Shown here piece by piece: positions 1 to 35,131 of a stretch of 35,131 nucleotides of DNA (position 1 is its first letter; the number at the start of each line of letters is the position of its first letter). The DNA is from Ktedonobacterales bacterium (GTDB taxonomy: Bacteria > Chloroflexota > Ktedonobacteria > Ktedonobacterales > JADMIN01). A model generated the notes under the pieces. That model was not told the origin of the DNA. It saw nothing but the letters and a program-made list of their open reading frames with translations, and did no database searches. Location of the stretch: positions 1-35,131 of the forward strand of contig JAICSR010000004.1 of the NCBI GenBank assembly GCA_025936795.1. The letters run 5' to 3'. Position numbers and translations under genes: made by a program.

Positions 1-61
1 TGGAATGATACCTCATGCCACGCTGCGCTGCGGAGGGTCGGGGCGAGCAGCCGGCTTGCCG

Positions 62-1108
62 TCAATAGTAGATCGTGCGGGTGCGGTGATAGGGGCGCTC
101 GTCGGGCGCGCTGGTCTGGCTCTCGCTCCAGAGGCGATAGTCAATCGCGCTGGCGGTGCGTGTGGCGCCGAGCTGCGCCAGCGCCCGCCGCAGCAGCTCC
201 ACCGCCCAGAGCGTCGCCGCGCGAATCTCGACCTCCGCCGCCGAGCCAGCGGGAATTAGCGTGTAGCTATCCACCTGCGCCGCCAGCGCTGGCGCATAGT
301 GGATGACGCCGAAGCGCCGCAGCAATTGCGGCAGCTTGTAGTCGGCGAAGGCCGTCAGACGCTCGATGCCGTGGATGTCGCCGACGCCCACGCCGCCTGT
401 GATGGCGCGCAGGTCGGCCACGCAAATCTGCGCGCGCTTGAGGAACGGTACAGGCTGCCCCTCCCACAGCGCCACGTCGGCGAACGACGAGAACTCACGC
501 TCCAGCGTCAGCGCCAGCGTCACGGCGTCGAATCCGGCGTCCTCGACGACATTGGCGAACTGGCCCTCGTAGCGGTCGCGCAGCACACGTCCCACCTCGC
601 GCGCATTGGTCAGCCGCTCGGCGAAGAGCGGGATCATCGGGCAGCCTGCCTCCGGACGCAACACCCGCTCCAGTGTAGCGGCCTCCAGGTCGGCCAGCCA
701 GTCGGCGTCCCACACCGGCAGCCCCACTTCCACCGCCCGCGAGAGCGCCGCCGCCAGCGCATCGTAGCCATCGTGCGAGGCGCCGCGCCAGGCCACACGC
801 CAGCGCGGCTTGCCCGGCTCGCCCCAGAAGCAGAAGTTGAGCGCGTCGAGCAGCAGCACCCAGTTAGCGGTGTGTTCTGGGGCGCCGGGCGCATGCAGCG
901 CCTCCAGCGTGGCCATCGAGGCTGGCCAGTCGCTGGCCGCCCAGCGTTGCGCCAACGCCGCAATGGCCGCGAGGTCGAGGCTGGCCAACTGCGCCGCGCG
1001 CATCACCCGTGCGGTCGCCGTCAGCGCGCCCAGGCGGTCGGGCTGCGGCGGCGTCAGCGCCGCGCGCCAGTCAGCGGCGCCAGCCGCCTGATCGCTCGCG
1101 TCGGCCAT
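62..1108 (-). CDS. qng1: Queuosine 5'-phosphate N-glycosylase/hydrolase (Qng1, DUF2419 queuosine-salvage family)
   Basis: Family role: releases queuine base from queuosine 5'-phosphate so that salvaged queuosine can be re-inserted into tRNA. The 348-residue product matches the family's usual length and shows its landmarks: NFCFW at 91-95, KRAQICVADL at 224-233, LTAFADYKLPQLLR at 251-264, AIDYRLWS at 321-328, and a Tyr-Tyr C-terminus. Asp232 in the ADL segment is a plausible catalytic acid (inference). I chose ATG at 1108 because AAGGA lies 7 nt upstream; a TTG five codons further upstream (1123) is open but would sit within that ribosome site. No queuosine biosynthesis or tgt gene lies in the window, so the gene stands alone, diverging from the CBS-domain gene across a 450-bp gap. 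A Sphaerobacter (Chloroflexota) homologue is known, which fits the proposed phylum. Confidence 0.9.
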   Translation of the reverse strand: MADASDQAAGAADWRAALTPPQPDRLGALTATARVMRAAQLASLDLAAIAALAQRWAASDWPASMATLEALHAPGAPEHTANWVLLLDALNFCFWGEPGKPRWRVAWRGASHDGYDALAAALSRAVEVGLPVWDADWLADLEAATLERVLRPEAGCPMIPLFAERLTNAREVGRVLRDRYEGQFANVVEDAGFDAVTLALTLEREFSSFADVALWEGQPVPFLKRAQICVADLRAITGGVGVGDIHGIERLTAFADYKLPQLLRRFGVIHYAPALAAQVDSYTLIPAGSAAEVEIRAATLWAVELLRRALAQLGATRTASAIDYRLWSESQTSAPDERPYHRTRTIYY

Positions 1109-1145
1109 CTCGTCATCCTTCAACTCAACTCAACGCCAGTCCTGT

Positions 1146-1353
1146 GGGCCGCAAAGGTCGCCTGCGCGGCCGGGAATCCGGAATGTTCCCAGCCTGCGCA
1201 GGCAGGCTTTGCGGCGACCCGCAGGTCGCCCGCAGGCGCGGGTTTACCCGCCAGCCGTCGAGCCGAGCAATTGCCCGATCAATATGTGAAACACCATCAA
1301 TCGCGCCTGGATAGCCAAACGGGCCGCAAAGACCGCCTGCGCGGACTGGAATC
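1146..1353. repeat. Structured intergenic repeat region with direct and inverted copies
   Basis: A roughly 33-bp unit beginning GGGCCGCAAAG and ending GGAATC occurs at 1146-1178 and again at 1321-1353, differing at about five positions. The core GCCGCAAAG at 1148-1156 also has an inverted partner CTTTGCGGC at 1207-1215. Between them lie the perfect palindrome GCCTGCGCAGGC (1193-1204) and a 7-bp hairpin GGCGACC-CGCA-GGTCGCC (1213-1230). The region fills the divergent gap between qng1 and the CBS-domain gene. Nothing in it looks coding on codon grounds. It could be a degenerate mobile palindromic unit or a structured leader. Confidence 0.5.
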
Positions 1354-1459
1354 TGGGCGCACGACGCGCTACACTGGTGGGTGTGAGGCGGCTGCCTGGT
1401 TGACACTGCTGAACGGCGCCGCGCGTCGGCGTGGCTCTTGCGTAGGTTCGCTGCTACCG

Positions 1460-1474
1460 GGTGTCTGGGACACC
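1460..1474. promoter_or_regulatory. Short palindrome upstream of the CBS-domain gene
   Basis: GGTGTC-TGG-GACACC is a perfect 6-bp inverted repeat 85 nt before the CBS-domain start. It may be an operator or leader hairpin. A TTGACA lies at 1398-1403, but no good -10 element is at 16-18 nt, so I do not call a promoter. Confidence 0.25.
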
Positions 1475-1558
1475 GCCTCCCACGGAAGCGGTCAACGGAG
1501 ATCGCTGCCCGTCGCGCCCGATGTCGGACGATATGCCTCACCGAAGGAGGAGAACCCC

Positions 1559-2041
1559 ATGCTGCGCGCACGCGACATCATGACCCATCACGTCGTCACG
1601 ATTGGCCCAACGGCGAGCATCCACGATGCGGCGCGGCTGCTCTCAGAGTACAACATCAGTGGCGCGCCTGTAGTGGATGACGCCGAGCAGATGATCGGCA
1701 TCATTACCGAGGCCGATCTGCTGAGCAAGGAAGGCAAGACCGTCGCGGACATCATGACGTCGCGTGTCACCAGCGCGCACGAAGACACGCCCGTCGAGAG
1801 CATCGCGCAGATTCTGACGAGCAATCGCTACAAGCGCCTGCCCATCGTCAGAGGCGAGCGCGTGGTGGGGGTTGTTAGTCGCGCCGACATCGTGCGGATG
1901 ATGGCAAGCCGCTGGACCTGCGCGATCTGCGGGGCCGAGCAGGCCGGACGCCAGCCAATCGTCTGCGCGAGTTGCGGGGCCGACGCCGCCGCCTTCGAGC
2001 GCGACCTCACTCCACGCATGGAGATCTCCACCCGCCATTAG
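1559..2041 (+). CDS. Tandem CBS-domain protein with C-terminal zinc ribbon
   Basis: 160 residues. Two CBS domains (about 5-57 and 62-117) form a Bateman module that in this family binds adenine nucleotides or SAM and reports energy state. Each opens with the usual A(R)DIMT signature (RARDIMTHHV, VADIMTSRV), and both halves carry the terminal GIITEADL/GVVSRADIV motifs. After a short linker comes CAIC (C121, C124) and CASC (C136, C139), a four-cysteine zinc-ribbon spacing. ATG at 1559 has a strong ribosome site, AAGGAGGAG, ending 6 nt upstream; longer upstream extensions lack codon logic. The gene is monocistronic and convergent with the acyltransferase gene. The partner protein is not evident here. 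The ribbon could bind metal, nucleic acid or a protein partner. Confidence 0.9.
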   Translation: MLRARDIMTHHVVTIGPTASIHDAARLLSEYNISGAPVVDDAEQMIGIITEADLLSKEGKTVADIMTSRVTSAHEDTPVESIAQILTSNRYKRLPIVRGERVVGVVSRADIVRMMASRWTCAICGAEQAGRQPIVCASCGADAAAFERDLTPRMEISTRH

Positions 2042-2080
2042 CCTCGCCATGCGCCGCCGCCATGCGCCGCCGCCACCCAC

Positions 2081-2896
2081 TTAGCGCACGCGCAGTGGCG
2101 CCAGCGTGGCGGACGAGGTGGCAGGCGTCGGGCTGAGCGGCTCCGAGAGCGCACGCGCTTCGCGCTCGATCCGTGCGACCAGCGCGGCCACCTCGGCAGG
2201 CGTGGCGCGTGGCGCGATGCGCTGCGCCTCGCCGTAGCGCAGGGTGATGCGCCAGAGCGGGCGCCGACCTGGCAGCCAGCGCAGCCAGCGCGGGCCGCTC
2301 AGTCGCTCGTAGGCCAGGCCCGTCGGCACGATGCTCACCTGCGTCTTGCCGTCGCGCGCGGCCAACTGCGCCAGTTTCACGAATCCTGGCCGAAACGGTA
2401 GATACGCTTGTCCATCGGCTTTGGGCGTGGGGAAGATGTCCACCGTGGTGTAGGCCTCAGGGAAGATCATCAGCGTCTCGCCCGCGCGCAGCAGCTTGAC
2501 CGTCTGGCGGGTCGCCGCGCGGAGCATCGGCTGCGCTTCATCGAGCGTATAGGCGCTGGCGCCGCGCACAAACTGGGCCTGTGTGTAGTCATCCACGCGC
2601 AGCACAGTTGGCCAGCGCGCCGCGTGGCAGAGCAGTTCCATGCCGAAACGCTGCCAGCGCGCAGTGGTCCAGTCCAGCGCGGTCCAGAAATGCGCAGAGC
2701 CATGCGCAGTTCGCCGCAAGGCCAGCGCATCGAACAGGAAATGATAGTGTCGCGCAGCGATCACCGTGGCGCCTTCACGCGGCAGATGCGCGTCGCCTTC
2801 TACCCGCAGGTCCACATAGAGCGCGAGCGTGATGCGCGCAAACAGATCAATCAGCGCGTCTACGAGCGCCTCGAACGGATTCGTATGTCGTGACAT
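2081..2896 (-). CDS. PlsC-like glycerolipid acyltransferase
   Basis: 271 residues. The product resembles 1-acyl-glycerol-3-phosphate acyltransferases, which transfer an acyl chain to lysophosphatidate at the inner membrane face. Visible motifs are ARHYHFLFDALAL (block I, His50, His52, Asp56), IFPEAYT (145-150, equivalent to the FPEGT block) and SIVPTGLAY (188-196, block IV). Block I does not have the classic H-X4-D spacing: Asp56 is 6 residues after His50 and 4 after His52. The C-terminus (about 235-271) is Ala/Pro-rich and probably disordered. ATG at 2896 has GAGGAG about 9 nt upstream. It is convergent with the CBS-domain gene; the 39-bp gap holds a 13-bp tandem duplication (about 2048-2074). 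The exact acceptor is not known. Confidence 0.8.
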   Translation of the reverse strand: MSRHTNPFEALVDALIDLFARITLALYVDLRVEGDAHLPREGATVIAARHYHFLFDALALRRTAHGSAHFWTALDWTTARWQRFGMELLCHAARWPTVLRVDDYTQAQFVRGASAYTLDEAQPMLRAATRQTVKLLRAGETLMIFPEAYTTVDIFPTPKADGQAYLPFRPGFVKLAQLAARDGKTQVSIVPTGLAYERLSGPRWLRWLPGRRPLWRITLRYGEAQRIAPRATPAEVAALVARIEREARALSEPLSPTPATSSATLAPLRVR

Positions 2897-2967
2897 GGCG
2901 CGACACTCCTCACTCTGGCCACGACAGGCAAGAGAGCAAGCTCAGACGACGCCACCGCCATAGACAC

Positions 2968-2976
2968 ACCATACCA
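2968..2976 (-). promoter_or_regulatory. Extended -10 promoter candidate for the PlsC-like gene
   Basis: On the minus strand TGG-TATGGT forms a TGN plus -10-like hexamer about 70 nt before the start at 2896. No clear -35 is seen. The rest of 2897-3173 holds only the 10-bp tandem repeat annotated separately. Confidence 0.3.
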
Positions 2977-3106
2977 CAACGCAGGCTCGTCGCTGTTGCG
3001 CAGGGCTACCATGTACCGCGTGCGAGGAGGTGACGGCGAGGCGACGAGTTGGCGTGCATGATGCGAGCGTGGGTAGCGTTCGGCGGAGAGGGCGCCGACA
3101 CGCTAT

Positions 3107-3146
3107 GGATGCGCACGGATGCGCACGGATGCGCTCGGATGCGCAC
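3107..3146. repeat. Four tandem copies of a 10-bp unit
   Basis: GGATGCGCAC repeats four times in a row, with one substitution in the third copy, ending 27 nt before the start of the membrane-protein gene at 3174. The 10-bp period matches the DNA helical repeat, so bound proteins would sit on one face. It may also be simple slippage. Confidence 0.8.
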
Positions 3147-3173
3147 AGACACGCCAGGGAAGCGGAGACATGC

Positions 3174-4028
3174 ATGGAGCACGAGGAACTGGAGCACGAG
3201 GAACAGCAGCCCAACGACCTCGACGACCTCGACGACCTCGACAACCTCGACGCGCGCGACGCCCATCTCGGCGACGCGGTGACGGAGCCAGACCTCCCCG
3301 CGATCCCATCAGCCGACGACACGGCGTCGCTCGGCAGAACCACCGCCGCCAGCGACCACTGGACGCCGCCGCCGGGAGCCTGGCTCGCCCCACTTAGCAT
3401 AGACGCCGCCTTGCCTGATGCGCTGTCCGATGCGCCGCACGATGCGCTGTCCGACGCGGCGTCCGATGTGGCCCCGATGGGCTGGCCTGCAAGCCCCGGC
3501 TGGCCACCATCAGCCACGCTGGCGAACCAGCCGACACGCCGTATGCGCAGGCGTAGGGCAGATACCGACAGGCCGTTGTTCTTCGCGCTGGGGGCGCTGC
3601 TGGGCGCCGTGCTAGTCTCTGGCGCCGCGCTGCTCGCGGTTGTCTACATCGCCAGCCATCCTGGTCTGTTTACGCTGGCGTCGCAGCGTCCGCCGGTCGT
3701 CGCGCCGACGGCGACCGCCCACGCGACCCCGACGGCGACCCCGACGGCGACACGAACACCGACGCCTTCACCCACGATCCCTCCAGTGGGCGCCAATCCG
3801 GCGCCGATCATCGTGCCCCAGCCGAAACCCACTGCGCGCCCTACTCCGCAGGCGACTGCTACGCCAACGCCAGCGCCCACCGCAACAGCGACGCCTGCCG
3901 CCACTGCGTCACCCACGCCAACGGCGGAGCCTGAGCCATCCACCACGCCAACCTCTGCGCCCGCGCCGACGCCGACCCCATCGCCAGCGCCAACTGCGAC
4001 ACTCACACCGAGCGCTACATCGCCCTGA
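3174..4028 (+). CDS. Single-pass membrane protein with acidic N-terminus and Thr/Pro-rich tail
   Basis: 284 residues, not recognised as a named family. The N-terminus (1-130) is acidic and low complexity, including an Asp-Leu run at about 15-26 encoded by 9-bp tandem repeats. A basic patch RRMRRRR (122-128) precedes one strong transmembrane helix (about 135-160). By the positive-inside rule the N-terminus is cytoplasmic. Residues 175-284 are ATPTPTP-like and would extend outside as a wall- or surface-spanning stalk, possibly glycosylated. No catalytic domain is visible. ATG at 3174 was chosen because GGAG sits 6 nt upstream; the frame is open to 3030, but that extension covers the 10-bp repeats and has no ribosome site. 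Confidence 0.65.
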   Translation: MEHEELEHEEQQPNDLDDLDDLDNLDARDAHLGDAVTEPDLPAIPSADDTASLGRTTAASDHWTPPPGAWLAPLSIDAALPDALSDAPHDALSDAASDVAPMGWPASPGWPPSATLANQPTRRMRRRRADTDRPLFFALGALLGAVLVSGAALLAVVYIASHPGLFTLASQRPPVVAPTATAHATPTATPTATRTPTPSPTIPPVGANPAPIIVPQPKPTARPTPQATATPTPAPTATATPAATASPTPTAEPEPSTTPTSAPAPTPTPSPAPTATLTPSATSP

Positions 4029-4133
4029 GGCGCTCGCCGAGCGACATCTGACCTGGCAATCATCGGCCATACATCTGCTCACAGCCCCATTGCTGGCGAG
4101 AGCGGCGCGGCTGTTTGCATGGACGGCGCTGGA

Positions 4134-5351
4134 CTACGATAGCCCGTAGCCAGCAACAAAGCAGCTTGCGAGGATCAGCAGGAGCATGCCGCTGACGACG
4201 GCAAGCCAGCCAGCGACACGCGGATGGCCACGGAGCAGATAGGCCACGACCATGAACACCGGAAACACGACGCTCAGGTAGCGTCCGAGCGAGTTGGCGG
4301 TCGGGAAATCCAGCACTGGCGCGAGAATGCTGGCGAGCGCAAAGAACGTGTACACCGGCCCAAGCGCTCGCCAGACCCACGGCAGCGCGACCAGGAAGGC
4401 CAGCGCCAGGATGATCCAGAGCAGTGTGACCGCGCTGGTGAGATCAGGCGGCGTGAGCCAGCGGATCGGATGGGCGAGAATATGCGCGATGAACCGCAGA
4501 CCGCCGAGCCGCATCTGCCCGCCATGCCAGCCCGCCCGCGAGGTGTGGATATAGGCGAGCGGATCACCCCAGCGCGCCCAGCAGTAGAGCATGTAGGCCA
4601 TCGTACCCAGCGGCGTCAACGCCAGCGCCAGGATGTCTGGGCGCAGCGGGTGGCGCGTGCGCAGCCAGGCGAGCGCATAAGCGAGCGCCACGCAGGCGCC
4701 AATCAGCAGCCCCGGCGGGCGCGCCGCGCTGGCGAGACCGGCGAGCGCCCCGGCGAGCCACCATCGCTCGCGCTCCAGCGCCACAAATGCCCAGGCTGCC
4801 AGCAGCAGATAGATGGACTCAGTGTAGACAGCGCCGTAGTAGAAGCTGAAAGGAAACAGCGCCAGCAGCGTAACCGAGCCAATCGCGACGCGGCGACCAA
4901 AGCGACCGAGCGCGAGCTGATAGAGCGCGACACAGGCTCCGGCGAAGGCGAGCCACGCGATGGCCATGCCAGCCAGCGCAGCCGGATTCGCCACAGGGAA
5001 GATCGCAACGAGTGGCGCGACGAGGTGGATGAGCAAGGGATAGAGCGGGAAGAAGTTGGCGCGCGACTGCGCCACGGGCGAGTAATCGTAGCCACGCTGA
5101 GCGATGGCGAGATACCAGACGGCGTCCTTCTGGAGCCAGACACGCAGCGCGCCTGTGTAGCGCGCCGGGCCGAGGCGGTCGGCGAGCGCCCACCGCAGGA
5201 TCAGGTCGGCCACGACAAAGACCATGCCGCGTGACGCGAGTGCGACGCCCAGCGGGATGACGAGCGCCTGGCGCCACCTGAACACCTGTGTGAGTGACTG
5301 TATCGCTCCAGCGGACGTATCCGCGCCGCGCGTAAGGCTTTTAGAAAGCAT
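4134..5351 (-). CDS. PIG-V-type mannosyltransferase-like integral membrane protein
   Basis: 405 residues with about ten hydrophobic segments, consistent with a GT-C glycosyltransferase using a polyprenyl-phosphate sugar donor at the outer membrane face. PIG-V-like landmarks are KDAVWYLAIAQRGYDY (about 75-90, first-loop acidic and aromatic motif), NFFPLYPLL (about 99-107), FPFSFYYGAVYTESIYLLL (about 166-184) and SAARPPGLL (about 208-216). In eukaryotes this family adds the second mannose to GPI anchors; bacterial members are presumed to mannosylate lipids or proteins. The nearby Thr/Pro-rich protein is an attractive but unproven acceptor. ATG at 5351 has AAAGGA about 6 nt upstream. The gap to the convergent Thr/Pro-rich gene is about 105 bp. 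Confidence 0.8.
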   Translation of the reverse strand: MLSKSLTRGADTSAGAIQSLTQVFRWRQALVIPLGVALASRGMVFVVADLILRWALADRLGPARYTGALRVWLQKDAVWYLAIAQRGYDYSPVAQSRANFFPLYPLLIHLVAPLVAIFPVANPAALAGMAIAWLAFAGACVALYQLALGRFGRRVAIGSVTLLALFPFSFYYGAVYTESIYLLLAAWAFVALERERWWLAGALAGLASAARPPGLLIGACVALAYALAWLRTRHPLRPDILALALTPLGTMAYMLYCWARWGDPLAYIHTSRAGWHGGQMRLGGLRFIAHILAHPIRWLTPPDLTSAVTLLWIILALAFLVALPWVWRALGPVYTFFALASILAPVLDFPTANSLGRYLSVVFPVFMVVAYLLRGHPRVAGWLAVVSGMLLLILASCFVAGYGLS

Positions 5352-5425
5352 GGCAATCCTTTACCATCGTCACTGTGACCCGCGCCACCGTGCGCATGAC
5401 CCATAGTTTACCTGGCGCTCCCGCA

Positions 5426-5434
5426 TGCTACAAT
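5426..5434 (+). promoter_or_regulatory. Extended -10 promoter candidate for the S9 peptidase
   Basis: TGC-TACAAT lies 123 nt before the GTG start at 5557. No good -35 hexamer is seen at the right distance. The element has the same architecture as those at 18199, 25329 and 28517. Confidence 0.5.
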
Positions 5435-5556
5435 CCAGACGGACACGACTCGTGTTCCACGACGCTGAGCGACCAGCAGAGCGACGCCGCGCATCCGCCT
5501 CCTCCCTGGCGCTCCGCCGCCGATGATTCCCCCAAACGACGCCAAAGGAGCCGCCC

Positions 5557-7575
5557 GTGACCGAGCGCACGCCTCTCACTCTCGATGATTTCTGGTCGCT
5601 GCGGTTCATTACCGACATGCGCCTCGCGCCAGATGGCCACGCCATCGCCTATGTCGTGCAGAGCGCCGATCGCGCCGCGAACGAGACCCGCTCGGCAATC
5701 TGGCTGCTCGATACCCACACGGGCCAGTCGCGCCAGCTCACGAGCGGCGAGAAGCGCGACGCCAGCCCATGCTGGTCGCCCGATAGCCGCGCCATCGTCT
5801 TCACCAGCGACCGCGAGGACGAGACGCCGCAACTCTATCTGCTGCGGCTGAATGGCGGCGAGGCGCGACGACTCACATTGACACGGCGCGGCGCAGGTGA
5901 GCCGTTCTGGTCGCCCAATGGCGCGTGGATCGGCTTTGCGAGTGAGACACGCACGGGAGAGCGAGCGCTGCTGGACCGCCCGCTCAACGCCGCCGAGCGC
6001 GAGCAGGAGAAGAAAGAAGAGGCCGACCGCCCACGCCACATTACGCGGCTGCAATATCGCTGGGATGGCAAGGGCTACCTGGAGGGGCGCAACAAGCTCT
6101 TTCGCGTCTGGCTGGCCGATGGTCGCTGCGAGCAACTGACCGAGGGCGACTACGACGACGAGCAAGCCGCCTGTTCACCCGATGGGCGCGCCATCGTCCT
6201 CGTCAGTGACCGCGAGGACGACCGCGACGCCAACATGACCAGCGACCTCTGGCTATTCGACCTGGAGACCCGCGCCACCCGGCGCCTGACCACTGCCACC
6301 CATGCCTGCGAGCGGCCTGTCTGGTCGCCCGATAGTCGCTGGCTGGCCTATCTCGCTACGCCGCGCATCCGCGACCACTCAGTGGAGAACGTCGCGCCGA
6401 TGGTGATCAGCGTGGAGGGTGGCGCGCCGCACAACCTCTTCGCCGGGCGCGATCTCTCCGCCGAGAACGGCATGTACAACGACATCCCTGGCCCACACGC
6501 CTACCTGCCTGCATGGTCGGCGGATGGCGCGTGGGTCTACCTGCTGGCGCAGCGCCAGGGCGGGGTTGACCTGCTGCGCGCCGCTGTAGACGGCTCCGCT
6601 GTCGAGACAATCAGCGCTGGCGACGAGACGCACACTGAGCAATTCGCTCTCGCGCCCGATGGCGCTCGCATCTACACGCTGCGCTGCGACCCTACCCACC
6701 CGTGGGACATTTGGGAGCAGCCGCTCGGAGCGTCCGAGGCGCCCGCGCGCCAGCGCACCCAGGTCAACGCCGCGCTGCTCGCCGAGCGCGCCCTCGCCCA
6801 ACCCGAACGCTTCGAGTACGTGTCGTTCGATGGCTGGCGCATGGAGGGCTGGCTCTATCGTCCAGCGCACGCCCCGGCGACGGGCGCGCCGCTCGCGCTC
6901 AAGATTCACGGCGGCCCACATGGCGCATATGGCCAGTCGTTCTACCTCACCGTCCAGGCGCTGGTTGGGCAGGGCTATGCCGCGCTCTACGTCAACCCGC
7001 GCGGCAGCGTGGGCTACGGCGAGGCGTTCGCGCAGGCCTGCGACCATGACTGGGGCGGCGGCGACTACCAGGACATCATGGCGGGAGTGGATGCGGCGCT
7101 GGCGCGCGGTGGGCTGGATGGCTCGCGCATGGCCGTCTTCGGCGCCAGTTATGGTGGCTACATGACCAACTGGATCATCGGCCATACTGACCGTTTCCGC
7201 GCCGCCGTCACGATCAACAGTGTCACCAACCTCACCACCAGTTTTGGGACCGGTGACATCGATAGCGTCTGGGCGGAGGGTGACTACGGCTGGCCGTGGG
7301 AGCGTGAAGCCTTCTACCGCGAGCGCTCGCCACTCACCTACGCGCCTGCCGTCACTACCCCCACGCGCATCATCGCCGCCGAGCAGGACTATCGCTGCCC
7401 CATCGCCCAGAGCGAGGAACTCTACACCTGGCTGCGCAAGTTCGACCGCGCGCCAGTAGATTTCGTGCGGATGCCCGGCGCCAGTCACGGCGTCCACGCC
7501 TCGCCACGCCAGCACGTCCGCGCAATGGCGCTGGAGCACGAGTGGATCATGCGCTACTGCCCAGTTGAGGGCTGA
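5557..7575 (+). CDS. S9 family serine peptidase (prolyl oligopeptidase / acylaminoacyl-peptidase type)
   Basis: 672 residues. An N-terminal seven-bladed propeller (about 1-410) is built from WD-like TolB/DPP blades with repeated SPDGR/WSPDSR motifs (SPCWSPDSRAIVF, FWSPNGAWIGF, PVWSPDSRWLAYL). The C-terminal alpha/beta hydrolase carries GASYGG with nucleophile Ser531, DYRCP with Asp611 and GASHG with His644, the order expected for the triad. The HGGPHGAYG segment (about 451-459) forms the oxyanion region. The protein probably trims oligopeptides or N-acylated peptides in the cytoplasm, since no signal peptide is seen. GTG at 5557 is preceded by AAAGGAG with 6 nt spacing. It is monocistronic. 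Confidence 0.95.
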   Translation: MTERTPLTLDDFWSLRFITDMRLAPDGHAIAYVVQSADRAANETRSAIWLLDTHTGQSRQLTSGEKRDASPCWSPDSRAIVFTSDREDETPQLYLLRLNGGEARRLTLTRRGAGEPFWSPNGAWIGFASETRTGERALLDRPLNAAEREQEKKEEADRPRHITRLQYRWDGKGYLEGRNKLFRVWLADGRCEQLTEGDYDDEQAACSPDGRAIVLVSDREDDRDANMTSDLWLFDLETRATRRLTTATHACERPVWSPDSRWLAYLATPRIRDHSVENVAPMVISVEGGAPHNLFAGRDLSAENGMYNDIPGPHAYLPAWSADGAWVYLLAQRQGGVDLLRAAVDGSAVETISAGDETHTEQFALAPDGARIYTLRCDPTHPWDIWEQPLGASEAPARQRTQVNAALLAERALAQPERFEYVSFDGWRMEGWLYRPAHAPATGAPLALKIHGGPHGAYGQSFYLTVQALVGQGYAALYVNPRGSVGYGEAFAQACDHDWGGGDYQDIMAGVDAALARGGLDGSRMAVFGASYGGYMTNWIIGHTDRFRAAVTINSVTNLTTSFGTGDIDSVWAEGDYGWPWEREAFYRERSPLTYAPAVTTPTRIIAAEQDYRCPIAQSEELYTWLRKFDRAPVDFVRMPGASHGVHASPRQHVRAMALEHEWIMRYCPVEG

Positions 7576-7645
7576 GCCGACTCATCCGCGACTACGCCTG
7601 AATCCCGATGCGCCGACGACAGCGGCCATTGTACCCTATGCTGAA

Positions 7646-7668
7646 CGACTCAGTGGCATACTGAGTCG
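7646..7668. terminator. Perfect 9-bp hairpin between the S9 peptidase and the next gene
   Basis: CGACTCAGT-GGCAT-ACTGAGTCG is a perfect inverted repeat 71 nt after the peptidase stop and 10 nt before the next annotated start. No T-run follows. It could terminate the peptidase mRNA, or act as an operator or leader hairpin for the next gene. Confidence 0.45.
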
Positions 7669-7677
7669 CTAGAGCGC

Positions 7678-9027
7678 ATGGGGCGGGCAGGAAAGCGGGT
7701 GGAGCGCATGGCGCAGGTAATCAGTCCGACAACAGCGCCAGCGGAGCGAACGCTGGACAGCGGGCGGCGCTGGCTGACGCTGGCGCGCGTCGTGTGGGTC
7801 GTGGTGGTCGCCTTCGACCTGGCGATGTTCGCGCTCAGCCTGGGGCCGAGCTATGCGCTCTTCCAGCAGCCCTGCGTCAGCCCGAACCAGGCGGAGTGCG
7901 GCACAGTTCAGCTTGCGCTCGCCGACTGGCGCGCGATGCAGGCGCATGGCATTTCGCCCGCCGCCTATAGCGCCTTCACGCTTGGCGTCCTCGTGGCAGC
8001 CTCCCTGATCTTCTTCGCAGTCGGCTTTCTGATTGCCTGGCGCAAGTGGGGCGAGCTGATGGGCCTCTTTGTCTCGGCGCTGCTCATCACGTTCGGCTCA
8101 ACCGGCGTCTCCGATACGCTGACGGAAGGCTCGAACGCGCATCCGCTCCTCGGCGTTGCGCAATTCGTTGTCGTCGTGCTGTCGTATCCCGCGCTGGCCA
8201 CCTTCATGCTGACCTTCCCAACAGGACGCTTCGCGCCGCGCTGGACGGCATGGATTGTCCTGCTGTGGATCGTCCAGTTCGGCGTGTTTATCTTTGGCGC
8301 TCCACCCTATGCGCTGGCCGTGTCCGTCGCCATCACCTGGGGCAGTTGTGCGCTGACGCAGGTGTATCGCTATCGGCGGCTCTACACTCCAATGCAGCGG
8401 CGCCAGACCAAGTGGGTCGTCTTCAGTCTGGCGCTGGCTTGCGCGCTCGCGCCGCTGACCTTCGCGCTGCCTGCGCTCGTACCCGAACTGAACACGCCTG
8501 GCTCACTCCTTCGGCTCGGCAGCGCCGTGGGGCTGGCGCTCTTCTGGGCGCCCATCTCGCTCGGCGTGGGGGTCGCCATCCTGCGCTCGCAACTCTATGA
8601 TATTGACCTGCTCATCAATCGCGCGCTGGTGTATGGCCTGCTCACGGCGATTCTGGGCGGCGTCTACGCGGGCGGCGTGATCGGCGGGCAGCGGCTCGTC
8701 TCGGCGCTCACGGGCGTGCATGTGCAGGAGTCGCCAGTGACGATTGTGCTGACCACGCTGGTGGTGGCGGCGCTCTTCCAGCCCCTGCGCCATCGCCTGC
8801 AATCACTGATTGACCGGCGGTTCTTCCGCAGCAAATACGATGCGGCGCGCGCCGTGGCGGGCTTCAGCGCAACCCTGCGCTCGGAGGTGAACATGCCTGA
8901 TCTCACCGCCCATCTGCTCGACATCGTAGATGAGACGATGCGCCCCGAACACCTCTCGCTCTGGCTGCGCTCCGAACGGCGTGTGGCTGTGGATCGTCGC
9001 CTCGCGGAAGCGACCGACGAGCGCTAG
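7678..9027 (+). CDS. Kinase-less multi-helix sensor-like membrane protein
   Basis: 449 residues. About eight to ten transmembrane segments fill 30-370. They are followed by a juxtamembrane stretch, PLRHRLQSLIDRRFFRSKYD (about 363-382), and an HLLDIVDETMRPEHLSLWLR-like segment near the end. This architecture is a recurrent Chloroflexota/actinobacterial sensor-histidine-kinase input module, but the protein stops before any HisKA or HATPase_c domain. I see no H-box, N-box or G-box. It may be a signalling adaptor, a stand-alone sensor or a truncation. The start is uncertain: ATG 7678 has little ribosome site, GTG 7699 has AGGA 6 nt upstream, and ATG 7708 is also in frame. Confidence 0.7.
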   Translation: MGRAGKRVERMAQVISPTTAPAERTLDSGRRWLTLARVVWVVVVAFDLAMFALSLGPSYALFQQPCVSPNQAECGTVQLALADWRAMQAHGISPAAYSAFTLGVLVAASLIFFAVGFLIAWRKWGELMGLFVSALLITFGSTGVSDTLTEGSNAHPLLGVAQFVVVVLSYPALATFMLTFPTGRFAPRWTAWIVLLWIVQFGVFIFGAPPYALAVSVAITWGSCALTQVYRYRRLYTPMQRRQTKWVVFSLALACALAPLTFALPALVPELNTPGSLLRLGSAVGLALFWAPISLGVGVAILRSQLYDIDLLINRALVYGLLTAILGGVYAGGVIGGQRLVSALTGVHVQESPVTIVLTTLVVAALFQPLRHRLQSLIDRRFFRSKYDAARAVAGFSATLRSEVNMPDLTAHLLDIVDETMRPEHLSLWLRSERRVAVDRRLAEATDER

Positions 9028-9033
9028 CTGGCA

Positions 9034-9073
9034 GCGTCGCCCGGCATGCCCAATCGCGCGGGCCGGGCGACGC
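9034..9073 (+). terminator. Strong 12-bp inverted repeat after the sensor-like gene
   Basis: GCGTCGCCCGGC (9034-9045) pairs perfectly with GCCGGGCGACGC (9062-9073) around a 16-nt loop, 7 nt after the upstream stop. There is no U-run, so it would be an intrinsic-like or RNA-stabilising hairpin. Confidence 0.55.
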
Positions 9074-9159
9074 CGCTCCCAACGGGTCGGCGGTGAGCGC
9101 AGCGGTGTTCTCAGCGTAGTATCCGCTGATGAGAAGCGGAGGACGCTCCCAGCGGGACA

Positions 9160-10674
9160 ATGCCGCCCCTCAGTTTGCGCGTTCAGACATACCCGGCCCT
9201 GAAGGACAATGCGCGCTCCATGCCTACCGAGAGGACCCGCACGGCGACGCTCCATGCGCCCGATGCCCAACCCGCAGCGCTGGCGCGGCAGGCGCCCTGG
9301 CGCCGCTGGACGGCGCGCGGCGTGCTGGAGACGGCGCTCATCATCCTTGGACTGCTCGCCAACCTCACCTTGCTGCCGCATACCATCGCGGGTGACGGCG
9401 CTCGCCGCTATGCAGCCCTCGAGCAACTTTTGAGCGGCGCCGGTATCCCGAATGTCCAATATTCGCTGATTGGACCGATCTTCGCCGCGCCGCTCTGGTT
9501 CATCGGCAGGCTTTTCGCACAACCCGCCGCCTGGGTCGAAAGCTACAACACACTGCTCTATGCGTTGGGGCTGCTCGCGCTCTACCTGCTGTTGCGTGGC
9601 CACATGGAGGGACGCCTGCTGCGCGCCTTTCTGCTGCTGATGACGCTTGCCTCGATGTTTCCCTACCACCTGACGCAGTTCTATGGCGAGGTCTTTACGG
9701 CAATACTGGTGGCGGTCGGCCTCGCGCTCGCCACGCTGCATCGCCGGGGCGCGCTGGGCGGACTGGCGCTCGTGGCCATCGGCGTCGCGAATACGCCAGC
9801 GACCATCGTTGGGCTTGGTCTCGCGCTGGCCAGACGCATCTGGGAGACGCGCAGGCTGCGCGCAGGCCTCGCCCTGCTTGCTGCGCTCGCGCTGATCGCC
9901 ATCGAATCGTGGCTGCGGCGTGGCAGCGCGCTCAACGATGGCTACCAGAACAATCATGGCATCCATACGCCGATGCCCTTCTCCGGGGCGCCCGGCTTCA
10001 GCTATCCGCTGCTGCTGGGGCTGCTCGCGATTCTGCTCTCCTTCGGCAAGGGGCTGATCTTCTTCACGCCGGGCCTCTTCCTGCCGATGCGGCTCCGCAT
10101 TGGCGAGCTATGGGGCGAGGGTAGTCCCATCTGGGCCATGTACAGCCTCTGGCTCTGCTTCGTCGGCGGGCTGATTCTGGTCTACGCCAAGTGGTGGGCA
10201 TGGTATGGTGGCTGGTTCTGGGGGCCACGCTTCTTTCTCTTCGCCTGCATCCCCGCCTCCTTCGCCCTCGCCGTCTGGACACAGCGACCCTCGGCGCGGC
10301 TCTCGCTCAACCTGCTGGCGCTGGCCACGCTGGCGCTCTCGGTCTGGGTGGGCATCAACGGCGCGGTGTTCAATCAGGCTGACCTCTCGCTCTGCGCCAA
10401 TCACCACTACCTGCTCGAAGCCTATTGCCACTTCACGCCGGACTACAGCGCCCTCTGGCGCCCGCTCGTCAACCTCTACCTCGTCGGCCTGGGGCCACGC
10501 TTCGTCGGCATCTATGCGCTGGCGCCTGCCACGGTCGCATTCGGCGTCTATGCGCTGCTGGTTGGCGGCTACCTCTCACTGCCACTGGTGCGTGCGATCT
10601 GGGCGCAGTCGCGCACGGTTCTTGGCGCGTGGGCGCTGCGCCTCGCCACGTTTCGGAGTGAACTACGCTTCTGA
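9160..10674 (+). CDS. GT-C-like multi-pass membrane protein, putative glycosyltransferase
   Basis: 504 residues with about ten to twelve hydrophobic helices. A first-loop Asp within IAGDGARRYAALEQLL (about 75-90) and a long second loop with aromatic residues (NVQYSLIGP) resemble GT-C glycosyltransferases that use lipid-phosphate sugars. FGKGLIFFTPGLFLP (about 295-309) resembles the SPGLFLY-type motif of mycobacterial arabinosyl- or mannosyltransferase-like proteins. No specific substrate can be assigned. The start is uncertain: ATG 9160 has only a weak GGGA upstream, and ATG 9220 (MPTERTRTA) is in frame with AAGGA 13 nt upstream. The 3' end overlaps the convergent downstream gene by 12 bp. 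Confidence 0.65.
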   Translation: MPPLSLRVQTYPALKDNARSMPTERTRTATLHAPDAQPAALARQAPWRRWTARGVLETALIILGLLANLTLLPHTIAGDGARRYAALEQLLSGAGIPNVQYSLIGPIFAAPLWFIGRLFAQPAAWVESYNTLLYALGLLALYLLLRGHMEGRLLRAFLLLMTLASMFPYHLTQFYGEVFTAILVAVGLALATLHRRGALGGLALVAIGVANTPATIVGLGLALARRIWETRRLRAGLALLAALALIAIESWLRRGSALNDGYQNNHGIHTPMPFSGAPGFSYPLLLGLLAILLSFGKGLIFFTPGLFLPMRLRIGELWGEGSPIWAMYSLWLCFVGGLILVYAKWWAWYGGWFWGPRFFLFACIPASFALAVWTQRPSARLSLNLLALATLALSVWVGINGAVFNQADLSLCANHHYLLEAYCHFTPDYSALWRPLVNLYLVGLGPRFVGIYALAPATVAFGVYALLVGGYLSLPLVRAIWAQSRTVLGAWALRLATFRSELRF

Positions 10675-11412
10675 GCGATGTGTGGCGCCCACACGGCGAG
10701 CTATGCGTGACAATTGTTCAGCTGGTCGCACGATCAGCGCCAGCCGCAGCGCCAGCGCCAGTGTCAGGCCGAGGATCAGCCCGGCGCCGACGCCGAGCGT
10801 CAGACCAGCGCGCAGCCCGTCCCAGCGGCCTGGGTCGAGTCCGTAGAAGTGGACGCCGGACGGGCGCGGCGTGTAGAGCATGGCGGCGAGCAGCCCATAG
10901 ACCAATCCGACGCCTGCGCCCCACAGCGGCGTCAGCCAGAGCGGCGTCAGTGTGCGGCGCGTGGCGCTCGTCTCGCCTCTGCGCAGGCCCGCTGCCAGTC
11001 CCGTGAGCGCCGCGACGACTAGCAGCCAGGCGACCACCGATGCGCCGCTGGCCGCCAGCGGAGTGATTGCGCCAGCCAGCCACGCCACGCTCGCCAGCCC
11101 ATGCGTCCGCTCCGCAGATGTTACCGCCATCGCGAGGCAGGCGCCCCAGGCGAGCGCGCTGGCCAGCAGCAACACTGCGAGCAGCAGCCGCAGCGCGCCA
11201 TGCGCCCGCATGCGCAGGCCCAGGCTCATCCCCAGCGCGCCGACGCCACAGAGCAGCGCGGCCAGCGCCGCCAGCAGTGGCCAGCCGCCCAGCGCATCAG
11301 GCAGTCCACTGGGCGGCAGCAGATCGCTGATCAGCATCGCAAGCGCCACTAGCCCCGCGCCTGCCAGCAGCGCCACGAGAACGCGCGCCCCCGCGTCTGT
11401 CAGATCGCGCAT
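10663..11412 (-). CDS. Unrecognised integral membrane protein
   Basis: About 249 residues with six or so Ala/Leu-rich transmembrane segments. I do not recognise a family. Features are a polar loop with RRGETSATRRTLTP and an aromatic GVHFYGLDPGRWDGL stretch before the last helix pair. ATG at 11412 (MRDLTDAGARV) is preferred: AGAGGA lies about 10 nt upstream, and the open frame further upstream (to 11526) is Arg-rich and non-conserved in appearance. GTG 11418 is an alternative. The stop codon lies inside the last codons of the convergent GT-C-like gene. Downstream of clpE on the same strand, but a strong hairpin at 11530-11564 separates them. Confidence 0.6.
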   Translation of the reverse strand: MRDLTDAGARVLVALLAGAGLVALAMLISDLLPPSGLPDALGGWPLLAALAALLCGVGALGMSLGLRMRAHGALRLLLAVLLLASALAWGACLAMAVTSAERTHGLASVAWLAGAITPLAASGASVVAWLLVVAALTGLAAGLRRGETSATRRTLTPLWLTPLWGAGVGLVYGLLAAMLYTPRPSGVHFYGLDPGRWDGLRAGLTLGVGAGLILGLTLALALRLALIVRPAEQLSRIARRVGATHRSEA

Positions 11413-11529
11413 GGCCACCGCATCCTCTTTTCTCGCTCTCCTCGCCCCGCTCTCTGCTCTCTGACGCCGCTGCCTCCACTGAATTTTCACGCGGAGGTTA
11501 CTGCCAGGCCACGCCCGCGCAGACACGAC

Positions 11530-11564
11530 GAGGCCCCCACTCCCGGCTTGGGAATGGGGGCCTC
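11530..11564 (-). terminator. Hairpin terminator after clpE
   Basis: GAGGCCCCCACTCCC (11530-11544) pairs with GGGAATGGGGGCCTC (11550-11564) across a 5-nt loop with one mismatch, 25 nt beyond the clpE stop. It lacks a U-tract but the stem is very stable. It lies between clpE and the next minus-strand gene. Confidence 0.7.
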
Positions 11565-11589
11565 TGAGAGAGTACGTCAGGCGCTCAGA

Positions 11590-13881
11590 TTACGCCTGCT
11601 GGGGATGCAGCTGCGGGTTGGCGGCCTGGCGGACGATTGGCTCGCCGCTCGCCGTCACCTTCACCACATCACCCTCCACCGTCAGCGTGGCTGTTTGCCC
11701 TGGCTGCACCGTGCCAGCCAGCAGCGCATCAGCCAGCGTGTCATCCACGCTCGTCTGAATGGCCCGGCGTAGCGGTCGCGCGCCGAACTCTGGATCAAAG
11801 CCTACGCGCATCAGATACTCGCGCAGGTCGTCACCAAACGTCAGCTCAATGCCCTGCTCGCGCAGGCGCGCCTCAGACTGCTCCAGCAGCAGATCAACGA
11901 TCTGGCGCAGCTCGTCGCGACCCAGCGAGTGGAAGACGACGATCTGATCAATCCGGTTGATGAACTCAGGCCGGAAGGCGCGGCGCAGACCCTCCATCGC
12001 CTTGGCGCGCTTCTGCGCCTCGGCGCTGTCCTGCGCGTTCTCGGCGTCGCCCCACTTGCTGGGCATGAAGCCGATGTTCGCGCGGCGGATGTCTTCGCTG
12101 GCGGCGTTGCTGGTCATGATGATGACGGTGTTCTTGAAGTCTACCGTGCGACCCTGACCATCCGTCAGCCGCCCGTCATCCAGAATCTGCAAGAGCGCAT
12201 TGAAGACCTCAGGATGCGCCTTCTCGATCTCATCGAACAGCACCACGCTGTAGGGGCGTCGGCGCACCTGCTCGGTGAGCTGGCCGCCCTCGTCGTAGCC
12301 GACATAGCCCGGAGGGCTGCCGAACAGACGCGAGACCGTGTGGCCCTCCATATACTCAGACATATCCAGCCGGATCAGCGCATCCTGACTGCCGAAGATT
12401 TCAGCCGCCAGTGCACGCGCCAGCTCCGTCTTACCAACGCCCGTCGGCCCCATGAACAGGAAGGAACCAATTGGGCGGCGAGGGTCTTTCATCCCCGCGC
12501 GCGACCGACGAATCGCTCGCGCGACCGCGCTGATCGCCTCGTCCTGACCGATGACGCGCTTGTGCAGGTCACCTTCCAGGTTGATGAGGTTGGCGCGCTC
12601 CGACTCCAGCATCTGGCTCACCGGCACGCCGGTCCAGTTCTCGACCGCCTTCGCGATCTCCTCTGGCGTCACCAGCAGCGTTGGCGATCCCGCCGTCTTG
12701 CTCTGCGCCTCGTCCAGCCGCTCTTGCAGATGCAGCTCGCGCTGGCGCAGCTTCGCGGCCTTCTCATACTCTTCGGCCAGCGCAGCGGCTTCCTTCTGCT
12801 GTTGCAGCTCGGCCAGTTCGCGCTCTAGCTCGTGAACCGCCTCCGGGCCAATCAGCCCGCTCTCGATAGCCTCCAGCCGCAGCGACGCCGACGCTTCGTC
12901 CATCACGTCAATCGCCTTGTCGGGCAGGAAACGGTCGTTGATGTAGCGATCGGAGAGCTTCACAGCCGCCTCGATGGCCTCATCGGTGATGCTGACGCTG
13001 TGGTGCGCCTCGTAGCTGGGGCGCAAGATGCGCAGCATCGCGATGGCCTCTTCGACCGATGGCTCGCCAACCTTTACCGGCTGGAAACGCCGCTCTAGCG
13101 CCGCATCCTTCTCGATATGCTTGCGATACTCATCGAGCGTGGTTGCGCCGATGACGCGCAACTCGCCGCGTGAGAGCGCTGGCTTCAGCAGGTCAGCCGC
13201 GCCGACCGCGCCTTCCGCCGCGCCCGCCCCGACGACGGTGTGTAGCTCGTCAATGAAGAGGATCACCTCAGGATTCGCGCGTACCTCTTCGAGGATGTTC
13301 TTCACGCGCTCCTCAAACTGCCCACGGAACATCGCGCCCGCGACCATGCCGCCAATGTTGATGGCGACGATGCGCGCATCGCGCAGGCTCGGCGGCACAT
13401 TGCCCTCGGCGACACGACGGGCGATGCCCTCGACAATCGCCGTCTTACCGACGCCCGGCTCACCAATCAGCACCGGGTTGTTCTTCTGGCGACGACCCAG
13501 CACCGTCAGCACGCGGCGAATCTCACGCTCGCGGCCACTGGCCGGGTCCAGCTTGCCATCGCGCGCGTCCTGGGTCAGGTCGCGCCCGAACTGGTCAATC
13601 GTCGGAGTCTTGCTATGCTTGTTCGGCTCGCGCTGGGCAGTGGCTGCGGCTCCAGGCCGTCCAGCCCCCATCGGAGCGCCATTCGCATTGAGCATGCCGC
13701 CGCCGTTGAAGAACGAGTTGAACATGCTGCCGTAATCGGCGCCGCCAGACTCGGCATTCATCTGTCCGAGCAGCTCCTCAGCGCACTGACGGCAGTAAAA
13801 GTGCTGCTCACGACGACCATTCGTGACTGAGTTCAGTCGGACGCGGGCGTCGTTGACGTTGCAGCGCTCACATTTTTGCAT
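11590..13881 (-). CDS. clpE: ClpE-like ATP-dependent protease ATPase subunit with N-terminal zinc finger
   Basis: 763 residues. A Hsp100 unfoldase that would feed substrates to ClpP. The N-terminus has a C4 zinc finger (C4, C7, C30, C33) in place of the usual Clp_N repeats, followed by a Gly/Ala-rich linker, which is the ClpE arrangement. AAA-1 has Walker A GEPGVGKT (140-147) and Walker B ILFIDE (207-212). A short coiled middle domain with a UVR-like segment [13 protein letters not shown] (370-382) follows. AAA-2 has GPTGVGKT (478-485), VVLFDE (546-551) and an IGF tripeptide (603-605), the ClpP-docking type. ATG at 13881 has GGGGGA upstream. clpP is not in the window. I found no CIRCE or CtsR-like heptad repeats upstream. 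It is the next minus-strand gene after the dead TnpA homologue. Confidence 0.93.
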
Positions 13882-13923
13882 TCTATCGTCCCCCTTTTGT
13901 AGGGTGTCGCGCGGCTCTACACG

Positions 13924-13944
13924 GGCTAGCGCTCAGGCTAGCGC
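13924..13944. promoter_or_regulatory. Repeated GGCTAGCGC motif upstream of clpE
   Basis: GGCTAGCGC occurs twice with a 12-bp period (13924-13932 and 13936-13944). Each contains the palindrome GCTAGC, so the pair can also form a 6-bp hairpin. It lies 43-63 nt before the clpE start, in a position suitable for an operator. No known regulator site is matched. Confidence 0.35.
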
Positions 13945-14047
13945 CCTCTCCGCACGTTGTCTCTGTGGTTGTGTTGATTGCGTTGGCCGCCTCACCGCTG
14001 GCGACCCCATCTCCGAAGCCAGTCTCAGATTCGCTCCACTGGCGGCG

Positions 14048-14515
14048 TCACTCCTCATCGCCAGCCGCCTCTTCACCTGAAGTCAACTGGACTTTCCTTG
14101 GGCGTCCACGCGGCTTGCGGGGCGGTTGCGCCGCCTCGAAGCGCTCGAACACCTCTGCTGCCGTCAGTTGATCGCCCGCCATCACCAGATAGGCGCGTGT
14201 CCACAGGGTCGGAATCCGTGTGAGTTCCGGGAACTCATCGCGCAAGATACGCGACGTGTGGGCCTTGATCTGGCAGACGATGCGATGTGGCGCGAGCGTC
14301 GGCGGCGCCGCCGCCACCAGGTAAACCCGGTCGGGCAGCACCATCACCAGCAGCGGATGAAACTCCACTGCGCTCGCGCGTTCTTCTATAAGCGCGCGTA
14401 GCCGCTCGGCCACCTCGCCGGTCAGACACGGCTTGGAGCGCATGGGACCCCAGACGAAGTGATACGTGATGCTCCACGCATCATCCGCGTCCTGTTGAAT
14501 ATTGTGTATATCCAT
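14048..14515 (-). CDS. Exapted IS200/IS605 TnpA homologue: active-site-null HUH domain with AT-hook
   Basis: 155 residues. The fold signature is that of Y1 HUH transposase TnpA: WSITYHFVWGPMRSK (14-28), VMVLPDRVYLVAAAPP (57-72), IVCQIKAHTSRILRDEFPEL (79-98) and LWTRAYLV (104-111). In active TnpA the third strand reads PDHVHL and the nucleophile is a Tyr in a KYIExQ-like helix. Here the two His are Arg63 and Tyr65, and the Tyr position is Phe126 (ERFEAAQ). All three catalytic residues are therefore missing. After the domain comes PRKPRGRPRK (132-141), a classic AT-hook, then an acidic tail. No tnpB and no element ends are seen. ATG 14515 is preferred (AGGTGA 5 nt upstream); GTG 14524 is the alternative. 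It precedes clpE on the same strand by 166 nt. DNA binding is inferred. Confidence 0.8.
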   Translation of the reverse strand: MDIHNIQQDADDAWSITYHFVWGPMRSKPCLTGEVAERLRALIEERASAVEFHPLLVMVLPDRVYLVAAAPPTLAPHRIVCQIKAHTSRILRDEFPELTRIPTLWTRAYLVMAGDQLTAAEVFERFEAAQPPRKPRGRPRKVQLTSGEEAAGDEE

Positions 14516-14531
14516 GTCACTCACCTACATA

Positions 14532-14561
14532 TTTATACCGCATTCCCGGACTGTACGTCAA
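14532..14561 (-). promoter_or_regulatory. Near-consensus sigma70-type promoter for the TnpA-like gene
   Basis: Minus strand: TTGACG (14556-14561), 18-nt spacer, TATAAA (14532-14537). The start codon at 14515 is only 16 nt beyond the -10, so the leader is very short. The remainder of the 14516-14909 gap holds an AT-rich patch at about 14600-14625 and the divergent promoter region annotated at 14770-14816. Confidence 0.75.
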
Positions 14562-14769
14562 GGGTTTCGGCGCCCAATCCTGTAGATTCGTCTGAGCGAT
14601 CTACACAATTTTATTGTACCGTATCTACGCCAGCGCATGGCGCCGGGTTGCGCGCCTGAGGGCGCGCCTGGGCGTTCAGCGTGCGAATCTTGCGCAACTC
14701 TAACACTGCCGCTCGGCGCGGAAGCCGCAACGCGCCAGCAGCCGAGCCGAATCAGCAGCGGCGCGTTGT

Positions 14770-14816
14770 AACCTATCGTGATACGATGTGGTGTATGCTA
14801 TACTGTCCCATAGGTT
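14770..14816 (+). promoter_or_regulatory. Promoter with flanking inverted repeats for the small membrane protein
   Basis: TGC-TATACT (14796-14804) is an extended -10. It is bracketed by AACCTAT (14770-14776) and ATAGGTT (14810-14816), a perfect 7-bp inverted repeat. Where a -35 would sit lies a second palindrome, ATCGT-GAT-ACGAT (14775-14787). The arrangement suggests repressor binding across the promoter. The leader to the GTG at 14910 is about 100 nt and contains an extra AGGAGG (14834-14839). Confidence 0.55.
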
Positions 14817-14909
14817 GTGTGACGTATCTGCGTAGGAGGAAAGCCGTTCGTGCGGCGCTTTCGCCCACGGGCGCGCAATGACCCTCACGCGAAAACAGGA
14901 GTGTGCAAC

Positions 14910-15170
14910 GTGGCGCAAGAGACCTACAAGATTCATGAAGTGCAGTGGTGGGGCCTGCCCGTAGGCGTCGTCTTTATCGTGTCGTCCATCGCGGCGACGC
15001 TCTATGCCAACCAGGGCAACGACACCATTACCAACGGCGTCGTCGGAGCCATCGCGTTGTTGGTGCTTGCCTTTGGTATCTTCAGCCTTGGCGCCTTTAT
15101 CTACAGCATCATTGCCCGGGCAGTCGCCCGCACCGAGGCGAAGAACTTCATTCCTGAAGCGACGCACTAA
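14910..15170 (+). CDS. Small two-helix membrane protein
   Basis: 86 residues, not a family I recognise. Two hydrophobic helices (about 14-33 and 41-67) are joined by a short polar turn, YANQGNDTIT, with a soluble tail ARTEAKNFIPEATH. GTG at 14910 has AGGAG 8 nt upstream. A second in-frame GTG at 14850 also has AGGAGG 9 nt upstream and would add 20 Arg-rich residues, so the start is ambiguous. The operator-like promoter and the terminator at 15186-15237 make it a self-contained unit. Confidence 0.7.
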   Translation: MAQETYKIHEVQWWGLPVGVVFIVSSIAATLYANQGNDTITNGVVGAIALLVLAFGIFSLGAFIYSIIARAVARTEAKNFIPEATH

Positions 15171-15185
15171 TCGTCCACCTGAACG

Positions 15186-15237
15186 AACAGGCCAGGCAAT
15201 CCACGGTGTCCCATGCGTGGACCGCTCGGCCTGTTTT
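15186..15237 (+). terminator. Rho-independent terminator
   Basis: AACAGGCC (15186-15193) pairs with GGCCTGTT (15228-15235), with an inner stem TCCACG/CGTGGA (15200-15205/15216-15221), and the stem runs into TTTT (15234-15237). It lies 15 nt after the stop of the small membrane protein. Confidence 0.7.
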
Positions 15238-15248
15238 GCATGCGTCCA

Positions 15249-15335
15249 GCGCTGCTCCATGCGCTGCTCCATGCCTGCTCACCCTCCGCGCCCGCGACGA
15301 ACACCTCCGAACACCTCCGAACACCTCCGAACACC
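15249..15335. repeat. Short tandem duplications in an intergenic region
   Basis: Two exact copies of a 12-bp unit GCGCTGCTCCAT (15249-15272) are followed by 3.6 exact copies of the 10-bp unit AACACCTCCG (15300-15335). The rest of the 15171-15534 gap, apart from the terminator, shows no gene and no clear promoter. Confidence 0.8.
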
Positions 15336-15534
15336 GCTACGTCCCAACCGCTGCGCCATACCCCCACTGCGCAGCGCACCGTCCCAGCATTGCGACGCAG
15401 GCTTCCTCCTGCGGGCTTGCGTGTCTCCCATCGCGCCAGCCATAATCAGGAGAGAGAACACTGCCTGGTGTGCGCTACACCGCCGACATCGTTCGCAATC
15501 GGAGCGCAGAGTCCTTCGAGTGGAGGTGGGCATC

Positions 15535-16440
15535 ATGATTCTCGTAACTGGCGCCGCAGGCTTCGCTGGCAGTCGCATCATCCAGCGGCTCGTCGAGCAG
15601 GGCGCACAGCCGCGTGCGCTCGTGCGCTCAGCGGAACAGGCGAAAGCGCGCCTGCCGCAAGAGGGCGTCGAGGTGGTGGTGGGCGACACGACCAGGCCAG
15701 AGACGCTTGGCGCAGCGGTCGCGGGCGTCGAGACGATCATTCACTGCGCATTCATCACGGCGGATCGCAAAGAGGGACGCGGCGCCCACTACTACCAGAC
15801 CAACGTCGAAGGCACGCACAATCTGCTCGTGGCGGCAAAGAAGGCGGGCATCAAGCGCATCGTCGAGCTTGGCGGCCTGGGAACGCAACGCTCCACGCCT
15901 ACCTCCTACATGGAGACGCGCTACGAGGCCGATCAGGCGATCAAAGAGAGCGGCCTGGCGTGGAGCATCCTGGGGCCATCCATCCAGTTTGGCAAGGGCG
16001 CCGCGTTCTTCAATGGGCTGGCTGATCTGATCCGTTCGGTGCCGCTCATCACGCCGGTAGTCGGCTCAGGCAATCTGCGCTTCCAGCCAATCTGGGTCGA
16101 AGATGTGGCGACCTGCGTCCTGAAGATGGCGCAAGAGCCAGAGAACTACGATGGCAAGGTCGTCGAGGTGGGCGGCCCGGAGATTTACACCTACAACGAG
16201 ATTCTGGACATGCTGATGCTGGCGCTCGGCAGGCATCGCTTCAAGTTGCCCGGCCCCAAGCCGCTCGCGGCGCTGGGCGCACGGGTGATGACGGCGACGC
16301 TGCCGAAGCCGCCGATCACCCCGGCGGCCATCGAACTCTTCAACTTCGAGAACACGACCGCGCTCGACTCAGTCTCCTACCACTTCGGCTTTCAACCGAT
16401 GTCGTGGCGCGACTATCTGCAAAAGAACGGCGTCGAGTAG
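15535..16440 (+). CDS. Atypical short-chain dehydrogenase (NDUFA9/complex-I-associated-like NAD(P)-binding protein)
   Basis: 301 residues. The Rossmann motif GAAGFAG (6-12) is followed by a DTTRPETL segment (51-58), as in the atypical SDR group that includes NDUFA9 and NmrA-like proteins. The position equivalent to the catalytic YxxxK reads YMETR (Tyr125, Arg129), so the lysine is arginine. Members of this group often bind NAD(P)H structurally rather than reduce a substrate. The C-terminal part (about 215-301) is the substrate-domain lid. ATG at 15535 has GGAGGTG with 6-nt spacing; the open frame runs far upstream but covers the tandem repeats and has no coding character. It is monocistronic. 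Confidence 0.85.
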   Translation: MILVTGAAGFAGSRIIQRLVEQGAQPRALVRSAEQAKARLPQEGVEVVVGDTTRPETLGAAVAGVETIIHCAFITADRKEGRGAHYYQTNVEGTHNLLVAAKKAGIKRIVELGGLGTQRSTPTSYMETRYEADQAIKESGLAWSILGPSIQFGKGAAFFNGLADLIRSVPLITPVVGSGNLRFQPIWVEDVATCVLKMAQEPENYDGKVVEVGGPEIYTYNEILDMLMLALGRHRFKLPGPKPLAALGARVMTATLPKPPITPAAIELFNFENTTALDSVSYHFGFQPMSWRDYLQKNGVE

Positions 16441-16529
16441 CGACCAGGCCGAGAGCAGACGGAGAGCAGGCAGCAGGGCGAGCCTCCCTGGGATAGACAT
16501 CCGCCGTGGTTGCCTGCGATTCGCCAGTG

Positions 16530-16538
16530 TGGTACAAC
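16530..16538 (+). promoter_or_regulatory. Extended -10 promoter candidate
   Basis: TGG-TACAAC, 282 nt before the zinc-ribbon membrane protein start at 16820. It would give a long leader that carries the 11-bp tandem repeats. Confidence 0.3.
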
Positions 16539-16580
16539 GCTCCTGGAGTCCTGGGGTCGAAACGAGCGCGCGAGCGCCGC

Positions 16581-16711
16581 CAGCCTCCGTTCAGCCTCCG
16601 TTCAGCTTCGGTTTGCTCGCAAGCCTGTGAGGCGTCCCAGCGGTCCGCCGCGACGAGCCAGCGAGCCAGGCGCCAACTAGCCAATGACCAGCCAATGAGC
16701 AGCCAATGGGG
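16581..16711. repeat. Two sets of three tandem 11-bp units
   Basis: CAGCCTCCGTT occurs at 16581-16591 and 16592-16602, with a diverged third copy at 16603-16613. AGCCAATGACC-like units repeat at 16679-16689, 16690-16700 and 16701-16711. Both lie in the 16441-16819 gap before the zinc-ribbon gene. I see no gene in this gap. Confidence 0.75.
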
Positions 16712-16819
16712 TCGGGCAGGCCCTTCGGGGAGTCGTGGCGCCAGCTACGGCAGCGAACCGAGAATCCGCAGGCGCTGGGAGCTACGGCGGAGTGTCACTA
16801 TCCCTGGGAGGTGGTCCGC

Positions 16820-17614
16820 ATGGCGGAGCGACAATGTCTACGCTGTGGCGCTCCTTATGATGAGGGCGCGACTGTCTGCTTCACCTGCGGAGCTTCCATC
16901 GGCGAATTAGAGACGCCGACCCAGCCGGTGCGCGCGCCCAAAGGCCCGTTCGCGAACGCCACGCCCAGCGCCACCTCCGATGCGCCCCCCGAAGCCCCGC
17001 CCCAGGCGCCTGTGGCGACCGCGACGCAGAGCCAGGGGCGCCCGCTCACTGTGGGGTCACACTATCCGTCGCCAGCCCTGGCGACACACCCCCCGCGCCG
17101 TTCGCGCTGGCCGCTGGTGGTGGGGCTGCTCGTCGTCGTCGCGCTGATCGCTGGCGGCGCCTTCGTGGCGCGCGCGCTGCTCGCCCCACCACCAGTCCCC
17201 CGAACCATCACCTATCATGACCAGCAGCAGCGGTTCTCCTTCGCCGAGCCTGCCCTCTGGACGGTGACACCGCGCAGCGATGGAGCGCTACTGGCGGATA
17301 GCAGCGGAGCGAATACTCTGACGATTACGGTGGCGCCAGACTCGACCGGGCAGACAGCCGACGCTGTCGCCAATGCGCTGGCCACACAGCAGAGCTTGCA
17401 GAGCGCGCGCGCCATTGCAATCGCAGGCGACCAGTGGGAGCGGCGCACTGGCGCTGTGACTGGCGCCGATGGCGCCACGCGCGTCGTGACGCTCTATGTG
17501 GATGTGCATGCGGGCTTCCTCTATACCATCCAGACCTCCAGCCCCACATCGGTCGCCACCTCCATCAACACGCTCGTCTATCAACCGCTACTGGCCTCCT
17601 TCACCTTCTCGTAG
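16820..17614 (+). CDS. Zinc-ribbon, single-pass membrane protein with extracytoplasmic domain
   Basis: 264 residues. An N-terminal zinc ribbon (C6, C9, C20, C23) is followed by a Pro/Ala-rich linker (30-95), one transmembrane helix (about 98-121) and an extracytoplasmic domain (about 128-264). The outer domain opens with TITYHDQQQRFSFAEPALW, resembling PsbP/DUF1795-like lipoprotein folds. It also contains a DADAVANAL-type helix and a VDVHAGFLYTI strand. This is a common layout for Chloroflexota and actinobacterial proteins of unknown role that may sense or bind ligands. ATG 16820 was chosen because GGAGG lies 8 nt upstream; the open frame before it lacks a ribosome site and spans the tandem repeats. 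Confidence 0.75.
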   Translation: MAERQCLRCGAPYDEGATVCFTCGASIGELETPTQPVRAPKGPFANATPSATSDAPPEAPPQAPVATATQSQGRPLTVGSHYPSPALATHPPRRSRWPLVVGLLVVVALIAGGAFVARALLAPPPVPRTITYHDQQQRFSFAEPALWTVTPRSDGALLADSSGANTLTITVAPDSTGQTADAVANALATQQSLQSARAIAIAGDQWERRTGAVTGADGATRVVTLYVDVHAGFLYTIQTSSPTSVATSINTLVYQPLLASFTFS

Positions 17615-17815
17615 CGGCCACAGCGCACGGCAAGCCCACGGCAAACGCAAGCCTCGCAGCCACAGAGGCGGGCTGTAACCCAGCGGCGCTTCAGCCGTAG
17701 AGATGTGCGAGACCGCAGGGACAAGCGCACGCCGACGCCACATGGGCGCAGGCGTGTCGCGGGCAGGTCTCACGAACGGGCAGTGGGGTGGATTTCCCCC
17801 TGGAGGGTATCAAGC

Positions 17816-18064
17816 GTGGACACTCAGCCGACCGGAAAGCAGCGGAATCTCTTCATCACGGTCGCGCTCATCCTGGTGAGCGTCTTTCTGCCGCTGATCG
17901 GTCATATCCTGTTGACGTTCATGATCGCCAACGACTACATGACGCTCACCGAGAAGATCATCTGGCTGGTCGCCGTATGGGCGATTCCGGTGCTCGGCCC
18001 GCTACTCTACCTGCTGGTAGGTCAGCGTCGCAACCGCCTCTTTGGCGGCCATGCGCTGCTCTAG
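17816..18064 (+). CDS. Small PLDc_N-like two-helix membrane protein
   Basis: 82 residues. Helix 1 (about 13-35) and helix 2 (about 46-68) are followed by GPLLYLLVGQRRNR, typical of the phospholipase-D-N-terminal (PLDc_N) domain, which forms stand-alone small proteins. No catalytic HKD motif is present. GTG at 17816 has GGAGGGT 7 nt upstream. The 17615-17815 gap shows only weak inverted segments (GAGACC/GGTCTC). A strong hairpin follows the stop. Confidence 0.75.
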   Translation: MDTQPTGKQRNLFITVALILVSVFLPLIGHILLTFMIANDYMTLTEKIIWLVAVWAIPVLGPLLYLLVGQRRNRLFGGHALL

Positions 18065-18100
18065 TGGCAGGCTGACCTGTGCAGAGCAATGCGCGCGAAC

Positions 18101-18134
18101 GATGCGCCTGGGAGCGATGGCTCTCAGGCGCATC
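18101..18134 (+). terminator. 15-bp hairpin after the PLDc_N-like gene
   Basis: GATGCGCCTGGGAGC (18101-18115), loop GATG, GCTCTCAGGCGCATC (18120-18134), all paired with one G-U. It starts 37 nt after the stop. Further GCGCGC arms outside can extend it. No U-tract follows. Confidence 0.65.
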
Positions 18135-18198
18135 GGCGCAATGGCGCGCGATGGCGTAACCGGGGAGCCTCGCGCGCAGGCCGATGCGCCGACTATCC

Positions 18199-18207
18199 TG
18201 TTATAAT
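18199..18207 (+). promoter_or_regulatory. Extended -10 promoter for the nucleotidyltransferase gene
   Basis: TGT-TATAAT carries a perfect -10 hexamer with the TG extension and no convincing -35. Transcripts would include the twin-hairpin repeat at 18270-18343 in their leader before the GTG at 18425. Confidence 0.6.
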
Positions 18208-18269
18208 GAAGGACACGTTTACTACGTCTGCCGGTTGGTCGTTGGCGTTGCGCTGAACCCTCACCCCAG

Positions 18270-18343
18270 CTCCTCTCCCACGAGGAGAGGGGAGTCTGGA
18301 AAGCCCCTCTCCCGCCGCAGTGGGGGAGGGGTTGGGGAGGGGG
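18270..18343. repeat. Dispersed twin-hairpin repeat, copy 1
   Basis: Hairpin 1 CCTCTCC-CACGA-GGAGAGG (18272-18290, extendable by two pairs) is followed by GAGTCTGGAAAGCC. Hairpin 2 then follows, CCCCTCTCCC paired with GGGGGAGGGG (18304-18313/18322-18331), ending in TTGGGGAGGGGG. The same order recurs at 29457-29568. It lies in the leader of the nucleotidyltransferase gene. The rest of the 18065-18424 gap holds the upstream terminator and promoter. Confidence 0.8.
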
Positions 18344-18424
18344 AGCCAGCGCCAACACCCTGAGCGGACGTGCTATATCATCCTGACGGCGCCCGCTAGT
18401 AGCGTCATGCGAGAGGAATGCCCT

Positions 18425-18868
18425 GTGGTCGAAGAAACCGCTGCGAACGCGATTGTCGTTGTCACCGGGGTCTTCGACCTGCTGCATATCGGCCATCTGC
18501 GCTTCCTCGAAGCGGCGCGACGCCTCGGCGACCAGCTGATTGTCGGCGTGGAGAGCGATGAGCGTGTGCGCCGCTGGAAGGGTCCAAATCGCCCCATCCA
18601 GACGGAGGATGACCGCCTCGCCCTCTTGCGAGCGCTGCGCGTGGTGGACGATGTCTTCCTCATCACTGGCGAGCGCGTTGACCCAGCCTACTACGCCGAC
18701 CTGCTGCGGCCATTCGCCGCGCGCTACATCGCCGTCACCGCCGACGATCCGTTTCTGGAGCAGAAACGCGACGCGATGCGGGCCATCGGCGTCGAGCTGC
18801 GCGTGGTCACGCCGCGCATCGAAAACTACTCCACGAGCCATCTGGTGCAGTTGCTCGGCCTGCCCTGA
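18425..18868 (+). CDS. Cytidylyltransferase-like nucleotidyltransferase (RfaE2/TagD fold)
   Basis: 147 residues. VVTGVFDLLHIGHLRFLEAA (12-31) contains the HxGH nucleotide-binding motif (HIGH, 21-24), as in heptose-1-phosphate adenylyltransferases, glycerol-3-phosphate cytidylyltransferases and CoaD relatives. The enzyme would transfer a nucleotidyl group to a phosphorylated sugar or alcohol. The second family block is altered: instead of the usual ISSTxI-type segment there is RIENYSTSHLVQLL at the C-terminus. Substrate cannot be assigned. GTG 18425 is preferred because GAGAGGA ends 7 nt upstream; ATG 18407, six codons earlier, lacks a ribosome site. No heptose genes are nearby. Confidence 0.8.
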   Translation: MVEETAANAIVVVTGVFDLLHIGHLRFLEAARRLGDQLIVGVESDERVRRWKGPNRPIQTEDDRLALLRALRVVDDVFLITGERVDPAYYADLLRPFAARYIAVTADDPFLEQKRDAMRAIGVELRVVTPRIENYSTSHLVQLLGLP

Positions 18869-18891
18869 GCCATGCGAGGCGCACACTATTC

Positions 18892-18945
18892 TTGACAATA
18901 TCGGTCATGTTTCTATTGACGGCGCGCCACTACGGAATCTATGCT
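18892..18945 (+). promoter_or_regulatory. Promoter region of the Rrf2 gene
   Basis: TTGACG (18916-18921), an 18-nt spacer and TATGCT (18940-18945) form the better promoter. A perfect TTGACA (18892-18897) lies 24 nt upstream with only a poor -10. Rrf2 genes are often self-regulated, and an overlapping operator would be expected here, but I cannot identify one. Confidence 0.5.
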
Positions 18946-19009
18946 GTGGAATAGGCGTGATCTGGTCGCTGTGGACATGTTGTTGCGGGTCACGCCGGGA
19001 ACAACGACT

Positions 19010-19453
19010 ATGCGGTTGACGATGAAGGGCGACTACGGCCTGCGCGCGATGATTGACATGGCTGGGCGCTTTGGGCAGGGGCCAACGCCCAGCGCGACGA
19101 TTGCGCGGCGTCAGGCGATTCCTGAGCACTTCCTGGATCAGGTGTTGATCACGTTGCGGCGCGCGGGGCTGGTCAAGAGTCAGCGCGGCCCGCAGGGCGG
19201 CCACATGCTGGCCAGGCCACCAGCGCAGATCTCCATGTATGATGTGCTGGTCGCGCTGGAGGGCGCGCCTTCCTCGCTCGATTGCGTGCCACAGTCGAGC
19301 GCCTGCCAGCTCTCGCCCGGCTGCGCCATGCGCGACATCTGGGCGCAGATTGACACCTTCGCGCGCGATTTGCTGAGCGCGACGACCCTCGAACAACTGG
19401 CTACGCGTCATCGCGCCGTCGGCCAGGAAGCCGAAGCGATGTACTACATCTGA
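19010..19453 (+). CDS. Rrf2-family transcriptional regulator with three conserved-type cysteines
   Basis: 147 residues. It starts MRLTMKGDYGLRAMIDMA, the family opening, with a winged-helix containing IPEHFLDQVLITLRRAGLVKSQRGPQGGHML (37-67). C92, C99 and C105 lie in the loop that ligates an Fe-S cluster in IscR, NsrR and RirA (IscR: C92, C98, C104). A cluster-sensing role in Fe-S, iron or nitric-oxide response is therefore likely but not proven. ATG 19010 matches the family start; in-frame starts further upstream lack a ribosome site, and even this one has only a weak GGGA. The stop overlaps a TGATCGCGCC tandem duplication. It is convergent with the SbcC-like gene. No isc or suf genes are seen. 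Confidence 0.9.
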   Translation: MRLTMKGDYGLRAMIDMAGRFGQGPTPSATIARRQAIPEHFLDQVLITLRRAGLVKSQRGPQGGHMLARPPAQISMYDVLVALEGAPSSLDCVPQSSACQLSPGCAMRDIWAQIDTFARDLLSATTLEQLATRHRAVGQEAEAMYYI

Positions 19454-19470
19454 TCGCGCCTGATCGCGCC
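19451..19470. repeat. Tandem 10-bp duplication overlapping the rrf2 stop
   Basis: TGATCGCGCC occurs twice head to tail; the first TGA is the Rrf2 stop codon. It is another 10-bp period repeat like those at 3107 and 15300. Confidence 0.8.
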
Positions 19471-19515
19471 CCTGTAGCGCCTGATGGCATGTGGACCAAT
19501 CGGTGGCCAGGCGTT

Positions 19516-22500
19516 TCAGGCTGAGGCGACCACGTGCCTGCCCTCTCGCACGCCAACGCTGGCCTCCGCCTCCCAAAGCTCCTCAGCCAGCGCGCCGCTT
19601 GGCAGGTTGTTCTCCGCGACACGCCCGCCGTTCATCCGCAGTGTATAGCGGAAGGAGCCTGGCTCGATGTCCTGGCTATGCGAGATGAGGAAGATCTGCT
19701 CGAAGGCCTCGGCGATGGCGCCCGTCGTCAGCACACGCGCCAGCGCCTGCGACCGCTCGGCGTCGAACGCGCTTAGTGGCTCGTCGAGGAAGATGAAACC
19801 CGGCGTCGCGCCCAGTTCCTTGGGTAGCGTGGCCAGCGCAAACGCCAGCCGCAGCGCCAGCGACGCCTGATCGCGCGCGCCGCCCGAAAAGAGGTTCTTG
19901 CGTACATAGCGTCCGGCGACCTGGTCCCACATGCGAATGGCGAGGTCAGCCTCGCCGCCCGCGCCGGAGGCATCCTCGCGCAGCAGCGTGACGTCGTGAT
20001 AGCGCCCAGCCGTCAGCTCTGGCAGAATGGCGCGCATGTAGGCTTCGGTCTCTGGCAGCGCGCGGCGAATGATGCGGGAACGCGCCTCGCTGGCAAGTTC
20101 GCAGGCCAGCTCGCGGCGACGCAGATCACGCTCGGCGGCTTCGAGCTGCGTGTGCAGATGCGCCTCGTCGAGATCGGCGCTCTCCAGCAGCGTCTCGCGC
20201 TCATGCTCCACCGTCGTCTGCTCGGCATGGTAGGCCGTCAGACGGGCGGTCTCGTGCTCCACACGCAGGCTCGGCGCCTCGGCGGCGGTGACCTCGCCCA
20301 GCAGCGGCCACGATTGCGTCAGGGTCGTCAGCGACTCGTCACCCTTCGCCGAGGAGATGCCCAGTGCGACGAGGCGCTCGCGGATCTGCTCGCACAGACG
20401 GTCATGCGTCTCGCAGGTCTCGTCACTCTGCGCTGCCAGCCGCTCGCGGTCCGCGATCAGATTGCCCTGGCGCGAGCGCGCCGCAGCCTCGTCGTGCTGC
20501 GCCAACGCGCGCTGGGTTTGCTCGCCAAGCTGTTCGTGCAGCGCTTCGAGCGCAGGCGTCTCCAATGGCTCGGCGAGCGTCGTCTCCTCGGCGAGGCCCA
20601 GGCCCGCGAGGTCAAACGCCACACGCTGCAAATCGTTCGCCCAGGCCCGCAACGTATCTTCCAGGCTCTCGCTGCTCTCCAGCAGTCGTGTGTGAATCTC
20701 GTCGCGGCTTCCCACGCTGGACACGAGCGTCGAGAACGTGACCTCCGCCGCCCCGCGAGCCGCGGCGAGGCTGGTCACATCGTCGGGCAGACCGAGCGCG
20801 CGCGCCTCCTCAGTCAGTTCGCTCGCCTGCGCATCGAGGTCGTCCAGGCGCTGCTGAATGTGGGCGGGCGCGTCCTCATAGCCAAGATTGCGCAGCGCGG
20901 CGTAGGCGCCCTCTGCGTCACCCAGCGCGCGCTCCAGATCAACCCGCGCTCGTGCAGCCTGCGTCTCCGCCGCACGCGCCTGCGCCTCCACCTCGGCGTA
21001 ATCGCTGGCGTTGGGCAGGGTGTGGAGGAGCTTTTCGCCCTCTGCGGCGCTGACGGGAATGGGCATGCCCGCCGCACGCAGCCTGGCCTCCAGGCGGCCT
21101 AGCTCATCATTCATCAGCCGCTGCGCCAGATTGCTCTCGGCATGCACAGTTGAGATGCCCTGCTCGGTCTCGGAGATCTTCCAGGCGTGGGCGCGGCTGG
21201 CCGACACCTCCAGCCGCCAGCGCATGCCCAGCCCGACGACGCCGATGCCCGCCAGCACGACAAAGAACCACAGCGGGCCTATCGAGAACCTGATCGCCAA
21301 TGCCGCTGAGATCAGCGCCATCAGTAGTGACGCGCCGGTCAGCGCCAGCCACTGCCACGACTGCGCGCGCGTCTCGGCGGCCTCGCGCTCGTGACGCCCG
21401 CGCGTCGTGCGCAGCGCGACGAGTTGCTGTGTGCGCCCTTCGCGCGTATCGGCGCGCTCACGCGCCAGAATCCACTCCGCCAGCGTGTCGCGCCCGTGCG
21501 CCCTGGCGAGCGCAGTCACCGACGCGCTGCGAGCGCCTTCCGCTGTGGCAAGCAGCTCGCGCGCATGCTGCTCTGCCCCCTCCGCCGCCTGGAGGCGCTG
21601 CGCCAGGGCGGCCACCTCCACGAGCGAGGAGCGCTCGCTGGCGAGCGTGCGCAGGCCAGCCTCCAGCCGATGGATGTCGTCGAGCTTGCGCTGCGCCTCT
21701 GGCGCGCTCGCCGCTTCGATGGCGTCAAGATGTTGGAGTTGCGAGGTCAGCAGCGATGTCTCCTGCGAGGCCTGGCGCGCGCGCCAGCGGTTGCGCTCTG
21801 TCTCGGCCAGCCGCCGCTCAGCCGTGCGCAGGGTGTCCACGCGGGTGAGCAACGCCTCGTGCTGCTCCATCTCGCTGGTCACGCGCAACTCGCTCTCCGC
21901 CAGATAGTCCATCCGCGCGACGAGGGTATCGCGCTCCTCTAGCCAGGCGCGCAGCTCCGCCGCCTGCAAGCGCTGCGACACATCGCCCTCGTGCGCGTTC
22001 GCCTCGCGCTGCAGACGGCGCTGCGCCGCCACGCGAGCCTGCGCGCGCAAGCGCTCGATGCGACGACGGTCCTCGGCGCTCGGCGCCAGCGCCCGCTCGA
22101 CGCCAACCAGACGCTCCAGCCCCAGCAGCCGCGAGATCGCTTCCTCGCGCTCATCGCGCCGCAGCGACTCCAGACGTTCCAGCCCCTTCTGCTCCATGAA
22201 GCACGAATTGCGTAGCGTCTCGCCATCGAGGCCGCGCAACTCCGCCAGGATACGGTCGCTCACGGCGCTCACGGCGCTGATGCGCTCCACCGACCGATCG
22301 GGCTGGCGCACCACGAGCGTCGCCTCCGATGTGGAACCGCCGTTGCGGGTGCGCGTCAGCGTGCGCGTGACTTCCAGCTCCGTCTCATCCGCCATCAGCG
22401 TCAGCGTCACCTGCGCCTGCGCGCCATCGTGCGGAATCAGCGCTGCGAGCGTCGCTTTGCCCGGCTCCTCGCCGACCAAAGGGCGGCCATAGAGCGCAAA

Positions 22501-22638
22501 ATAGATCGCCTCGAAGAGCGTGGATTTGCCCGACTCGTTTGGGCCTTCGATCAGCGTGGCGCCGCGCCGGGGCAGCCAGAGGTCTACGTCGCGCAGGTGC
22601 TTCAGCGCTGGGACGGTCAGCCGTTTCAGCGTAATCAT
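19516..22638 (-). CDS. SbcC/Rad50-like AAA ATPase of YhaN type with central transmembrane helices
   Basis: 1040 residues. Walker A GPNESGKST (32-40) is at the N-terminus. The C-terminal lobe has the signature LFSGGARDQASLALRLA and Walker B GFIFLDEPLSAFD. Long coiled coils lie between. Where canonical SbcC/Rad50 has a CxxC zinc hook, I see none. Instead two hydrophobic helices sit at about 429-446 and 451-472 (LALTGASLLMALISAALAI; PLWFFVVLAGIGVVGLGM), as in Bacillus YhaN. The protein is probably anchored at the inner membrane by the coil tips. Its gene starts 3 nt after the stop of the phosphoesterase gene, so the two are translationally coupled and should form an SbcCD-like DNA-processing pair. 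AGGAGG lies 11 nt upstream of ATG 22638. Confidence 0.85.
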   Translation of the reverse strand: MITLKRLTVPALKHLRDVDLWLPRRGATLIEGPNESGKSTLFEAIYFALYGRPLVGEEPGKATLAALIPHDGAQAQVTLTLMADETELEVTRTLTRTRNGGSTSEATLVVRQPDRSVERISAVSAVSDRILAELRGLDGETLRNSCFMEQKGLERLESLRRDEREEAISRLLGLERLVGVERALAPSAEDRRRIERLRAQARVAAQRRLQREANAHEGDVSQRLQAAELRAWLEERDTLVARMDYLAESELRVTSEMEQHEALLTRVDTLRTAERRLAETERNRWRARQASQETSLLTSQLQHLDAIEAASAPEAQRKLDDIHRLEAGLRTLASERSSLVEVAALAQRLQAAEGAEQHARELLATAEGARSASVTALARAHGRDTLAEWILARERADTREGRTQQLVALRTTRGRHEREAAETRAQSWQWLALTGASLLMALISAALAIRFSIGPLWFFVVLAGIGVVGLGMRWRLEVSASRAHAWKISETEQGISTVHAESNLAQRLMNDELGRLEARLRAAGMPIPVSAAEGEKLLHTLPNASDYAEVEAQARAAETQAARARVDLERALGDAEGAYAALRNLGYEDAPAHIQQRLDDLDAQASELTEEARALGLPDDVTSLAAARGAAEVTFSTLVSSVGSRDEIHTRLLESSESLEDTLRAWANDLQRVAFDLAGLGLAEETTLAEPLETPALEALHEQLGEQTQRALAQHDEAAARSRQGNLIADRERLAAQSDETCETHDRLCEQIRERLVALGISSAKGDESLTTLTQSWPLLGEVTAAEAPSLRVEHETARLTAYHAEQTTVEHERETLLESADLDEAHLHTQLEAAERDLRRRELACELASEARSRIIRRALPETEAYMRAILPELTAGRYHDVTLLREDASGAGGEADLAIRMWDQVAGRYVRKNLFSGGARDQASLALRLAFALATLPKELGATPGFIFLDEPLSAFDAERSQALARVLTTGAIAEAFEQIFLISHSQDIEPGSFRYTLRMNGGRVAENNLPSGALAEELWEAEASVGVREGRHVVASA

Positions 22639-22641
22639 CGT

Positions 22642-23997
22642 CTACGCGCCCTCCTCGCCACTGGCCCGCAGCCGCGCCAGCAGCAGTTCGCCCGCAGCGC
22701 GCACATCGTCGGGATTGGGCATGCCAGCCGCGCCCTCCTGGCTCTGGCGCAGCGTCTCTTCCACCACCAGCGCGACCATCCTGGCAGGCGAGATCGCCTC
22801 GGCCTGTGGGCCGAGATCGGGCAGCGCGAATGCACGCTCTGTAAGCGTCAGCCCACTCGTATCCACATCTAGTGAGAACGCGCGTTGCTGCCCAACTGTT
22901 ATGACCTCTCGCAGCGCCAGCTGATGATACTGTTCGCGGGTGAGCGGGCCAGTCAGGCGCAGACGCGCCATCGTCTCGGGCGTGCAGACCGCCTCCAACT
23001 CCGCGCGAATGACATCGAGCGCATGGGTCGCCTCATCCTGGGCGCCGTCAACCTGGGCGCCGTCATCTGGCGCTGGCTCGCCTGGCGCGAGGTCATCGGC
23101 AGTCACGGGCCAGAGGCGACTGGTGTGTAGGGTGATCTCGGCGCGTGGCTGCGCCTTCGTGCGGATGTGCTCGATATGCCGCACGCCGTCGCGCGCCAGC
23201 TCCGCCCAGACGAAGCCCGGCTCGCCCGACTGCGCGCCAAACTCCATGCGCTCGGTTGCGCCCACCACCACTACCTCGCGCTCGCCCATGCGCTGCCGGG
23301 CATAGCGATGGATATGCCCCGCCACCACCAGGCGCACCCGCTCAGGCAGCGCGGCGAGGCTGGCCTGCGTGATGGTTCGCTCACCCTCATTCGGGCGCGC
23401 GAGGCCTTCGAGCGCCGCATGTGCGATCAGCAGCGCCACGTCGGCCTGCGCCAGCGTGTCCGTCGCCTCAGCGCTCCACTGCGCCAGCGCCAGCGGATCG
23501 CTGCCGGGGGGCGCGACTGGGTTGTTGCTGAGACCGATCACCGCGACGCGCAACTCGCCGCCAGCTACGCCCAGCGTGAACATCTGTGGCTCCAGCATGT
23601 CGGATGCGGCGAAGTAGTGGAGTTCGTCGAGCGCGGCGTAGACCTGCTGCGGCGCCTCACCGCCATGCTCAGTCTGCATACGCGGCGTGTCGTGGTTGCC
23701 ACTGATCGCGACGCAGACGATGCCCGCCCCGCCTAGCCGATGCAACTGCTCGGCCACGAAGGCGCGATCCTGATTGGATGGCGCAGGTGAGTCGAAGAGG
23801 TCGCCGGTGTTGATGAACAGCGCGGCGCGGCGTTCGAGGGCGCAGTCTACCGCCGCCTTGAATCCACGCCGCAGCCAGGCCCGCCGCTGAAGTCGTCGCC
23901 CCGGAGACAGCCGTGGCAGGGCAGGCGACAGATGATTATCGCCCGTGACGACCAGACCAATGACGGCGCCGTCTGCGGCGTCTGAGCTAAAGGTCAT
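22642..23997 (-). CDS. SbcD/YhaO-like DNA metallophosphoesterase
   Basis: 451 residues. The calcineurin-like metal-site motifs are present in order: GDNH (Asp20, His22), NTGDLFD (Asp66), SGNHD (Asn101, His102, Asp103), LIAHAALEG and GHIHRY. This is the Mre11/SbcD/YhaO nuclease fold, which cuts DNA ends with its ATPase partner. The C-terminal third (about 320-451) has helical segments suitable for capping and binding the ATPase. ATG 23997 was chosen because GGGAG lies 8 nt upstream; three in-frame upstream codon choices (to 24036) lack one. A promoter is at 24071-24100. Confidence 0.88.
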   Translation of the reverse strand: MTFSSDAADGAVIGLVVTGDNHLSPALPRLSPGRRLQRRAWLRRGFKAAVDCALERRAALFINTGDLFDSPAPSNQDRAFVAEQLHRLGGAGIVCVAISGNHDTPRMQTEHGGEAPQQVYAALDELHYFAASDMLEPQMFTLGVAGGELRVAVIGLSNNPVAPPGSDPLALAQWSAEATDTLAQADVALLIAHAALEGLARPNEGERTITQASLAALPERVRLVVAGHIHRYARQRMGEREVVVVGATERMEFGAQSGEPGFVWAELARDGVRHIEHIRTKAQPRAEITLHTSRLWPVTADDLAPGEPAPDDGAQVDGAQDEATHALDVIRAELEAVCTPETMARLRLTGPLTREQYHQLALREVITVGQQRAFSLDVDTSGLTLTERAFALPDLGPQAEAISPARMVALVVEETLRQSQEGAAGMPNPDDVRAAGELLLARLRASGEEGA

Positions 23998-24070
23998 CGC
24001 GCTCACTCCCAAGACACACATCCCCAGCCGCTGCACTCTGCGATAACGGCTTGCTCCCTGGCGCTCAGAA

Positions 24071-24100
24071 AGTGTAGACCGTTGAGAGGGTAAGCGTCAA
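24071..24100 (-). promoter_or_regulatory. Promoter of the yhaO-yhaN-like operon
   Basis: Minus strand: TTGACG (24095-24100), 18-nt spacer, TACACT (24071-24076), giving a leader of about 65 nt to ATG 23997. The rest of the 233-bp divergent gap holds only the holA -10 element. Confidence 0.65.
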
Positions 24101-24218
24101 ATCTGGAGCGGCTCACACAGGACTATCATCTTGTGCTTGTTGTGCTTGCGCGTCTCGGCCATGCGAACGACACGGCCAGTCGGCTGACGGCTGATTGCGG
24201 GCGGCGCGGCGGAAGACA

Positions 24219-24224
24219 TACAAT
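24219..24224 (+). promoter_or_regulatory. -10 element of a probably leaderless holA transcript
   Basis: TACAAT ends 6 nt before ATG 24231, so initiation about 7 nt downstream would fall on the start codon itself. TTGCGG at 24195-24200 (18-nt spacer) is a weak -35. No ribosome site precedes the ATG. Confidence 0.5.
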
Positions 24225-24230
24225 GATGCT

Positions 24231-25292
24231 ATGTTTTTACTGCTGCATGGCGACGACGAATTTTCGGCGCGCGCAGAGCTGGCGCGCCTGCGCGCATCGG
24301 GCGGCTTCGACTTCAACCAGGACACCTTTACCGGAGACGACGCCGACCTCGCCCAGATGCGCGCCATCTGCGACACAATGCCGTTCCTGAGCGAACGGCG
24401 GCTCGTCGTGTTGCTGGGGCTGCCCAAGCCGAAGCGTGGCGCGGACGGCGACGAGGACGACGATGCGGACGCTGAGCCTGCCGAGAAGCCCGCCAAACCC
24501 GCTGGCAAGGGCAAGAAGGGCAAAGCCACCGGGCCATCCCCGCGCGCATTCATCCAGGCGCTGGCCGACTATGCCCCGCATGTGCCGGAGACGACCACCC
24601 TCGTCGTCGTCGCTGGCAAACTGGAGCCGAGCAGCCCGCTGCTGAAAGCCGCCCAGCAGCACGGCAGCGCACGCGCCTTCATGCCGCCGAAAGGCGCTCA
24701 ACTGGAGGAGTGGATCACTCGCCATGCGCAGTCTGGCGGCGCGCGCATCACGCCGGAGGCCGTGCAACTGCTGGTAGAGTCGCTCGGCGCCGAGAATTTG
24801 CGCCTGCTCGACAGCGAGATCGAGAAGCTCTGCGTCGCCGTTGGGCGCGATGGACGCATCGGCGTCGAGCAGGTGCGCGCGCTGACACCACAGATCAACC
24901 AGGCGCGCGTCTTCGATCTGACCGATGCGCTGGCGCGCCGTGACCACCAGCGCGCCCTGGCGCTGCTGCATGAACAACTCGCCCATGGAGCACCTCCGCA
25001 AATGATCCTCGGACTGATCGCCGCCCAGACACGCAGGCTGATTCAGGTGAAAGCCATGGCGGAGCGCGGCATGCGCGCGGGACAGATCGCGGATGCGGCA
25101 GGGCTGGCGCCCTTCGTAGCGGACAAAACGATTGCGCTCGCCCGCCAGTTCAGCTTCGACCAGCTTGAGGCCGCCCACCGCGCGCTGCTCGATGTGGATG
25201 TGGCGCTCAAGAGCAGCCGCATGAGCGCCGAGCTGGCGCTCGACCTGCTCACCCTGCAGTTTGGCGAGACCACCGAGCGCCTCCCGCGCTGA
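24231..25292 (+). CDS. holA: DNA polymerase III delta subunit
   Basis: 353 residues. The clamp-loader subunit that opens the beta sliding clamp. MFLLLHGDDEFSARAEL (1-17) is the family opening. RVFDLTDALARRDHQRALALL (about 223-243) and the C-terminal collar with ALLDVDVALKSSRMSAELALDLL (about 318-340) are characteristic of HolA. An insertion at about 66-103 is highly charged and low complexity (GDEDDDADAEPAEKPAKPAGKG-like), placed in the N-terminal AAA+ lobe, and is not typical of the family. ATG 24231 fits the family start even though it lacks a ribosome site, which points to leaderless translation. It is divergent from yhaO. Confidence 0.9.
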   Translation: MFLLLHGDDEFSARAELARLRASGGFDFNQDTFTGDDADLAQMRAICDTMPFLSERRLVVLLGLPKPKRGADGDEDDDADAEPAEKPAKPAGKGKKGKATGPSPRAFIQALADYAPHVPETTTLVVVAGKLEPSSPLLKAAQQHGSARAFMPPKGAQLEEWITRHAQSGGARITPEAVQLLVESLGAENLRLLDSEIEKLCVAVGRDGRIGVEQVRALTPQINQARVFDLTDALARRDHQRALALLHEQLAHGAPPQMILGLIAAQTRRLIQVKAMAERGMRAGQIADAAGLAPFVADKTIALARQFSFDQLEAAHRALLDVDVALKSSRMSAELALDLLTLQFGETTERLPR

Positions 25293-25328
25293 TGCGCAGC
25301 ACAGCCTGTGCGTCGCCCATCACGACCT

Positions 25329-25337
25329 TGCTATAAT
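25329..25337 (+). promoter_or_regulatory. Extended -10 promoter for the GT39-like gene
   Basis: TGC-TATAAT carries a perfect -10 with the TG extension, 37 nt after the holA stop and 70 nt before the GTG at 25407. No convincing -35. Confidence 0.6.
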
Positions 25338-25406
25338 CGGAGTATCGCCGCGCCCAGCGTGAGCAGTTCAGCCACAGAGTCGTCGAAATGAAATGGAGTT
25401 CTCCTG

Positions 25407-26996
25407 GTGTCGTCGCTTCTCTCTGCCCTGGGCGCGTCGAAGGATGGCCAGCCAACCGTATTCACGCGATGGACTGGCATCGCAGAGAAACGTCTCCCGG
25501 CGCTGATCGCGCTGGTGGCCGCGCTACTCTACCTGCTGCCCGTCAATCAGTACTCCAGCAACTACGACGAGGGCGTCTACTGGCAGTCGCTGCGCGCGAT
25601 GCAGCAGGGCCATCCGCTGTATAGCTCCGTGTTCTCGTCGCAGCCACCCTATTTTCTGCTCAGCATCTATCCGTTCTACCGCGTGTTTGGGCAGAGCATC
25701 GCGGCTGCGCGCGTCGGCGTGGCGGTCTTCGGTGTGGTGGGCGTCATCGCGATCTTCTGGCTTGGCTCGGAGTTGATCGGCTTCTGGGGAGGCGTCATCG
25801 CGTCCACACTGCTGGTCTTTGAGCCATACTATCTCGCGCAGGCGCGCACCCTGGAAGCAGATGGCCCAGCAGTCGCAGTCAGCATCCTGGCGGTCGCGCT
25901 GGCGGTCGCGGCGAGCCGACGCTCTGGCGCCACATGGCGCTGGCTCGCCGCGCTCAGTGGCGTCGTCATCGCCTATGGGGTGCTCATCAAGCTGTTCGAT
26001 GTCGTCGCGCTCATCCCGATTGTCCTCTACCTCGCCACGCCGCTCTACAGCGCCTGCGTCGAAGGCGCGGGCCGTTTGCGTCGCCCGACCGCCTCCGGCC
26101 TTCGTTCAGGCGCGCGGGAGGCGTTGCCCGACCTGATTGCCTGTGCAGCAGGTGGGCTGGTGACGACAATCGTGTTGTTGGCGCCGTTCCTGGGGTCCTT
26201 CTCCGCGCTGTGGAATCAGGTCGTCGCCTTCCACACCGCCAATACCCAGAGCCTGGCGCCGCAACTCAGCGGGAAGGGCGACGTGACCATCCGCAGCTTT
26301 CTCATGGTGGGCGCGCTCGCGCTCATCGTTGTGGGTCTGGCGGTCTGGCGGCGTGAGTGGCGTGTGGCGCCGCTGCTACTCTGGCTCGTGGCGTCCATCG
26401 TGACGCTCAATCGGCTCACGATCTACTTCGGACATTACGCCGTGCTGGTCGCGCCGAGCCTGGCGCTGCTGGTGGCGCTCTCATTCGCGTTGCTCTCACG
26501 TGCGCTTGGCGCGCCGGGCGGGCGCTGGTTGAGCCTCGCCGTGACGCTGGCTATCCTCGTCGCGCTGCTCCACAGCGCCATCACTGACTTCACTCCGGTC
26601 AACGCGCATGATGTCGGCAGCGCGGCCAATACCACTGTCGTCGCGGGTGTCCCACCCAACGCGCAGACCTATCTCGCCGCCATCAACGCATTCACCATGC
26701 CTGGCGAGGTCGTCGTCACTGACGATCAGTACACGGCGGCTCAGGCAGGGCATGGTGTGCCGCCTGAGTTGGTGGATACCTCGTTCGTGCGTGTCGCGAC
26801 GGGCTACCTCACCGCAGCGCAGATCGAAGGCGTTATCGAGCGCGACCACATTCGCGTCATCATCCTGGGCTCCGATCGGCTGAGCCAGATTCCCGGCTTC
26901 ATGCCATGGCTACAGAGCCACTACGTGGTCGCTGCGCATACGGGCGACAACTACGCGATCTATCTGCGCGTGGCGTCCGGCCCCAGCGTCGCCTGA
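25407..26996 (+). CDS. GT39/ArnT-like glycosyltransferase
   Basis: 529 residues with about ten to twelve transmembrane helices. The first-loop DE motif (NYDEGVYWQ; Asp54, Glu55) is the acidic pair expected for dolichyl- or undecaprenyl-phosphate-sugar-dependent GT-C enzymes. QPPYFLLSIYPFYRVFG (about 79-95) fits the periplasmic loop-helix of this group, and the C-terminal part (about 400-529) is a soluble extracytoplasmic domain. It probably glycosylates a protein or lipid outside the membrane; sugar and acceptor are unknown. GTG 25407 has GGAG 8 nt upstream. Confidence 0.8.
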   Translation: MSSLLSALGASKDGQPTVFTRWTGIAEKRLPALIALVAALLYLLPVNQYSSNYDEGVYWQSLRAMQQGHPLYSSVFSSQPPYFLLSIYPFYRVFGQSIAAARVGVAVFGVVGVIAIFWLGSELIGFWGGVIASTLLVFEPYYLAQARTLEADGPAVAVSILAVALAVAASRRSGATWRWLAALSGVVIAYGVLIKLFDVVALIPIVLYLATPLYSACVEGAGRLRRPTASGLRSGAREALPDLIACAAGGLVTTIVLLAPFLGSFSALWNQVVAFHTANTQSLAPQLSGKGDVTIRSFLMVGALALIVVGLAVWRREWRVAPLLLWLVASIVTLNRLTIYFGHYAVLVAPSLALLVALSFALLSRALGAPGGRWLSLAVTLAILVALLHSAITDFTPVNAHDVGSAANTTVVAGVPPNAQTYLAAINAFTMPGEVVVTDDQYTAAQAGHGVPPELVDTSFVRVATGYLTAAQIEGVIERDHIRVIILGSDRLSQIPGFMPWLQSHYVVAAHTGDNYAIYLRVASGPSVA

Positions 26997-27035
26997 CTCC
27001 CTGCCGAGGCGCCTACCCGCCAAAGCCAGGCAGCG

Positions 27036-28277
27036 CTAGTCATTGGCAAGCGGCACAGCGGCCTGGGGTAGCGCCTGGGGCAGCGTCGCCTTGGGACGCC
27101 CCCACCGCGAGCGAATCGAGCGGCGCAGTGGCCGTTCGAGCAGGTGGTAGCTCAAGCCAGAGACCAGGATGACCAGCGCCGAAAACGCCCCGAAAAAGGC
27201 GAGGTTGTCCGGGATGACATGCAGTGTCGCGCGCGAGGCGGCATCGAGTTGTTCCCACAGTGGCGCGCCGAGTAGATACCAGACAGGCTTGTGCAGAATG
27301 TAGATCGCGTAACTGATCTCACCTAGCCATACGAGGAGAGGAATCGAGAGAACCCGCGCGATGACGCCGCGCTGGAAGGCAAGCAGGAAGATGATGGCGG
27401 CGAGCGGCGGCAACTCGATTGGGCCAAGTGTATCCACCACTACGCCGTGGATACCGGCCCTATCAGTGACGACCAGCGCTAACCCGAACACGACCAGCGC
27501 GACCACGATCAGCCCATCAAACAGCGGGCCAGTCAGCCGCCGCAACAGTGGCAACGCGTCTGGACCGTATCTGATAAATAGTAGCCCCATCGCCATGCCT
27601 ACGATGAACTCTGGAAAGCTGATGAGCGGATTGTAGCGTACGACGTTGCGCCATAGTGCGCCCGTCACCCAGCCTTCTCTGCCGATGATGGCAAGCGCCA
27701 TAGCTACTGCAAGGAAACAGAGCCAGGAGAGCACGCCGAGCAGCCAAAGTCCACGGCGACGCAGGCGACCAGCGAGCGGAAGCGCCAGCGGGAAGAGGAG
27801 GTAGAAAAACGCCTCAACCGAGAGGCTCCAGCTTGGCTGATTCCATTCGAGCGTGAAGGGCAGCCATGCGTGCAACATGGTCAGGTGCGCGACGCCTGAG
27901 ATGGCCAGGACCTTCGGGTTAGCTTCCACTGTCAGGTACTCAGGCAGGGCCAGCACGAGGCCGAGCAGGTAGACCGGGTAGATGCGCGCGATGCGGGCGA
28001 CCCAGAATTCGCGTCGGCTGCCCCGCAGAGTCCCATTCGGCGTGATGTAGGTGTAGGCGAGGATGAATCCTGATAGGAGGAAGAAGAAGTCAACGGCGAT
28101 GTGGCCCTGCAGCAGGACGAGGCCCAGCCCAGCGGGGAGCGCCGCATGCGACGCTGGCTTGCCGGGCAGCGGCTCCAGACGGAATTCGCTGGCGAAGTGA
28201 TAGCAGACGACCCAGAAGGCGGCGAAGAAGCGCGCTCCTGTCAAGGCGTTTAGCGATCTGCGCGCGTTCTGTCGCAC
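27036..28277 (-). CDS. Acyltransferase-3 family membrane protein (OafA/NodX-like)
   Basis: 413 residues, about ten transmembrane helices. The N-terminal LTGARFFAAFWVVCYHF (about 12-28) with His27, the FLLSGFILAY segment (about 66-75) and a Gly/Arg-containing RREFWVARIARIYPVYLLGL loop (about 88-107) match the family. It would transfer an acetyl or other acyl group to an exported glycan or lipid. GTG 28277 has GAGGAG 7 nt upstream. It neighbours the GT39-like gene tail to tail, which suggests shared envelope-glycan work but is not proof. Confidence 0.87.
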   Translation of the reverse strand: MRQNARRSLNALTGARFFAAFWVVCYHFASEFRLEPLPGKPASHAALPAGLGLVLLQGHIAVDFFFLLSGFILAYTYITPNGTLRGSRREFWVARIARIYPVYLLGLVLALPEYLTVEANPKVLAISGVAHLTMLHAWLPFTLEWNQPSWSLSVEAFFYLLFPLALPLAGRLRRRGLWLLGVLSWLCFLAVAMALAIIGREGWVTGALWRNVVRYNPLISFPEFIVGMAMGLLFIRYGPDALPLLRRLTGPLFDGLIVVALVVFGLALVVTDRAGIHGVVVDTLGPIELPPLAAIIFLLAFQRGVIARVLSIPLLVWLGEISYAIYILHKPVWYLLGAPLWEQLDAASRATLHVIPDNLAFFGAFSALVILVSGLSYHLLERPLRRSIRSRWGRPKATLPQALPQAAVPLAND

Positions 28278-28337
28278 TCTGCGTCTCCTCGTTAGTGAAC
28301 GGATGTTTGCACAAGGCCTGCATGCGCCAGTGACGCT

Positions 28338-28366
28338 AGTCTAGCATTCGCGGCTGAGGCCGTCAA
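28338..28366 (-). promoter_or_regulatory. Promoter of the acyltransferase-3 gene
   Basis: Minus strand: TTGACG (28361-28366), 17-nt spacer ending in TGC, TAGACT (28338-28343). It has both a -35 and an extended -10. The leader is about 60 nt. Confidence 0.65.
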
Positions 28367-28371
28367 ACACG

Positions 28372-28395
28372 ACGCACGTTGATTCCAATGTGCGT
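28372..28395. promoter_or_regulatory. Inverted repeat between divergent promoters
   Basis: ACGCACGTTG-ATTC-CAATGTGCGT has 10-bp arms with one mismatch, lying just upstream of the acyltransferase -35 and about 120 nt before the pyrE-like -10. It could be a shared operator. The remainder of the 28278-28670 gap shows no gene. Confidence 0.4.
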
Positions 28396-28516
28396 GACGA
28401 CACATCGCAGACGCGCTGGATTGAGTGATGCGCGCCTGCTGGGCGCTGGAGCGCCGCTGCATGATTCGCACCATGCGGACGGCGCACCTCGGCGATGTTC
28501 GCCGCTGGACCGCGGG

Positions 28517-28525
28517 TGGTATACT
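28517..28525 (+). promoter_or_regulatory. Extended -10 promoter for the pyrE-like gene
   Basis: TGG-TATACT, about 146 nt before ATG 28671, without a convincing -35. The leader is long enough for regulation, but no attenuator stem was recognised. Confidence 0.45.
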
Positions 28526-28670
28526 GATGCCCGATTGCGCTGCACGGCGCCGCGCCATCGAACTGGCGCGTAGTCGTCGCTTTCGCCTGCCCCCACGGTC
28601 TTGCGGAGCCGCCAGCGTGGAGTTCAGCGCGACCATTGCTCATACCATCTCAGCATCCCAGGAGGCATGC

Positions 28671-29435
28671 ATGAACAATCAGCCGCTGGATACCCTGTGG
28701 CTCGCCCGCGCAATCTTCGATCTGGGGGGTGTCACCTTTGGCGATTACACGCTGGGCGGCAGCACCGTCAACTCCCCCGTCTACATCAATCCGCGTGCGC
28801 TCATCAGCAATCCTGAGGCGCTGCGTGTAGCGGCGCGGATGATGGCGCAAGAGGTCGCACTGGCGCAATCGCTGCGGCGGTCGCATGCGCAGCCCTACGA
28901 TGTGGTGGCGGGCGTGCCGACCGGCGGGCTGCTGCTGGCGACGGCCTTCGCGCTGGAGTCGAATACGCCGCTGATCTATGCGCGCCTGCGGCCAGAAGGT
29001 ACTGGCCAGCGCGGCATCGAGGGGCGCCACATCGAGGGCGCGCGGGCGCTGCTGATTGACGATCTCGTGACTGGCGGCGCGAGCATGAGCGAGATGGCGC
29101 GCTTCCTGGCGGAGCACGACATCAAGGTGCATGACGCGGTGGCCCTGGTAGACCGCCAGATGGGCGCACAGACCCGGCTCAAGCGCGTCGGCATCAACCT
29201 CATCAGCATCCTCAAGCTGGATGTGATGATGAACCACTATTACGAGAGCAGCCTCATCACCGAGGAGCAGCACAACAACTACCTCAACTATGTGCGCGCC
29301 AACCGCGCCGCCGAATCGGACGAGCTGGACGCCTCGCAGGCGGGCGAGCATGGGCAAGCTGGCCAGAAGAATGGCCAGAAGAACGGCGGCGCGAGCAACG
29401 GCCACGCCGCCGGGCACGAGGCTGACGCGCAGTAG
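28671..29435 (+). CDS. pyrE: Orotate phosphoribosyltransferase-like protein
   Basis: 254 residues. OPRT makes orotidylate from orotate and PRPP in pyrimidine synthesis. NSPVYINPR (34-42) matches the SPxYxDxR block and ALLIDDLVTGGAS (126-138) is the PRPP-binding loop. GVPTGGLLLA (81-90) is also typical. The segment that normally reads RKEAKxHG (catalytic lysine loop) reads RLRPEGTG (105-112) here, so both usual lysines are absent. The C-terminal 40 residues are Gln/Asn/Gly/His-rich and extend past the usual family end. ATG 28671 has AGGAGG 5 nt upstream. It may be the true PyrE of this lineage or a paralogue with another base substrate; the symbol is tentative. Confidence 0.75.
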   Translation: MNNQPLDTLWLARAIFDLGGVTFGDYTLGGSTVNSPVYINPRALISNPEALRVAARMMAQEVALAQSLRRSHAQPYDVVAGVPTGGLLLATAFALESNTPLIYARLRPEGTGQRGIEGRHIEGARALLIDDLVTGGASMSEMARFLAEHDIKVHDAVALVDRQMGAQTRLKRVGINLISILKLDVMMNHYYESSLITEEQHNNYLNYVRANRAAESDELDASQAGEHGQAGQKNGQKNGGASNGHAAGHEADAQ

Positions 29436-29456
29436 CCTGGCTGCCCACTCCCCCGG

Positions 29457-29568
29457 CCCCTCCCCCGCTGTGCGGGAGAGGGGAGACTGGAAAGCCACTC
29501 CCCGCTATGCGAGCGAGGCCGCAAAGCCTCTCTCCCGCTGCGGCGGGAGAGAGGGGTTGGGGAGGGGG
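29457..29568. repeat. Dispersed twin-hairpin repeat, copy 2
   Basis: Hairpin 1 is CCCCTCCCCCGC paired with GCGGGAGAGGGG (29457-29483, one mismatch). The linker GAGACTGGAAAGCC is followed by an extra block of about 35 nt that ends in a second AAAGCC. Hairpin 2 is perfect, CCTCTCTCCCGC-TGCG-GCGGGAGAGAGG (29527-29554), and the unit ends TTGGGGAGGGGG. It lies between the pyrE-like gene and azlC, in the same orientation as copy 1, and may act as a terminator. Confidence 0.8.
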
Positions 29569-29591
29569 CGCAAGGCGCGAGGTGTGCGACC

Positions 29592-30395
29592 ATGACAACC
29601 TCCCGAACTTCGGATGCGCTCGCGCACACTGAGCCATCCCGCGCGCTGCTGCTTGGCGCCCGCGACACGCTGCCGCTGCTGCCAGGTACCATACCGTTTG
29701 GGTTGATCTACGGCGCGACGGCGCTAACGGTGGGCATGCCGGCCTGGCTGACACAGATGATGTCCATCGTCGTCTTCGCCGGGTCGGCGCAGTTCGCGGT
29801 CGTGCTGCTCGTCGCAGGCGGCGCCTCGGCGGTCGTGCTGGTGTTGACGGCGGCCATCCTCAACCTGCGCCATGTGCTCTATAGCGCCTCGCTCGGCCCC
29901 ACCCTGCGCGACGCCCCGCGTGGCTGGCGGCTGGCGCTCGCCTATCTGCTGGTGGACGAGGTCTATGGCGTTGTGATCGGGCGCATGCTGCGTCTGCCGA
30001 TGCGCCAACGGGTGCGCTACATGCTCGGCTCTGGCCTCACCCTCTGGATCGCCTGGCAGATCAGCACGCTGGTGGGCATCCTGATCGGTGCGCGGATTCC
30101 CGCAGGCTGGTCGCTCGACTTCGCCGCCACGCTCACCTTCATCGCGCTGCTCGTGCCGCTGCTGCGCGACCGTGCGCTGATTGGCGCGGCGCTGATAGCC
30201 GGCGTTGTCGCCGCGCTGACACTGGCGGCGCCGCTCAAGCTGGGGCTGGTGGTGGCGGCCGTCGCGGGCATCGGCGCGGGGATGCTGCTCGACCGCTGGC
30301 ATGCTCGCCGCGACACAAGCGCCCCGCCAGTCGTGTCCGACCCACGAGCCGCCGACCACACGGCGCCGCCAGCCGCCACGGCGGAGGAGGGGTGA
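29592..30395 (+). CDS. azlC: AzlC-type branched-chain amino-acid exporter subunit
   Basis: 267 residues. DTLPLLPGTIPFGLIYG (about 25-41) and MMSIVVFAGSAQFAVVLL (about 56-73) are AzlC hallmarks, followed by ILNLRHVLYSASL (about 89-101). About seven transmembrane helices. With AzlD it exports branched-chain or other neutral amino acids. The C-terminus (about 237-267) is a polar Ala/Pro/Thr tail. ATG 29592 has GAGGTG 8 nt upstream. The stop is 4 nt before the azlD start, with azlD's ribosome site inside the azlC end. Confidence 0.92.
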   Translation: MTTSRTSDALAHTEPSRALLLGARDTLPLLPGTIPFGLIYGATALTVGMPAWLTQMMSIVVFAGSAQFAVVLLVAGGASAVVLVLTAAILNLRHVLYSASLGPTLRDAPRGWRLALAYLLVDEVYGVVIGRMLRLPMRQRVRYMLGSGLTLWIAWQISTLVGILIGARIPAGWSLDFAATLTFIALLVPLLRDRALIGAALIAGVVAALTLAAPLKLGLVVAAVAGIGAGMLLDRWHARRDTSAPPVVSDPRAADHTAPPAATAEEG

Positions 30396-30399
30396 GCAG

Positions 30400-30717
30400 A
30401 TGGCGCTGGCATTGAGCATCGTGCTGATCGGCGTGCTGACCTACCTGATGCGCGTCGCATTCATCGGACCTTCGCGGCTCTCGCTGCCACCCTCCGTCGA
30501 GCGAGCGCTGCGCTTCGTGCCGCCTGCCGCGCTTGCCGCGCTGATCGTGCCTGATCTGGTTGGCCACAATGGCGCGCTCGTCCTCACACTGGCCAACCCG
30601 CGCCTGATCGCAGGCGTGGTGGCGCTGGTGGTGGCCTGGCGCACCCGCAATGTCGCCGCCACACTCATCATCGGCATGGCAGTCTTCTGGCTGCTCTCTG
30701 CCCTGCTGCCCGGCTGA
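30400..30717 (+). CDS. azlD: AzlD-type branched-chain amino-acid exporter subunit
   Basis: 105 residues, four hydrophobic helices, typical AzlD size. TYLMRVAFIG (14-23) and FVPPAALAALIVPDLV (about 43-58) are family segments. It is the obligate small partner of AzlC. ATG 30400 uses GGAGGAGGGG. Its last 30 bp (30688-30717) are repeated, with only synonymous differences, at 31250-31279. Confidence 0.92.
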   Translation: MALALSIVLIGVLTYLMRVAFIGPSRLSLPPSVERALRFVPPAALAALIVPDLVGHNGALVLTLANPRLIAGVVALVVAWRTRNVAATLIIGMAVFWLLSALLPG

Positions 30718-30776
30718 CGCTACAGCACACTGGCGCGACATCCTTGGCATGATCCTACGCAGATGGGAGGAGTGAC

Positions 30777-31217
30777 ATGGCACATTTTTCACCTTCACGA
30801 AGAGTACTATGCCGAATAATCCGCAAAATCACTTGGATAGTAACAGCCTGTGTTGCCGTCGGAATCGTGTTCGAGGCCATCGTGTGGTTCATGCCCGTAG
30901 ACTCGGCGACGTTTGTTGAACGGGATAGTTACGGTGGCATCACCGCTAGCTCTACCAGCCATGATTCAGCAGTCGCTTCCAGGTTGCGGCGGACCATCAA
31001 TACTGGGCCATCCGCAATCGCGCCGCTCGACCCTTTCCCGGTATGCTCCTACTCTGCTGATCAAGTTCCGCAATCCTTGCCGTACTCCTACACCTTCATG
31101 TGGCAAGGCATGGTTATCGAGACTGTCAAAGGGTACAGATACAACTGCGGACAAGGAAACGTAGACTGCGGCGGTATCCACTGGATCGAGGTATGGAATG
31201 TGCCACACACAGATTGA
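30777..31217 (+). CDS. Lower-GC hypothetical protein with N-terminal membrane anchor
   Basis: 146 residues, no family recognised. One hydrophobic helix (about 18-39) is followed by an extracytoplasmic domain with Cys90, Cys124 and Cys131 and a GYRYNCGQGNVDCGGIHWIE stretch (119-138). A disulfide is plausible. ATG 30777 has GGGAGGAG upstream. Its base composition and codon use are visibly less GC-rich than all neighbours, suggesting recent acquisition. It sits between azlD and a duplicated azlD 3' end. Confidence 0.6.
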   Translation: MAHFSPSRRVLCRIIRKITWIVTACVAVGIVFEAIVWFMPVDSATFVERDSYGGITASSTSHDSAVASRLRRTINTGPSAIAPLDPFPVCSYSADQVPQSLPYSYTFMWQGMVIETVKGYRYNCGQGNVDCGGIHWIEVWNVPHTD

Positions 31218-31249
31218 CCACTCCCAGATTTCGCCGACATCGCCTATAC

Positions 31250-31279
31250 TGGCTGCTCTCCGCGCTGCTGCCGGGGTGA
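31250..31279 (+). pseudogene. Duplicated 3' end of an azlD gene
   Basis: The 30 bp read in frame as WLLSALLPG plus stop, the same as the end of azlD (30688-30717). The four differing bases are all at third codon positions. No azlD-like sequence continues upstream at a convincing level. The fragment therefore looks like the end of a related azlD left by a recombination that brought in the lower-GC gene. Confidence 0.6.
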
Positions 31280-31305
31280 GCGTTAGCGCTGTGCGCACCT
31301 GTGTG

Positions 31306-31818
31306 CTAGCTGCCCCAAGCTTGCGAACGTGAGTGACGCCGCGACAGCGCGGCGATGGCGCAGGCTCCACTCACGACTGCGGCAGGCGCATATAGAACCG
31401 CAAGACGTATATGCGGAATCTGCGCCACCTCCGTTACCAGACGCAGCGGTTGATAGGGATCGGAAGGCAAGCGCTCCGCATAGAGCCAGAGATTTGCGGC
31501 GTAGCACACCAGGGTCGCCAGCGCGCAGAAGATGGCGCCTGCGACGACCATCACGAGCGGCGCCAATCGGCTGCGCTTGTAGATGCGTGCGTCAACCACC
31601 GCGCTCAGGCAGACCAGCAGCGCGCCAACGCCAGCGAGCGTGACAGGCAAGCTGGCGATATTGAGGGTCAGGGGGACGACAAAGAGGTACCCTGGCCCGC
31701 CATTAGGGCCAAACTCCGCAGAGACGTATTCCACAACCTGCTGCGTCAGCGAGGCCGCCAGCGCGATGAGCGCGAGCGCCACGGTGAGGGCGCCGAGGAG
31801 CGTCTCTGCCCTCCGCAT
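31306..31818 (-). CDS. Hypothetical four-helix membrane protein
   Basis: 170 residues with four hydrophobic segments (about 5-25, 47-73, 86-110, 137-158). A periplasmic loop, QVVEYVSAEFGPNGGPGYLF (about 27-46), lies between helices 1 and 2. No known family. ATG 31818 has AAGGAG about 11 nt upstream. It is convergent with the azl islet. The adjacent gaps (31280-31305, 31819-31915) show nothing notable. Confidence 0.6.
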   Translation of the reverse strand: MRRAETLLGALTVALALIALAASLTQQVVEYVSAEFGPNGGPGYLFVVPLTLNIASLPVTLAGVGALLVCLSAVVDARIYKRSRLAPLVMVVAGAIFCALATLVCYAANLWLYAERLPSDPYQPLRLVTEVAQIPHIRLAVLYAPAAVVSGACAIAALSRRHSRSQAWGS

Positions 31819-31915
31819 CGCGGGTGTTTCTCCTTCACCTTGCTGCCCAAAGACATCCCCCTGCTCGCGCGCGATTGCGTAGGAGCAAGGGGGTGTCCGC
31901 AGGTGGTCAGCGTGG

Positions 31916-32812
31916 CTATGCTGATGGCAACTGTGGGTCGCGCGGCGCTGGCGGGATGTACGGCGGGGTGTGCGGCGCGGCGACTGGCGTGGGCGTCGGC
32001 GCGGCGGGCGTGGTTGGCGCAGTGGCGGGCATTCCGGCGGCCTTGCGCATCATCGCCGAGAGCGGCTCCACGAGGTCAATCGGCAACGGGAAGATGATCG
32101 TGGAGTTCTTCTCGACGGCGATCTCGGTCAGCGTTTGCAGGTAGCGCAGTTGGAGCGCCGCTGGCTCAGTCGAGATGACCTTCGCAGCGTCGGCGAGGGT
32201 CTGCGAGGCCAGGAACTCGCCCTGCGCCTGCAAGACCTTGGCGCGCTTCTCGCGCTCGGCCTCAGCCTGCTTCGCCATCGCGCGCTGCATCGTCTGTGGC
32301 AGCTCCACATCTTTGATCTCGACCGCCGTGACTTTGATGCCCCAGCGCTCGGTATGCTCGTCAATGATAGTCTGCACTGCCTGATTCATGCGCGCACGGT
32401 CAGTCAAGAGCTGGTCTAGCTCCGACTGACCCAGCACGTTGCGCATCGTCGTCTGCGCGATCTGAACGGTGGCGCGGTAGTAGTCCATCACGTTGTTGAC
32501 GGCGTCGTTCGGGCTGACAACGTAGAAGTAGACGACCGCGCTGACGCGCACCGTCACGTTGTCGCGGGTCACGCCCTCCTGCGGCGGCAACTCAATCGTG
32601 ATGATGCGCAGATCAATCTTGCGCATGGAGCTGATGAAGGGTGGCACCCAGAAGACGCCCGGCCCCTTCGCGCCGATCAGCCGACCGAGCACGAAGATGA
32701 CGCCGCGCTCATACTGGTTGACCACGCGCAGGCCCGCGAGGCAGAAAAGGATCAGCAGGATGACCACGATGCCCACGATGATCGCGAGCGGTCCGAGCGC
32801 TGAGAGATCCAT
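31916..32812 (-). CDS. Slipin/stomatin-like SPFH-domain membrane protein
   Basis: 298 residues. An N-terminal hydrophobic hairpin/helix (about 8-30) is followed by the SPFH domain, starting VNQYERGVIFVLGRL and including GPGVFWVPPF and a long coiled segment, AMAKQAEAEREKRAKVLQAQ. A Pro/Ala/Thr-rich tail (about 265-298) ends the protein. Slipins form membrane scaffolds and pair with NfeD proteins, here the immediately upstream gene on the same strand. ATG 32812 is favoured over the ATG at 32839, since the family normally begins at the hydrophobic segment; neither has a good ribosome site. Confidence 0.9.
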   Translation of the reverse strand: MDLSALGPLAIIVGIVVILLILFCLAGLRVVNQYERGVIFVLGRLIGAKGPGVFWVPPFISSMRKIDLRIITIELPPQEGVTRDNVTVRVSAVVYFYVVSPNDAVNNVMDYYRATVQIAQTTMRNVLGQSELDQLLTDRARMNQAVQTIIDEHTERWGIKVTAVEIKDVELPQTMQRAMAKQAEAEREKRAKVLQAQGEFLASQTLADAAKVISTEPAALQLRYLQTLTEIAVEKNSTIIFPLPIDLVEPLSAMMRKAAGMPATAPTTPAAPTPTPVAAPHTPPYIPPAPRDPQLPSA

Positions 32813-32877
32813 ACGAACTACCGTACACTTTCTATCCATGACTCTGGTCTGACGCCAGAGCCGATGCGCCGATGAAT

Positions 32878-32892
32878 GCGTATTACATACGC
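32878..32892. promoter_or_regulatory. GCGTAT palindrome between nfeD and slipin
   Basis: GCGTAT-TAC-ATACGC is a perfect inverted repeat in the short gap between the two genes. The same half-site occurs in the palindrome upstream of lpd (34513-34535). A second hairpin-like pair CTCTGG/CCAGAG lies at 32842-32860. Confidence 0.45.
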
Positions 32893-32939
32893 GCTAGATG
32901 CGCCGATGATAGCACAGTGGCGAACGTCTCACGAACGCC

Positions 32940-34340
32940 TCACTTGCCGGGTTTGGTGGCCGCGACGGGCGCTGGCTCGACCACCAGCATCAGCCCCTCC
33001 ACTCGCACGATGCGCGCACGAGAGCCGACGGGCAGCGGCCCCGCCTCACTCGCCTTGGGGCTGAGCTTGGCGATCCAGTTCTCGCCGAGCAGGTTGACAC
33101 GTCCTAGCGGCGCAAGCGGCTCGATGACCGTCACCACCTGCCCAATGTACGACTCTGTCCCTGTGGTGACGCGCCGCCGCTGCGCGCCGACGCTGTAGCG
33201 TAGCACCAGCAGCGCCACCAGCCCGACGCCCGCCGTCACGCCCACGATCACCGCCAGATTGACGGTCGCCGCGCCGACATTCGAGCCGGTGTCGAAGAAG
33301 ATGAGCGCCCCCACGACCAGGCTGATGAGCGCGCCGACCGACAGCACGCCATGCGTCGGCGCGCGGGTATCTATCCCCAGCAGCAGAATCGCCAGGAACA
33401 TCAGCGCGAGGCCGCCCCAGTTGGGGCTGATGCCGACTGCGCCGATCAGAAAGATCACCAACGTGATCGCCCCAACCACGCCAGGGACGGTCGCGCCGGG
33501 GTGGGCTAGCTCCAGGTAGATGCAGATCGCTGCGATGACGAAGAGGATAAAGAGCACCGTCGGGTCAAACAGGAACGTCTCGATCACGCTGGCGATCGAG
33601 GGCTGCAACGTTTCGACCGCAAGCCCCGCCGTCTGCACCGTGAACGAGGCGCCGCTGGCATAGACGCCCGTGTAGCCGTCGAGCTGACCGAGCAGCGCGC
33701 TGAGCGAGTCAGCCTGGAGCGAGATGATGCCCTGGCTCATCGCTTCGCTATCGGTGTAGGCGGTCGCATTCGTGATCATCGCTTCGGCGGGCGCCACACT
33801 GCGGTGATAATCAGTCTGGATCGAGCGCATCAGCGCTTCGAGGTCCTGCTCGACCTTGCTCTTGAGGGTCGCGGGCAGATCGTTGCCCGCCGCGTCTACC
33901 GGGCTGGCGGCGCCAATACGCGTGCTGGGCGCCATCGCGGCGATGGGCGCGGCCAGCGTGACGAAGGAGCCAGCCGAGGCTGCCTGGGCCGCCTGCGGGC
34001 TGACGTACGTGGCGATGGGAATGGTGGCCGCTAGTTCGGCCTGCACGATCTTGTTCAGCGAGTCGAGGTCGCCGCCGGGCGTGTCTACCGTGATGACCAG
34101 CAGGGTCGCGCCATCATGCTCTGCCGTGGTGATGGCGTCGGCGACAGCGCGCGCTCCGGATGGGTCAACATCGCGCTGGAACGCCATCAGATCAATATGC
34201 GGAGCGTCGGCGTGCGCTGTCGGCGCGGCGATGAATGCGACCAGTGGCCCCAGCGCGAGCAGCAGCGCCAGCGCAAGCAGGCAGACCTGGCGCCACGGCT
34301 GACGGGTTGCGACAAACGTGGCTGTTGGCGTTGACCTCAT
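32940..34340 (-). CDS. nfeD: NfeD-family membrane serine protease (ClpP-class)
   Basis: 466 residues. A signal peptide or anchor (about 15-45) is followed by the SDH/ClpP-class domain, with VDTPGGDLDSL (85-95), AASAGS with candidate nucleophile Ser122 and SKVEQDLEALMRSI with candidate base Lys162. Four to six transmembrane helices (about 255-375) and a C-terminal OB-fold (about 405-460) complete the long-NfeD layout. It should process or regulate slipin, its downstream neighbour. ATG 34340 has GAGAGG 6-7 nt upstream. Promoter at 34431-34459. Confidence 0.92.
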   Translation of the reverse strand: MRSTPTATFVATRQPWRQVCLLALALLLALGPLVAFIAAPTAHADAPHIDLMAFQRDVDPSGARAVADAITTAEHDGATLLVITVDTPGGDLDSLNKIVQAELAATIPIATYVSPQAAQAASAGSFVTLAAPIAAMAPSTRIGAASPVDAAGNDLPATLKSKVEQDLEALMRSIQTDYHRSVAPAEAMITNATAYTDSEAMSQGIISLQADSLSALLGQLDGYTGVYASGASFTVQTAGLAVETLQPSIASVIETFLFDPTVLFILFVIAAICIYLELAHPGATVPGVVGAITLVIFLIGAVGISPNWGGLALMFLAILLLGIDTRAPTHGVLSVGALISLVVGALIFFDTGSNVGAATVNLAVIVGVTAGVGLVALLVLRYSVGAQRRRVTTGTESYIGQVVTVIEPLAPLGRVNLLGENWIAKLSPKASEAGPLPVGSRARIVRVEGLMLVVEPAPVAATKPGK

Positions 34341-34430
34341 AGTACGCCTCTCAGGGTAGCGCGGAACTCCAGAGTGGTTCATCCTCACCCGCGCGGGGGA
34401 TGACAAGCGAACTCTGCATCCTTCGTCGCA

Positions 34431-34459
34431 ACTATAGGCGCGGCCCTCGCTCGCGTCAA
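34431..34459 (-). promoter_or_regulatory. Promoter of the nfeD-slipin operon
   Basis: Minus strand: TTGACG (34454-34459), 17-nt spacer, TATAGT (34431-34436). The leader to ATG 34340 is about 85 nt. Confidence 0.7.
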
Positions 34460-34497
34460 GCGTCTCGCATCACATATACGCAGATGCCACGGTCGGG

Positions 34498-34535
34498 TTC
34501 GGCGTATACTTCGGCGTATACTAGAGATATACGCC
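34498..34535 (+). promoter_or_regulatory. Operator-like repeat and -10 region upstream of lpd
   Basis: TTCGGCGTATAC is duplicated in tandem (34498-34509, 34510-34521). The second copy gives GGCGTATA-CTAGAGA-TATACGCC (34513-34535), a perfect 8-bp inverted repeat that overlaps a TATACT -10 (34517-34522). A further half-site TATACGC lies at 34475-34481. A repressor bound here would block lpd. The rest of the 34341-34646 gap has the divergent nfeD promoter and no gene. Confidence 0.6.
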
Positions 34536-34646
34536 AGCAGATACGCGCACGCAATGGGGCGAGCGCGGCGCGCGACTACGCGCGATAGACGCGAACGCGA
34601 TAGATGCGCAAGAGCAGACGCCGCAGACGCGGCGCAGGAGTGAACA

Positions 34647-35131
34647 GTGGCGAACGAAGAGCGACAATTCGACATTCTCGTGATCGGCGCGGGCATCGGT
34701 GGCTACGTGGCCGCGATTCGCGCGGCGCAGCTTGGCGCGCATGTCGGCATCGTAGAGAAGCAATACGTCGGCGGCACCTGCCTCAATGTCGGCTGCATCC
34801 CCTCGAAGGCGCTGCTGCATGTCGCGCAGGTCTACGCGGAGCTGAAGGAACTCGACAAGCTCGGCATCACGCTCGCGGCGCCACCGACGATTGACATGGC
34901 GGTCGCGGTGGCCTTCAAGGACAAGGTGGTGAAGCAGCTGACCGGCGGCGTCGGCCAACTGCTCAAGGCCAACAAGGTCGCCCTGTTCGAGGGGGCTGCT
35001 GAGGCGCTGTCGCCCACTCAGGTGCGCGTGAAGATGAACGACGGCTCGACCCAGGAGCTGACGGCGCGCAAGCTGATTCTGGCGACTGGCTCCGAGACGA
35101 TTCGCCCGCCATTCCCCGGCATTGACGGCAA
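34647..35131 (+). CDS. lpdA: Dihydrolipoamide dehydrogenase (N-terminal part; cut by the window end)
   Basis: 161 codons visible. FAD-binding GAGIGG (14-19) is followed by VGGTCLNVGCIPSKALL (41-57), the redox-disulfide motif with Cys45 and Cys50, specific to dihydrolipoamide dehydrogenases. LILATGSETIRPPFPGIDG ends the visible part and matches the second FAD segment. It is the E3 component of 2-oxoacid dehydrogenase or glycine-cleavage complexes. GTG 34647 has AGGAG 6 nt upstream. Confidence 0.93.
   Translation, partial: MANEERQFDILVIGAGIGGYVAAIRAAQLGAHVGIVEKQYVGGTCLNVGCIPSKALLHVAQVYAELKELDKLGITLAAPPTIDMAVAVAFKDKVVKQLTGGVGQLLKANKVALFEGAAEALSPTQVRVKMNDGSTQELTARKLILATGSETIRPPFPGIDG

Follow-up and report, generated by a model that had tools for sequence, protein, structure and literature searches.

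On the minus strand of the window analysed here, which is the whole 35,131-nucleotide stretch of contig JAICSR010000004.1 from a Ktedonobacterales bacterium, a gene for an IS200/IS605-type transposase (TnpA) with a replaced active site lies directly upstream of a gene for a clpE-type Clp ATPase. The question raised by this locus is which role such a dead TnpA plays. We consider it likely that the dead TnpA is a domesticated, dedicated and autoregulating repressor of a tnpA-clpE operon; the comparative facts behind this proposal are shown, while binding and repression are inferred.

A Y1 protein without catalytic residues

The product of the minus-strand open reading frame is an IS200/IS605 Y1 protein. 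The mechanical ORF call extends from 14048 to 14524 (minus strand) with a GTG at 14524 as the first start codon. The ATG at 14515 is the conserved start, because G001 has an in-frame stop codon just upstream and the relatives align from the ATG. With this start the gene occupies positions 14048..14515 (minus strand) and codes for 155 amino acids, matching the residue numbering of a first-pass annotation which had been made from the sequence alone. In Pfam the only match above the cut-off is Y1_Tnp (PF01797, E 8.6e-18), and the CtsR domain PF05848 was not found. The protein also matches the NCBIfam equivalog transpos_IS200 with 69.5 bits (cut-off 55); with both matches above the cut-off, automatic annotation would therefore name it a transposase. 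In a profile search against the PDB the IS200/IS605 transposases rank first (2f4f with 3e-22, IS608 with 2e-19). An AlphaFold2 model calculated with a 12-sequence alignment as input has a mean pLDDT of 77, and the 29 best Foldseek matches of this model are all IS200/IS605 TnpAs. No TnpB-like ORF stands out beside the gene in the ORF list of the window, and no element ends were seen around it. The sole other Y1 gene of the genome (L001, G000, contig C288) retains the sequence DHVHL and is not closely related to the dead TnpA.

Where the HUH metal site (His-x-His) would be expected, codons 63-65 (14321..14329, minus strand) read Arg-Val-Tyr. Both histidines are missing in all 15 family members, being replaced by Arg/Tyr in 14 of them and by Ala/Phe in G006. 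At the position of the nucleophilic tyrosine the window protein has Phe126 (14138..14140, minus strand); nine members have Phe here and six have Tyr. This placement follows from the profile alignments to 2f4f and 2ec2. A gapless MAFFT alignment moves the tyrosine column one residue off Phe126, which we judge to be an artefact when set against the profile alignments. We prefer the profile placement because of the pattern E-V-h-x-x-[FY] and the Gln four residues further on. Among our structural comparisons is 2xo6, a crystal structure of a Tyr-to-Phe variant of the ISDra2 TnpA together with DNA.

The C-terminus carries the AT-hook PRKPRGRPRK (residues 132-141; 14093..14122, minus strand). Its GRP core, set within a basic, proline-rich stretch, is present in 15/15 members and the longer RGRP in 13/15, and no RGRP tail was found in any active relative examined. 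Thus the signature of the family is the lost HxH together with the AT-hook, and not the Arg/Tyr/Phe triad. The first-pass annotation was right about the Y1 HUH fold, about the missing tnpB and element ends and, for the window protein, about the three replaced residues and the AT-hook. As a mark of the family its triad holds only in part, since the loss of HxH is universal but the tyrosine is kept in 6/15 members.

Elsewhere in the order there are Y1 copies with single changes at catalytic positions (L027, L031 and L034; Tyr to Ser, Tyr to Asp, and D to A before the HUH). They carry no AT-hook and are probably cases of ordinary decay.

Conservation of the family and its pairing with clpE

The family comprises 15 members and a truncated 16th from the Ktedonobacterales and from another class of Chloroflexota. 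Within the class the close relatives in f1 and f2 genomes share 67-89% identity, and G006 has a more distant one at 47%. When 400 genomes of the phylum were scanned with a profile, G049, G061 and G078 joined the family; these three come from a different class, represented by seven genomes in the sample. The 16th member, in G016, is truncated where its contig ends, and its last codons including the AT-hook are found just upstream of clpE. Many of the sampled genomes are fragmented assemblies. Outside Chloroflexota the distribution was followed only by a scan for close relatives and in plasmid and phage collections. The record JAJPIU010000202.1 (L005) bears the title Proteobacteria bacterium; it is apparently identical with a contig of G012, a Ktedonobacterales relative, and the label is probably wrong.

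All members have one copy per genome. They form a single clade with a support of 100/100, and the nearest outside rows in the tree are haloarchaeal TnpAs with intact HUH and 44-46% identity, although the outgroup sample was small. Pairwise dN/dS values (Nei-Gojobori) are 0.08-0.23, with synonymous sites being saturated in the more distant pairs. The dead TnpA is under purifying selection. In the plasmid and phage collections no match reaches 60% identity, and the ones we inspected are ordinary TnpAs with intact HUH; on these grounds we rejected mobile carriage of the dead TnpA.

The clpE-type AAA+ Clp ATPase of the window (11590..13881, minus strand) starts 166 bp downstream of the dead TnpA gene, and its product has an N-terminal CxxC zinc-finger-like segment, two AAA domains and a UVR motif. 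The synteny is invariant in the family: every member is located directly upstream of clpE and is co-directional with it. Within the class 44 to 173 bp separate the two genes; in the other class the gap is shorter, from a few base pairs to about 30. The other neighbours tested in the window are conserved in G015 only, and therefore the tnpA-clpE pair has been retained while its surroundings changed. In the sampled phylum a ClpE with the N-terminal segment is found in the dead-TnpA genomes and in family f4. Outside the f4 clade the dead TnpA is directly upstream in the same orientation at 16 of the 16 clpE loci that could be read, and none was found upstream of the f4 clpE genes.

Promoters and an operator-like inverted repeat

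The proximal promoter P2 (14532..14561, minus strand) consists of a -35 box TTGACG (14561-14556) and a -10 box TATAAA (14537-14532) separated by 18 bp. Boxes of this type, 17-18 bp apart, are conserved in all 11 f1/f2 loci. Further upstream there is a putative -10 box TACAAT (14613..14618, minus strand) of a distal promoter P1, for which no clear -35 box was seen; a -10-like box is present at the same place in the f1/f2 loci.

Aligning the upstream regions revealed a duplicated inverted repeat which follows the -10 boxes and has the consensus AATTnTGTAGAT-N11-ATCTACAnAATT. In the window operator 1 (AATTG-TGTAGAT-N11-ATCTACA-GGATT) is located at 14576..14610 and operator 2 (AAATA-TGTAGGT-N11-ATATACA-CAATA) at 14500..14534, both on the minus strand, the latter covering the Shine-Dalgarno-like region and the ATG start codon. 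The halves, with AATTnTGTAGAT as half-site, are exactly 11 bp apart in the 28 extracted sites, which were taken automatically and include a few weak ones (G006 and the second G049 site). Each copy starts 2-7 bp past a -10 box. Two copies are present in each of the 11 f1/f2 genomes, spaced by 75-78 bp or, in G010, by 65 bp, i.e., about one helical turn less. G049, G061 and G078 have one copy each, right after the -10 box. In G006, the most divergent member, the operator is weak.

When two mismatches at most are allowed, a search recovers the pattern at the tnpA-clpE locus in 10/11 f1/f2 genomes, with one stray site at two mismatches; G011 escapes this search, its copies being more diverged. The chance expectation in the window is 0.00, and no shuffled sequence gave a match. 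The genome-wide statistics rest on pattern searches. To sum up, in the genomes carrying the dead TnpA the operator with its exact spacing is conserved and essentially confined to the tnpA-clpE locus.

Operator 1 can fold, but operator 2 does not form a stable hairpin, and the pairing of the arms shows no clear conservation above the chance level (P 0.06 and 0.26). We favour recognition as duplex because conservation extends to the half-sites and their spacing, but not to folding or arm pairing.

The first-pass annotation had also proposed the TTGACG-N18-TATAAA promoter, which held, and an exaptation with selection for a non-transposition role, which is supported by the conservation, the dN/dS values, the synteny and the operator. 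Likewise, the suggested binding to AT-tract DNA and the link to clpE are supported by the conservation, the dN/dS values, the invariant synteny and the conserved operator, without any binding data. The idea that hairpin repeats of the genome are the targets is not supported, as the operator is essentially confined to the one locus. In the window, the 20 families of direct repeats that are largest offer nothing suggestive of hairpin repeats, being GC-rich and resembling coding sequence; repeat families other than the operator were sought in the window only. Three outcomes had been named that would have refuted the proposal, namely HxH and Tyr elsewhere in the protein, frameshifted decaying homologues or a dN/dS near 1, and none of them was met when the suggested homologue and synteny search, structure prediction and dN/dS calculation were run.

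A tandem 10-base repeat, CGAACACCTC, is present in an intergenic part of the window (15298-15335).

CIRCE at the clpE genes of the sister clade

The upstream regions of the f4 clpE genes score 13-17/18 for CIRCE, and a class-wide pattern search confirmed this for several f4 genomes, in which CIRCE precedes clpE by 100-280 bp. The operator is absent there, the best scores of 10-13/18 being at the level of shuffled sequences. Conversely, the dead-TnpA clpE loci reach only 9-11/18 for CIRCE, with the exception of 14 in G006, and on these scores we rejected CIRCE as the control of these loci (G006 excepted). In G006 (L048) a CIRCE-like box of 14/18, TTAGCAGACACATCTTGACATTGCTAA, upstream of the dead TnpA gene overlaps the proximal -35 box, which may reflect a mixed or intermediate condition.

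Nearly all of the genomes compared here have HrcA. In 10 dead-TnpA genomes CIRCE adjoins hrcA, not clpE; therefore the HrcA/CIRCE system exists in these genomes, though not at clpE. CtsR was rejected as the regulator of clpE, since none of the 47 genomes of the class has a CtsR match.

In the ClpE tree the operator state and the CIRCE state are the two sides of one branch (99/95). We therefore infer a single switch, whose direction is not determined, and the contrast between dead TnpA and CIRCE consequently does not represent many independent events.

In some f4 genomes (G022:C13, G023:C2, G024:C2, G026:C3) clpE paralogues lie near one another and are preceded by several CIRCE boxes, and one clpE copy of G026 (C3:340236-342224) has internal stops.

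Proposed mechanism

In our model, a dimer of the dead TnpA would recognise the dyad, with the HUH-fold core reading TGTAGAT and the C-terminal AT-hook occupying the minor groove of AATT at each end of the operator. Sequences such as AATT are typical targets of AT-hooks. From its position immediately after the -10 boxes of the two tandem promoters, the repressor would block transcription of tnpA and clpE. Accumulating unfolded protein would then relieve repression and raise ClpE, perhaps by unfolding of the repressor itself or because the repressor is a substrate of ClpE. Characterised TnpAs bind single-stranded hairpins. Since they do so and operator 2 has no stable hairpin, recognition of duplex DNA by the dead TnpA would be a change of mode. 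We have no binding or expression data: binding of the operator by the dead TnpA, the dimer, the AT-hook contacts, co-transcription, repression as opposed to activation and the inducing signal are all inferred, and it remains possible that another protein binds the operator.

A bolder reading, towards which we lean only slightly, is that dead TnpAs with an AT-hook constitute an undescribed bacterial repressor family on the HUH/Y1 fold that acts on duplex operators and, in several Chloroflexota lineages, serves in place of HrcA/CIRCE as dedicated regulator of a Clp ATPase gene.

Alternative explanations

The best of the alternatives, which we nevertheless regard as unlikely, is that the operator belongs to an unlinked regulator and that the dead TnpA acts otherwise with ClpE, as adaptor, substrate or partner. 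The invariant pairing with clpE would also suit a protein partner, and in Firmicutes genes for adaptors are found next to clp genes. Against this, the operator co-occurs with the dead TnpA gene, is essentially confined to its locus and is missing at the f4 clpE genes, and the protein keeps a DNA-binding fold with an AT-hook.

Somewhat less probable is a post-transcriptional control in which the dead TnpA binds the transcript at operator 2 and blocks translation. Operator 2 does include the Shine-Dalgarno-like region and the ATG, TnpAs bind single-stranded hairpins and operator 1 can fold. However, operator 2 does not fold stably, the pairing of the arms is not significantly kept, and operator 1, being upstream of the proximal promoter, is therefore missing from that transcript. 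We rejected a hairpin or RNA mode on the first two points.

We hold it to be slightly less probable still that the dead TnpA is an activator working through the same operator. Binding is inferred from the site only and the sign of regulation is not shown, but the sites are downstream of the -10 boxes and over the expected transcription start, where repressors typically bind.

A decaying or still mobile insertion-sequence copy, for which one could cite the profile libraries that would name the protein a transposase and the sporadic damaged Y1 copies in the order, is practically ruled out by the open frames, the low dN/dS (0.08-0.23), the single copy, the conserved AT-hook and the position fixed across two classes.

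Comparison with known systems

A dead Y1 regulator protein was not found described in the open-access literature searched (most subscription papers were outside the search), and the operator-like inverted repeat in front of the gene is new here. With the IS200/IS605 TnpAs such as those of IS608 and ISDra2 (PF01797) the dead TnpA shares the fold, the profile match and the core motifs, and they are its top structural neighbours. It differs in lacking the HxH, in often having Phe for Tyr and in the added AT-hook tail. Moreover, it is a single copy fixed beside clpE without visible tnpB or element ends, and neither variable insertion sites nor several copies per genome, as expected of a mobile element, were seen.

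TldR is a protein of an IS200/IS605-type element that has become a transcription regulator (PMC13418256), like the role proposed here. It derives, however, from the TnpB side and is RNA-guided, whereas the dead TnpA descends from the TnpA side and its recognition of DNA is probably direct. CtsR is an operator-binding repressor of clp genes in Firmicutes (PMC12634643); the proposed role as repressor of a Clp ATPase gene is the same, but the families are unrelated. HrcA/CIRCE controls heat-shock genes through an inverted repeat, as proposed for our operator, but protein and operator both differ, and CIRCE occupies the clpE upstream region in f4.

If the proposal is true, an IS200/IS605 transposase itself, and not its TnpB partner, has been turned into a conventional-looking gene regulator, with the gain of the AT-hook and the loss of catalysis both readable in the sequence of the protein. 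It would possibly add a further control system of Clp proteostasis beside CtsR and HrcA, with clpE under one control system in one clade and under another in the sister clade. It would also serve as a warning that standard annotation, by an NCBIfam equivalog above its cut-off, will label a host regulator a transposase.

TnpA_REP proteins (RAYTs) are likewise domesticated Y1 proteins. Their active site is intact and cleaves REP hairpins, whereas the dead TnpA has neither a catalytic site nor a repeat family, and its structural match to 4er8 is weak. GTAG occurs in the DNA recognised by TnpA_REP/RAYT (PMC8266576). The same tetranucleotide is present in the operator half-site (14500-14534 and 14576-14610), which may be a coincidence.
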